Below are positions 1-46,056 of a DNA stretch of 46,056 bases, piece after piece. Position numbers and translations under genes: made by a program. Origin of the DNA: Clostridia bacterium (GTDB lineage: Bacteria; Bacillota; Clostridia; Oscillospirales; Acutalibacteraceae). The notes beneath the pieces are model-generated. The model searched no databases, was not told the DNA's origin, and saw only the letters and a list, made by a program, of their open reading frames with translations. The stretch's first letter is position 1. The number at the start of each line of letters is the position of its first letter. The stretch covers positions 1-46,056 of the forward strand of contig JAFQKF010000004.1 in assembly GCA_017397105.1 (NCBI GenBank). Direction: 5' to 3'.

Positions 1-3
1 ATT

Positions 4-483
4 TTATGATTTCTTGTTCTCGCTACCCGTGAACGGGTCTACATATTCTTTCAGGCTCATTTGGTCTGCTATTAGGTCTTCTGCAAGCTGATTCCTTATA
101 TATTCTGCTACTTGCTTTTTGTTTCTTCCTACTGTATCTACGTAATACCCTCTGCACCAGAAACTTCTGGAACCGTACTTATACTTTAAATTTGCGTGTC
201 GGTCGAAAATCATCAATGTACTTTTTACCTTGAGATATCCCATGAATTGTGCTACACTTATATGCGGCGGGATACTTACAAGCATGTGGATGTGGTCGGT
301 ACACGCTTCTGCCTCAAGTATTTCTACATTATTTTGCTCACACAATTTTCTCAATATCTGTCCGATATCTTTTTTCAGTTCTCCGTAGATTACTCTTCTT
401 CTGTATTTTGGAGCAAAAACTATGTGATACTGACACCTGTACTTTGTGTGTGATGAACTTCTTATCTCGCTTTCTTTTTTCAT
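4..483 (-). mobile_element. tnpA: IS200/IS605-family TnpA, single-domain Y1 HUH transposase
   Basis: This 159-residue protein has the normal length for an IS200-type TnpA, which cuts and rejoins single-stranded DNA at hairpin ends through a covalent 5'-phosphotyrosine. The HUH metal motif is visible as DHIHML (His64, His66), and the catalytic tyrosine is Tyr128 in the C-terminal helix around VAEYIRNQ. The start ATG at 483 follows a GGAGG site. The reading frame is intact, so the transposase could be active. No TnpB/IscB partner is seen, but the far end of the element lies outside the window, so an accessory gene there cannot be excluded. Family assignment is firm; the exact IS subgroup cannot be decided without a search. 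Confidence 0.95.
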
Positions 484-555
484 AAAATTAAACCTCCTTT
501 TATTTTAGTAATGCGGCTGCCAAACCACTACTATTATACTTGGAGGTTTAATTTT
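484..555 (-). promoter_or_regulatory. Inverted repeat that sequesters the tnpA ribosome binding site
   Basis: Positions 484-497 (aaaattaaacctcc on the plus strand) and 542-555 are perfect 14-bp inverted complements. In tnpA mRNA the 3' arm contains the GGAGG Shine-Dalgarno and ends directly against the AUG at 483, so folding would hide the whole initiation site. IS200 of enteric bacteria is known to limit transposase translation with such a leader hairpin. That the same control works here is inferred from the structure. Confidence 0.75.
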
Positions 556-617
556 CTTCCATTCCTTTTGGGCTTGCTTTGAGCTCGCCCGTTTTGGCTT
601 TACTGAAGTCTTTTTTG

Positions 618-636
618 CCCCCGGCTGTACCGGGGG
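618..636. other. GC-rich perfect hairpin at the IS200 left end
   Basis: A 7-bp stem (CCCCCGG / CCGGGGG) with a 5-nt loop lies about 135 bp upstream of tnpA and is followed on the plus strand by a T-rich run. It may be a terminator or a subterminal hairpin of the transposon end. The sequence does not decide between them, and the element boundary is not defined here. Confidence 0.5.
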
Positions 637-664
637 TTGTCTTTTGCTTAAGCATTAACACAAT

Positions 665-695
665 GGGCAGTATCAATTAGAAATTGATACTGCCC
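665..695. terminator. Perfect 14-bp hairpin after the GPH transporter gene
   Basis: GGGCAGTATCAATT (665-678) pairs exactly with 682-695 around a 3-nt loop. It lies 13 bp beyond the transporter stop codon. The T-rich run is clearer on the plus side (gtttcattttt), with A-rich DNA before the stem on the minus strand, so it may act in both directions. Confidence 0.65.
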
Positions 696-707
696 GTTTC
701 ATTTTTG

Positions 708-2222
708 TTATTTAACGATAAACTGTGAATCTGCGATTTCTGCAACCTCTTCAGCAGTTGTTGCTTTATTCATTCTGTCGGCAACCTTGCTTCTTCTTTC
801 ACGAAGCTCGGCGTACATAAGGTTACGCTTATCAGCCGTAATGGGATAGAAAAGCTTGGGAATGATGCCGAGAGCACCTGTGATAATGGGAACACCCGTA
901 CCGAGAGCGAAAATCCACCATTTTGTTCTGTCGGTCTGTGTTCCGACCGTGGCTCCCTGAACATATCCGATGCCCTTAAGAACAAGGCTGTTAATACTGC
1001 CCATAACTGCCTGCTGAAGCTTTGCAATTGTTGTTTGCGCAACGCCTATCATAGCCTCTGCTCGGTAGCCGTTTTTCCATTCGCAATAGTCCATTGACTC
1101 GTTGCTGATTTCCGCAGGAATAACTCGTCTTAAGCCGTAGATACACATCTCGAAGATTTCTTCAATACCCATCATCGGCAAAATAATATGCTTCTTCTGG
1201 AAGTTGTTGTTAATTGAACCTATGCCGAAAACAATCAGCCACAGCATATCAGTCCAGGCATCCTCAAAAATCCACAGAGCTTTTGTTGAAAATCTCTTTC
1301 TGAGCGGCTCAACAAAGCTGTAACTGATAAACTTAACCGGGAATGCCGGAATACCAACAATAGTTTTCCAGGTAATAGAGCCGATAACGTCGATATAGAA
1401 GTTTGTTCGGCTTGTGCCGACTGCGAAACCGTTAAGGAACGATGAAAGCACCTGAATAAACATCGGTTTGTTTGTAACGATTGCTTTCAAGCCCTGAATT
1501 ACGCTTGGTTTCTTGATGGTCTGTGCAACTCTTTCTCTTGTGGTGAGGAAGAAATACAGACAGAACGCAGCGCCGAGAACTGCAAAGGAAACACCGAAGC
1601 CTGCGAAAAGCTTGGGAAGCTTGACCTTAATCTTATTGTTGATTATGAGGTCATAGATAATACCGAAAATCTGCTTCGGAACATCTTCAACAAAGTGCGA
1701 CATAAGATTCGCCGTTGCAATAAGCCGCGAACGGTCCAACGGCTCGGGTGTTATCGTGGAACCGAAGCCTGCTCGGGAAATGGAGGTGAAGGTGTTAGCG
1801 GTTTCGGTGATGATTGACATTGCAAAATAGAAAATCCATTTGGGGAGATAATCGCCCGGAGTATCGGGGAAGATAAAGGGAATCAGCCAATACCATAATC
1901 CGAGTATTGTCAGCGGAATCTGACCGAGAAGAAGATAGGGTCTGAATTTACCCCAACGGGTTCTGGTTTTTTCAACAATAACACCGATAAATGTGTCGTT
2001 AAAGGTATCCCATACGGTTGCAACTATGTTCTGAATCGCAAGATAGCTGAAATCGATTTTTACAACGTCGTATATGTATCTGTCTTTAAAATCATTAATG
2101 TTCAGGCTCTGTGCCGTATCTTCAAGAACATAAGCAACTGTTTCTTTTGTGCCGACAAATCGTCTGTTCTTTAAAAGCGCCGATTTAGTAGTTGCTTCAA
2201 CGTTTTCGTTCACTGTTGACAT
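708..2222 (-). CDS. GPH-family (MFS_2) glycoside/pentoside/hexuronide cation symporter
   Basis: A 504-residue polytopic membrane protein of the glycoside-pentoside-hexuronide:cation symporter family, which imports sugars or glycosides with Na+ or H+. The family signature is clear near residues 70-97: an acidic motif DTFNDTFIGVIVEKTRTRWG followed by KFRPYLL. About twelve hydrophobic segments follow. The start ATG at 2222 has an AGGTGA site four bases upstream. A sigma-A promoter (2252-2280) lies just upstream and a hairpin follows the stop, so it is probably a single-gene transcript. The substrate cannot be read from sequence. A beta-glucosidase gene 3.4 kb away has a very similar promoter, so a glucoside is a reasonable guess. 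Confidence 0.9.
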   Translation of the reverse strand: MSTVNENVEATTKSALLKNRRFVGTKETVAYVLEDTAQSLNINDFKDRYIYDVVKIDFSYLAIQNIVATVWDTFNDTFIGVIVEKTRTRWGKFRPYLLLGQIPLTILGLWYWLIPFIFPDTPGDYLPKWIFYFAMSIITETANTFTSISRAGFGSTITPEPLDRSRLIATANLMSHFVEDVPKQIFGIIYDLIINNKIKVKLPKLFAGFGVSFAVLGAAFCLYFFLTTRERVAQTIKKPSVIQGLKAIVTNKPMFIQVLSSFLNGFAVGTSRTNFYIDVIGSITWKTIVGIPAFPVKFISYSFVEPLRKRFSTKALWIFEDAWTDMLWLIVFGIGSINNNFQKKHIILPMMGIEEIFEMCIYGLRRVIPAEISNESMDYCEWKNGYRAEAMIGVAQTTIAKLQQAVMGSINSLVLKGIGYVQGATVGTQTDRTKWWIFALGTGVPIITGALGIIPKLFYPITADKRNLMYAELRERRSKVADRMNKATTAEEVAEIADSQFIVK

Positions 2223-2251
2223 AACTTCACCTGCCTTTTTTATTTATGTAA

Positions 2252-2280
2252 AGGATAGCATATTTCTTATCTTTTTGCAA
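2252..2280 (-). promoter_or_regulatory. Promoter of the GPH transporter
   Basis: On the minus strand, TTGCAA (2280-2275), a 17-bp spacer and TATCCT (2257-2252), preceded by TATGC. The same TTGCAA-17-TATGC-TATnnT arrangement occurs at the GH3 gene (8158-8186). Confidence 0.7.
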
Positions 2281-2371
2281 TATTTTTAACGTATATTTAT
2301 AAATTACCATAACTTGTACACATTGTAAGAAGGTTAAAGATGACACCGTACGGTATTTTTTAATACGCTGT

Positions 2372-3559
2372 TCATACCCTGCCGTAAAGACACTTCGTGG
2401 GCTCTTTTTCAATCACAAGACCGCAGTAGTTGCACATAATGCATTTTGCCGCCAGCTGACCGTTTTTCAGTTTTTTTGCAAGGTCAGGCTCACAGATAAA
2501 CGGCCTGCACATTGAAACAAAATCAGCCTTCCCTTGCTCGATTATACTCTGCATATCGGCCGATTTATGTATTCCGCCAACTGCAATTACGGGAATTGAA
2601 ACGTTCTTTTTGATTATTCCTGCGTTGTCAACGTTAAAATTCTCAAGAGGCTTGGGCTGCTTTATCAGCGGATTTACAAGATTTGCAACCGACAGCGCAA
2701 CCTTGCTGAGAATTCCGGGGAACGATGCGCAGGGTTCCCTGTATTTAAAAACAGCATCCATCGGCATAAGCTCGCTTCGCATGGTGTTCATTCCGTCCTG
2801 AACGGTACCGCAGGAAACCTCTATTGCATCGCACCCTGCCGCTTCGAGCCTTTTGCAGATTTCAACGGAAGAATCAATTCGCATCCCTCCCCTTCTGTTA
2901 TCCTCTGCGCTGAGCTTTATCCATACGGGAAGATTGGTTTTTTCCTTAATGCCTTTAATTATCATCTCAACTATTCTGCATCTGTTTTCCAACGAGCCTC
3001 CCCATTTATCTTTTCTTCTGTTTCCGTAGGGTGAAAGAAAATCGTGCAGCAAATATCCGTGACCTGCGTGAAGCTGCACCGCATCAAAGCCCGCCTTTTC
3101 AGCCATCGCTGCCGCTGAAACAAAATCATCAATAATGCAATATATTTCAGCTTCATCAAGCACTTTTGCCTTATCAGGATAAAATGCGTGCAAAACGTTT
3201 GACGGCGCTACTTTCTGATATCCTATAGCCTTTGACGAGGTCTGCCTTCCGCAATGAGCAATCTGAAGAACAACAGGCGTATCATGCTTATGCACGGCAG
3301 AGGTTAATTCTCTGTATTTCTCAATCACCGAGTCATCATAAATCTTCAGCATTCTCGGATACGGTGACACACCGTTTTTGCTGACGGCGGCATAGCCCGT
3401 AATAATACAGCCGATTTCATTCTTTGCAAGGTATTCGTATTTTGAAATCAGCTTGTCACTCGGCGCACCGTTTTCATCCGCCAGTCCATCGTGAGTTGCA
3501 CTGCGTATAATTCTGTTTTTAACGCTAATTCCCGAAATTTTTGTTTGTTCAAAAAGCAC
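2372..3559 (-). CDS. Old Yellow Enzyme-family NADH:flavin oxidoreductase
   Basis: FMN-dependent TIM-barrel ene-reductase family protein (about 395 residues), expected to reduce activated C=C bonds with NAD(P)H in the cytoplasm. Family blocks visible are an N-terminal LFEQTKISGISVKNRIIRS, a central HAGHGYLLHDFLSPYGNRR-KDKWGG-SLENR stretch and a late AVGGIH FMN-phosphate loop. The C-terminus carries a CxxCxxC plus one more Cys (CIMCNYC ... C). This resembles the 4Fe-4S site of 2,4-dienoyl-CoA reductase-like members, although the second NAD-binding half of those enzymes is absent. I chose the GTG at 3559 as start because AAAGGGG lies 8 bases upstream and the protein then begins where the family begins. 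An upstream ATG at 3601 has no ribosome site. The natural substrate is unknown. Confidence 0.88.
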   Translation of the reverse strand: MLFEQTKISGISVKNRIIRSATHDGLADENGAPSDKLISKYEYLAKNEIGCIITGYAAVSKNGVSPYPRMLKIYDDSVIEKYRELTSAVHKHDTPVVLQIAHCGRQTSSKAIGYQKVAPSNVLHAFYPDKAKVLDEAEIYCIIDDFVSAAAMAEKAGFDAVQLHAGHGYLLHDFLSPYGNRRKDKWGGSLENRCRIVEMIIKGIKEKTNLPVWIKLSAEDNRRGGMRIDSSVEICKRLEAAGCDAIEVSCGTVQDGMNTMRSELMPMDAVFKYREPCASFPGILSKVALSVANLVNPLIKQPKPLENFNVDNAGIIKKNVSIPVIAVGGIHKSADMQSIIEQGKADFVSMCRPFICEPDLAKKLKNGQLAAKCIMCNYCGLVIEKEPTKCLYGRV

Positions 3560-3615
3560 GGCACTTACCCCTTTTAATTCCTGATAATGCTGGATTTTCA
3601 TTTTGCCACAAGAGA

Positions 3616-3644
3616 ATTATATATCAGTTTCATCATCAATTCAA
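3616..3644 (-). promoter_or_regulatory. Promoter of the Old Yellow Enzyme gene
   Basis: On the minus strand, TTGAAT (3644-3639), a 17-bp spacer and a perfect TATAAT (3621-3616). Predicted transcription starts near 3609, almost on top of the ATG at 3601, which supports translation from the internal GTG at 3559. Confidence 0.75.
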
Positions 3645-3673
3645 GTGTTGTTTAAAACCGTTCAAACACAAAA

Positions 3674-3699
3674 ACACCCCCGGAATACTCCGAGGGTGT
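3674..3699 (-). terminator. Intrinsic terminator of the secreted-protein gene
   Basis: On the minus strand ACACCCTCGG pairs with CCGGGGGTGT (one G-T pair), followed by TTTTTGTGTTT. It starts 13 bp after the stop codon of the 3712-4923 gene. Confidence 0.85.
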
Positions 3700-3711
3700 A
3701 AACCTGTAATT

Positions 3712-4923
3712 TTACCAGACCACGCTTACCTTAAGGCCGTCAACGGTATACTCAACATCCTTGCGGTAATGGTTATCCATTGCTTCACAAAATGCATTGA
3801 GCATTTCTTCATCGGGCATTACAATCGTAAAGTGCATGGTAAGGCTGTTGGGGATGTACATTCTGTCACACATCTTAAAGCCGTTAATCCACCAATGGTA
3901 CTGAGGCTCCTGATTAACAAGAAGCTCATCGCCGTGATAAATCTGAAGGCTCATTTCAAGAAGCTGATCATCGGTAGCGCAATCGTAATAAGAGCCCCAC
4001 TTGTCGGGAGTTCTGTTGTAAAGACCAACCTCACCGCCGTTGGTGATAAGGTAATTGCCCTTCCAAATCTGAATCATCCACTCAAGTCCGTCATATTCAA
4101 ACTCGAATCTGCGGGTAACGTAATGCCAGAGAAGAGGCATTGAGTTAGCTGCAAGATCGTACAGAATGCAGAATCCGAACTCTCTCATCCAACCGTCGAT
4201 GGTTGCATAAACCATGAGGTCGGCAAGATTGTAGTTGAAACCGATGCCTACAAGGCCGGTACCATCAACGCCGGTGCACTCGCCTGTTACTGTGTTGATG
4301 AAAATACGGGGTCTGTATTCATCCGTACCGCCGTCCTTATAAGTAAGGCGAAGATAAACCGCATAAACGTCAGGGTCTGCCGCGGTGGGCTCAGAAACAA
4401 CCTCACATTTTTCTATAAGGCTGAAGTAAGCGCCGAGGAAATAATAGAGGTTAGCCATTGTATTGTCGCCATTAGCCCAGCTTTCGTCGCGCTTATCGTA
4501 CATCTGCTTTCTGAATTCAGCAGTATCAATCTCAAACACCTTGTTTGCAATTTCAGCAAGGTCGTTGATATCGGGAGCGTTGGTCAGAATAGAAACGATA
4601 TCAAGACCGCAGTTTACCATAATATGGTTGCAGGCTTCGGTTACAAAATCGTCAACGGTAACCTCAATACGTTCAGGAGCAAAAAGCCACTGACCCGAAA
4701 CAACCCTGAAAATGGTACCGATAACATTGTAGATTGACAGGAACTGTTCAGTAGTGAAAACAGGGATACCTTCATCCCACAGCTTTTGCTTATAATCGCT
4801 CAGGCTCATAAACTGAGGACGGCCCGATCTTACATCAGCACTGATTGCAAAGGTTGAAAGCACAGCAGACAGGCCGATAATCAAAGCCATAACAACTGCA
4901 ACTGATTTTTTGAACAAACTCAT
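3712..4923 (-). CDS. Secreted protein of unknown function
   Basis: A 403-residue protein I do not recognise. It begins with a Sec signal peptide: MSLFKK, a hydrophobic stretch of about 18 residues, and a likely cleavage near FAISA. I chose the ATG at 4923 because AAGGAGAAG lies a few bases upstream; an in-frame ATG at 4974 would put extra charged residues before the signal. The mature protein is rich in acidic and aromatic residues and has no transmembrane segment or recognised catalytic motif. Phrases such as WHYVTRRFEFEYDGLEWMIQ and repeated Trp/Tyr suggest a beta-rich fold. It has its own terminator and sits between the Old Yellow Enzyme and GH3 genes, with no clear operon partner. Confidence 0.8.
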   Translation of the reverse strand: MSLFKKSVAVVMALIIGLSAVLSTFAISADVRSGRPQFMSLSDYKQKLWDEGIPVFTTEQFLSIYNVIGTIFRVVSGQWLFAPERIEVTVDDFVTEACNHIMVNCGLDIVSILTNAPDINDLAEIANKVFEIDTAEFRKQMYDKRDESWANGDNTMANLYYFLGAYFSLIEKCEVVSEPTAADPDVYAVYLRLTYKDGGTDEYRPRIFINTVTGECTGVDGTGLVGIGFNYNLADLMVYATIDGWMREFGFCILYDLAANSMPLLWHYVTRRFEFEYDGLEWMIQIWKGNYLITNGGEVGLYNRTPDKWGSYYDCATDDQLLEMSLQIYHGDELLVNQEPQYHWWINGFKMCDRMYIPNSLTMHFTIVMPDEEMLNAFCEAMDNHYRKDVEYTVDGLKVSVVW

Positions 4924-5302
4924 TTTTCTTCTCCTTATTTTACAAAATAATACAATACGCATATAATCTACCACAAAATATTGCGTTTTTCAATAGTGAT
5001 ATTACACAAATTAATCTAATATTAAGAAACGCTGCGAAACATATGTTGTCAGTTTTTTCTTTTAAAAAAACAAAAAAACGTTTTTTCATCATCACTCCCC
5101 GTTGTCGCAAATCACCGTTTTCTGCCACAGATTCATATCTCTTCGGGGCTTTATCGGTATTCCTCAGATAAAACTTTGAACATTCAATCTTGTAGCTGTT
5201 CAGGTATTGATGAAAGATGATGTCCGCAGGTGAAATCACGTCTGCAGTCTTTCGTGAGCAATTTAAAAAAGTTCTACGGCATTTCAAGAAACAAAGCGCA
5301 CT
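4924..5302. other. Intergenic stretch without a supported gene
   Basis: This region between the secreted-protein start and a possible small plus-strand ORF is AT-rich near 4930-5090. Overlapping open frames on both strands lack ribosome sites and recognisable sequence. I see no RNA gene or repeat in it. Confidence 0.5.
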
Positions 5303-5452
5303 ATGGAAGTAAACAAAAACGTAAAGTATTCCGAAGATATGTGCGCAAAAAGCCTTGTAATTCTAAAAAAATGCGCTCACATCCGGATAGACCCCGGCCG
5401 GACCCCCGAGCAGGTCAAAGAAACAGCCGACAGACTCAGGCGGGCGCTATAA
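5303..5452 (+). CDS. Possible small protein, 49 residues, unknown
   Basis: An ATG-started frame encodes a charged 49-residue peptide beginning MEVNKNVKYSEDMC and ending ADRLRRAL. It has protein-like composition, with two Cys-containing helical-looking stretches and a PGRTPEQVKE segment. Against it, no good Shine-Dalgarno precedes the ATG. In favour, a strong hairpin with a plus-strand T-run (5517-5552) follows 65 bp later, which would suit a plus-strand transcript. I do not recognise the family. It could be a remnant of a longer gene or chance. Confidence 0.35.
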   Translation: MEVNKNVKYSEDMCAKSLVILKKCAHIRIDPGRTPEQVKETADRLRRAL

Positions 5453-5516
5453 TCCCCGAAAGTCGCAAAGAGCTTGCGCTCCTTGCTTCTTTATTTACTG
5501 ACGTTTCGCCAAAAAT

Positions 5517-5551
5517 AAAACGCAACGGAATGGTACATACCGTTGCGTTTT
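5517..5551. terminator. Bidirectional intrinsic terminator
   Basis: A 12-bp stem, aaaacgcaacgg (5517-5528) with ccgttgcgtttt (5540-5551), has T-runs on both outer sides. It ends the GH3 gene on the minus strand and could end the small plus-strand ORF. Confidence 0.85.
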
Positions 5552-5633
5552 TCGTCGTTTTCAGACGGGATTATGATTTGATATTCTATTCACTTTCATC
5601 AGAAAACAGATTTTTTCAGTCTTGTGTTCAGTA

Positions 5634-8129
5634 TCATTGAGCAAAAGCGTTTGTCTGCATCTTCATCCTGCAGATATCGTAAACGCAAAGCCTCATCGCA
5701 TTGCCGAAGCCGATGGGATCTTTCATGTATGCAAGCTTCAGCGAAAGAATTGTCTGCGGTGCGGAAATAACGTAAAGCATGGTAAGAATTCCGCTGTTTC
5801 TTGCGTAAACGGCAAGCGCAGGGTCAAGATATCCCTCTCCCGTGAGGTCTATACTTGCATCGGTAATAACGTAGCCGTCAAAGCCCCATTCTTCCCTGAG
5901 AAGGTCAACTAAAAGAGCTTTACTTCCGCCGCACCACTGAGCACCAATTCGGTTGTAAGCAGACATTACGCCCTTGGCTTCGCCTTCTTTTACCGAGATT
6001 TCAAACGGTTCAAGATAAAGCTCACGCAAAGACTGCTCGTTCAACCATGTGTAAAGTCCGTTTGATTGCCTGTTCTTTTCCTGTTCGTTTGCCGCGAAAT
6101 GCTTAACAGTAACAACAATCCCCTTTGACTGCACACCTTTGATTACCGCAGCCGACATTTTGCCCGAAAGCAGAGGGTCCTCGGAATAATATTCATTGTT
6201 TCTGCCGCCCTGAGGACTGCGGTGAAGATTGCAACCCGGCGCATACCATACGTGAGTTCCAAGCTGATTGCCTTCCTCTCCGATTATTTTACCGAACTCT
6301 TCGGCAAGTTCATCGTTCCACGTGCAGGCAAGCGCTGTTGCAACAGGAAAAGCAAGGCCGCTTTCTCTGTACAGCAAACCGCCCTCACCCTTGATGCAGG
6401 AAGGTCCGTCATTATCTGAAGTTGAGGGAATGCCTAATCTTTCAACAGCCGTAGTTTCATAGCCGCAGTCAGTAATAAGGCTTATCATTTCATCTACAGT
6501 CAACTGGTCAAGGAAAGCATCCCACAAGCTTTCATCTTTTGCAACGTCTTGTAAAGTTATTACACCGTCCTTATGCTTAACACCTGTTTTGGGTTTTTCG
6601 CCGTCGGTTGCAGGCTGCGGTCTTTTATCACTGTTGAGAACTTCGTATGTAGCCATGTAATCCGTGGGAGGTTCAGGGTACGTATTTTCAACATCCGCTC
6701 TTGAAAGATACGTCAGATTGCCTTGCGCAAATCCAAAAAGATTTTTAACTTCATTACCCGAATCAGAATCAATTTTATAAACTTTCTTTTCAGGCACACG
6801 GTACGTAAACGTTTTTTCTGCATTTCGGACATCGTGTGAAACGTGAATTTTATATTCACCGCTGTCAAGCACCCACGCCTCCTCGGCAACAGAATCATAA
6901 GATGCCATATCTTCTACATCAAATGAGATTTCAAGCACTTCGCTTTTGCCGGGAGAAAGAAGTTTTGTTTTTTTGTATGCCGCAAGTTCAATTGCGCTCT
7001 TTTCAATTCCGCCCTCATAATAAGGCGCTGAAAAATAGACCTGTACAACGTCTTTTCCTGCCGCATCGCCAACGTTGGTAACTTCAACTTCTACGCTGAT
7101 GCTTTTATCATCACTGCTATATGACCTTACGTCCCACTCAAATTCGGTATAAGAAAGCCCGTAACCAAAGGGATACATAACCTTCTCGGGCGCAAACGTT
7201 TCAAAGTATCTGTAGCCGACGTAAATGCCTTCACAATAATTCACAAAATACTTCGGGATACCGAAAACACCCTTATACATATAATTGCCGAAATTCTCCG
7301 AGGCTGGATGATCTTCAACGTCATACGAAACGGTATCGGCAAGCTTACCCGAAGGGTTCACCTCACCTTTAAGCACCTGACCGACAACGTCTGTTGCCAC
7401 TTCACCGGGAAGCCACATAATCATCGCCGCTTTAATGCTCTCGTAGTCATCAAGCCAGGACATATCCATTATGTTTGATATGTTAAAAACAACAATAACA
7501 TCCGAAAAGTTTTTACATACCTCATCAATCATTTGTGTTTCCGTTTCGGTAAGGTTAAGCTGTTTAACGCTGAGGTCCTTCATTTCGGTGCCCACCCTGC
7601 CGATAACAATAATCGCCGTCTGCGAATAATCGGAAGCCGCTTTCATTGTTTTTTCGCTGATTCTGTTTACGGGCATTTCAGACTGTCCGCTGCCAAAAAA
7701 CTGTTTTAAAACAGTAATCACGTAAGATAAAAATCCCAAATCAAACTTCGTTCCCGTAAAACCGGCATATAAATTATAAAGCTCTTTATTGTATTCAATT
7801 CCTGCGTTTGTCAAAGCGTCATAAAATCCGATTGCATCGGACGAACGAACCGCACCCGAACCTGCAGCGCCCGCAAACGATATCGAACACGACGAGGCAC
7901 CGAAAACGTTAACTTTATTATTCTTCAAAGGCAGAACCGAATCTTCGTTTTTGAGAAGAACAATTCCTTCCTCTTCAATTTGATAAGCAATATCAACTGA
8001 TTTTGCAGTTGTATCTTCGGAAATAAGTTTGGATGCAAAAACTGCCGGAGAAAATGATGAAAACAATATTGCCATTGCAAGAACAACCGAAATAATGCTT
8101 GAAAACCGTTTCTTTGCCCCGTTTTTCAT
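5634..8129 (-). CDS. Secreted GH3 beta-glucosidase with reversed domain order
   Basis: An 831-residue glycoside hydrolase family 3 enzyme that probably removes terminal beta-glucosyl (or xylosyl) units outside the cell. A signal peptide is clear at residues 1-32 (cleavage near VFASK). The alpha/beta sandwich comes first (about 45-330, starting EEEGIVLLKNE), then a fibronectin III-like domain (about 345-450, VEVTNVGDAAGKDVVQVYF), a linker, and finally the TIM barrel (about 530-831). The barrel has VKHFAANEQEKNR and the nucleophile Asp757 in GYVITDAS. Most GH3 enzymes have the barrel first; the reversed order is known in some rumen clostridia. ATG 8129 has GGAGG seven bases upstream. Own promoter and terminator indicate a single-gene unit. 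Confidence 0.93.
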   Translation of the reverse strand: MKNGAKKRFSSIISVVLAMAILFSSFSPAVFASKLISEDTTAKSVDIAYQIEEEGIVLLKNEDSVLPLKNNKVNVFGASSCSISFAGAAGSGAVRSSDAIGFYDALTNAGIEYNKELYNLYAGFTGTKFDLGFLSYVITVLKQFFGSGQSEMPVNRISEKTMKAASDYSQTAIIVIGRVGTEMKDLSVKQLNLTETETQMIDEVCKNFSDVIVVFNISNIMDMSWLDDYESIKAAMIMWLPGEVATDVVGQVLKGEVNPSGKLADTVSYDVEDHPASENFGNYMYKGVFGIPKYFVNYCEGIYVGYRYFETFAPEKVMYPFGYGLSYTEFEWDVRSYSSDDKSISVEVEVTNVGDAAGKDVVQVYFSAPYYEGGIEKSAIELAAYKKTKLLSPGKSEVLEISFDVEDMASYDSVAEEAWVLDSGEYKIHVSHDVRNAEKTFTYRVPEKKVYKIDSDSGNEVKNLFGFAQGNLTYLSRADVENTYPEPPTDYMATYEVLNSDKRPQPATDGEKPKTGVKHKDGVITLQDVAKDESLWDAFLDQLTVDEMISLITDCGYETTAVERLGIPSTSDNDGPSCIKGEGGLLYRESGLAFPVATALACTWNDELAEEFGKIIGEEGNQLGTHVWYAPGCNLHRSPQGGRNNEYYSEDPLLSGKMSAAVIKGVQSKGIVVTVKHFAANEQEKNRQSNGLYTWLNEQSLRELYLEPFEISVKEGEAKGVMSAYNRIGAQWCGGSKALLVDLLREEWGFDGYVITDASIDLTGEGYLDPALAVYARNSGILTMLYVISAPQTILSLKLAYMKDPIGFGNAMRLCVYDICRMKMQTNAFAQ

Positions 8130-8157
8130 AACTATACCTCCTGAATTTCTTTATTTA

Positions 8158-8186
8158 ACTATAGCATAACAAATCAATTATTGCAA
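8158..8186 (-). promoter_or_regulatory. Promoter of the GH3 gene
   Basis: On the minus strand, TTGCAA (8186-8181), a 17-bp spacer ending TATGC, and TATAGT (8163-8158). It is closely similar to the promoter at 2252-2280. Confidence 0.7.
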
Positions 8187-8340
8187 TCACTATATGAAAC
8201 TTGAAAGCGCCGTTACTTTATCAAAGCATTTGCCGTGTTCAGACCCCTCACAAAGCTTATTTCACAAGGGTTTATGTTGCCATAGTATAAATCTTCAAGT
8301 GTTGTTTGTTTAATTCGATTTGCTCCTTTACAAATAGAAA
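8187..8340. other. Intergenic, nothing recognised
   Basis: AT-rich spacer between the GH3 promoter and the terminator of the next minus-strand gene. No ORF with a ribosome site and no repeat is visible. Confidence 0.5.
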
Positions 8341-8373
8341 AAGTGCAACAGGATTTTATATCCCATTGCACTT
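8341..8373 (-). terminator. Terminator of the EVE/HsdR_N nuclease gene
   Basis: AAGTGCAA (8341-8348) pairs with TTGCACTT (8366-8373), with a further partly paired inner segment. On the minus strand it is followed by TTTTTCTATTTG. It is 56 bp after the stop codon at 8430. Confidence 0.7.
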
Positions 8374-8429
8374 GATTATAAATATTTAGAATGATAGTTA
8401 AGTTATAACAAATCGTTTAAGAAATAATT

Positions 8430-10001
8430 TTATTCTAAATCTTTAAACATCATAAATTCTGCGGCTCTACCATTAAGTCTTTTCCTTGTTTCGGCAGATT
8501 TCAATACATTACCGTTACCCAAAAATTTTAGAACCCTTTGAAAAATATCGCTGTCATTTAAATCTAACCAAGTGAAAACAAAAAAATCTCTGGTAAAATC
8601 ATCCGTTTCTGACGAAACCCATATACCTTCTTTTGAGGCAATAACCGAATACTTTGCTTTAAGTTGATTTGCATAACTTCTTGCTTGCATTTTGTATATT
8701 TCAAGGTCTTTTTCTGATGCTACTGTGTATTTCGCTTCTATGATAAGCTCTGCAGAGTGATGTCCAATAGAAATATTTGGGTGAATAACAAAATCAGGTA
8801 TCAATTTAGAATTATTGTTACCGACGTGAATATGCAATTGTTGCGTATATTCATCTTCTGTATATCCGAGCTTTTTTAAAAAAGGTTTTATAAGTTTGTT
8901 TTCAACATCTTTTTCTCTTTTTAAATCACCGTAATCATTATTAGCTACAAACTCCAATCTCGGTAAATCCGATTTTGAAATATCAAGAAGATGATTATAA
9001 GCAGAAGGATAAAGTTCAACACCATTTAATCCTTGCATATTTTTTCTGACAATAGGAAGCTGTTTGAAAAATTTATCTCTTTCAAGAGTTTTTAAAGTTA
9101 CTTTCTTTATTTTTTGCGGATTTGCTATATAAGTACATCTATAATAATAGAAAAACGGGTCATTAAATCCAGGCGAAACACTACGCCAAACAGAATTAAT
9201 TGCACTTACAGGAGATTTAACATACATTACAATATTATCTCCAGCCATAGTATCCGGATTGCATTGCCAAGGAGTGATTATATTATCCTCATCAGTTAAA
9301 AATGAATCGTCTTTTTCGCCACCAATAAAATAAGCACATTTTGCAGAAGGTAAATCTTTAACTATATAACTATCTATACCGCCAATATATTTTGGTGCAA
9401 AATCATATATAAAAGCACAAAATTCGTACGGTGACATATTGTGCTTAAGGCGGAATTCGTTGAAAGCCACACACAATTCTCCATAATAGAAAAAGCGACC
9501 TTTGTAATCTTTTTTTATAGGCATTTCCGGAAGATTGATTCCAAATTCATTTGCAATTTTTTCAACAATATTAAAATTGAACTTAAAATAGTAAGGTGTA
9601 AATAATTCAGGACATAAATAAGCAAGAAATGTTGTGTAATAAGATATTCCGATTGAAAATTCTTCAAAAATTACTTTATCTGATAAATGATTACCGTCAT
9701 CAATTCCAAAAAATAAAACATCAAGTAATTCTTGTGCTGAAAAATCAGTTTCTTCTGACAAATTTTCAAACGAATAGCAAGCATACATCAGTTCGTTTGA
9801 TTTTAGGTCTTCGGATATTTGTAGAAGAAATGTCTTTAGTAAACGATTTACTTCTTTACTTGGACAAAACGCTTTATGAAGATTGCAGATTTTATAAGCA
9901 TAGTCTTCTGTGAATTCATTTTCAATGTTATTTTTAAATAATTCAACAATTTCTCTTCCGCCTGCTTTTAAATAATTTTGCCATACATACTCATTGAACA
10001 T
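8430..10001 (-). CDS. EVE-like domain fused to an HsdR_N-type PD-(D/E)xK nuclease
   Basis: A 523-residue protein with three parts. Residues 1-220 are helical and unrecognised. Residues about 228-345 resemble an EVE/PUA-like domain (AYFIGG, DNIVMYVKSPVSAINSVWRS, FYYYRCTY, VRKNMQGLNG), a fold that reads modified bases. Residues about 375-490 match the nuclease domain at the start of type I restriction HsdR subunits: ENKLIKPFLKKLGY, PDF (Asp403), IEAK (Glu422, Lys424) and a QxxxY motif (QARSY). The ATG at 10001 has AGGGGG seven bases upstream. There is no helicase, methylase or specificity gene nearby. The gene is clearly more AT-rich than its neighbours, which suggests transfer. A modification-dependent (type IV-like) restriction role is inferred. 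The nuclease call is firmer than the EVE call. Confidence 0.75.
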   Translation of the reverse strand: MFNEYVWQNYLKAGGREIVELFKNNIENEFTEDYAYKICNLHKAFCPSKEVNRLLKTFLLQISEDLKSNELMYACYSFENLSEETDFSAQELLDVLFFGIDDGNHLSDKVIFEEFSIGISYYTTFLAYLCPELFTPYYFKFNFNIVEKIANEFGINLPEMPIKKDYKGRFFYYGELCVAFNEFRLKHNMSPYEFCAFIYDFAPKYIGGIDSYIVKDLPSAKCAYFIGGEKDDSFLTDEDNIITPWQCNPDTMAGDNIVMYVKSPVSAINSVWRSVSPGFNDPFFYYYRCTYIANPQKIKKVTLKTLERDKFFKQLPIVRKNMQGLNGVELYPSAYNHLLDISKSDLPRLEFVANNDYGDLKREKDVENKLIKPFLKKLGYTEDEYTQQLHIHVGNNNSKLIPDFVIHPNISIGHHSAELIIEAKYTVASEKDLEIYKMQARSYANQLKAKYSVIASKEGIWVSSETDDFTRDFFVFTWLDLNDSDIFQRVLKFLGNGNVLKSAETRKRLNGRAAEFMMFKDLE

Positions 10002-10220
10002 ATACACACCCCCTAATCTATATGAGTTTCGTTGAAGTAACTTTTTTTATTAAACTATACCATACTCACATCAAAAAATCTACTATAAAAACATAATCTG
10101 CCGACGGTGACGGATATTCTTGACGACCATAGGGATATTTATCTTCGGTTTGTCGTCGTCTTTTCGTCGTCGGAAGTGGGTTTTGGGGATAGTTTACTGT
10201 GGGTGAAAGCATAAGAAAAA

Positions 10221-10248
10221 CCCCACAGAAGCGATTACTTCCATGGGG
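10221..10248 (-). terminator. Terminator-like hairpin downstream of the tRNA-Ser array
   Basis: On the minus strand CCCCATGGAAG pairs with CTTCTGTGGGG (two mismatches), followed by TTTTTCTTATG. It sits just past the last element of the tRNA-Ser array. No gene lies between it and 10001. Confidence 0.6.
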
Positions 10249-10266
10249 AAAATGCAAAATAAAAAA

Positions 10267-10337
10267 GGAACATCCTCAGCTAGCCGAAAGAATTGCCCTG
10301 TCAACAGGGTTAAATTCAATCTTATTGGATGTTCCTT
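10267..10337 (-). terminator. Third terminator of the tRNA-Ser array, with an inner hairpin
   Basis: GGAACATCC (10267-10275) pairs with GGATGTTCC (10327-10335), followed on the minus strand by a T-run (10266-10261). The 50-nt interior contains a second hairpin (CCCTG TCAA CAGGG). It directly follows the CCA-like end of the element at 10341. Confidence 0.65.
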
Positions 10338-10340
10338 AAA

Positions 10341-10451
10341 TGGCGGAGAGCAAGGGATTTTTATCGCCTCGCTTTGCTCGTTGCGACTCGGCAAACTCTC
10401 CACCGGAGAGTTTGTTCGCTTGCGCGAATCCCCTCGCTGTTCGAATCCCTT
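10341..10451 (-). other. tRNA-Ser-derived hairpin element, copy 1
   Basis: Read on the minus strand, the element starts with an AAGGGATTCGAA-like segment and ends with CCCTTGCTCTCCGCCA, the exact T-arm/acceptor/CCA end of the neighbouring tRNA-Ser. Between them is no tRNA body but a central hairpin (10392-10401 with 10405-10414, loop ACC). The outer segments AAGGGATT (10353-10360) and AATCCCTT (10444-10451) can pair, so the whole unit can fold into one long structure. It is followed by its own terminator. It is not a functional tRNA; its role is unknown. Confidence 0.7.
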
Positions 10452-10459
10452 TTCTTTAT

Positions 10460-10500
10460 AAAAAAATCAAGAGAGATACCGTTTGGTATCTCTCTTGATT
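10460..10500 (-). terminator. Second terminator of the tRNA-Ser array
   Basis: A perfect 16-bp stem (10465-10480 with 10485-10500), then seven Ts on the minus strand. It separates element copy 2 from copy 1. Confidence 0.9.
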
Positions 10501-10503
10501 TCA

Positions 10504-10649
10504 TGGCGGAGAGCAAGGGGCTTTTACTGTCTATTCTTTATTCTTCTCGCTGTATGTTGCGTGTTTGTCTAATTCTTCACGGTGTAGTCCCACGCCCTAA
10601 AAACAGTCCACCGGACTGTTTTCTTAACGGGCTTTCGAATCCCTTGCTT
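10504..10649 (-). other. tRNA-Ser-derived hairpin element, copy 2
   Basis: It has the same plan as the copy at 10341. It starts AAGCAAGGGATTCGAA and ends CCCCTTGCTCTCCGCCA on the minus strand, with an outer stem AGCAAGGG (10512-10519) / CCCTTGCT (10641-10648). The central hairpin at 10600-10609 with 10613-10622 has the same ACC loop. The stem sequence differs from copy 1, but both remain fully paired, which is compensatory change. The remaining body is unrelated to a tRNA. A terminator lies on each side. Confidence 0.7.
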
Positions 10650-10651
10650 AC

Positions 10652-10694
10652 AAAAAAATTAAGAGAAACATCCTTGCGGATATTTCTCTTAATT
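10652..10694 (-). terminator. Terminator of tRNA-Ser
   Basis: A 17-bp stem with one mismatch (10657-10673 with 10678-10694), loop TTGC, then seven Ts on the minus strand. It lies directly after the tRNA-Ser CCA end. Confidence 0.9.
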
Positions 10695-10697
10695 TCA

Positions 10698-10789
10698 TGG
10701 CGGAGAGCAAGGGATTCGAACCCTCGAACCGTTTTAGGCGGTTACACGATTTCCAATCGTGCTCCTTCGACCAGCTCGGACAACTCTCC
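10698..10789 (-). tRNA. tRNA-Ser(GGA)
   Basis: A complete 92-nt class II tRNA on the minus strand. The acceptor GGAGAGT pairs with GCTCTCC, there is a long variable arm, and the anticodon stem CACGA/TCGTG encloses loop TTGGAAA with anticodon GGA (reads UCC/UCU). The T-loop is TTCGAAT and the CCA is encoded. Two partial copies of its 3' end follow downstream. Confidence 0.96.
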
Positions 10790-10910
10790 GTATCTGTCAA
10801 ATAATTATTAAAAACAGCATTGGCTATTATATATTAACCTTCAGAAAAAATCAAGCCCTTTTGCAAAATTTCTTTTATTTTTTTGTTTTTCTCCTCCCTT
10901 TTCTGCTTTC

Positions 10911-10939
10911 TTGACAAATATAGTGGCTTATGATAAAAT
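10911..10939 (+). promoter_or_regulatory. Promoter of the secreted metallophosphoesterase
   Basis: TTGACA (10911-10916), a 17-bp spacer and TAAAAT (10934-10939), 50 bp upstream of the ATG. Confidence 0.85.
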
Positions 10940-10988
10940 TCTTATATTATTTATTTATGCTTTATAAGCATAGGAAAGAGGATTTTTT

Positions 10989-12707
10989 ATGAAAAAAGCC
11001 GTTTGTATTCTTTTGTCGCTGTGCCTTCTTGTTTGCTCCTGCGTTATTGGCGCTTTCGCAAACGAAGAGCCCGACCTCAGTTTCGCCGTTGCCTCAGACC
11101 TTCACTACAACATCCCCAGAGAAGTGCTTGAAGGCGAAATAGACGACCCCATTTACTGGTACGCCAACAGGCGCTGCGCTATGGAGGATGAAAGCGGTTT
11201 TATTATTGACGAATTCCTTAAGCAGTGCGGCGAAAACGATGAAATTGAATTCGTTCTTCTTTCAGGCGACCTTGTTGACAACGGCCGTGCTATCCCCCAG
11301 GAGCACTACGATATGGCCGCAAAGCTTGCCGCTTTTGAAGCAACCTACGGCAAACAGGTTTACGTTATAAACGGTAACCACGATGCCGCTGAAGGCTCAG
11401 AAACCACCTTTGCTCAGTTCAAGAGCATTTATCATGATTTCGGCTACGATCAGGCTCTCGTAATCAACGAGAACGACTGCTCATACACCGCAAACCTCGG
11501 TGAAAAATACCGCCTTATCGCTCTTGACAGCTGCGATGAAACCGCCTCCACCGAGGACGGTATGACCGCTGAAAAAATCGATTGGGTACATCAGCAGGTT
11601 AAAGCCGCTGACGCTGACGGCAGATATCCCATCCTCATGATGCATCACAACCTCAATAACCATATGCCCCTTCAGAGCATTTTCAGCAAAAACTTTATCG
11701 TAAAATTCCACAACACCACCGCTGAGCTCTTTGCCGACTGGGGAATCAAGCTTGTTTTCTCAGGCCACGAGCATTGCAGTGACGTTACCACCTTCACAAG
11801 CCTTCTCGGCAACACAATCACCGACTTTGCAACAACCTCACTCACAATGTATCCTCTCGCTTACAGATTCTTCACCCTCACCGAGGATGAAATCAAATAT
11901 GAATCCAAAACAATCGAAAGCATTGACACCGATGCTCTCACTCAGACGGTTTCCGGCTTCACTCAGGAGCACATCGACCTTATGAACAGCGGCCTTAACG
12001 CATACGCAAAGGGCTTCCTTAAAGAAGGCATCAAATACCGCCTTTCCCTCTCCCTTTCAATGGAGAAAATGGGAATTGCCGAGGACGCTTTCTACTATGA
12101 TCTTGTTTACACCGCTGTAACGGGGCTTACCGATATTCTTGAAATGCCTCTCTACGGCGAAGGCGGCGTTCAGGAGCTTGCTAAGGCATACAATATTGAT
12201 ATCCCTGACAGCAACTACGAAGATCCCTGGGATCTTGCAACAGAGCTTGTTGCCGCCCACTACGAGGGCGGAGAGAACAAGGACCTTGAAAGCACCGAAG
12301 TTGCAATTCTCCTGAGAACAGTTGCTCTCATCCTCAGAACCGACCTTGCAGGCATCAGCGACGAGCTTTTCCTCAAAGCTGCAAACGCTTTCCTCGAGGA
12401 TTACGGCATCGAATCAATCTCCGATGAACTCACCAAGCTCGGCACCAAGGTTTTCGGCGGCGCAACCTCCGCAGAATACTTCCTGCTTGCTATCGCATCC
12501 CCTATTCTTTATGAATTCGCTTTTGACAACGATAACGTTGACGATAACAACGGAACTCTCGACGGCTACGGAACGGTTTCCGTTTCCTCAAACATCAGCA
12601 ACATAAGCGATAAAACTGCAAAAATCTTCTCCGACATCGTCAAGTATATGAAGTACATCCTCACCTATCTCTTCAAAGCAATTATTATTTTTGATTTCAA
12701 CTTCTGA
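10989..12707 (+). CDS. Secreted calcineurin-like metallophosphoesterase
   Basis: A 572-residue exported protein of the calcineurin-like phosphoesterase superfamily, which hydrolyses phosphate mono- or diesters with two metal ions. The signal peptide spans residues 1-25 (cleavage near GAFAN). Metal-binding motifs appear in order: ASDLHYN, SGDLVDNG, GNHDAAEG, MMHHN and SGHEHCSD. After residue 300 comes a long helical region of unknown function, and the last 20 residues (YILTYLFKAIIIFDFNF) are hydrophobic and could anchor the protein in the membrane. An AGGAAAGAGG site precedes ATG 10989. It has its own promoter and a strong shared terminator. The substrate is unknown; phosphate scavenging or envelope turnover are guesses. 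Confidence 0.9.
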   Translation: MKKAVCILLSLCLLVCSCVIGAFANEEPDLSFAVASDLHYNIPREVLEGEIDDPIYWYANRRCAMEDESGFIIDEFLKQCGENDEIEFVLLSGDLVDNGRAIPQEHYDMAAKLAAFEATYGKQVYVINGNHDAAEGSETTFAQFKSIYHDFGYDQALVINENDCSYTANLGEKYRLIALDSCDETASTEDGMTAEKIDWVHQQVKAADADGRYPILMMHHNLNNHMPLQSIFSKNFIVKFHNTTAELFADWGIKLVFSGHEHCSDVTTFTSLLGNTITDFATTSLTMYPLAYRFFTLTEDEIKYESKTIESIDTDALTQTVSGFTQEHIDLMNSGLNAYAKGFLKEGIKYRLSLSLSMEKMGIAEDAFYYDLVYTAVTGLTDILEMPLYGEGGVQELAKAYNIDIPDSNYEDPWDLATELVAAHYEGGENKDLESTEVAILLRTVALILRTDLAGISDELFLKAANAFLEDYGIESISDELTKLGTKVFGGATSAEYFLLAIASPILYEFAFDNDNVDDNNGTLDGYGTVSVSSNISNISDKTAKIFSDIVKYMKYILTYLFKAIIIFDFNF

Positions 12708-12715
12708 GCAAAAGA

Positions 12716-12753
12716 AAACCCCGATTTTCGTTAGTGAAAATCGGGGTTTTTTT
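12716..12753. terminator. Bidirectional terminator between convergent genes
   Basis: A 14-bp perfect stem (12716-12729 with 12736-12749) with Ts on the plus side and A/T-rich DNA on the other. It serves the phosphoesterase and the converging membrane-protein gene, whose stop codon lies in the T-run. Confidence 0.9.
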
Positions 12754-13507
12754 ATACGTTTACAGTTTCCCTTTCCTGTGCAAAATCAAAATCAAATTTG
12801 AACCTTCCCTTATGGCGGTAGGGAACAAGCTTCAGGAATATGTAAGCAACAAGTGCTCCGACGGTGTTAAGAACAATATCGCCCATTATATCCATAATAG
12901 GCCAGCGTTCGGGGACAATCGGATCAAAAAGAGTTACTGCCTTTGCCGTATCAAGCGCGAGCAGCAGCGACCAGTGCTGAGAATCGCCCGGATAGCCGCT
13001 CATCATGCCTGCCACCTGATCAAAAGTGAATTCAAACAGCTCCCATGCGGTTGCACCGATAAACGAAAAGCCTACCGCCGCAAGAAGAACCATTGAAAGA
13101 GAAGCGTCTTTTTTATCTCTCTTTATCAATGCACAGGCAAATTCATACCCAAGGAAAACGCATCCTGCGCCGCCGAGAAAATGAAGCGCCGCGTCCCACA
13201 GGCGGATATCATAATAGAAATTAAGAAACTTACCGCAGAAGGAAGCCGCAAAAACTATCAGTATCGAAAAAGTCTGAATCACCGACGGCATATAGCGGAA
13301 AACCCTCTTCGGTGAACAGAGCATCAGTATTTCCCACGCAAACATTGCAACAAGATTTGCACCTACCTGAAGCGGATCGGTTATATCAAACGGTTTCTTG
13401 AAGAAACCTGCCACAAACGCATAAACCATAAGCAGTCTGAAAATCCACCAAAAGGCAAATCTTCTTTTGGGGCAATTATCTTTGAGTCGCTGAACATATT
13501 CTTTCAT
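12752..13507 (-). CDS. DUF2238/YjdF-like multi-pass membrane protein
   Basis: A 251-residue protein with about seven hydrophobic segments. It shows the conserved pattern of the YjdF/DUF2238 family: DAALHFLGG in one helix, GATAWELFEFTFDQ in another, and MDIMGDIVLNTVGAL near the end. Family function is not established. I chose ATG 13507 because GGAG lies seven bases upstream; the in-frame ATG at 13513 abuts the site. It shares a terminator with the convergent phosphoesterase. The gene just upstream (13521) ends 13 bp away, so the two may be cotranscribed. Confidence 0.78.
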   Translation of the reverse strand: MKEYVQRLKDNCPKRRFAFWWIFRLLMVYAFVAGFFKKPFDITDPLQVGANLVAMFAWEILMLCSPKRVFRYMPSVIQTFSILIVFAASFCGKFLNFYYDIRLWDAALHFLGGAGCVFLGYEFACALIKRDKKDASLSMVLLAAVGFSFIGATAWELFEFTFDQVAGMMSGYPGDSQHWSLLLALDTAKAVTLFDPIVPERWPIMDIMGDIVLNTVGALVAYIFLKLVPYRHKGRFKFDFDFAQERETVNV

Positions 13508-13520
13508 AAACATTCTCCGT

Positions 13521-14156
13521 TTAAAATGTTGTATCTTCTTTTTGTACTAAATTTTCAGGTGTAATTATTTGTGTAAAATCAATTGTATTAAGCACAGGAG
13601 GTGAATAAATTGCACCTAATATTTCGTCAGCTTTTCTGTATATTAAATAATCAATTTCAATAATCAATTCTTTATTAACAGCAATAAAAACACTCCCTCG
13701 ATAACCTTGATGCATATAGAAGCCTTCACTTTGACGATCTGATTTCATTGGGGTTATAAGATATTTGATGTTATCGCAAAACCCTTTTTTTGCAAAAAGT
13801 TTGAAAAATTTATTGTATTCGTTAGAAATGTCGTCCAATTCTTTGTATGCATCGTCACTTTCATAACTACTTAAAATAACATTGTATTGTCCATTGTCAT
13901 AAATGCCAGCGGGAATCTTATTTTCTTTTGACGAGATTGTATTTTGAGCTATACAAATTGCTTTTTCAACATCGAGCTTTGGTTGCTTGTAATTACCCTG
14001 AAAGAACATTGTGAAGACTATCAAAAATGGTATAAAAAGAAATATTAACTTTTTGCAAGAGAAGTCTCTTATGATATTTACAATAGTAAAAATTTCAATA
14101 ATAGCACAAACGATTAATATTATTAAACGCAAAAATGTACTTATTATAAAACTCAT
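13521..14156 (-). CDS. Membrane-anchored protein of unknown function, AT-rich
   Basis: A 211-residue protein with two closely spaced N-terminal transmembrane segments (about residues 5-25 and 33-53) and a polar C-terminal domain of about 150 residues. I do not recognise the domain. The start at ATG 14156 is supported by GGAGGG seven bases upstream; an earlier in-frame start at 14171 lies before that site. Base composition is clearly more AT-rich than the surrounding genes and codon use is A/T-ending, which suggests recent acquisition. Upstream lies a 5'-truncated ORF of similar composition. A toxin/immunity relation was considered but nothing in the sequence proves it. Confidence 0.7.
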   Translation of the reverse strand: MSFIISTFLRLIILIVCAIIEIFTIVNIIRDFSCKKLIFLFIPFLIVFTMFFQGNYKQPKLDVEKAICIAQNTISSKENKIPAGIYDNGQYNVILSSYESDDAYKELDDISNEYNKFFKLFAKKGFCDNIKYLITPMKSDRQSEGFYMHQGYRGSVFIAVNKELIIEIDYLIYRKADEILGAIYSPPVLNTIDFTQIITPENLVQKEDTTF

Positions 14157-14183
14157 AAACAAACCCTCCATTAAAAACCATAA

Positions 14184-14453
14184 TTACCATAGTGCTTTAC
14201 TGCTTTTTAAATATGTATAATTGTCAGTCGCACTTTTTATAATTGATTTAGTTTCATTTTTCACTGAACCAAAAATGACATTTTTGTGTGCTTTAGCACT
14301 ATCAACTTCAACACCGTTTTTCTTTTTAGGATGACTCCAGTATTTAATATATCCTAGGATTCCCCATTGGCTATATATTGGAGTAACCGCATAATATCTC
14401 TTTAATAAGGCAAGAGTTTTCTTTAAGTGCAAAATTGTTTCTTGTTCTTTATA
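14184..14453 (-). pseudogene. 5'-truncated ORF, C-terminal remnant
   Basis: The frame is open from a stop at about 14454-14456 to the stop at 14184. It contains no ATG near its start and no ribosome site; only a TTG at 14432 could initiate. The roughly 88 codons read like the C-terminal part of a longer protein (YYAVTPIYSQWGILGYIKYW, then a basic, polar tail). It is AT-rich like the gene after it. It probably represents the remains of a larger gene. I cannot name the family. Confidence 0.5.
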
Positions 14454-14580
14454 TTACTACAAAACAATCTTAAATACAACCGAAAACAACAAAATTTCAC
14501 ATTTGGCAATAAATGTTTTTTCATATAGACAAAAAGCCGCCGTTGACACACCGTGTTTCGTTGTTGTAAACTGTAATTAT

Positions 14581-14613
14581 TCTAATGAGATTTTAATAAT
14601 CCGGCACTATACT
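14581..14613 (+). promoter_or_regulatory. Response-regulator operator and promoter, site 1
   Basis: TCTAAT (14581-14586) and TTTAAT (14592-14597) form direct repeats with 11-bp spacing, typical of OmpR-family tandem sites. They overlap the expected -35 region of the -10 element TATACT (14608-14613). The same arrangement, with identical spacings, precedes the PepSY gene at 16924. A second possible start (TTGACA at 14543-14548 with TAAACT) lies just upstream and could give basal expression. Confidence 0.7.
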
Positions 14614-14638
14614 TTTGAAAAGGCAAGGAGGTATGAAT

Positions 14639-15313
14639 ATGAGGATACTTATAGCAGAGGACGAAAAAAGCCTTAACAGAATTCTGGCAAAGCAGCTCAA
14701 AGCGGCAGGTTACAGCGTTGACTGTGCCTTCGACGGTGAGGAAGCCGACGATTTTTTATTCTCAGGCGAATATGATGCTGCCGTTTTCGATATAATGATG
14801 CCGAAGCTTGACGGAATCTCACTTGTAAAAAAGATGAGAAGCCGGGGTGATGCTACGCCCGTTTTGTTCCTTACTGCACGTGACAGCATTGAGGACCGTG
14901 TAACAGGTCTTGATATCGGTGCGGACGATTATCTTGTAAAGCCTTTTGCGATTGAGGAATTGCTGGCAAGGCTCAGGGTAATGCTGAGAAAAAACTCAGA
15001 GCACAAATCAAGCGTCATAACAGTTGACAACCTGGTGATAGATACATCATCCATGGAAGTACGCCGTAACGGAAAAGTAATCAAACTCTCCGCCAAGGAA
15101 TACGAGCTTTTGCATTACATGGCAGTAAACTGCGGAATTGTTCTGAGCCGCGAAAAAATCGAAAATCATATCTGGAATTATGACTATGAAGGCGGCACTA
15201 ACGTTGTTGACGTTTATATCCGTTACCTTCGCAAAAAGATTGATGAAGATTTTGAAACAAAGCTTATCCACACCGTAAGAGGTGCAGGATATACGCTCAA
15301 GGTGATAAAATGA
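14639..15313 (+). CDS. OmpR-family response regulator
   Basis: A 224-residue two-component response regulator. The receiver domain (1-120) has the acidic pocket at Glu7/Asp8, the phosphoacceptor Asp51 in AVFDIMMPKLDG, FLTARD and LVKPF. The C-terminal winged helix (about 125-222) ends in the usual VRGAGYTLK. I chose ATG 14639 because GGAGG lies seven bases before it; ATG 14633 is too close. The gene overlaps the kinase gene by ATGA, implying translational coupling. Matching operator repeats occur at its own promoter and before the PepSY lipoprotein gene, suggesting autoregulation and one direct target. Confidence 0.96.
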   Translation: MRILIAEDEKSLNRILAKQLKAAGYSVDCAFDGEEADDFLFSGEYDAAVFDIMMPKLDGISLVKKMRSRGDATPVLFLTARDSIEDRVTGLDIGADDYLVKPFAIEELLARLRVMLRKNSEHKSSVITVDNLVIDTSSMEVRRNGKVIKLSAKEYELLHYMAVNCGIVLSREKIENHIWNYDYEGGTNVVDVYIRYLRKKIDEDFETKLIHTVRGAGYTLKVIK

Positions 15314-16920
15314 AAAACATATCGTTTAAACTTAAAATAGCTCTCTGGACAACGTTACTGATTACCGCAGTCTGCACCGTAAGTATTACGGGGCTCATTG
15401 CAACCAGTCACGTTATGACAACCAGAGAGACCAAGCAGAGGCTCATATCCGCCGTTGAAAGAAACGCTGATGAAATTGAATATAAAAACGGTATTCTTGA
15501 GATAGAAAACGATTTTCTTTTTTATTCGGAAGGTATTTATTTTGACGTTTACCATATGGACAACGGCGGCAGCTGGCAATGCGTTGACGGAAAAATCCCG
15601 TTCAATCTTTCTTCAAATCCAAACAACGGTCAACCCGTTAAATGCACCCCTGAGAATGAAACAGAATACTATTTTTATGATGTATTAATCAACTTTAATA
15701 AGTACGAATATGAAATCGATGCTTTCTCGGGGCAGATAATAAAATATGAAGCAGGCTCTGCGCACGATGCCGCGCTTACCCCGAAAGAATACTCTGTGAT
15801 AAGCTTTCAGAACGGAATCGACACCGAGCAGGCAATAGAAATTGCTCTTGAACACGCAGGTGCCTCAAAAGAAACGGCAAAAATTGTTAACGTTGAGTTA
15901 CCCGGATACTCTGACAGACAGGTTTTCAGCGTAGAATTCACCGACTCCGCACCGCATTACAACAGCGTTTTTGTAAGAGGTCTTGTGCTTGCCAATCCCG
16001 TCACATCGGTGCTTGGCACGGTCACAAAAGCCATAATTTATATTCTGCCTCTGTTTGTCATTCTCGCCGCAGCAGGAGCATATCTGCTTGCCAAGAAAAC
16101 AATGAAGCGTGTTGAAAGCATCAGCAATTCGGCACGCAGTATAAACGACGGTAAGGATTTGTCGCAAAGAATCAAAGTTGAAGGCGGTAACGATGAAATA
16201 TCCGACCTCGCTGACACTTTCAACAGTATGCTTGAAAGACTTCAGACCTCCTTTGAAAGTGAAAAGCAATTCACCTCCGATGCTTCTCACGAGCTGCGCA
16301 CTCCCCTTGCCGTTATCAAAGCGGAATGTGAATACGCAATGAGTCCAAACGCAGACGGTTCAGAAAAGGAAGAAGCCTTCGTTTCCATAAACGAGCAAAC
16401 AGACAAAATGACAAGGCTTGTAAGTGCCCTTCTCTCTCTTACAAGAGCTGAGCAAGGAACAAAAAGATTCCGTTTTGAGCTCTCCGATTTAAGCGCGCTA
16501 TCCGCCGATATATGCCGCTCATACAAAACGGAAAAGAATATTCAATTACATTATAATATTAACAGCGGTATTCATCTTGATATGAACGCCGATTTAATCC
16601 GCCATCTGCTTGAAAATCTGATTTCCAACGCAGTGCGCTACGGCAAGGAACGCGGAAACATATGGGTAAACCTTACCGAAGAGGATGATAAAATAATCCT
16701 CGGCGTAAAAGATGACGGAATAGGCATTAAAGAAGATGACCTGCCGAAAATATGGGGCAGATTCTATCGCGCAGACTCCTCAAGAAGCAACAGTGAAGGC
16801 TTCGGGCTCGGGCTTGCTCTTGTTGAAAGGATTGCCGTTCTTCATAACGGAAAAGCGGAGGTAAAATCGGTATTCGGAGAAGGCTCTGAATTCACCGTAA
16901 CTTTTTTCAAAAAAGTTTGA
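15310..16920 (+). CDS. Sensor histidine kinase with a PepSY-like sensor region
   Basis: A 536-residue membrane kinase. Transmembrane helix 1 is about 11-33 and helix 2 about 238-260. The external region between them contains PepSY-like sequence (YEYEIDAFSGQIIKYE, then DTEQAIEIALEHAGAS). Inside follow a HAMP linker, the phosphoacceptor His327 in SDASHELRTPLA, an N box (ENLISNAVRYG), DDGIGI and GFGLGLAL ATP-binding motifs. The start overlaps the regulator stop as ATGA. The downstream lipoprotein has three PepSY domains, so kinase and target share a domain type. The kinase may sense that protein or the same ligand, which is inference. Confidence 0.95.
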   Translation: MKNISFKLKIALWTTLLITAVCTVSITGLIATSHVMTTRETKQRLISAVERNADEIEYKNGILEIENDFLFYSEGIYFDVYHMDNGGSWQCVDGKIPFNLSSNPNNGQPVKCTPENETEYYFYDVLINFNKYEYEIDAFSGQIIKYEAGSAHDAALTPKEYSVISFQNGIDTEQAIEIALEHAGASKETAKIVNVELPGYSDRQVFSVEFTDSAPHYNSVFVRGLVLANPVTSVLGTVTKAIIYILPLFVILAAAGAYLLAKKTMKRVESISNSARSINDGKDLSQRIKVEGGNDEISDLADTFNSMLERLQTSFESEKQFTSDASHELRTPLAVIKAECEYAMSPNADGSEKEEAFVSINEQTDKMTRLVSALLSLTRAEQGTKRFRFELSDLSALSADICRSYKTEKNIQLHYNINSGIHLDMNADLIRHLLENLISNAVRYGKERGNIWVNLTEEDDKIILGVKDDGIGIKEDDLPKIWGRFYRADSSRSNSEGFGLGLALVERIAVLHNGKAEVKSVFGEGSEFTVTFFKKV

Positions 16921-16923
16921 GTT

Positions 16924-16956
16924 TCTAATGATACTTTAATCTTTGCGGGTTAATAT
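16924..16956 (+). promoter_or_regulatory. Response-regulator operator and promoter, site 2
   Basis: TCTAAT (16924-16929), TTTAAT (16935-16940) and -10 TAATAT (16951-16956) repeat the layout of the site at 14581 with identical 11-bp and 16-bp offsets. This places the PepSY gene under the same regulator. Confidence 0.7.
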
Positions 16957-17005
16957 GTAGTCACAGAAAGGGAACACCGATTCCCTCAAAGAAAGGAGTA
17001 TCAAT

Positions 17006-17896
17006 ATGAAAAAGAATTTATTTAAGGTTTCCGCTCTGACTTTATCCGCAGCTCTGCTGCTCACCTTCGCCGCATGCTCGGCAAACACATCCACCACACA
17101 GACCCCCGATAACAACGCTCCCGCTTCCAAAGCGCAGGTTACATCCTCAGCAGTTAAGGAAGTAACGCTTGATGAAGCAATCAACCTTGCTCTTGAACAC
17201 GCAAAGGTTACAAAAGAAGATGCAAAATTCACAAAGACTCAGCTTGACAACGACGACAAAACCGCAAATTACGAAATCGAATTCAACGCAGGCGACAAGG
17301 AGTATGACTATGAGGTTGCCGTAAGCGACGGAAGAATCCTCAAAAGCGAAGTTGAAGCGTTGCGCTCCGCACCTGCAAAAGTCGATACCACCAAAGCTTC
17401 ACCCGATGCTTCTGAGCCCGCCCCCTCTGCCCCTGCAAAGGAAAATTCAGGCTACATCAGCGTTGACGAAGCAAAGCAGACCGCACTCAAGGCTGCAGGT
17501 GTCGCCGCAGAAGATGCAGTTTTTGAAAAAGCAGAGTTTGACGGCAACGACCTCATCCCCAACTTTGACGTGGAATTCTATGCAAACGGCTACGAATACG
17601 ATTATGAAATCAACGCAAAGGACGGCAAGGTTTTAGCCTCTGAAAAAGAAAAAGAAGCAGGCAAATCAGTCTCCGCCACCGCAGATTACATCACAGCCGA
17701 CAAAGCAAAGGAAATTGCTCTTAACCACGCAGGCTTCAAAAGTGCCGACGTTTCAAGACTTACCGCTACTCTTGATGCCGATGATGCAATCCCCCATTAC
17801 GAGGTTGAATTCAGGGCAGGTCAGTATGAATACGAATATGAAATCAGCGCAAGAAACGGCAACGTAATAGTTGCAGATAAGGAGCTTGATTTCTGA
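17006..17896 (+). CDS. PepSY-repeat lipoprotein
   Basis: A 296-residue predicted lipoprotein. The signal ends in a lipobox-like TFAAC (Cys at about residue 24). After a Thr/Pro-rich linker come three PepSY domains at about 52-115, 148-212 and 225-296. Each starts with a helix such as LDEAINLALEHAKV or ADKAKEIALNHAGF and ends with a strand pair such as YEYDYEINAKDGKVL. PepSY domains are associated with extracellular regulation, often of proteases or in signalling. AAAGGAG precedes the ATG. The operator at 16924 and the kinase with related domains indicate a dedicated signalling target. Its molecular activity is unknown. Confidence 0.92.
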   Translation: MKKNLFKVSALTLSAALLLTFAACSANTSTTQTPDNNAPASKAQVTSSAVKEVTLDEAINLALEHAKVTKEDAKFTKTQLDNDDKTANYEIEFNAGDKEYDYEVAVSDGRILKSEVEALRSAPAKVDTTKASPDASEPAPSAPAKENSGYISVDEAKQTALKAAGVAAEDAVFEKAEFDGNDLIPNFDVEFYANGYEYDYEINAKDGKVLASEKEKEAGKSVSATADYITADKAKEIALNHAGFKSADVSRLTATLDADDAIPHYEVEFRAGQYEYEYEISARNGNVIVADKELDF

Positions 17897-17911
17897 GAAA
17901 AGAGGTAAAAT

Positions 17912-18967
17912 ATGAAAACGGCATCTGACGTTGACAAGGCTTTACAGGTAAAGCCAACCGTATCAAAAGAGGGAACAGAATTCTACAATGTTAATGAACC
18001 TCCGTTCAGAATATACGGAGTGTTTTACGAAAACGGACTGTTCCGCAGAATGCCGGAAGAGATTGCACGCAACACAAACGAAGGAGTTTACGCCCTGCAT
18101 GCCAACACATCGGGCGGCAGGGTGAGATTCCGGACAGACAGTCCGTTTGTTACGGTCTATGCTCAGATGAACGGTATCTGCAAAATGCCGCACTTCGCTC
18201 TCTCCGGCTCGGCAGGCTTTGATATGTATATCAGACAAAACGGAAAAGAACGTTTTTACGGCTCGTTCATCCCCGCGTACGACATTGAAAACGGGTTTGA
18301 AAGCAAGCTTGATTTCAGTACCGCTGAGCTAAAGGAAATCACTGTTAACTTTCCCCTTTACAGTAACGTCAGTTGCCTTCACATAGGAATACGGGAAGGC
18401 GCTCAGCTTCTCCCACCTTCCGATTACCGCACCGAAAAGCCCGTGGTATATTACGGAAGCTCAATAACCCAGGGCGGGTGCGCATCAAGACCGGGTAACG
18501 CTTATCCTTCTATGATTTCAAGGCGCTTTGATACCGACTTCATAAACCTCGGTTTTTCAGGCAGCGGCAAGGCTGAGCAGGTAATAGCAGACTACGTAGC
18601 TTCGCTTGAAATGAGCGTTTTTGTGTATGACTATGACCACAACGCTCCCGACTGTAACCACCTGAAAAACACCCATCAGAGAATGTTTGAAACAGTGCGT
18701 AAAAAGAATCCCGATTTACCTATAATTATGCTTACGTCAACCACGATGGAAAGATTTTTTGACGACCGCGACAAAAGAAAAAGCATCATACGCGCTACAT
18801 ATGAAAACGCACTTGCAAACGAAGACAGAAACGTATATTTTATAGATGCAAACTCTCTTTTCGAGGGCGATGCCGACGGTGCCACGGTAGAGGGCTGCCA
18901 CCCCAACGACCTCGGCTTCAAATACCTTGCTGATGCAATCGGCGAAGTGCTCCAAAAACTGATATAA
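17912..18967 (+). CDS. Two-domain SGNH/GDSL hydrolase
   Basis: A 351-residue cytoplasmic-looking protein with no signal peptide. The N-terminal 160 residues form a beta-rich domain, and the C-terminal part is an SGNH hydrolase: block I YYGSSITQGG with the nucleophile Ser, block II-like FINLGFSGSGKAE, block V near EGCHPNDLG with the catalytic His. Relatives deacetylate sugars or carry out other ester hydrolysis. The residue three before the His is Glu where Asp is usual. The gene starts 15 bp after the PepSY gene behind AAAGAGG and ends in a terminator, so it is probably in the same regulated operon. The substrate is unknown. Confidence 0.85.
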   Translation: MKTASDVDKALQVKPTVSKEGTEFYNVNEPPFRIYGVFYENGLFRRMPEEIARNTNEGVYALHANTSGGRVRFRTDSPFVTVYAQMNGICKMPHFALSGSAGFDMYIRQNGKERFYGSFIPAYDIENGFESKLDFSTAELKEITVNFPLYSNVSCLHIGIREGAQLLPPSDYRTEKPVVYYGSSITQGGCASRPGNAYPSMISRRFDTDFINLGFSGSGKAEQVIADYVASLEMSVFVYDYDHNAPDCNHLKNTHQRMFETVRKKNPDLPIIMLTSTTMERFFDDRDKRKSIIRATYENALANEDRNVYFIDANSLFEGDADGATVEGCHPNDLGFKYLADAIGEVLQKLI

Positions 18968-18974
18968 ATAAAAG

Positions 18975-19014
18975 CAGGCTGTATCCGTGCAAAAAAGCAC
19001 AACGATACAGCCTG
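18975..19014 (+). terminator. Terminator after the SGNH hydrolase gene
   Basis: CAGGCTGTATC (18975-18985) pairs with GATACAGCCTG (19004-19014), with an inner GTGC/GCAC pair, followed by TTATTCTTTT. It ends the two-component/PepSY/SGNH block. Confidence 0.85.
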
Positions 19015-19066
19015 TTATTCTTTTACGCAAAGCTTTGTAAAATCAGTCAATTAATTTTTGAATTTT

Positions 19067-19564
19067 TTAAGATTCCCCTTTATGCCATTTCACCAAATCA
19101 CAGTATCTGCCCCTGAAATGAAAACTGCGCCCGTTTTTATTCATACCGACCTGAGAAAGCCCGAGATGCCTGAGAATCCCTGCTGATTTCAGGTTTTCTT
19201 TGTTGGCATAGGCTTCCACAAACTCCAAATCCTCTCCGATGTTTTCAATAAGAAAACCGAAAAGATTTCTGAAAACATTCGTACTCTGATATTCGGGCTT
19301 GAACTGAATTTCTTCCATCATAAAAGTACTTTCGCTTGCGTAGTACTGAAAGAAGCCGATGATATCTTCTTCATCTTTAATCAGAACTATCTGCCGCTTG
19401 TCACGTGTGAGACCGTCACTTACGGCATCGTACCAGCACCTGAAATCCTCTGCCCTTGTATTGCCCGTAGGGGCAATTTTTTCCATATTGTCGGCAAGAA
19501 TATCAAAGATTTCATTTGCAACAGACAAAAAATCGGGCTTATTCAAGTATTCAAAGTGAATCAT
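19067..19564 (-). CDS. GNAT-family N-acetyltransferase-like protein
   Basis: A 165-residue protein with GNAT-like organisation. There is an N-terminal helical part, a strand region IVLIKDEEDIIGFFQYYA, the segment MMEEIQFKPEYQ before the acetyl-CoA loop, and a late AYANKENLKSAGILRHLGL, which is the usual end of the fold. The pyrophosphate-binding loop is degenerate (QSTNVFRNL rather than Q/RxxGxG/A), so activity is uncertain. It is separated from the ten-gene operon further right by an inverted-repeat element. The ATG at 19564 has GAGG about ten bases upstream. The substrate cannot be predicted. Confidence 0.75.
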   Translation of the reverse strand: MIHFEYLNKPDFLSVANEIFDILADNMEKIAPTGNTRAEDFRCWYDAVSDGLTRDKRQIVLIKDEEDIIGFFQYYASESTFMMEEIQFKPEYQSTNVFRNLFGFLIENIGEDLEFVEAYANKENLKSAGILRHLGLSQVGMNKNGRSFHFRGRYCDLVKWHKGES

Positions 19565-19641
19565 AAAATCTCAACCTCTGTATAACAAAAGATTGCACAA
19601 GCTTTTTCTTCAAAAAGCATTTTGATATTTTGTTAATTAAA

Positions 19642-19924
19642 GTATACTTTGATTAACAGCAACACATAAGTCTGAAATGTAATAATATCACGCACATACG
19701 GGCATTTTTCTCTTTGACATACGCTCGTATGCCTGCATCGAAGAAATGCCCGTCTGCACGCAATCTCTTGCATTTCAGATGCGAAGCAGTTTTGAAATAG
19801 AAGATTTTTGTCTCAGCAAGGCGAAAATCTGAAGAAATACGGGGTTATTTCAAAGATTTTTAACGCGGCTGAGGCGGAAAGATTCCTTTCAAAACCTTAT
19901 GGCTTGCTGTTAATCAAAGTATAC
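19642..19924. mobile_element. MITE-like inverted-repeat element, about 283 bp
   Basis: The two ends (19642-19662 and 19904-19924) are perfect 21-bp inverted repeats, each with gtatac at its outer edge, and weaker similarity continues inward to about 40 bp. The interior is packed with smaller inverted repeats, including gggcattt/aaatgccc, catacg/cgtatg and tttgaaata/tatttcaaa, and has no coding capacity. This is the anatomy of a miniature inverted-repeat element. The outside of the left end shows a further near-copy of the tip. The right end overlaps the radical SAM gene and supplies its last codons and stop. Confidence 0.7.
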
Positions 19925-20670
19925 GGTGTATACGAATCTAAGATATCAATTATATCCTGCTTATAGATATTACCGCCGAGGATATAGCCGTTTGCGCTCA
20001 AACAGATTGCACGGATATCCGCAGGGTCTTCCTGATAGGGATTTTTGATTTCTTTTTTCAAATTAAAATATTCGCCAAGGTACTTAATTGCATTTCCGCT
20101 CGGAAAAATTACGTTGCCCTTGCTTGTTTCAATACCCGTATGATTGAACTCAGAAAGTATCTCACGTGTTTTGTCGTTATACGGATTATCATCATCGGAA
20201 CTCACAAGCCACGCAGGGTGAACCTGCAATTTAACACCGTGAACGTTAACTGCATCTGCAAACGCCTTAACGTATTCAAGCGGAATTGTTTCCTGATGAA
20301 AAGCATCAACCGAAAGCAGAATCTCATTGACACCGCTTTTAATTATCTTTTGAGCAACATTTTTTATTTCATCATAATCTTTGCTGAAATATCCGTTGGT
20401 TATCAGTTGCCTTTGAGGGATACTCATTTCTCTTGCGGCTTTATGGATTTCACAAACAGTTTCGCAGCAGAGCAAAGGCTCACCGCCAAATGTCATAACG
20501 GATTTAATGTTGTATTCTTTTGCAATTTTACGCACGGCATCAGATGCCAGAGCTTTATCAATTCTGTCGTTGCTCTTATGTTCACCCTGCGAGCAGTGTT
20601 TGCACTTCCCCGTGCAAGCCATAGTAACAACAAACTCTATTCGGTTAAGATTTTTCAGATATTTATTCAT
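19897..20670 (-). CDS. Radical SAM protein, C-terminus overwritten by the repeat element
   Basis: A 257-residue radical SAM enzyme. The 4Fe-4S cluster motif is CTGKCKHC (about residues 19-26), followed by the SAM-binding FGGEPLL and LSVDAFHQE. There is no classical SPASM cluster; late Cys residues are few (AICLSANG). The last nine or so codons (PYTLINSKP, stop) lie inside the inverted-repeat element, so the native C-terminus was probably replaced. It is the last gene of the operon, starting 1 bp after the kinase-GNAT fusion stop. The substrate is unknown. Similar small proteins act in peptide or cofactor modification, but nothing here fixes that. Confidence 0.85.
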   Translation of the reverse strand: MNKYLKNLNRIEFVVTMACTGKCKHCSQGEHKSNDRIDKALASDAVRKIAKEYNIKSVMTFGGEPLLCCETVCEIHKAAREMSIPQRQLITNGYFSKDYDEIKNVAQKIIKSGVNEILLSVDAFHQETIPLEYVKAFADAVNVHGVKLQVHPAWLVSSDDDNPYNDKTREILSEFNHTGIETSKGNVIFPSGNAIKYLGEYFNLKKEIKNPYQEDPADIRAICLSANGYILGGNIYKQDIIDILDSYTPYTLINSKP

Positions 20671-20671
20671 T

Positions 20672-21610
20672 TTATATCCTTTTCATCAGCTTAAAATACT
20701 CGCCGTCTTCGTCGGCACCGTCAAACAGCACTTGCGTGAATCCGTATTTTTTATATAAATGCAGGGCATTGACGTTATCTTTATCAACGCCTATCGTCAT
20801 TTCCGAATATCCCATTTCTTTTGCTTTTGCTATAAGAAATTCAAGAATTTCACTGCCGATGCCGCGGTTTCTGTATTCCTTTTTAACTATCATTCTTGAA
20901 ACGTAAATGCGTTTATCGGGGATAGTGTAATCGGGATCGCCTGCATCCGTAACCAAAGCACCTTCACCTATGAATTCGCCGTTTATTTTGTAAATGAACA
21001 CAAGGCGGTTGCCTGACTTTATCTCATCAAGCCATTTATCGGCAAACGGTTGAGATTTCATATTCCAGATATTTGAGCATTTGTGATAATCTTCGGGAAC
21101 GAGAGGATCAATTGTAATTTGTTTATCCGTAAAGTTTTCCATAAACTCATTCACCTGCCGTTTTGTTTTGAGCACAACGGTTTTATCTTTATATTTCTCA
21201 GCAATTTCTGCATATGTCTGCCGTCTTTCCCTGTTTCTGCAGCCGAACAGCGTAAACTTAACAAACCACCAATTCAAATCATTATTGTAACCGTCTGCTT
21301 TGCGTGATTTTGTCCTTTTTACCGCGCGGTAAAAACAAGTCAGCCGATTAAGCAAAATCAGCACAATCATATCCGCGCTTTCAAGCCGTTCATCATAAAG
21401 CAGATATTTATAATAGCCGTCAATTATCCAGCAGTCCTTTGCCATAAATTCCGAGACCTGCGGCAATACAAGTGAATCGTCAATCGGTTTCCATTCCTTA
21501 TCCCACTTAATCTCATCAAGATGAAGAACGGGGATATTTTTCTTTTCGGATATATAATCTGACAGATACGTTTTACCGCTGCCTGCATATCCCAAAACAG
21601 CTATTTTCAT
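20672..21610 (-). CDS. P-loop kinase-like / GNAT acetyltransferase fusion
   Basis: A 312-residue two-domain protein. Residues 1-165 resemble the adenylate-kinase-like 'topology modulation' (FlaR) family: Walker A GYAGSGKT at 7-14, LDEIKW, WIIDGYY and a lid-like basic segment. Residues 168-312 are a GNAT domain with the acetyl-CoA loop EYRNRGIGSEIL and a C-terminal NALHLYKKYGF. The start overlaps the preceding stop by ATGA. Separate single-domain relatives of both halves occur in the same operon (25409, 25897), so a fusion of operon members is plausible. It may phosphorylate or acetylate a small molecule; the substrate is unknown. Confidence 0.85.
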   Translation of the reverse strand: MKIAVLGYAGSGKTYLSDYISEKKNIPVLHLDEIKWDKEWKPIDDSLVLPQVSEFMAKDCWIIDGYYKYLLYDERLESADMIVLILLNRLTCFYRAVKRTKSRKADGYNNDLNWWFVKFTLFGCRNRERRQTYAEIAEKYKDKTVVLKTKRQVNEFMENFTDKQITIDPLVPEDYHKCSNIWNMKSQPFADKWLDEIKSGNRLVFIYKINGEFIGEGALVTDAGDPDYTIPDKRIYVSRMIVKKEYRNRGIGSEILEFLIAKAKEMGYSEMTIGVDKDNVNALHLYKKYGFTQVLFDGADEDGEYFKLMKRI

Positions 21611-23490
21611 TCTGCCACCTCTTTAATCAGCTCAAAAACTGCAGTGCCGTGCTTTTTCATATCAATCAAAATAACGTCTGTTTCACACTCGGCAAAATCT
21701 GCACCAAAAAGCGGTGCAACCCTATATTTTGAGGGCAAGGATATTTTAACCTCCCCGTCATTCACGCTATGAATTGAGAGGAAGCCTTCACCGCAATAAA
21801 TAACGTTACCGTCAGTATTATAGCAATGAACACCTGATGATATAAGGAAATTACGAAGCTCCGCTACTGAATAAAACGGCTTTTCCTTGCTTGCCTGAAT
21901 ATAGGAAACATTCAGCTTTTCGCACATTTCAACTGCGGATTTGCCGCTTTGTGACGGTATGGGTGCGGCAAAAATTGCCGCTCGGTATTTATGGAGCACT
22001 CTTGCGGCATCTTCAACCATACAAAGGTCAAACGGAATACCCGTGTTACCCAGCGCTTTCCTTATAATGTTCACGCTGTGGCAAAGCTGACTGCCGCGAG
22101 GATTATTGAGATATGCCTTTTCGTCAACAAACAAAACCGTCTGCGCGCAGGGATAATCCGCAGATTTCTTATCTTTTGACGCTTCGGCAGCAGCTTTCAT
22201 TTTTTTAAGCTCTGCCATAATCTCTGCATCGTGATACCAGCCGCCCCACATATCAAACCACCACACGCCTGACCCCTTTGTAATCTGATGAGCAAAAGCC
22301 TTGCGTATGGCAGAGAGTGAAAGCTCAGGTGTATCGGGTCCGCTCCATACGGTTTTGTTGCCGTTTTCATCTAAGGTATTATAGATATTATCGGGATATC
22401 TGCCGCTTCGGGAATCCTGCATTCTGCGGGTGAGATGCGTTCTTATATCACACTCAACAAAATAGAGCTTGCCGTGATTTTTAACCGATTCACTTGCAAG
22501 CATATCTCCCCAGTCAACGCCGAGATTCCTGTTATCATCATAGCCGCAGGGGGATGAGAAAAAGTCTATATACGGAGAATCAACGATAAATCTCAAGCCG
22601 TGAAGCCCCCAGAGATAATCATTCACAAAAGCGTTATATCCGTAAAAAACGCCCACAATCTGCTCGCCGTTTATATGTTCTTTAAGAACTCTTGCGAAAT
22701 GCTCAACGGTTTTTGCAGTCATTTCTCCGCAGAATTCGCCGTATCTGACGGCGGTTTCGTTGAAATCGCCGCAAAAATCCGATTTGGAGAGCGTCGGAAT
22801 ATCGGTTATACCGTATCTTTCTTTCATCCACGCGCTGAATTTACGCAGCGACACATCCGAAAAAGATCCGAAAAGATCGTGATGAATCCACTCCTGCGTA
22901 GTGCCGCCGCAAAGCTGATAGCCTGCTATTGAGTGAGCATATTCTGCAGAACGTATATGGGAAACAAGAGTGCAAAGGAGCTTGGCACCGTCACGGAGAA
23001 ACGCATCAGAATAAAGAGATTCCCTTGAGCCATGCGGAGTTTCAACCGTTTCGTCGGAATGATTTTTAATCCATTTACGCGGCATTGCAATATTGATTCT
23101 CGGGAAAACAAACGCATCCGGGCACTCCGAAAGTATGCGGCGCACAGCACCGTCAAACTCGGAATAATCGGGCTTATCCCGCTCAAACACACCCGTTAAA
23201 AACGGAGTAAACCCCGTAGCGTTATTTATTGGCAAATCAGTAAATGAAACATTCACAAAGAACATTCTGTATCCGCTTTTAATAAAATCGGAGTATTCGC
23301 CGCATTCTTCAAAATACGTTGTATACGCAAACGGAGCGTGGAGATTTCCGTTGACGGAAATAAAAGGCTTGCCATTTTTAACTTCAATCTGTGTTTTCAG
23401 CATATCAGTCAGCAAACATTCACACTCATCTTCCGTCAACCCGCCCTTGGTTTCTGAATCTATTTCAGTGTATTTTAACATTTCCCTCAT
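21607..23490 (-). CDS. Putative cytoplasmic glycoside hydrolase, beta-galactosidase-like
   Basis: A 627-residue protein without a signal peptide that looks like a clan GH-A TIM barrel with a C-terminal glutamine-amidotransferase-like domain, as in GH42 beta-galactosidases. The barrel runs to about 430, with a candidate acid/base Glu in GGTTQEW and a candidate nucleophile Glu in FVECDIRTH. The later part (ILFVDEKAYLN..., AAIFAAPIPS) fits the Rossmann-like domain. Assignment to GH42 itself is uncertain. It overlaps both neighbours by ATGA, so it is firmly part of the acetyltransferase/kinase operon, an odd setting for a glycosidase. Confidence 0.6.
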   Translation of the reverse strand: MREMLKYTEIDSETKGGLTEDECECLLTDMLKTQIEVKNGKPFISVNGNLHAPFAYTTYFEECGEYSDFIKSGYRMFFVNVSFTDLPINNATGFTPFLTGVFERDKPDYSEFDGAVRRILSECPDAFVFPRINIAMPRKWIKNHSDETVETPHGSRESLYSDAFLRDGAKLLCTLVSHIRSAEYAHSIAGYQLCGGTTQEWIHHDLFGSFSDVSLRKFSAWMKERYGITDIPTLSKSDFCGDFNETAVRYGEFCGEMTAKTVEHFARVLKEHINGEQIVGVFYGYNAFVNDYLWGLHGLRFIVDSPYIDFFSSPCGYDDNRNLGVDWGDMLASESVKNHGKLYFVECDIRTHLTRRMQDSRSGRYPDNIYNTLDENGNKTVWSGPDTPELSLSAIRKAFAHQITKGSGVWWFDMWGGWYHDAEIMAELKKMKAAAEASKDKKSADYPCAQTVLFVDEKAYLNNPRGSQLCHSVNIIRKALGNTGIPFDLCMVEDAARVLHKYRAAIFAAPIPSQSGKSAVEMCEKLNVSYIQASKEKPFYSVAELRNFLISSGVHCYNTDGNVIYCGEGFLSIHSVNDGEVKISLPSKYRVAPLFGADFAECETDVILIDMKKHGTAVFELIKEVAE

Positions 23491-24230
23491 GCTTTTCTCA
23501 CTTTCACAATCAAAAAGTTCGGCTTGATATATTCCTTTACCCAGGCAGGCACCTTTTCAATTACCCTTTCTTCAGGTGTGGGTTCGCAGACTTTTTCTAT
23601 AACAAATCCTGCTTTGGCAAGTGCGTTTACAATGTTGCTGAAAGTACGGTGATACTTTATAACACCGTCAACATACCAATGGATTCTGCGTTCTCCCGGA
23701 CGGTTGTAATCCGAAAATGTATAGGAAACTTTATTGCCGTTTTCATCTTTATTAAAATGACCTGCCCCGTCAACGGTTGAGGTGATAATCGGATGCTCCT
23801 GCGAAAACAAAAGCTGACCGCCTTCGCTCAGAACGGAATACATATCCTTTACGAAAGCATCGAAATCTTTAACGTAATGAAAAGCAAGCGAACTGTAAAT
23901 GAAATCAAACTTTTCGTCGAGATTTGAAACGTCCGTCATACTCATATTACGGTATTCAATTTTACTGTGTGCTGATTCTTCTTTTGCAACTGCAAGCATT
24001 TTTTCGGATATATCAATGCCGACAACCCTCGTTGCGCCTCTGTTTACGAAATCAATGCAGTTGTGACCGTAACCGCAACCCAGATCAAGAACGGATTTGC
24101 CGTTCAGATCGGGCAGAAGTTTACGCATTGCAGGTTGTTCGATTAAATCATTTGCATTGCAATCGCTGTCACGCAGAGCCTTGTAGCCGCTGAAAAACGT
24201 TTCGTTGTCAAATATGTTTTGTCTGCTCAT
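23487..24230 (-). CDS. SAM-dependent methyltransferase, class I
   Basis: A 247-residue Rossmann-fold methyltransferase. Motif I is SVLDLGCGYGHNC (about 46-58), the acidic end of strand 2 is VVGIDIS, and the motif IV region is FDFIYSSLAFHYV. These match small-molecule methyltransferases of the Methyltransf_11/25 type. The C-terminal half has an added RRIHWYVDGVIKYHRTF segment, probably the substrate side. The stop overlaps the next start by ATGA. It may modify a drug-like or metabolic small molecule; nothing specific can be said. Confidence 0.88.
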   Translation of the reverse strand: MSRQNIFDNETFFSGYKALRDSDCNANDLIEQPAMRKLLPDLNGKSVLDLGCGYGHNCIDFVNRGATRVVGIDISEKMLAVAKEESAHSKIEYRNMSMTDVSNLDEKFDFIYSSLAFHYVKDFDAFVKDMYSVLSEGGQLLFSQEHPIITSTVDGAGHFNKDENGNKVSYTFSDYNRPGERRIHWYVDGVIKYHRTFSNIVNALAKAGFVIEKVCEPTPEERVIEKVPAWVKEYIKPNFLIVKVRKA

Positions 24231-24239
24231 ATTTTCACC

Positions 24240-24842
24240 CTAAATCCCTTTGGTATGCTCATCATAATTAGCTTTGATAACCCGTCTTTCTTTATCAGTC
24301 AAACTCCAGATATGGATACCCGTATCGGCAGTGTTGAAGAAACAAATGCAATCAACGGGCATATTGAAGAATGAACGGTAAAGCTGATTTATCATTCCTC
24401 CGTGAGAAACAACAGCAACGGTTTCATCGTTCTCAGATTCATTTATAATTCTCGAAAGTGCATTCTCCGCTCTTTGCCTGAACTCAACCTGAGATTCCTG
24501 ACCGTAAACTGCTTTATCAATCGGCAAATCGGGAATTTCGGGATATTTCTCTATGACTACCGCTCGGGGTAAACCTGCAAGAAGTCCGTTATTGAACTCC
24601 ATCAAGTTCTCGTCAAAAACAACAGGAATTCCTGTTTTATCAGATAAGTGCTGTGCCGTCTGTTTTGCTCTTGTCAATGTACTTGCGTATATTTTGGAGA
24701 TGTTATAATTATCGGCAACATAATTTGCCATTGCTTCGGCTTGTCTGTGCCCTCTTTCGGTTAACGCAAAATCTGCTCTGCCTTCGTGAACATCAAGCAA
24801 ATCTGCTTCAGATTCACCGTGACGGATTACAAGTAATTTCAT
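24240..24842 (-). CDS. Histidine phosphatase (phosphoglycerate mutase-like)
   Basis: A 200-residue member of the histidine phosphatase superfamily. The catalytic RHGE motif is at residues 8-11 (LLVIRHGESEADL), a conserved Arg lies in STLTRAKQTA, Glu in FNNGLLAG follows, and the second His is in VVSHGGMI. These enzymes remove phosphate through a phosphohistidine. I chose ATG 24842 because GGAG lies six to seven bases upstream; an earlier in-frame start would overlap the previous gene. It sits among two kinase-like genes, which suggests phosphate transfer chemistry on a shared small molecule, but that is inference. Confidence 0.9.
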   Translation of the reverse strand: MKLLVIRHGESEADLLDVHEGRADFALTERGHRQAEAMANYVADNYNISKIYASTLTRAKQTAQHLSDKTGIPVVFDENLMEFNNGLLAGLPRAVVIEKYPEIPDLPIDKAVYGQESQVEFRQRAENALSRIINESENDETVAVVSHGGMINQLYRSFFNMPVDCICFFNTADTGIHIWSLTDKERRVIKANYDEHTKGI

Positions 24843-24852
24843 AAATTTCTCC

Positions 24853-25404
24853 TTATAAATCAAATCTCTCTTTTATCATTTTTGCAACAACTTCGGGCGC
24901 AAGATTCGAGTTATCAATTTTAATATAGTTCGGGAACGTTATCTCACCGTCATAGCTTTCTGTTCGGTATTTTTTGTCGGTGTCAAGCAAATCTTTTCTT
25001 GCAAAATCAAGATTTCGCTTTGACGGTTTATTGTTAAGACGGTTTTCTGTTGAGTTCCTTTCAAGTCTTATCTCCTGCGATGCAACAAGCTCAACATAAT
25101 AAATTTCTGCACCTTGCTCTTTGAACAAATCGGAAACATATTTTATGTAGTCCCAATCGCCTTGATGGTCAAATGCCCATACATAGGTGAATATCATTCC
25201 GTAGTTATTGCTTTTTGAAAACTCCTCAAAGAAAACCTGACGCAATCTGTGTACCGTTTTACCCTCATAGTATCCAAAAATCTCTATAACGGGCTCTATG
25301 GTCATATGATTATGAAACAGTTTTAAATCCGTGATTTTTGCAAGCTCCTGCCCGACCGTCATTTTACCGACAGCCAGATTGCCGAATATTATAACTAATT
25401 TCAT
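24853..25404 (-). CDS. P-loop nucleotide kinase-like protein
   Basis: A 183-residue P-loop protein. Walker A is GNLAVGKMT (8-16), with a conserved FHNHMTIEPV after the second strand and a basic lid-like region (RLERNSTENRLNNKPSKR). The layout resembles AAA_33/shikimate-kinase-like small kinases, which phosphorylate nucleosides, sugars or antibiotics. An AAGGTG site that overlaps the preceding stop supports ATG 25404. The substrate is unknown. Confidence 0.8.
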   Translation of the reverse strand: MKLVIIFGNLAVGKMTVGQELAKITDLKLFHNHMTIEPVIEIFGYYEGKTVHRLRQVFFEEFSKSNNYGMIFTYVWAFDHQGDWDYIKYVSDLFKEQGAEIYYVELVASQEIRLERNSTENRLNNKPSKRNLDFARKDLLDTDKKYRTESYDGEITFPNYIKIDNSNLAPEVVAKMIKERFDL

Positions 25405-25408
25405 AGCA

Positions 25409-25900
25409 TCACCTTATTTCTTTTAGGTAGTTGTCCGCTTCTTCTCTTGATTTAAAAACCGTTATTTGCACTTTGTTTTTGTACTTTTCAAGAAGCTCAT
25501 AAATCTTCGGCAAAGACGTTTTTGAAAAATCTCTGATAAACGTTTCAAATTCCGGGTCCAATTCTTTTTCTATCCACGCAAGGTCGTAACGTCCTTTGCC
25601 GAGCCTGTCCGTTGCGCCCTGAATACACACCTCAGCAGGCAAATCAAAAAGAAAAACCGTATCGCACTGCTGAAGCCTTGTTTCTATTGTCCGGTTATAA
25701 TTGCCGTCGATTATCCATTCGGGGGTTGCAAATATTTCCGATATTCTGCGGTCAAATTCTTCCCTCGGGATGTGAGTTTTATCGGGTTTATGCCATATAG
25801 CGTCAAGATAGTATAACGGCAGCCCCGTAAGCTTATTAAGTTTTTCGGCAAAGGTTGTTTTTCCGCTCCCCGGGCAGCCGATTACTATAACTTTTTTCAT
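25409..25900 (-). CDS. Adenylate-kinase-like 'topology modulation' (FlaR-type) P-loop protein
   Basis: A 163-residue P-loop protein with Walker A GCPGSGKTTF (8-17), then LYYLDAIWHKPDKT, WIIDGNYNRT and a DTVFLFDLP Walker B-like strand. This order is characteristic of proteins annotated as DNA topology modulation protein/FlaR, whose true substrate is not settled. The start overlaps the upstream GNAT stop by ATGA. The N-terminal half of the fusion protein at 20672 is a relative. Confidence 0.85.
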   Translation of the reverse strand: MKKVIVIGCPGSGKTTFAEKLNKLTGLPLYYLDAIWHKPDKTHIPREEFDRRISEIFATPEWIIDGNYNRTIETRLQQCDTVFLFDLPAEVCIQGATDRLGKGRYDLAWIEKELDPEFETFIRDFSKTSLPKIYELLEKYKNKVQITVFKSREEADNYLKEIR

Positions 25901-26418
25901 AATTTTTCCTCAGTGCAATCAAAGATTTTCTCCATTATCACGCTTCCGCCGTAATCTTCAATTACTTTGAATCCGTTTCTCTCATACATACCGTACGATA
26001 CGGTGGTATGCTTGAAAGTATTGAGCACCATTTTTGAAAAACCTTTTTCGCGGGCATCCTCCTGAATCTTCAGAAATGCACTTTTTCCGTAGCCCTTGCC
26101 CCTGTATTCCTCTTTGATAACGTTCTCGGTTACAAAAGCGGCGTTTTCCTCAAACGGGCTTTTCTGATAACCGATAACACCGATTTTTTCATCATTCTCA
26201 TTCACAACGATATAAAGGTAATTATCGGCAGACTCCGCACCACAGGGAAAAACATCCTTGAATTCCGCCTTTGCTTCCTTTTTCGCCTTCCACATAAACC
26301 TCTCGTCACCCGATTTTATCAGGTGCTCGGCATATGCCTTTACAGACCATTTTGAATATATCGGAAATTCATCACTGCTCATACGTTTTAAACTGATTTG
26401 TTTTAATTTATCTTTCAT
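25897..26418 (-). CDS. GNAT-family N-acetyltransferase
   Basis: A 173-residue acetyltransferase. The acetyl-CoA pyrophosphate loop EYRGKGYGKSAF is canonical, preceded by the strand AAFVTENVIKEE and followed by NTFKHTTVSYGMYERNGF. ATG 26418 is chosen because AAGGTGG lies five bases upstream; an upstream GTG would sit inside that site. It is in the middle of the operon and overlaps the next gene by ATGA. The acceptor substrate is unknown. Confidence 0.88.
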   Translation of the reverse strand: MKDKLKQISLKRMSSDEFPIYSKWSVKAYAEHLIKSGDERFMWKAKKEAKAEFKDVFPCGAESADNYLYIVVNENDEKIGVIGYQKSPFEENAAFVTENVIKEEYRGKGYGKSAFLKIQEDAREKGFSKMVLNTFKHTTVSYGMYERNGFKVIEDYGGSVIMEKIFDCTEEKL

Positions 26419-26442
26419 AAAAACCACCTTAATATCATCATT

Positions 26443-26994
26443 TTATAAATATCTCTGCATATAAACCAAGTTCTGATATGTTCCGTCTTTCAGTTTAAAG
26501 AAATCGGGCTTGACCGATTTGATTTGGAATCCAAATTTCTCGTAAAGTGCTTTAGCACGGTTGTTTCCCTCAATCATTTCAAGGTCAACAATTTCTGTGC
26601 CCTTATGTTCTTCTGCAGCTTTCATCAATTCTTTAAACATTGCCGAGCCAATACCGATATTCCAATATTTTTTCTGAAGGGCGATACCTACTGTTGCTAT
26701 ATGAGAAGTCTTGCTGCCGCTCTTAAAAGTAATGTCACAGTTACCTGCAATTGCACCGTCAACATAACAAGCGATAAACAGAGTGTTCCGACTTTCACGA
26801 ACATTATGAATAAATTTCTCTTCACTTTCTATAGTGACACTCTCCCAGTCTTCATTTGAACGAGAAAGAAACTCTGTTTCATTGGTTGCGGTTTTAATAC
26901 TGTTTAGTAACATTTCAGCATCTTTTATTTCAGGAGTTTTCAATATGGCAGTAGTGCCGTCTTTTAATGTGATTTTCTTATCTTCAAATATCAT
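26443..26994 (-). CDS. GNAT-family N-acetyltransferase
   Basis: A 183-residue acetyltransferase with loop QKKYWNIGIGSAMF and the C-terminal EGNNRAKALYEKFGF hallmark, similar in plan to RimJ/RimL or PhnO-type enzymes. ATG 26994 overlaps the upstream stop by 11 bases and has AGGAAAGG upstream; a GTG at 27003 is possible but closer to that site. Substrate unknown. As an operon neighbour of two other GNATs it may belong to a small-molecule modification set. Confidence 0.88.
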   Translation of the reverse strand: MIFEDKKITLKDGTTAILKTPEIKDAEMLLNSIKTATNETEFLSRSNEDWESVTIESEEKFIHNVRESRNTLFIACYVDGAIAGNCDITFKSGSKTSHIATVGIALQKKYWNIGIGSAMFKELMKAAEEHKGTEIVDLEMIEGNNRAKALYEKFGFQIKSVKPDFFKLKDGTYQNLVYMQRYL

Positions 26995-27808
26995 TAGTTT
27001 CACTTACCTTTCCTGAATGTTCTGACAAGATATATTTTATTTCCGTATCAGATTTATATGTAAACCCTATTATTTTCCCTTGATAATACAGAGCTTTAAA
27101 ACTGACGTTTCTGTTCTTTCTTGCGTTCCAAGCCATATTTTTAATATCTTTTCTGCGTGGCTTTCGGTTAATTTCTTTGCAGTATTCTTCCCAGACACCG
27201 TAAACCTCTTTTATCTGCGGATTGTTATATGGGTTTATTCCAATCAAATCCGTTGACGTAACAAGTTCTGAAATTGCATTATCAATTTCAAGAGAGGTTT
27301 CTTTTATATGTTTGATGTATACAAAATGCCGTCCCCAGCCTTGATGAATACCCGTATCGCGATACCCCATAGCTTTCCAGAAATCAATTCCGCTGACAGG
27401 GTCTGGATTTAACAAAACGGTATTGGTTTTGTTGTCCTTGAAAATGTTTTCTATATAGCTGTTCAGAATTCTGCCGTAACCTTTTCGCCTGTGCTTGGGT
27501 GAAATATAAAAATCTTTCACCTCGCCATAGGGGTACGGAATATCAACAACATCTGTTGAAGACGTTGAAATTGAAGCAAAGCCAATGATTTCCTTGGCTG
27601 ATTCCATAACGATGAAATAATCAGAATTACTAAAAGATGAATTTGAAATAATACTGTCATACAGCTCATAAAACATTTTCTTGTTGCCGGGCATTTCACC
27701 TTGATTGCGCAAGGACTTAATCTTATACTTTGCATAGATTTTGCGGAGTTTTTTGTAATTGCTTATGTTTTCTTTTGTAACGTTTGTAAATGTAAAATCT
27801 GTTTTCAT
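26984..27808 (-). CDS. GNAT acetyltransferase with extra C-terminal domain
   Basis: A 274-residue protein and first gene of the operon. Residues 1-165 are a GNAT domain (KDFYISPKHRRKGYGRILNSY loop region; late SGIDFWKAMGYRD). Residues about 180-274 form an additional domain I do not recognise, including PQIKEVYGVWEEYCKEINRK and a final strand-rich part (VSFKALYYQGKIIGFTY). AGAGG precedes ATG 27808. The leader-peptide attenuator lies immediately upstream, so this gene and those after it are probably induced together. Confidence 0.82.
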   Translation of the reverse strand: MKTDFTFTNVTKENISNYKKLRKIYAKYKIKSLRNQGEMPGNKKMFYELYDSIISNSSFSNSDYFIVMESAKEIIGFASISTSSTDVVDIPYPYGEVKDFYISPKHRRKGYGRILNSYIENIFKDNKTNTVLLNPDPVSGIDFWKAMGYRDTGIHQGWGRHFVYIKHIKETSLEIDNAISELVTSTDLIGINPYNNPQIKEVYGVWEEYCKEINRKPRRKDIKNMAWNARKNRNVSFKALYYQGKIIGFTYKSDTEIKYILSEHSGKVSETNDI

Positions 27809-27819
27809 AAAATCCTCTT

Positions 27820-27859
27820 TCTGTAATAAATAAAGGCACCCCCGAAGCGGAGATGCCTT
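27820..27859 (-). terminator. Attenuator terminator in the operon leader
   Basis: In minus-strand RNA AAGGCAUCUCCG (27859-27848) pairs with CGGGGGUGCCUU (27844-27833) through 12 pairs including two G-U, then UUUAUUUAUUACAG. The two G-U pairs would be mismatches on the plus strand, so it is built for the minus transcript. It lies 24 bp before the first structural gene and after the leader ORF. Its 5' arm can pair alternatively with leader codons 10-12. Confidence 0.85.
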
Positions 27860-27886
27860 AAATTTACAGAAAGATATAATATTACA

Positions 27887-27943
27887 TCAATCGCAAACGG
27901 ACAAAACGGCTCTCCGATTCATTGAGTTAATCATCATCGTCAT
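27887..27943 (-). CDS. Leader peptide of the acetyltransferase/kinase operon
   Basis: An 18-residue ORF (MTMMINSMNRRAVLSVCD) starts at ATG 27943, with AGGTGG five bases upstream and a sigma-A promoter about 32 bp before it. It ends in TGA 28 bp before the attenuator stem. Codons 10-12 (CGG AGA GCC, 27916-27908) are complementary to the 5' arm of the terminator (nine pairs around one bulged A). A ribosome that completes the peptide would mask this segment and let the terminator form. One held near the start would leave it free to form the antiterminator. Function is inferred from this geometry; the peptide itself is not recognised. Confidence 0.75.
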   Translation of the reverse strand: MTMMINSMNRRAVLSVCD

Positions 27944-27974
27944 CTTGTCCACCTGCCTTTCAGTAATTTTCTTC

Positions 27975-28003
27975 ATTGTAACAATATAAGAATAATTTGT
28001 CAA
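27975..28003 (-). promoter_or_regulatory. Promoter of the attenuated operon
   Basis: On the minus strand, TTGACA (28003-27998), a 17-bp spacer and TACAAT (27980-27975), close to consensus. Predicted transcription begins near 27968, giving a leader of about 160 nt before the first gene. No terminator is visible between trpB and this promoter. Confidence 0.88.
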
Positions 28004-28069
28004 CTGTTTTCAGCTGCGGTGCAAAAGTGTTGATTTTAAATTCAAAAGCGTTTGCATCGGATAACGGAT

Positions 28070-29290
28070 TTATCTGATACCGTAGTTTTCAATGACGTAG
28101 TCCATATCCTTGTCGCCTCTGCCTGAAAGGTTGATGAGAATTGAGCCGTGGTCCATAGCCTTTGCAAGCTTCATGCCGAAAGCAACAGCGTGTGAGCTTT
28201 CAATTGCAGGAATGATACCCTCAAGACGGGAAAGCTTGTAGAATGCATCAATGGTTTCTTCATCATCAATTACGTCATACTTGACTCTGCCGATTTCCTG
28301 AAGGAATGCGTGCTCAGGACCGGATGAAGGATAATCAAGTCCGCTTGCAACGGAATAAACGGGAGCAGGCTCGCCGTTTTCATCCTTGAGCATAATGCTG
28401 TTGAAGCCGTGCATAATGCCCTCAGTGCCGTACTTGAGGCTTGCGGCATGGTCGCCGAGCTTGGGTCCTCTGCCGAGGGGCTCGATGCCGTAAATTTCAA
28501 CAGGGTCGTTGAGGAAGCCCGCAAAAAGTCCCGCAGCGTTTGAGCCGCCGCCGACACAGGCAACTATTGAGGTGGGCAGATGACCTGTCATTTCAATAAA
28601 CTGATCCCTTGCCTCAATGCCTACAACGCTCTGGAAATCACGCACCATCATGGGGAAAGGATGAGGGCCGAGAACTGAACCGATGCAGTAGATGGAATCC
28701 TTATATTCCTTGCTGTATGCATCAAAAGCAGCGTCAACAGCCTCTTTAAGAGTCTGCAGACCGTGGGTAACCTCTACAACGTTTGCGCCGAGAATTTTCA
28801 TTCTTGCCACGTTGGGAGCCTGCTTTTTGATATCAACCGAGCCCATATAGATATCGCACTGAAGGCCGAAATATGCAGCAGCAGTAGCAAGCGCAACACC
28901 GTGCTGACCTGCACCTGTTTCTGCAATAACCTTCTTTTTGCCCATATACTTTGCAAGAAGAGCTTCGCCCATGCAATGGTTGAGCTTGTGGGCGCCTGAG
29001 TGGTTAAGGTCCTCACGCTTTGCGTAAAGCTGTACCTTGCCGCCGAGGGAATCCGAAAGTCTTTCAAGATGAGTTACGGGAGTAGGTCTGCCCTGAAACT
29101 CCTTGCGGATTCTGCGAAGCTCGGCAATAAACTTCCTTGACTGGCAGATTGAATAATATGCCTCTGTAATTTCAGCCATTGCTGCCTTGAGCTTATCATC
29201 AATATATACTCCGCCGTATTTGCCGAAGTAGCCGTTTTTATCGGGATAATTGTTAAAATAAGTATCAAAATCAACGTTATTGAGTTTCAT
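28070..29290 (-). CDS. trpB: Tryptophan synthase beta chain
   Basis: A 406-residue PLP enzyme that makes L-tryptophan from indole and L-serine. The PLP lysine is Lys102 in HSGAHKLNH. Other family blocks are [12 protein letters not shown], the glycine-rich phosphate loop [10 protein letters not shown], and [13 protein letters not shown]. Length and sequence fit the standard TrpB1 type, which normally works with TrpA. No trpA or other trp gene is adjacent, so it may pair with a distant TrpA or scavenge indole. GGAG lies upstream of ATG 29290. A tryptophan T-box precedes the gene. Confidence 0.97.
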
Positions 29291-29336
29291 TATATATTCT
29301 CCTTTTTAAAGATTGTTTTTATTTGGTTTACAGAAG

Positions 29337-29369
29337 TTAAACGCACCATCGTTTTGTTAAAAGAGCCAT
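29337..29369 (-). CDS. Ten-codon ORF with a Trp codon between T-box and trpB
   Basis: MALLTKRWCV starts at ATG 29369, with a perfect AGGAGG seven bases upstream, immediately after the T-box terminator, and contains one TGG codon. It ends 44 bp before the trpB ATG, with no terminator between. It looks like a translated leader peptide that could add tryptophan-dependent coupling, or it could be an accident of the strong ribosome site. Translation has not been shown. Confidence 0.5.
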   Translation of the reverse strand: MALLTKRWCV

Positions 29370-29390
29370 AAAAAATCCTCCTGAAATAAA

Positions 29391-29660
29391 AAAATCCCTG
29401 ACAGACAATTCTGCCAAGGACGAATAATCATTCGCGGTGCCACCTTGATTCACGGCAAAGCCGTGCACTTTAAGCGGGATACTTACATACCCCCGGCAAC
29501 TTACGTATGCCAACACGTTGCAGAATACTCTGAGCATAACGCTCATTTGACTGCACCCTCAGCGGCCCATTTGACAACCTGTTTCTCACCCGACTCTCAG
29601 CAGCGCGGGCTCTCTGTAAAGGCATAATTGCCGTTACTTCCGCTTCAACGGTTTAGTATT
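29391..29660 (-). promoter_or_regulatory. T-box riboswitch, tryptophan type
   Basis: The minus strand carries the T-box consensus AAGGTGGCACCGCG (29446-29433), followed by the terminator CCTTGGCAGA/TCTGTCAGGG and seven Ts (29419-29391). Upstream is a long structured Stem I region starting near 29640 (CAGAGAGCCC). The candidate specifier codon is TGG (29569-29567, in CAAATGGGCC), matching tRNA-Trp and the trpB gene it precedes. Uncharged tRNA-Trp should stabilise the antiterminator and allow trpB transcription. Confidence 0.93.
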
Positions 29661-29672
29661 AAATTTGAATTT

Positions 29673-29701
29673 ATTTTATCACCGTAAAATTAATATGTCA
29701 A
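29673..29701 (-). promoter_or_regulatory. Promoter of the trp T-box/trpB unit
   Basis: On the minus strand, TTGACA (29701-29696), a 17-bp spacer and TAAAAT (29678-29673), directly upstream of the T-box leader. Confidence 0.88.
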
Positions 29702-29797
29702 CTGTTTTTTTGCTTTTTCCTTTATTTCTCTTAACGGGATTGAATATTCAGCAAAAATGTGATTAAATATTTTTACAAGCTATTAAGGAGAATATAT

Positions 29798-30922
29798 ATG
29801 GGTAAATTTACAAAAACTTTTTTACGCACCCTTGCTATGCCCTGCCTGCTTGCAATGGGCGTACCTCACAAATGGAAATCCGCAAAATTTGAAAGAAGCG
29901 CACCTGCTCCTTTAAAATTTTCGGATGACGGCAAATTCAGAATCCTTCACCTTACCGATATACACGACGTTGAGCCTGTAATGGACGACGACGAAAACAG
30001 AGAAATCCCCGAAAGCCGTGACAAGGAAACGCTCAACGTTATTGAAACTCTTGTTGAAAAGACAAAGCCCGACCTTGTTGTTTTCGGCGGCGACAACATA
30101 AGCGGATATTGGGAAGAATTCACCTATGATTACGTAAAGAGCACCATTGAAAAAATAACCGCTCCCATAAGGAAAAGGAACATTCCGCTTTGCGTAGTTT
30201 TCGGCAACCATGACGGCGAAGAGGGCTTCCACACGGAATTCCAAATGATGCAGTATATGGAATACGAAAACTGCCGCTCCAACCTCAACGATGCCGACGT
30301 TTACGGCTGCGGAAACTGCTGTGTTACAATCAAGGGCAGCAAAAGCGGCAAAGATGCCTTTGCGCTCTGGCTTATCGACTCAAATGACTATCAGCGCAAT
30401 TCAGAGGGCGGACTCAGCTATGACTGCGTGCATGACGACCAGATTGAATGGTACGAAAAAAGAGCAAAGGAGCTCAGGGATGCAAACAGCGGCGAGCCTC
30501 TTCCTGCAATCCTTTTCCAGCATATACCCGTTCAGCAGGAACTTGACGGATTTGAGAAAACAGACGAAAACGGCGACTACACCTTTGAGCGTGACGGCAA
30601 TTATTACAAGCTCGGTCACAAAATAATTGAGGGAAGAATCAGGGAATGCCCCTGCCCTCCCAACACCGAAAAAGAATACAGACAACAGTTTGAAAGCTGG
30701 AAAAAGACGGGTGACGTGATTGCCGCATTTTTCGGGCACGACCACGTGAACGATTTCCACATTAATATTGACGGAATTGATATTTACCAGACCCTCGGCG
30801 CAGGCTACTTCACCTACGGCAAGGAGCGCGGCGGAAGGCTGATAATCCTTGATGAAAACAATCCGAACAGCATTTACACTGAATCCCTCGAGGTTGAAAG
30901 AATAACTGATACGAAGATATAA
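29798..30922 (+). CDS. Calcineurin-like metallophosphoesterase
   Basis: A 374-residue metallophosphoesterase of the DCR2/YkuE-like type. Metal motifs in order are HLTDIHDVE, FGGDNISG, FGNHDGEEG, LFQHIP and FFGHDHVND. The N-terminus (FLRTLAMPCLLAMGV) is moderately hydrophobic but not a convincing signal peptide. ATG 29798 is chosen because AAGGAG lies seven bases upstream. A weak promoter (TTGAAT 29740-29745, 17 bp, TTAAAT) precedes it. It is divergent from trpB and convergent with the ribokinase operon, sharing a terminator. The substrate is unknown. Confidence 0.9.
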   Translation: MGKFTKTFLRTLAMPCLLAMGVPHKWKSAKFERSAPAPLKFSDDGKFRILHLTDIHDVEPVMDDDENREIPESRDKETLNVIETLVEKTKPDLVVFGGDNISGYWEEFTYDYVKSTIEKITAPIRKRNIPLCVVFGNHDGEEGFHTEFQMMQYMEYENCRSNLNDADVYGCGNCCVTIKGSKSGKDAFALWLIDSNDYQRNSEGGLSYDCVHDDQIEWYEKRAKELRDANSGEPLPAILFQHIPVQQELDGFEKTDENGDYTFERDGNYYKLGHKIIEGRIRECPCPPNTEKEYRQQFESWKKTGDVIAAFFGHDHVNDFHINIDGIDIYQTLGAGYFTYGKERGGRLIILDENNPNSIYTESLEVERITDTKI

Positions 30923-30926
30923 AAGC

Positions 30927-30961
30927 AATAATCCCGGAGTTGCAAAAGCTCCGGGATTATT
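30927..30961. terminator. Bidirectional terminator between phosphoesterase and ribokinase
   Basis: AATAATCCCGGAG (30927-30939) pairs perfectly with CTCCGGGATTATT (30949-30961), with T-rich DNA to the right. It serves both convergent genes. Confidence 0.88.
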
Positions 30962-31882
30962 TTATTCTTCAAAAGTTAAATTTAAAAGTTCTTCCACAGT
31001 AGGCATAGAGGCTTCGGCGCCCATTCTGCTTACGGCAATGCTTCCTGCTTTATTGCCCATATCGCAGGCGGCATAAATATCGCCGCTGCGTTTTAATTCA
31101 AGCGCCAGCGCTGCCGTAAAGCTGTCCCCTGCGGCGGTTGTATCCACAACGTTGCTTTTATATGCCGGCATCATTTTGAAACTCTTACCGTCCCATACAC
31201 TGCAGCCCTTTGAGCCGAGTTTGAGCACAACGAAGCGTGCACGGCTTCTTTGCATAAGAATCTTTGATGCCTCAAGCGCTGTAGCTTCATCCGTGGGAAG
31301 TATACCTGTAAGCGCTTTTGTTTCACTTTCATTGGGAGTTATAACGGTAGCACCCTGCATTTTTTCAAGCCCAAAAGGCTTTGCAGGTCCGCAGTCAATA
31401 ACGGTGGTTATCCCCTTTTCAACGGCACGGTTTACGCAGTTTATAACAACGTCCTCTCTTGTTTCAAACTGCACAAGCAATAAATCCAAATCATCCTTTA
31501 TTCCTTTTACGGCTTCATCGGCATCAATTTCGGCATTTGCGCCCTCATAAACGATGATGCGGTTTTTCCCTTCACCGTCAACTATTATTGCGGCAAGACC
31601 CGTCTGAGACCCCGTGGTTGAAACGTTGGACGTATCAACGTTATTCCTGCCGAGATTCTCAAGCAGTTTTTTTCCGTTTTCATCGTTTGCAACCTTGCCG
31701 ATAATACGGGTCTGTGCGCCGAGGCGTGCCAGACCTATAGCCTGATTCGCTCCCTTGCCGCCGTTGGCATAGCCGTAATCGGTACCCACCACGTTTTCGC
31801 CGGCATCAGGCACCTTTTGCATATTGAGAATAAAATCCATATTTATGCTGCCTGCAACCGCCGCTTTTATGCTGCTGTACAT
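30962..31882 (-). CDS. rbsK: Ribokinase (PfkB family)
   Basis: A 306-residue sugar kinase that phosphorylates D-ribose or a related sugar with ATP. The first PfkB signature NGGKGANQAIG (41-51) and the second, with catalytic Asp, DTTAAGDSFTAAL (about 247-259), are intact. The N-terminal GSINMDF is typical of ribokinases. It is the last gene of a four-gene minus-strand operon with GH29, GH92 and an epimerase. In that company the true sugar may differ from ribose. Confidence 0.9.
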   Translation of the reverse strand: MYSSIKAAVAGSINMDFILNMQKVPDAGENVVGTDYGYANGGKGANQAIGLARLGAQTRIIGKVANDENGKKLLENLGRNNVDTSNVSTTGSQTGLAAIIVDGEGKNRIIVYEGANAEIDADEAVKGIKDDLDLLLVQFETREDVVINCVNRAVEKGITTVIDCGPAKPFGLEKMQGATVITPNESETKALTGILPTDEATALEASKILMQRSRARFVVLKLGSKGCSVWDGKSFKMMPAYKSNVVDTTAAGDSFTAALALELKRSGDIYAACDMGNKAGSIAVSRMGAEASMPTVEELLNLTFEE

Positions 31883-31900
31883 ACAAATTCCTCCGAAGCT

Positions 31901-32563
31901 TTAAATAACTGCCCTGAAATCCTGCGCCGCCTGCTTTATGCTTTTATCTTTAAGGAATAAAGAGCTTGTGCCCATTACGAAAATATCCGCTCCGCTGCGG
32001 CTGAGAAGCTTTCCGTTTTCAACGCTGATATTGCCGTCAACTTCAACGGGGATGTGAGCACAGCCCCACTCGTCAAGAAGCTGCCTTGCGTGCCGAGTTT
32101 TACGCTCTGCACCCGCAAAAAGCTTCTGCCCCGCAAAGCCCGGGCTTACCGTCATTATAAGCACCATATCGGTGTAATCGGTAAGATACTGCAAGCCGTT
32201 GAGCGGAGTTTGCGGATTGAATGCCAAGCCTGTTTTTATTCCCCTGTCCTTTATCTGAGAGAGGGTGCGCTGAATGTGAATATCAGATTCATAATGAACG
32301 CAGAGAAAATCACGCTCATCAAGATTCATTCTGTCAATATAGCGTGCAGGGTCGTTTACCATCATATGAACGTCAAGCGGCAGGCTTGTTACCGCCTTAA
32401 CGGCATTCACCAGATCAAAACCAAGGGTGATATTGGGCACAAAGCTGCCATCCATAATATCAAAATGAAGGTAGTCAACTCCTGCATCCTCAAGAGCTTT
32501 TACGCTCTCCTTTAAATTCAGCAAATCCGCACACATTACAGATGCAGACAAAAGCTTATTCAT
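31901..32563 (-). CDS. Ribulose-phosphate 3-epimerase family (Rpe/AlsE-like)
   Basis: A 220-residue TIM-barrel epimerase for ketose phosphates. Visible features are SASVMCADLLNL at the N-terminus, the HFDIMDGSFVPN metal/acid motif, DVHMMV, MTVSPGFAGQ and VDGNIS before GADIFVMGTSSLF. The SxMCxDLL start and the MTVxPGFAGQ block resemble allulose-6-phosphate epimerases as much as the pentose-cycle enzyme, so the substrate is left open. ATG 32563 is preferred over ATG 32572 because AAAGGA then has proper spacing. It stands 18 bp before the ribokinase gene in the same operon. Confidence 0.88.
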   Translation of the reverse strand: MNKLLSASVMCADLLNLKESVKALEDAGVDYLHFDIMDGSFVPNITLGFDLVNAVKAVTSLPLDVHMMVNDPARYIDRMNLDERDFLCVHYESDIHIQRTLSQIKDRGIKTGLAFNPQTPLNGLQYLTDYTDMVLIMTVSPGFAGQKLFAGAERKTRHARQLLDEWGCAHIPVEVDGNISVENGKLLSRSGADIFVMGTSSLFLKDKSIKQAAQDFRAVI

Positions 32564-32619
32564 AGCAACCATTCCTTTCAGTTAATCAACTCAATTATAT
32601 GCCTGCCTGATTCTGCTTA

Positions 32620-34860
32620 TTACGCAAAGCTTTCGGGAATGTCCTTGCCGAAATCGGAGCAAGGCTCCTTAGAAAGCTCAAAGCGCAGAATTCCGCCTGC
32701 GGTAATCTCGTTATAAGTAAGGTAGGGTCTGTTAAGCTCTTTTCCGTTGAGCTTCATTGAAGATACGTAAGGATATTCCAGCGGATCCTTATCGCATTCT
32801 ACGGTGAACTTTTCACTGACGGAGCAGGAATGATACTTACCGTCAAGCCTTACCGTAGCTTTTCTGAACAGCGGAGTATTTACAAAGTATTCCTCATTAC
32901 CTGCACACACCTGCGCAAAGCCAAGAGCCGACAGCACGTACCACGCAGAAAGCTGACCTACATCCTCGTTGCCGCAAAAGCCGAACGGACCCGTGCGGTA
33001 TGCCTCTTTCTGCACACGCCTTGTCCAGTACTGAGTTCTGTGCGCAAGGCCGAGCAAATCAAAATAATGGGTCACGTTGTGGCAGGGCTCATTTGAATGG
33101 TTATAATCCTCATTCCAGAGCTTTGAAAAATCAGCCTTTTCAAAAAAGCGCTCAAGCAATTCAACCGTGCGCTCCTCGCCGAAAAGCCTGCTGAGGCCTT
33201 TAACGTCATAGGGCACAAACCATGACTGCTGGAAAATATTACTTTCAACACAGCCCTCATCATCATATTCATCTTTTATGCGCATAAACTTTCCGTTCTT
33301 TTTACGGGGCGCCATAAAGCCCTTACGGGCATTGAAATTCTCGCCGTAGCGCATTGCACGGCACATAAAATATTCAGCATCCTCTGCTTCACCGAACGCC
33401 TTGGCAAATTTTGACATGGCGTAATCCGCCGCAAGAAACTCAAGAGTATTACTGAGCCTTTCAGGCACGAAAGCATCCTGCTTATACTGCTCACAATCGG
33501 GTCTTATTGAACGGAAGGGTCTGCGATTGAGATAATTTGCACTGAGCGAAGACGCTTTTGAAATCTCATAAGCGCTCGCGGCATCATAATTGCGTATACC
33601 CTTTACATACGCATCCGCAACAACTATAACCCCCGGGTCGCCTACCATACTGCCCGAATCCAGACCCAGAATCTCCCACTTGGGGAAAGAGGAATTTTTG
33701 ATCTGAGCAATTTTGAGAAGAGAGCAGACGGTATCGTTCACCGTTTCGGGGGAGATAATTGTAAGCAACGGAAACTCACTTCTGTAAACATCCCATCCGC
33801 TGAATACCGTACGGTGCGTGTAATCCTTAACCTCCGTCACCTCGTCGAAGAGAGCGAATCTTCCGTCCGTATCCGCCAGAACACGGGGATCAAGAAGAAC
33901 GTGATACAGGCAGGTATAAAACAGCTTTAAATCCGTTTCGTCCGTACCCTCAACCTCAATTGCTTCCAGTGCCTTTTCCCATTCATTAAAAGCACCTTTC
34001 GCCATTGCATCAAAATCAAAGCCGTAAGGTGATGCCGCAAGATTCTTTCGTGCACCGTCAAGGTCGGTGTACGAAATTCCGCAAGTCACTGTAATCGGAT
34101 CAGTCATTTCACCGAAGCAGGCAAGCAAGCCCGCATCTTCATTTTCAAAATAATCCGTACCAACGGGCACAAAGGTTTCATTAGAGAAGAATCTCATCTG
34201 CTTTGCAGGCACCGACAGTTCACAGACAAAATATAAATTATAAGAAATCCCTGCGTCCCCTCTGCCCAAGCCTCCGCCTGCAGGAGTGCATTTTATACTG
34301 CCCTCAATACGGCGGTCATTTACAATTCTCACCTTTTCAAAATCAGCACGTCCGCCTATTCTTCGTGAAAAGTTGAAGATAATACGGGCATCGGATTTTT
34401 CGGGATAAGTGAAGCGGAGCATTCCCGATCGAATCGCAGCCGTAGCCTCCGCAAGCACCCCGTATCTGTCAAGATACACGGAATAATACCCTGCACGGGC
34501 ACATTCGTTTTCATGAGAAAAAGGCGATTTCCAGCCTGTTTTTCCTTTTTTGAAAGGTATCTCTTCGTTGCTTCCGCTACGCAGGTCTGTTTCACCGGTA
34601 ACAGGCATAATCTGAAGATTCCCCAAATCTCCGTACCAGCCTATGCCACTCATGCGGTTAACGCTGAAGCCTTCAATTGACGAATGGCAGTAATTATAGC
34701 CCGTTCCGTTATCGCCGCCCGTTACCGTATCGGGCGACATCTGAAGCATTCCGCCGGGCACGCAGGCTCCGGGATAGGTTTTACCGCCGCCGTGAAAGCT
34801 TTCGGCCTGTTCATCACCGACGGTACCGATAATAGGGTCTATATATTTAGCTTTTTCCAT
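32620..34860 (-). CDS. GH92 alpha-mannosidase
   Basis: A 746-residue GH92 enzyme, a calcium-dependent exo-alpha-mannosidase family. Signatures run in order: YIDPIIGTVG at the N-terminus, PGACVPGGMLQMSPDT, YCHSSIEGFSVNRMSGIGW, the catalytic-region ESNIFQQSWFVPYDV and GNEDVGQLSAWYVLSALGF. There is no signal peptide, unlike the many secreted Bacteroides members, so it acts on imported oligosaccharides. It follows the GH29 fucosidase by about 18 bp and precedes the epimerase. Fucose plus mannose hydrolysis suggests host or plant N-glycan fragments. Confidence 0.95.
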   Translation of the reverse strand: MEKAKYIDPIIGTVGDEQAESFHGGGKTYPGACVPGGMLQMSPDTVTGGDNGTGYNYCHSSIEGFSVNRMSGIGWYGDLGNLQIMPVTGETDLRSGSNEEIPFKKGKTGWKSPFSHENECARAGYYSVYLDRYGVLAEATAAIRSGMLRFTYPEKSDARIIFNFSRRIGGRADFEKVRIVNDRRIEGSIKCTPAGGGLGRGDAGISYNLYFVCELSVPAKQMRFFSNETFVPVGTDYFENEDAGLLACFGEMTDPITVTCGISYTDLDGARKNLAASPYGFDFDAMAKGAFNEWEKALEAIEVEGTDETDLKLFYTCLYHVLLDPRVLADTDGRFALFDEVTEVKDYTHRTVFSGWDVYRSEFPLLTIISPETVNDTVCSLLKIAQIKNSSFPKWEILGLDSGSMVGDPGVIVVADAYVKGIRNYDAASAYEISKASSLSANYLNRRPFRSIRPDCEQYKQDAFVPERLSNTLEFLAADYAMSKFAKAFGEAEDAEYFMCRAMRYGENFNARKGFMAPRKKNGKFMRIKDEYDDEGCVESNIFQQSWFVPYDVKGLSRLFGEERTVELLERFFEKADFSKLWNEDYNHSNEPCHNVTHYFDLLGLAHRTQYWTRRVQKEAYRTGPFGFCGNEDVGQLSAWYVLSALGFAQVCAGNEEYFVNTPLFRKATVRLDGKYHSCSVSEKFTVECDKDPLEYPYVSSMKLNGKELNRPYLTYNEITAGGILRFELSKEPCSDFGKDIPESFA

Positions 34861-34878
34861 AAGTATACCTTCTTCTAA

Positions 34879-35889
34879 TCACTTGGTTACCTTTGCCGCA
34901 CCTCGCAGGCTTTCAACGCTGAAGGAAGGAATTCTGCCGAGGTGATCGGGTCCGATGTTGAGAAGATAGTTGATACCAAGTGAATTGAGTTTTTCTTTTC
35001 TTTCAATTATTTCCTCAGAGGATATCCAGTTCTGGTCGTAGTACTTATATCCCCAGGAAGAGTTGAGAGTGCCTGCGGTTTCATACAGACCGTAGGGTGA
35101 ATATTTGAAGCCGCCGATGCTGTTGGGATCGGCATCCTCGCCGCCCGAGATTTCCGACGGATACTCGTTATCGCCAAGGGATACGTAATCGTATGCACCG
35201 TTGCCGATGCGTGAATTTATAAGGCAATCGGGCTGATATTCCTTTACAAGGCGGTTAAGTTCAAGGCTCTGCTCCTTTGTGATTGTATGCGGTACGTCAA
35301 ACCATATAAGACAGAGCTCACCGTATTTAGTGAGAATTTCTTTCACCTGAGGCTTGATTTTCTCATTGAAGCAGATTGAAAAATCTTTCTTTTCTCTGTC
35401 GGGAAAATCCCAGGAATTATCCCATGAAACACCTGAGCAGCCTGCAGAATTATCATAACCGCCGCCGTGGGGATGATGCCAGTCAAGCTCCTGCGAATAA
35501 TAAAGCCCGAATTTAAGCCCGTGCTTATAACAAGCCTCGCCGAGCTCTGCCACAACGTCCCTGCCGAAAGGAGTTGCATCAACAACGTTGTATTTATCAG
35601 CCTCGCTTTTGAACATCGCAAAGCCGTCGTGATGTTTTGAGGTGAAAACAAAATATTGCATTCCGCATTCCTTTGCAAGCCTTATCCATTCATCGGCATC
35701 AAAATATACGGGATTGAAAATCTTTGCATATTTTTCATATTCCGCATTAGGGATGGGCATATAGCTCTGAATCCATTCGGCATAGTCACGCACTCTCCTG
35801 CCACGGTATTCGCCGCCAAGCAGGGAATACAAGCCCCAATGAGCCATCATACCGTAGCCTGCCTGCTTAAACCATTCTCTGTTATTCAT
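34879..35889 (-). CDS. GH29 alpha-L-fucosidase, short form
   Basis: A 336-residue GH29 enzyme that removes alpha-linked L-fucose with retention. The barrel begins WFKQAGYGMMAHWGLYS, shows FTSKHHDGFAMF, and has the nucleophile Asp198 in LIWFDVPH. It stops near the barrel end, without the C-terminal beta domain found in many relatives. There is no signal peptide. AGGGGG lies seven bases before ATG 35889. It is the first gene of the glycan operon behind a good promoter (35911-35939). Confidence 0.93.
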   Translation of the reverse strand: MNNREWFKQAGYGMMAHWGLYSLLGGEYRGRRVRDYAEWIQSYMPIPNAEYEKYAKIFNPVYFDADEWIRLAKECGMQYFVFTSKHHDGFAMFKSEADKYNVVDATPFGRDVVAELGEACYKHGLKFGLYYSQELDWHHPHGGGYDNSAGCSGVSWDNSWDFPDREKKDFSICFNEKIKPQVKEILTKYGELCLIWFDVPHTITKEQSLELNRLVKEYQPDCLINSRIGNGAYDYVSLGDNEYPSEISGGEDADPNSIGGFKYSPYGLYETAGTLNSSWGYKYYDQNWISSEEIIERKEKLNSLGINYLLNIGPDHLGRIPSFSVESLRGAAKVTK

Positions 35890-35910
35890 ACATACGCCCC
35901 CTTTTTAATG

Positions 35911-35939
35911 ATTGTAGCATACTTTTGGGCTTATGTAAA
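35911..35939 (-). promoter_or_regulatory. Promoter of the GH29/GH92 operon
   Basis: On the minus strand, TTTACA (35939-35934), a 17-bp spacer ending TATGC, and TACAAT (35916-35911). The TATGC before the -10 is also present at the GPH and GH3 promoters. Confidence 0.75.
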
Positions 35940-35958
35940 ATATTTAATCAAAAATAAA

Positions 35959-35989
35959 GCAAGGATACAGCAAAAAACCGTACCCTTGC
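35959..35989 (-). terminator. Terminator of the CooC/dehydratase operon
   Basis: GCAAGGGTAC pairs with GTATCCTTGC (one G-T pair) on the minus strand, followed by TTTATTTTTGATT. It starts 9 bp after the last stop codon of the operon. Confidence 0.85.
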
Positions 35990-35997
35990 AAATTCAA

Positions 35998-36696
35998 TCA
36001 CATACCGTTGCGGGAGTTTGAGCCGAAATGCAGCTCCCTCATACCCTCCACCTCATCGCATATTGCTTTAAGATTGCAGGTATCACAGTCAAAATTGACG
36101 GTATTCACGATATGATTGAGAGTTTTTGTGATTGCATCACCTTTTTCGGCAATACGGGAGAGAGAATCAAAATCCGCCTGAGGAACAGTGATAAAAATTA
36201 TTTTAACACCCCTGACGCTCGGTATTTCCTTGTATTTCTCAATCAGCAGATTGCCTACCGCATTGAAATCCATACCCGAGTCCACTGCCTTACCTGCAAC
36301 CCTTACCGCCTCCCTCTGAGCGTTTGAAGAGGTGCGTATCATATAGCCGTCAGGGAAACAATGATATTTTACATATTCAATTTTTCTTATAAGGTTATAC
36401 GCTTTCTGTTCATCCTGCTCATCATCAATCTGAATAATGCAGACCCTTGCGAATTTATGCTCGCCTTTGATTCTATCAAGGTCGTCGCCTGCAATGAATA
36501 TTCCGTCCTCAACGGCAGATGAAGTTACAAGATTGAAGCCCGTGCCGCTGAGCTCGCACACGCTTTCCCTTTGAAGCACAACCTGATTGCAGCCTGCATC
36601 ACGCCACGCTTTCCCTTTATCGGCAGAAAAAGCTGACGTAATCAACGGCGCCGCAAGCGTATTGACCTCTTCAATTAACGAATCGTAAAAATGCAT
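35998..36696 (-). CDS. Acetyl-CoA synthase (AcsB/CdhC)-like fragment protein
   Basis: A 232-residue protein. Its C-terminal half aligns by eye with the middle region of acetyl-CoA synthase leading into the A-cluster domain. The pattern R-x-SxxAxxxG, a GxxFxxxGxxL-like helix, a VxGVKIIFIT strand and then CxxCx5C (Cys204, Cys207, Cys213) corresponds to the first three cluster cysteines of AcsB. The fourth cysteine and the Cys-Gly-Cys nickel motif are missing, so it cannot be a normal acetyl-CoA synthase. It is the last gene of an operon with a CooC-type ATPase and dehydratase-like subunits. The homology is my reading of conserved spacing and should be tested by profile search. Function unknown. 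Confidence 0.6.
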   Translation of the reverse strand: MHFYDSLIEEVNTLAAPLITSAFSADKGKAWRDAGCNQVVLQRESVCELSGTGFNLVTSSAVEDGIFIAGDDLDRIKGEHKFARVCIIQIDDEQDEQKAYNLIRKIEYVKYHCFPDGYMIRTSSNAQREAVRVAGKAVDSGMDFNAVGNLLIEKYKEIPSVRGVKIIFITVPQADFDSLSRIAEKGDAITKTLNHIVNTVNFDCDTCNLKAICDEVEGMRELHFGSNSRNGM

Positions 36697-36851
36697 CAGA
36701 GTTTTTTATCCCTTTTCATGTTATCGTAATGCTTCTGAAGCCAATCGTAAACCTTGCGGATAAGCTTCATATCAAGATTAAAGAAATAAACCGTGAAGGT
36801 TATAACAAACAGCGCAAGAATAACACCGAGAATTATTAAAACAACATTCAT
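36696..36851 (-). CDS. Small single-pass membrane protein, 51 residues
   Basis: MNVVLIILGVILALFVITFT begins a single transmembrane helix (about residues 2-24), followed by a basic amphipathic tail (LIRKVYDWLQKHYDNMKRDKK). The start ATG 36851 has GGAG seven bases upstream and lies within the end of the activator gene region. The stop overlaps the next start as TGATG. It might dock the operon's proteins at the membrane. I know no named family for it. Confidence 0.7.
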   Translation of the reverse strand: MNVVLIILGVILALFVITFTVYFFNLDMKLIRKVYDWLQKHYDNMKRDKKL

Positions 36852-36852
36852 T

Positions 36853-37653
36853 TTAATTCTCCTTTGCAAGGCCCTTTTGGCGGGCATATTCAGCCGCACC
36901 GAGAGCACCCATAAGCTGAGGGTCGGTTGAAAGCTCAACTACCTTTATTTTAAGAACCTTTTCTATTGCCTTTTTAAGACCGTCATTCTTTGCGCAGCCG
37001 CCGGTAAGGGTAATACTGTCCGTTGCGCCTGCTTTTTTAGCCATAACAAAGCAACGCTTTGCAACCGCAAGCTGAATGCCTGCCGCAATTTCATCCATAG
37101 GCTTACCCTCGCCTACAAGCGAGATAACCTCACTCTCGGCAAAAACGGTACACTGCGCAGTAATGGGGATAGTATTCTTTGCGCTGAGTGAAAGCTTAGA
37201 GAATTCAGGCAAAGTCATTTCAAACGCATTTGCCATAGCCTCGTAGAATCTGCCTGTGCCGGCCGCACACTTATCATTCATAGCAAAGTTTTTAACCGTG
37301 CCGTCAGTATCAATGGAGATACCCTTAACGTCCTGACCGCCTATATCAATAATCGCTTTTACCTCAGGATTTGTTACGTGAACACCCATTGCGTGGCAGC
37401 TGATTTCAGAGATATTCTCATCAGCAAAGGGAACCTTGTTTCTGCCGTAGCCTGTACCGATAAGATAAGTAAGCTCCTTCGCTGAGGAAAGACCCTCAAC
37501 CTGAGCAACGGCATCGTTCAAAGCGATTTCCGCACTTGCAACGGGGTTAATTTTACTTCTGTTGGTAACGTTGGCAACCATTTTTCCGTTTTCATCAAGA
37601 ATAACGCATTTTGTATAGGTTGAGCCGACGTCGCATCCGCCGAAATATTTCAT
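36853..37653 (-). CDS. 2-hydroxyacyl-CoA dehydratase activator ATPase (HgdC/BcrA-D family)
   Basis: A 266-residue ASKHA-fold ATPase. Homologues are homodimers with one bridging 4Fe-4S cluster that hydrolyse ATP to push a low-potential electron into a partner iron-sulfur enzyme. The cluster cysteines Cys129 (NDKCAAGTGRF) and Cys168 (AQCTVFAESEV) are present, with nucleotide motifs GCDVGSTYTK, IDIGGQD and LTGGCAKN. It lies 13 bp after the dehydratase alpha-like gene. The partner enzyme here is unusual, so 'activator' describes the mechanism and not a proven dehydratase role. Confidence 0.95.
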   Translation of the reverse strand: MKYFGGCDVGSTYTKCVILDENGKMVANVTNRSKINPVASAEIALNDAVAQVEGLSSAKELTYLIGTGYGRNKVPFADENISEISCHAMGVHVTNPEVKAIIDIGGQDVKGISIDTDGTVKNFAMNDKCAAGTGRFYEAMANAFEMTLPEFSKLSLSAKNTIPITAQCTVFAESEVISLVGEGKPMDEIAAGIQLAVAKRCFVMAKKAGATDSITLTGGCAKNDGLKKAIEKVLKIKVVELSTDPQLMGALGAAEYARQKGLAKEN

Positions 37654-37666
37654 ATATAAATCTCCT

Positions 37667-39196
37667 TTACCAAGCTAAATCATCCTCAAAATCAACCAAC
37701 GACGGGTCGAGAGGTTCTTCCTGCAAAACTGTCTGCATATACTTGTTGACCTGCTCACGCATATCTCGCCTTGAAATCGTTCTGGGGTCCATAAGGTCCT
37801 GCTTGACCCAGATAAAGTTTACGTTGCGTTCCCTTGCCTGGTCATCGAAGATACCTGCAAGGCCGTCCATTCCCTTGCAGGAAATCTGGTCATACATAAT
37901 TACCGTATCGGCATTGTATTCCTCAACTATTCTCCACAGCTCGTCAACAACGTTCTTATAGCCGCCCTTTGTGTGCTTACGCATTATGGAGCGCTGATAC
38001 GTTTTTGCAAGGTCGGCAAGAGCCTGCTCTTTATCCTCAGTATTGAACTTAAGATAGGAAATCATTGTTTCCATATCCATAACAACATTCATACCCCAGC
38101 AGTTTTCAAGCCAGTTTGCAAAGCTTGTGTAATAGTTTGCAGGGCAACTCCATACAACCGCACGGTGACGCATCTCCTTAGAAACGGGAGCTTTCTTTTC
38201 GTAAGCCTTGAGCATAAGCTTATTGACCTTTTTATCAACCTTGAGGAAACGTTCATCAACGCCGCCCGAAAGATTGAAATAATAAATTCTGTAAAGCCAG
38301 AAAGCCGCACCTGTCATCTGAGGATAGGGAGTTTTATTGATATCCCATTTTTCTATTTCATATTCAAGCTGCTTGTTGGTATTCCTGAGAGCACCGAAGA
38401 AAACGTCCCAATCGAACTTTTCACCTGTCTGCTCTTCAACAAACTTTATAAGCTCCTTGATTTCATCAACTGCATATTCCTGCACGTCCTCGCCGTTATA
38501 GCGAAGAGGAACGTTGAAGCAATGAACAGGGAGATTGAGTCTTCTGTCAAGGAAGGTTGAATTCATGATAGAGCCGTCGCAAGGCATATTTGTTGCAATC
38601 ATACAGCAGCCCATTTGGGGATAATCATCCTCAATTGCAACGCCCGCTTCCGCACTGGGGAGAGGGCAAACGTCGGCAGGTACGCCGAAGCTCTCCGTAA
38701 CCTCAAGATAAGGCGGCGTTATCTGCTGATCAACCATTGAAGAGAGGAAAATCGGCAGAGTCTGCAACGGAATTACCTTAAGGTTGGGGAATCCCGAAAA
38801 AACCTCGTTGGGTATAATTTCATCCGTAAGAACGATTTTCTTTGAAAGCTTGTTGTTGGGGTTAATCTTTTCATCCGCTTTGAACGACGTGTTGATAAGC
38901 CCCGTAGCGTGCTTTACTATCATATTGAAATGAAGGTGAACAATGCGAAGATGCGCACCCCTCAGACCCATTGTGTGTCTGTCAATAAAAGAAGGGGTTG
39001 TAAGATACGACGCCATCCAGCGGTATTTCCACAAGCCCTTAACCGTGGAAACCGGAGCCTTGAGCACCATAACAATCATATCTTTCCAGGTAACAAGCCA
39101 GCGGTAATAATCGTACATGGTATCTTTAAAGCCGCGCCATTCCCTGTGCTTAAGCAAGGCGGTATGTTCTTTATAAAGCTTTCCCATATCAGCCAT
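37667..39196 (-). CDS. 2-hydroxyacyl-CoA dehydratase-like subunit, larger
   Basis: A 509-residue member of the HgdA/FldB/BcrB-C superfamily, whose subunits hold 4Fe-4S or double-cubane clusters. Conserved features are PADVCPLPSAEAG, a strand into NMPCDGS, LPVHCFNVPL, and the late VIMYDQISCKGMDG followed by DLMDPRTISRRDMREQ. About 100 basic and aromatic N-terminal residues precede the family core and are an extension. The start is uncertain: ATG 39196 overlaps the upstream stop, and ATG 39187 has a more relaxed distance to AAGGA. It pairs with the next gene upstream as the second subunit. The physiological substrate is unknown. Confidence 0.88.
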   Translation of the reverse strand: MADMGKLYKEHTALLKHREWRGFKDTMYDYYRWLVTWKDMIVMVLKAPVSTVKGLWKYRWMASYLTTPSFIDRHTMGLRGAHLRIVHLHFNMIVKHATGLINTSFKADEKINPNNKLSKKIVLTDEIIPNEVFSGFPNLKVIPLQTLPIFLSSMVDQQITPPYLEVTESFGVPADVCPLPSAEAGVAIEDDYPQMGCCMIATNMPCDGSIMNSTFLDRRLNLPVHCFNVPLRYNGEDVQEYAVDEIKELIKFVEEQTGEKFDWDVFFGALRNTNKQLEYEIEKWDINKTPYPQMTGAAFWLYRIYYFNLSGGVDERFLKVDKKVNKLMLKAYEKKAPVSKEMRHRAVVWSCPANYYTSFANWLENCWGMNVVMDMETMISYLKFNTEDKEQALADLAKTYQRSIMRKHTKGGYKNVVDELWRIVEEYNADTVIMYDQISCKGMDGLAGIFDDQARERNVNFIWVKQDLMDPRTISRRDMREQVNKYMQTVLQEEPLDPSLVDFEDDLAW

Positions 39197-40394
39197 TTTC
39201 CTTCGCCTGCCTTTCCTTCTGAATCTTTTTGATTTCAAGGCTTTCAACAAAAGCCTGAACTCTTGTGCGAAGCTGACCTGATGCAGAGGCGGTATACTGT
39301 CTGTCAACCGCAGCGGTGGGCACACCGTAATCAGTGCTCATAACGTAAGAAGCAAGCGCTCTTTCGTAGCCCCAGTATTCGCAGAATTTGAGCTGCTCGT
39401 ACATAACACCGTCTGCATGGTATTCATCAACAAGCTGCTTTACGTAATCCCTGCGTTCCTGAACCTTTGCGTGGCTCATAAAACGGGGACACTGGCTTGT
39501 TTTAAGATAGTGCAGGCAAATCTGTGTAAGCACGTCCTCATCGGGATTTATAACAATCTCCTGCCTGCCGGGGAGAGCGCCGAAGCAGAATCTGTCCGCC
39601 ACAACCAAAGCGCCGCTGTCCTCGATAAGCGAGGTGAAATCAGGGTCATCCATCTCAGAGCCTACTACAACGATTTTTGCCCTGTATTTCTTTTTCTCGT
39701 CGGGCTCACGGGTTTTAAGCTCCTCGGCCGTTTCCCTGAGAGCAGGAAGAATGAGCGCCTTGGGGCAGCAGTAAGTAACGAGGTTGAGGATGTGATATTC
39801 ATAGCCCGTGATACGGGGATTATCCTCCTTGCGGTAATTGCCGATTTCAGTCATAAGACGGCAAACCTCATTGTGCTCCTCAACCGCTTTAAGAAGTGCT
39901 GCATCCGAAGTATCAACCCCGTAAACGTTTGTAAGCATATCAAGGATTTTAAGCCTTGTCTGCTTGACGTAATGCTTTACGGTGTGGTTTTCAATCTTGA
40001 AAGGAGCATCAAGGAAAGTGAGGAAAAACTTATCGTTGGGCACAAGGTCAAGCAATTCAAAATGCTCGGCCGCTCTGTTCATTTCAGAACAGGTTTCACT
40101 TGCAAGCAGAGCATTGAGAAAATTGTAGCCGCCCTCTATTGCACGCTCAAGAATCGCCTTTGAATATCCGCACAAAAAGTTGCTCATGTAATAGGTTGCA
40201 ATATCCATAGAGCCCGTACGCGGTGCACGCAGCCTTACGGAAAAGCAGTTGCCGCAATTGAGCAAAACCTCGGGGATATGATAGCAGGTGTAGCCCAAAG
40301 CTATGCCTCCGTCTGCCTTGGCTTTGCGGACAAGCTCATTGTTTGCATCCTGCAAAAGATTTTCAAATTCATAAAGATGCTTTAAATCCCTCAT
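39189..40394 (-). CDS. 2-hydroxyacyl-CoA dehydratase-like subunit, smaller
   Basis: A 401-residue member of the HgdB/BcrB family. Candidate cluster cysteines occur in LGYTCYHIPEVLL, ASETCSEMNRA and LKFCEYWGYER, the three positions usual in this family. The central IVVVGSEMDDPD and the later ALPGRQEI fit the two-domain Rossmann-like fold. It begins 10 bp after the CooC-type gene and overlaps the larger subunit gene by 8 bp. Together with the activator it should form an ATP-driven low-potential reductase or dehydratase. The CooC and ACS-like neighbours set it apart from amino-acid fermentation dehydratases. Confidence 0.9.
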   Translation of the reverse strand: MRDLKHLYEFENLLQDANNELVRKAKADGGIALGYTCYHIPEVLLNCGNCFSVRLRAPRTGSMDIATYYMSNFLCGYSKAILERAIEGGYNFLNALLASETCSEMNRAAEHFELLDLVPNDKFFLTFLDAPFKIENHTVKHYVKQTRLKILDMLTNVYGVDTSDAALLKAVEEHNEVCRLMTEIGNYRKEDNPRITGYEYHILNLVTYCCPKALILPALRETAEELKTREPDEKKKYRAKIVVVGSEMDDPDFTSLIEDSGALVVADRFCFGALPGRQEIVINPDEDVLTQICLHYLKTSQCPRFMSHAKVQERRDYVKQLVDEYHADGVMYEQLKFCEYWGYERALASYVMSTDYGVPTAAVDRQYTASASGQLRTRVQAFVESLEIKKIQKERQAKENG

Positions 40395-40404
40395 AACCTA
40401 CTCC

Positions 40405-41169
40405 TTAAATAATCTCAAGCTCAGAAAGAGCCTTCCTTACACCTCTGACTACGTTTGAATCATCGGGAAGGGTGGTAATATTCTTACCTTCAATATCGTA
40501 AATAGCGAGGTTACCGTCATTCTCAATATAAGAAAGCACGGGCACGTCGCAGATATTTATATGCTTTATAACGCTTTCATCGGGAATTCTGTTGACTATT
40601 GCACCGATTTTTTTATACATAACAAGCTCATCGGCAACGCTCTTGATTGTGGAGATAACCTGAGTGCCTTTTTTGCTTGCATCGGTAATAAGGAGAAGAT
40701 GAGTAACCTTTTCCATAACTCTGCGGTTAATCTGCTCTATGCCTGCCTCGCCGTCAATTACAACGTAATCAAACTCCTTTGACAGAATGCTGATTACTTC
40801 CTTGAGGTAGGTGTTTATTTTGCAGTAACAGCCTGCACTCTCAGGTCTGCCTACGGCGATAAAAGCAAAGCCCTCTGTTTCAACAAGCGCATCAAAGATT
40901 TTATACCTCGCATCGCCAAGCAGCTCGATTGCGGTTTTGGTGTCCCCTCCCTCAACGGTGGAAACAATCTCCTTGCGGATATCGTCAATGGTGGTTTTAA
41001 CCTCAATTCCGAGCGCAGTGGAAAGACCCACGGCAGGGTCAGCATCAATGGCAAGTATTCTTTTATCGGGATAAGTCTGCACAAGCAGTTTTACGATAGC
41101 GGCGGAAATGGAGGTTTTACCTACCCCGCCCTTGCCCGAAAGCGCAATAATTGTTGATTTATTCTCCAT
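40405..41169 (-). CDS. CooC-type MinD-like ATPase (nickel-insertion type)
   Basis: A 254-residue P-loop ATPase of the SIMIBI class. The deviant Walker A is SGKGGVGKTS (11-20), and DADPAVGL matches the CooC pattern. A CxC motif is formed by Cys114 and Cys116 in RPESAGCYCKINTYL, the metal-binding dimer interface of CooC proteins that load nickel into CO dehydrogenase. Then come VVIDGEAGIEQINRR and a late NRIPDES. No CO dehydrogenase gene is in the window. It is first in the operon, behind a good promoter. Maturation of a metal site in the dehydratase-like or ACS-like partner is an inference. Confidence 0.92.
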   Translation of the reverse strand: MENKSTIIALSGKGGVGKTSISAAIVKLLVQTYPDKRILAIDADPAVGLSTALGIEVKTTIDDIRKEIVSTVEGGDTKTAIELLGDARYKIFDALVETEGFAFIAVGRPESAGCYCKINTYLKEVISILSKEFDYVVIDGEAGIEQINRRVMEKVTHLLLITDASKKGTQVISTIKSVADELVMYKKIGAIVNRIPDESVIKHINICDVPVLSYIENDGNLAIYDIEGKNITTLPDDSNVVRGVRKALSELEII

Positions 41170-41209
41170 GGTATTCTCCTTAACAATCTGTATGAATACA
41201 ATTTAAATA

Positions 41210-41238
41210 ATTATAACAAATCGCCCTTCAACTTTCAA
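41210..41238 (-). promoter_or_regulatory. Promoter of the CooC/dehydratase operon
   Basis: On the minus strand, TTGAAA (41238-41233), a 17-bp spacer and TATAAT (41215-41210), about 40 bp upstream of the first ATG. Confidence 0.85.
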
Positions 41239-41275
41239 CATAAAACGGGAAAATACACCGATTTATGAAAGCAAA

Positions 41276-41301
41276 AAGCCCCGGTTTCTACACCGGAGCT
41301 T
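41276..41301 (-). terminator. Terminator of the hexapeptide acetyltransferase gene
   Basis: AAGCTCCGGT pairs with ACCGGGGCTT (one G-T pair) on the minus strand, followed by TTTGCTTTC, 6 bp beyond the stop codon. Confidence 0.8.
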
Positions 41302-41307
41302 CAACAG

Positions 41308-41919
41308 TCACAGATTACCGTAATCTATTTTTCTGTTTTTGAAATAATACTCATTATCGTACTCGCCGATTTCTCTGAGCACCCTGCAGGGATTGCCTAC
41401 CGCCACAACGTTTGGCGGTATATCCTTTGTCACAACGCTTCCTGCGCCGATTACAACGTTATCGCCTATCGTAACACCCGGCACTATAACCGCCCCTGCA
41501 CCAATCCAGCAATTCCTGCCGATATGCACGGAGAAATTATACTGATATGTTTTTTCACGAAGCTCGGGCTGGACGGGATGACCTGCCGTTGCAACAACAA
41601 CGTTGGGGCCGAAAAGAGTATAATCCCCTACGTAAATATGAGTATCGTCAACAAGGGTGAGGTTGAAATTAGCATAAACGCCTTTGCCGAAATGGCAATT
41701 CTTACCGCCCCAGTTTGCATGAAGCGGAGGCTCGATATAGCAATCTTCACCTATATCGCCGAACATCTCCTTAAGCAGCTGAGTGCGTTTTTCCATCTCA
41801 GTAGGGCGAGTATTGTTGAAATCGTAAAGCCTGTCAAGGCATTTGAGCTGCTCCGTCATTATTTCCTCATCTCCGGGCAGATACAAATCACCCGAGTGCA
41901 TTTTTTCTTTTTCCGTCAT
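41308..41919 (-). CDS. Sugar O-acetyltransferase, maltose/galactoside acetyltransferase type
   Basis: A 203-residue left-handed beta-helix enzyme that transfers acetyl from acetyl-CoA to a sugar hydroxyl. The N-terminal Mac domain (SGDLYLPGDEEI) is followed by hexapeptide repeats, the catalytic His in TAGHPVQPE, and the closing PCRVLREI. ATG 41919 is chosen because AAGGAG lies six bases upstream; an earlier GTG start would overlap the preceding stop. It follows the secreted beta-helix gene by about 14 bp, so the two are probably cotranscribed. Confidence 0.93.
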   Translation of the reverse strand: MTEKEKMHSGDLYLPGDEEIMTEQLKCLDRLYDFNNTRPTEMEKRTQLLKEMFGDIGEDCYIEPPLHANWGGKNCHFGKGVYANFNLTLVDDTHIYVGDYTLFGPNVVVATAGHPVQPELREKTYQYNFSVHIGRNCWIGAGAVIVPGVTIGDNVVIGAGSVVTKDIPPNVVAVGNPCRVLREIGEYDNEYYFKNRKIDYGNL

Positions 41920-41933
41920 ATTTTTCTCCTTAT

Positions 41934-43865
41934 TCACGTTGAAATTTCCACCTTGAATATTGCCTTGTTCTTTGAAACCCGAAGCTTTGAAGAAAACAGC
42001 CCGCTGAAGTTCTTAACGGTTATTTCCTCCGGAGGAACAACAGGATACTGCGCATTGTAAGAATCGGAATTATGCTTTGAATTAACCGTTGTGAAAAGAT
42101 AACTGCTTCCCATTCTGTGAACAAACAAGCCGTCAATCTCTATTCTGCGGGGCAGATAGCAGGTGTAGCCGAAATCGTGATCCTCCGAGTTTTCGGCATC
42201 AATGATATGGGTTGATATCCCCGTAGGATAAAACTTGCAGTTGCGGATAATAAGCTCGCCGTTCCAGGTTGAGCCGTAATCCGAACGAAGAGCTATAAAA
42301 CTGTCCGACAAAACGGTTGTATTCTCCACAAGAGCAGTTCCGCTTCCTATAAGCTTTATTCCGTGATGACCGAGAACGGAATTTTTGACCGTTGCATTAA
42401 GCACACCCTGATGCGCATCAAAACGCGAAAGCGCACAGCCGTCATACACGAGATTTTTGCAGTAATTCGTGCCTGCAATTCCCCAGTAATCAATATCGGT
42501 TATATCGTTTGTCTGGTTGCAGTTTATAAAGCTTGCATTGACCGCCGTTGCGGCACCGATATCGTAAGTGCCCATTGCCACAGACGAACCTGCAGAGCCT
42601 ATTGTTGAATACTTTTTATGGCCCGTAAACGTGCAGTTTTTCACCGTAACGTCTGCACAGCACGAAAGGCTGACAAACGCCGAATACGGAGCGCCCGTTT
42701 TACCCTCGTTTTTTACATCGTGATACAAGCCGTCTATTACGGTATTTGAGCGTCTTACGCGGATACCTCTTGAATAATAAGTATACTCAGAAGCGGCATT
42801 ATTCGCAAGAGTTGTAAAGCGGCCGCCCTTTACAGTCAGAATTTCCGAATCAACAGGATAAGCCGCCGCAGACGTAACCGAATCAAAATCCCAGATAAGC
42901 GGAGTTTCCTGCGAGATATTTCCGTTTTCATCAACAAATATAACGTCCGTCTGATTACTGCCCGAATTCTGATTTTCGCCCTTGCGGATGTACCTCTTGA
43001 CGTTGGAATCCGTAAGCACAACCAGACTTTCGCTCTCAAGCGAAGTGCCTATATTCTTTGCATCGGATTCAAGAGGCGACACCTTATCGGTAATATCTGC
43101 AGCTTCCCTCGACGGAGCAATATTGAAAATCCACGCATTTCTGTTTTCAACCGCTGTGTCGTCAATTATAAAGCGTGCGGTTGACCAATCGGTATCGGTC
43201 ATAATGTAAGCGGTTTTATCCGCACCGCCGATATAATAAGTTGCGGTTTCGCTTGCAAAAACGCTCAAACCGTTTGCGTTTGCATGCTCATGGGTTTTTA
43301 CAACAGCTTCAAAGTCATCTGTTTTGCCGTCACCCACAGCGCCGAAATCTTCATACGTTATGTAATCCGAAAAAGTTTTATTGAATTCATAACCGTCTTT
43401 AAAATCAAAGCTACCCTGCGAATCGAGCAAGACCTCATCCGCAAAAGCGGTTATTCCCCTTGAGATTCCCGTATTCAAACTGCCTTTAATATAAATGTTG
43501 CCGTTTTCAACCTTAAGGCTGAATGAATCTGTATCGGCAAGAGTTTTTTCAATCATAAAGGCTTTTTCGGTTGCGTTTTCGACCACGGTAATCTTTTTGC
43601 CGCAAGCCTTATAAAGCTCATCGCAAAGAGTCTGTGCGGCATTCTGATACAAAGCGTCCCCTTCACCACCGGGAATAACCACGCCGTATTCTTCAACAGC
43701 CACGCCGTTTACGGTAATTTCATCAAGAGGTCTTATAATATACGGGCTTTCGTAGCCGCCCTTTGCAAGCTCTTTTTTAAGCTCAAATTCAGAAAAGAGC
43801 GGCAAAAGCGGAGCAGTAAAAGCAGAAACAGCGCACATTATAAATGCAATTATCCGTGAAAACAT
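41934..43865 (-). CDS. Secreted right-handed beta-helix protein, pectate-lyase-like
   Basis: A protein of about 643 residues with a hydrophobic signal sequence (IIAFIMCAVSAFTAPLLP). An N-terminal region (about 30-175) resembles the beta-rich domains found before carbohydrate-active enzymes. From about residue 175 the characteristic ITYEDFGAVGDGKTDD opens a right-handed parallel beta-helix with repeated short strands (VTVKNCTF, ASFINCN, NLVYDGCA, LIIRNCKFYP). Such folds are polysaccharide lyases, hydrolases or epimerases; the catalytic type cannot be set by eye. The start is uncertain: ATG 43865 has AAGGTG six bases upstream, while in-frame ATGs at 43871 and 43880 are less well placed. Confidence 0.82.
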   Translation of the reverse strand: MFSRIIAFIMCAVSAFTAPLLPLFSEFELKKELAKGGYESPYIIRPLDEITVNGVAVEEYGVVIPGGEGDALYQNAAQTLCDELYKACGKKITVVENATEKAFMIEKTLADTDSFSLKVENGNIYIKGSLNTGISRGITAFADEVLLDSQGSFDFKDGYEFNKTFSDYITYEDFGAVGDGKTDDFEAVVKTHEHANANGLSVFASETATYYIGGADKTAYIMTDTDWSTARFIIDDTAVENRNAWIFNIAPSREAADITDKVSPLESDAKNIGTSLESESLVVLTDSNVKRYIRKGENQNSGSNQTDVIFVDENGNISQETPLIWDFDSVTSAAAYPVDSEILTVKGGRFTTLANNAASEYTYYSRGIRVRRSNTVIDGLYHDVKNEGKTGAPYSAFVSLSCCADVTVKNCTFTGHKKYSTIGSAGSSVAMGTYDIGAATAVNASFINCNQTNDITDIDYWGIAGTNYCKNLVYDGCALSRFDAHQGVLNATVKNSVLGHHGIKLIGSGTALVENTTVLSDSFIALRSDYGSTWNGELIIRNCKFYPTGISTHIIDAENSEDHDFGYTCYLPRRIEIDGLFVHRMGSSYLFTTVNSKHNSDSYNAQYPVVPPEEITVKNFSGLFSSKLRVSKNKAIFKVEIST

Positions 43866-44049
43866 TTTCATCACCTTCATTTTTAACTGTTGTGATTTAC
43901 CGTGGATTACTCATTGTATTTTTATTATAACTTTAAGAGCAGAGCTTTGCAATAGCAAGAATCAAAACTGATTTTCTTGTGCAACAAAAACGGAAGAGAC
44001 AACTATATGCAAAAACGATAGATAAATAAGTATCAGGTAATAAGTAAAA
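43866..44049. other. Intergenic; no gene seen
   Basis: AT-rich spacer. It contains the presumed promoter of the beta-helix gene, not clearly definable, and near 44030 the repeated motif shared with 45750. Confidence 0.5.
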
Positions 44050-44075
44050 ATCCTGAATACTTTCGCATTCAGGAT
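44050..44075 (-). terminator. Terminator of the patatin gene
   Basis: ATCCTGAAT (44050-44058) pairs with ATTCAGGAT (44067-44075), followed on the minus strand by TTTTTACTTATTACC. The same hairpin and tail recur after tRNA-Cys (45763-45788). Confidence 0.8.
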
Positions 44076-44141
44076 TCTTTGTGTTTACAACTTGTTTTTG
44101 TCAAAACCAAAACAGTTCGACAAACCGGAAACTGTCGGCTA

Positions 44142-44990
44142 TTAATTCCGGGATAAATCCAAGAACTTTTCTGCTTTTTCCGCATCCTTATATCCGAGCT
44201 GATACAATTTGTTTAACCCGATTTTATTTCTTGTCGCCGTTTTAATCCCAAAACAGTCTTCAGGATAAAGTATCAGCACTTTGCCTTGTTTTTCAAGTTC
44301 AAGAATTTCATTTATTCTCTTATGATATATTGTGTGTGAAATAGTCAGAGCTTTTGCAATCTGAGGATATTTGAAAAGCAGTGATTTAACAAGCCATTTC
44401 GGGAATGCGGATTTTTTATAGCTGATAGGAAGTGTCAAACAGATAATCAATTTATCACAACCATCGTCAAATGCTTTTTTATACGGAATCGGATCGGAAA
44501 TTCCACCGTCGAAATATCTTCCGTTCTTAAACAAAACAGGTTTACGGGTTGCTATGGGTAATGCACAGCTTGCCTTTAACAAAGTAAAATCATCATAGTC
44601 TAAATCACTTTTATAAAAATACTTTTGCTCAGAGGTCTGCGCATCTGTTACTGCGGCAACAAACTTTTTAGGTGATTTCATTATAGCTTCAAAGTCCAGC
44701 GGATTTTTACCGTAACTGTTTGTTATATCGGAATAAATATAATCAAGATTTATATACATTCCTTTGTTGAAATAATTACCTATGCTCATATATTGCTTTT
44801 CAAAAGAATATTCCTCATAAAAGCTTTTTAATCGCCCACGCTGACCTGCTATATATGTAATAAGGTTTGCACTTCCTGCAGAAACGCCCAGACAGTATTC
44901 AATATCGATAGAATTATCAAGAAGATAATCAATAATACCGCTTACATAATTTCCCCTTAATCCTCCGCCGACATCCATTATCCCAACCAT
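44142..44990 (-). CDS. Patatin-like phospholipase (YjjU-type)
   Basis: A 282-residue cytoplasmic lipid acyl hydrolase. The oxyanion loop is DVGGGLRG (about 6-13), the nucleophile elbow is GVSAGSAN (GxSxG) and the dyad Asp is in YFDGGISDPIPY. The C-terminal helical part (ISHTIYHKRINEILELEKQGK) matches the YjjU-like subfamily. ATG 44990 has GAGG six bases upstream; earlier in-frame ATGs at 45002 and 45047 are less well supported. It has its own terminator. Substrate lipids unknown. Confidence 0.92.
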   Translation of the reverse strand: MVGIMDVGGGLRGNYVSGIIDYLLDNSIDIEYCLGVSAGSANLITYIAGQRGRLKSFYEEYSFEKQYMSIGNYFNKGMYINLDYIYSDITNSYGKNPLDFEAIMKSPKKFVAAVTDAQTSEQKYFYKSDLDYDDFTLLKASCALPIATRKPVLFKNGRYFDGGISDPIPYKKAFDDGCDKLIICLTLPISYKKSAFPKWLVKSLLFKYPQIAKALTISHTIYHKRINEILELEKQGKVLILYPEDCFGIKTATRNKIGLNKLYQLGYKDAEKAEKFLDLSRN

Positions 44991-45090
44991 GATATACCTC
45001 ATCAAATTCTTATTAGTCAAACTGATTATATCACATATAAGTAACATTTACAATCGGGTGCGGGTGTCCCTTTTCATAACCACAATAAAA

Positions 45091-45603
45091 TTACATATTT
45101 TCAGCTTCTAATCTGAAAACATAAAACCGTTTCAACCATTCGGGCTGTTCAGCTAAAGCATCTTTCAGTTCTTCAAGTGTACGCTTACCCACACGGCGGT
45201 CAAGTACTGCAAACATTCTTACAATGGGATTATCAGACTCAACACTGCTTTTTATGTCCTGATTGCGGTATTCAGCTAACGCATCAGCAAATTCACTGTC
45301 TATATATTCAGTTCGTTCATTTAAAGGATATTTATTTAATAAAGACCAGAATTCATCCCAATACTCGGTGACACCGTATGGCTTTTCGATTGTTTTGTAA
45401 CCTTTTTCAATAAAATAATTGTTTACCGTTTCCCAGGAAAAACACTTTACTTTTTGGTCATCAATACAAACCTCAAAAATTTTGCATCCGTCCATACCGA
45501 CATATGTTGTACAACCGTATCTGACTCTGCCTTTGAGGCTGTCTGCAAGCATTTCTTTTTCGAGGTATTTCCGCATACCGCTCCACGAGCATTCATATCC
45601 CAT
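45091..45603 (-). CDS. SF0329-like conserved protein
   Basis: A 170-residue cytoplasmic protein. The N-terminal half, with CSWSGMRKYLEKEMLADSLK followed by GRVRYG and a Cys-rich strand pair ending in CFSWETVN, resembles the SF0329 family of unknown function. The C-terminal half is helical, with a possible HEAT-like segment (DNPIVRMFAVLDRRVGKRTL). ATG 45603 has AGGGGG seven bases upstream, and a TATAAT box lies near 45625. There is no operon partner. No function is known to me. Confidence 0.65.
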   Translation of the reverse strand: MGYECSWSGMRKYLEKEMLADSLKGRVRYGCTTYVGMDGCKIFEVCIDDQKVKCFSWETVNNYFIEKGYKTIEKPYGVTEYWDEFWSLLNKYPLNERTEYIDSEFADALAEYRNQDIKSSVESDNPIVRMFAVLDRRVGKRTLEELKDALAEQPEWLKRFYVFRLEAENM

Positions 45604-45653
45604 AATCTGACCCCCTTTCACCGTAGTATTATATCATTATAAAAGAAAAAATA

Positions 45654-45670
45654 GCAAGGCAGAGCCTTGC
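45654..45670 (-). terminator. Short perfect hairpin with T-run
   Basis: GCAAGGC/GCCTTGC with a 3-nt loop, followed on the minus strand by TATTTTTTCTTTT. It lies upstream of the SF0329-like gene and overlaps its probable -35 region, so it may insulate that gene from tRNA transcription. Confidence 0.55.
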
Positions 45671-45762
45671 AAATAAACTTATTCCTTATTACCTATTACT
45701 TACCAAAAAATCCTGAATGTGTTTTGAGGTAAGAGTGAAGAGGTAAAAAGTAATAAGTAAAA

Positions 45763-45788
45763 ATCCTGAACGCTATCGCATTCAGGAT
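45763..45788 (-). terminator. Terminator of the tRNA cluster
   Basis: ATCCTGAA pairs with TTCAGGAT around a partly paired CG-rich loop, followed on the minus strand by TTTTTACTTATTAC. It is 5 bp after the tRNA-Cys CCA end. Confidence 0.85.
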
Positions 45789-45792
45789 TTTT

Positions 45793-45867
<75 letters not shown>

Positions 45868-45916
45868 GACTAATAAATTATATATGCCTTTGCACCAAAA
45901 TATTCCACAAAAAAAA

Positions 45917-45992
45917 TGGAGCGGATGACGAGGCTCGAACTCGCTACCTCCACCTTGGCAAGGTGGCGCTCTACCAGATGAGCTACATCCGC
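45917..45992 (-). tRNA. tRNA-Gly(GCC)
   Basis: A 76-nt cloverleaf on the minus strand. Acceptor GCGGATG pairs with CATCCGC, the anticodon stem CCACC/GGTGG encloses TTGCCAA (anticodon GCC), the T-loop is TTCGAGC, and the CCA is encoded. Confidence 0.97.
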
Positions 45993-45998
45993 ATGATT

Positions 45999-46056
45999 TG
46001 GTGCCTTCGGCCGGAGTCGAACCAGCGACACGTGGATTTTCAGTCCACTGCTCTAC
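45999..46056 (-). tRNA. tRNA-Phe(GAA), 5' end outside the window
   Basis: The minus strand shows anticodon stem GTGGA/TCCAC with loop CTGAAAA (anticodon GAA), a T-arm GCTGG-TTCGACT-CCGGC, acceptor half CGAAGGC and encoded ACCA. The D-arm and 5' acceptor strand are cut off by the window edge. Confidence 0.93.

Follow-up and report, generated by a model that had tools for sequence, protein, structure and literature searches.

What controls the run of modifying-enzyme genes on the minus strand of a 46,056-nucleotide (nt) contig from a Clostridia bacterium (JAFQKF010000004.1; hereafter ‘the window’), and what signal would switch it on? An earlier note, made from the letters of the DNA, had described a complete leader-peptide attenuator ahead of these genes. 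Our comparison of homologues, together with modelled folds, makes it probable that the leader is a ribosome-mediated transcription attenuator, backed by a lock at the level of translation, and that it likely senses a translation inhibitor.

Architecture of the leader

The whole leader lies on the minus strand at 28003-27814 and comprises a promoter, an 18-codon open reading frame (ORF) and a 12-bp terminator, followed by closely spaced or overlapping genes. Its parts, with segment names used below and the basis of each (SD, Shine–Dalgarno), are as follows.

28051-28020, minus: two direct boxes, ACGCTTTTGAA and ACACTTTTGCA, 11 bases each and 21 bp apart, upstream of the promoter (read from the sequence)
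28003-27975, minus: sigma-70-type promoter TTGACA-17-TACAAT (sequence; also present in close copies)
27956-27941, minus: segment A, leader ORF SD and start codon, 5′ side of the anti-antiterminator hairpin (fold, covariation)
27943-27887, minus: leader ORF MTMMINSMNRRAVLSVCD plus stop, SD AGGTGG (sequence; frame conservation)
27916-27908, minus: segment X, codons 10-12 CGGAGAGCC, antiterminator 5′ strand (fold, coupling to terminator)
27908-27893, minus: segment B, from the end of codon 12 through codon 17, anti-SD side of the same anti-antiterminator hairpin as A (fold, covariation)
27874-27864, minus: segment P, partner of the first gene’s SD region (fold, P:Q pairing test)
27859-27848, minus: segment T, terminator 5′ arm, doubling as antiterminator 3′ strand (sequence, fold)
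27844-27833, minus: terminator 3′ arm, then UAUUUAUUA (sequence)
27826-27816, minus: segment Q, overlapping the gene 1 SD (27822-27814) (fold, P:Q pairing test)

The near-consensus promoter that the earlier note had pointed out is present, with 11 of 12 consensus matches and a TG ahead of the -10 element; it is the best among 8 promoter-like sites within 2.5 kb, where 5.6 are expected by chance. The 18-codon ORF and its good ribosome site are also in place. The terminator stands as a stem of 12 pairs at 27859-27833, 7 of them G-C, but the claimed U-run is interrupted (tail UAUUUAUUAC). As claimed, codons 10-12 are complementary to GGCAUCUCCG in the terminator 5′ arm through nine pairs with one bulged A, and these nine X:T pairs form in the folded window element once the SD is covered.

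Although every feature of that description is found where it had been placed, two helices had been missed. Segments A and B form a 16-pair hairpin that sets the leader SD and start codon against codons 12-17, and P:Q is a perfect 11-bp stem closed around the terminator, part of it lying over the SD of gene 1, an acetyltransferase gene; both are fold predictions. The leader as a whole folds at -57.4 kcal/mol, compared with -36.0 (s.d. 4.1) for 200 shuffled versions, none of which is as low (z -5.3). With the SD hairpin keeping codons 10-12 in its loop, the untranslated RNA of the window element should terminate.

Genes behind the terminator

The genes that follow, all on the minus strand, are listed in order.

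26984..27808, minus: gene 1, GNAT acetyltransferase, 274 aa (Pfam PF00583, 1.5e-11)
26443..27003, minus: gene 2, GNAT acetyltransferase (Pfam)
25897..26427, minus: gene 3, GNAT acetyltransferase (Pfam)
25409..25900, minus: gene 4, small P-loop protein like ‘DNA topology modulation protein’ (NCBIfam NF005994, 2.7e-39, 134.9 bits, below the cut-off of 215)
24853..25404, minus: gene 5, possibly a P-loop kinase (weak matches to shikimate kinase models, E 0.02 and 0.05)
24240..24863, minus: gene 6, histidine phosphatase superfamily (PF00300, 4.7e-42)
23487..24230, minus: gene 7, SAM-dependent methyltransferase (PF08241, 2.4e-22)
21607..23490, minus: gene 8, 627 aa, overlapping gene 7 (no Pfam family at 1e-4)
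20672..21610, minus: gene 9, GNAT acetyltransferase, overlapping gene 8 (PF00583, 9.4e-18)
19897..20670, minus: gene 10, radical SAM protein, adjoining gene 9 (PF04055, 5.9e-13)

Among the first seven, Pfam identifies the GNATs, the methyltransferase and the histidine phosphatase. The operon may be longer than these seven, judging from genes 8-10, which lie on the same strand and overlap or adjoin. In an NCBIfam scan of the seven window proteins and eight proteins linked to other leaders, 0 of 15 exceeded a curated cut-off among the matches listed, and the leader peptide itself matched no NCBIfam family.

Homologues and their distribution

A second copy of the leader in the window’s own genome (G000:C47:10793-10900) is 94% identical over 108 matched bases in a DNA search and ends, with its contig, inside the terminator. 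The same kind of search over 60 genomes gave strong matches (E < 1e-9) in 11, own genome included; at E 1, 51 of the 60 matched, mostly by chance. Twelve aligned elements, the window’s among them, share a highly conserved core and precede first genes of several kinds. With the covariance model built from these twelve (R1), 45 genomes of the same genus were searched: 15 had a match at E 1e-5 or better and 28 at 0.1. Across the order, R1 had matches at 0.1 in 38 of 295 genomes, the weak ones including bare terminators. From at least 53 R1 matches listed, 11 were set aside by eye as non-members (L052, L053, L054, L056, L058, L075 and L078-L082).

Another kind of leader (like MTYIILIKSSVILSAD) was used alone to build a further model, R2, which recovers the window element at E 4.4e-11. 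Among the 295 genomes of the order, R2 matched below 1e-6 in 13, own genome included, and 24 at 0.001; among 398 genomes across the phylum the strong match was in the own genome only, with two more at 3.5e-4 and 6.5e-4, these large searches using stricter filters that lose weak matches.

We also scanned GTDB contigs for the SD segment and its partner, allowing a gap of 20 to 50 bases and requiring that codon 2 begin with A. The scan returned 109 stretches holding 110 pattern matches, or 109 credible elements after removal of L216, a match that reads on as an ORF of at least 80 codons, has no terminator and is probably due to chance; the pattern thus yields some false matches. Of the 109 stretches, 91 are titled Oscillospiraceae bacterium or Clostridia bacterium, and other hosts include Pseudoflavonifractor capillosus, Paenibacillus ginsengarvi, a Lachnospiraceae and a Bacilli metagenome-assembled genome. 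The strong sequence matches thus lie mainly within Oscillospirales, with cases outside. Plasmid records searched with the leader gave no match, and phage records nothing beyond 24 matching bases in a single Rhizobium phage (two records). In what follows, the first coupling run, the earlier run of ribosome positions, the P:Q test and the module-extent comparison drew on 80 of the 109 loci; the coupling test on 28 elements, the ribosome masking and the downstream-homologue and peptide counts drew on all 109.

Conserved frame, covarying helices and matched terminators

Conservation of the leader ORF had been put forward as a check on the attenuator. In all 110 pattern matches (one, L216, probably chance), segment B is in frame with the ATG despite the free gap of 20-50 bases, the ATG-to-B distance taking six values from 30 to 51 nt; relatedness makes the independent cases fewer than 110. 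The ORF has 15-24 codons in 108 of the 110 matches and reads 40 codons in L204. A terminator was detected within 110 nt in 104 matches; among the six others, one stretch (L122) ends 24 nt past the match, one (L161) holds unread bases and one is the probable non-member L216. The 104 reduce to 100 distinct elements, used for the pairing energies and the ribosome folds below.

Covariance in homologous leaders, a further proposed check, is seen in both helices. In the 40 covariance-model matches counted, standard pairs fill 96.9% of pair cells. Column shuffles give 83.3%, none of 500 reaching the observed value, and controls shifted by 1-3 columns give 41.6-54.6%; the alignment was fitted to the tested structure and therefore favours it. 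Both sides change in 15 of 27 pairs (SD hairpin 4, terminator 11). A divergent leader (L267, positions 90-480), which precedes a gene that resembles LytTR regulators by eye, has two adjacent SD-hairpin pairs exchanged on both sides, again by eye.

The complementarity on which the earlier note rested its switch goes beyond chance. In 28 nonredundant elements, X pairs with its own terminator at -12.6 kcal/mol, compared with -8.5 kcal/mol when terminators are permuted (z -7.9, 0 of 20,000 as good), and in all 28 the X:T duplex ends 0-4 nt from B. An earlier run, which left out 6 of 81 elements, gave z -6.9 for 21 leaders; only 5 of the 21 had no better partner than their own terminator (its rank ran from 0 to 9), and at p 0.05 59 of 75 elements did better than shuffled leaders, whereas 16 did not. 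Conservation of the complementarity, which had also been named as a check, is found in 94 of the 100 distinct elements at -8 kcal/mol or better while the terminator sequences change. The terminators vary, and the leader codons next to B still fit the terminator of their own element; this matching against permutations supports the proposal that antiterminator and terminator exclude each other.

P:Q was evaluated by pairing the stretch from leader stop to terminator with the region before the first gene, using 39 nonredundant elements of 73. A stem of -8 kcal/mol or better is found in 27 of the 39 (z -7.6, 0 of 20,000), and 12 lack a strong stem.

A modelled ribosome frees the antiterminator

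To place a ribosome on the leader, we masked -15 to +14 around the P-site codon, footprint limits that are assumed, and folded the RNA to the terminator loop, counting X:T as formed at 6 or more pairs; an earlier run of these positions covered 74 distinct elements. With the ribosome at codons 1, 2 and 3, X:T formed in 96, 99 and 97 of 100 elements. The count was 70 at codon 4 and 48 at codon 5, then 3, 3 and 0 at codons 6, 7 and 8. With the ribosome mid-leader X:T formed in 0 of 99 elements, at the last codon in 51 and at the stop codon in 59 of 100; in free RNA it formed in 22 of 100. In the window element it forms with the ribosome at codons 1-5, the last codon and the stop, and does not form at codons 6, 8, 10, 12 or 15, nor without a ribosome. 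Foreign terminator arms also paired with X at this threshold in 91 of 168 control folds that had the ribosome at codon 2, as against 28 of 28 for own arms, presumably because many X segments are alike.

These folds agree with the claim that a ribosome held at the first codons frees the antiterminator, and they narrow the stall window from the suggested codons 1-8 to codons 1-5 in this element and 1-3 across the family. The companion claim, that finishing the peptide favours termination, need not always hold: in the 59 elements just counted, a ribosome that pauses at the stop codon would keep the antiterminator available.

When the window leader is folded to the end of its U-tract, all 12 terminator pairs are kept at each of 12 ribosome positions. 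The completed terminator thus wins at equilibrium, so antitermination must be kinetic, with X:T forming first during transcription. That argument is made for antiterminators, which lie upstream and can form first, in the vmlR study (PMC9226507).

We therefore picture the switch, from predicted folds, in three states. With no ribosome on the leader ORF, A:B would pair, X would stay in the loop, the terminator would form and RNA polymerase would stop. Under free translation the ribosome would pass, A:B would re-form and termination would follow again. A ribosome held on the first few codons would cover A, and the freed X could then pair with the emerging terminator 5′ arm so that transcription continues; the P:Q stem over the gene 1 SD should weaken too, since X:T crosses P:Q. 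The likely signal would be a translation inhibitor acting at initiation or on the first peptide bonds, and the operon enzymes would likely be protective. Both the drug as inducer and the protective role of the enzymes are what we infer from this arrangement.

What the leader may sense

The same RNA switch could instead answer a general slow-down of initiation, such as starvation, (p)ppGpp or cold, and not an antibiotic. All that the folding needs is a ribosome that stays for a while within codons 1-3, the peptides show no evident arrest motif beyond the paired segments, and a (p)ppGpp effect is reported for vmlR (PMC9226507). Chemical protection nevertheless fits the downstream genes better, those scanned being mostly acetyltransferases, other small-molecule enzymes and exporters, an argument qualified by the LytTR regulators and by a cobamide-remodelling-like enzyme (below cut-off). 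We regard this slow-down reading as unlikely, though it deserves to be kept in mind. A good deal less probable is arrest at the other end of the leader, through a C-terminal VLSVCD or ILSAD sequence that arrests the ribosome, or through delayed peptide release. A ribosome on the stop codon does cover B and free X in 59 of 100 elements and in the window’s, and three tails account for 61 of 110 leaders (VCD 35, AD 16, VCK 10); yet 27 different tails follow LS among the 110, the segment changes with its RNA partner in divergent members, and pairing explains much of its conservation.

Sensing of Cys, Arg or Thr charging by a classical amino-acid attenuator is very improbable. The window leader has Arg-Arg at codons 10-11 and Cys at 17, and Thr is residue 2 in 78 of 110 leaders, where the search pattern had forced a codon 2 beginning with A. 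Against this, there is no single-residue run, Cys occurs in 55 of 110 leaders and Arg in 61 of 110, so that neither is general, and the identified downstream genes are not biosynthetic for Cys, Arg or Thr. Attenuation of the trp/his type was rejected, the codons not being conserved and a run of regulatory codons being absent. Hardly credible at all is a constitutive promoter with a partial terminator, the ORF and the complementarity being incidental, a reading opposed alike by frame conservation, covariation and own-terminator matching. An attenuator that responds to a ribosome held early on the leader, likely by an inhibitor, is the reading that we carry forward.

Relation to known attenuators

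Four systems resemble the element in design. In vmlR of Bacillus subtilis, a drug-stalled ribosome leads to antitermination; like ours, it has an upstream ORF in an anti-antiterminator hairpin, an alternative antiterminator and an intrinsic terminator, and an additional structure covers the SD of the gene it controls, a likeness of architecture. Unlike ours, it controls one ABCF gene, and its SD-covering structure is a separate downstream hairpin (PMC9226507). The rli80-hflXr leader of Listeria monocytogenes likewise has a 14-codon ORF over the anti-antiterminator, an antiterminator and a terminator, but its peptide carries the RLR macrolide-arrest motif and a single gene is the target (PMC6310831). 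None of our 110 leader peptides has an RLR motif in its first 24 residues. In bmrB-bmrCD of B. subtilis, lincomycin gives more readthrough, and terminator, antiterminator, predicted anti-antiterminator and a translated leader in bmrB recall ours; the leader has 53 residues and the terminator lies inside the ORF, unlike ours (PMC4191407). For toiL-topAI of Escherichia coli, tetracycline and retapamulin are reported to stall ribosomes at the start codon of the upstream ORF, which, as proposed here, senses several drug classes; it differs in unmasking an SD and in using Rho, not an intrinsic terminator (PMC12121999).

At the gathering score, no model of Rfam release 15, T-box included, matches over the window leader. 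At E up to 5 across ten loci, a snoRNA model alone (E 0.93, below gathering) fell over one leader (L121), which we take as chance. We did not find the element reported in the open literature; subscription journals, where Term-seq work may exist, lie mostly outside that coverage. With no Rfam family and no such report, we call the element new: it is a portable, widespread variation on the known vmlR/hflXr/bmrB attenuator logic.

A probably portable unit ahead of changing genes

Downstream of the leaders lie single and double GNATs, GNAT_C acyltransferases, methyltransferases and P-loop proteins, as well as an S66 peptidase, a PF09818 ATPase, MFS and ABC exporters and LytTR regulators; representatives were scanned and the rest placed by sequence clustering or eye. 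The cobamide-remodelling-like enzyme mentioned above also follows a leader. Homologues of each of window genes 1-7 (E 1e-10, same strand, within 6 kb) occur downstream of 4 to 11 elements among the 105 that have some downstream sequence. At least one such homologue over half or more of its length is found in 24 elements, in 18 orders or subsets, some being distant paralogues near 30% identity; the 3 kb upstream, on either strand, gave 1 such match in all.

A unit running onward from about 100 nt before the leader SD is common to the window, 8 of 38 VLSVC-type elements and the second copy in the own genome (at least 75% identical from -100 to -80 relative to the SD). Identity falls beyond this unit and again past the terminator; the remaining 30 VLSVC-type elements share the leader and not the upstream stretch. 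A search with the module matched 10 of 45 genomes at E 0.001. In another genome (G013, L059), the leader of a LytTR-like gene has a 31-base match to the boxes (E 3.9e-4) immediately before it, and boxes like these also stand ahead of the L267 leader. The two boxes are perhaps a binding site for a regulator. The sole LytTR gene found in the own genome has neither boxes nor leader upstream, so LytTR control through the boxes stays an idea.

From its sequence contexts the leader looks like a portable unit ahead of an interchangeable gene pool. A broader proposal is possible, although we hold it with less than even confidence: a portable, general sensor of start-codon arrest that re-matches its terminator and codons and is placed before shuffled sets of enzymes and exporters in Oscillospirales and some neighbours. 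If it is true, gut bacteria would hold a large pool of inducible protective genes, and the list of its targets would offer leads to new resistance enzymes, among them the GNAT_C acyltransferases, the histidine phosphatases and the S66 peptidase. If the inhibitor-sensing reading is right, a searchable leader would flag drug-inducible genes, even those of unknown function, in gut and ruminant bacteria, which have few characterised resistance genes; the genes behind it may form a set of drug-inducible protection genes that have gone unrecognised in gut bacteria. It would also allow a direct test of whether an attenuator senses initiation-stage arrest generally or a peptide-specific stall.

Individual loci illustrate the variety of first genes. 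One element (L184) directly precedes an S66 LD-carboxypeptidase gene, and that of Paenibacillus ginsengarvi (L164) directly precedes a gene for a PF09818 ABC-class ATPase; the gene in Candidatus Woodwardibium (L190) looks similar by eye. Two further elements (L149 and L123) precede MFS exporters, the L149 protein having a weak similarity to the Mef(A) macrolide-efflux model (49.4 bits, cut-off 675).

Elsewhere in the window, a tRNA cluster at 45793-46056 on the minus strand comprises tRNAs for Cys and Gly and a third one that is truncated where the window stops. A T-box leader (Rfam RF00230, 103.7 bits) lies at 29413-29657 on the minus strand, before the gene for a PLP-dependent enzyme at 28070-29290 (Pfam PALP), which we take to resemble the tryptophan synthase beta chain.
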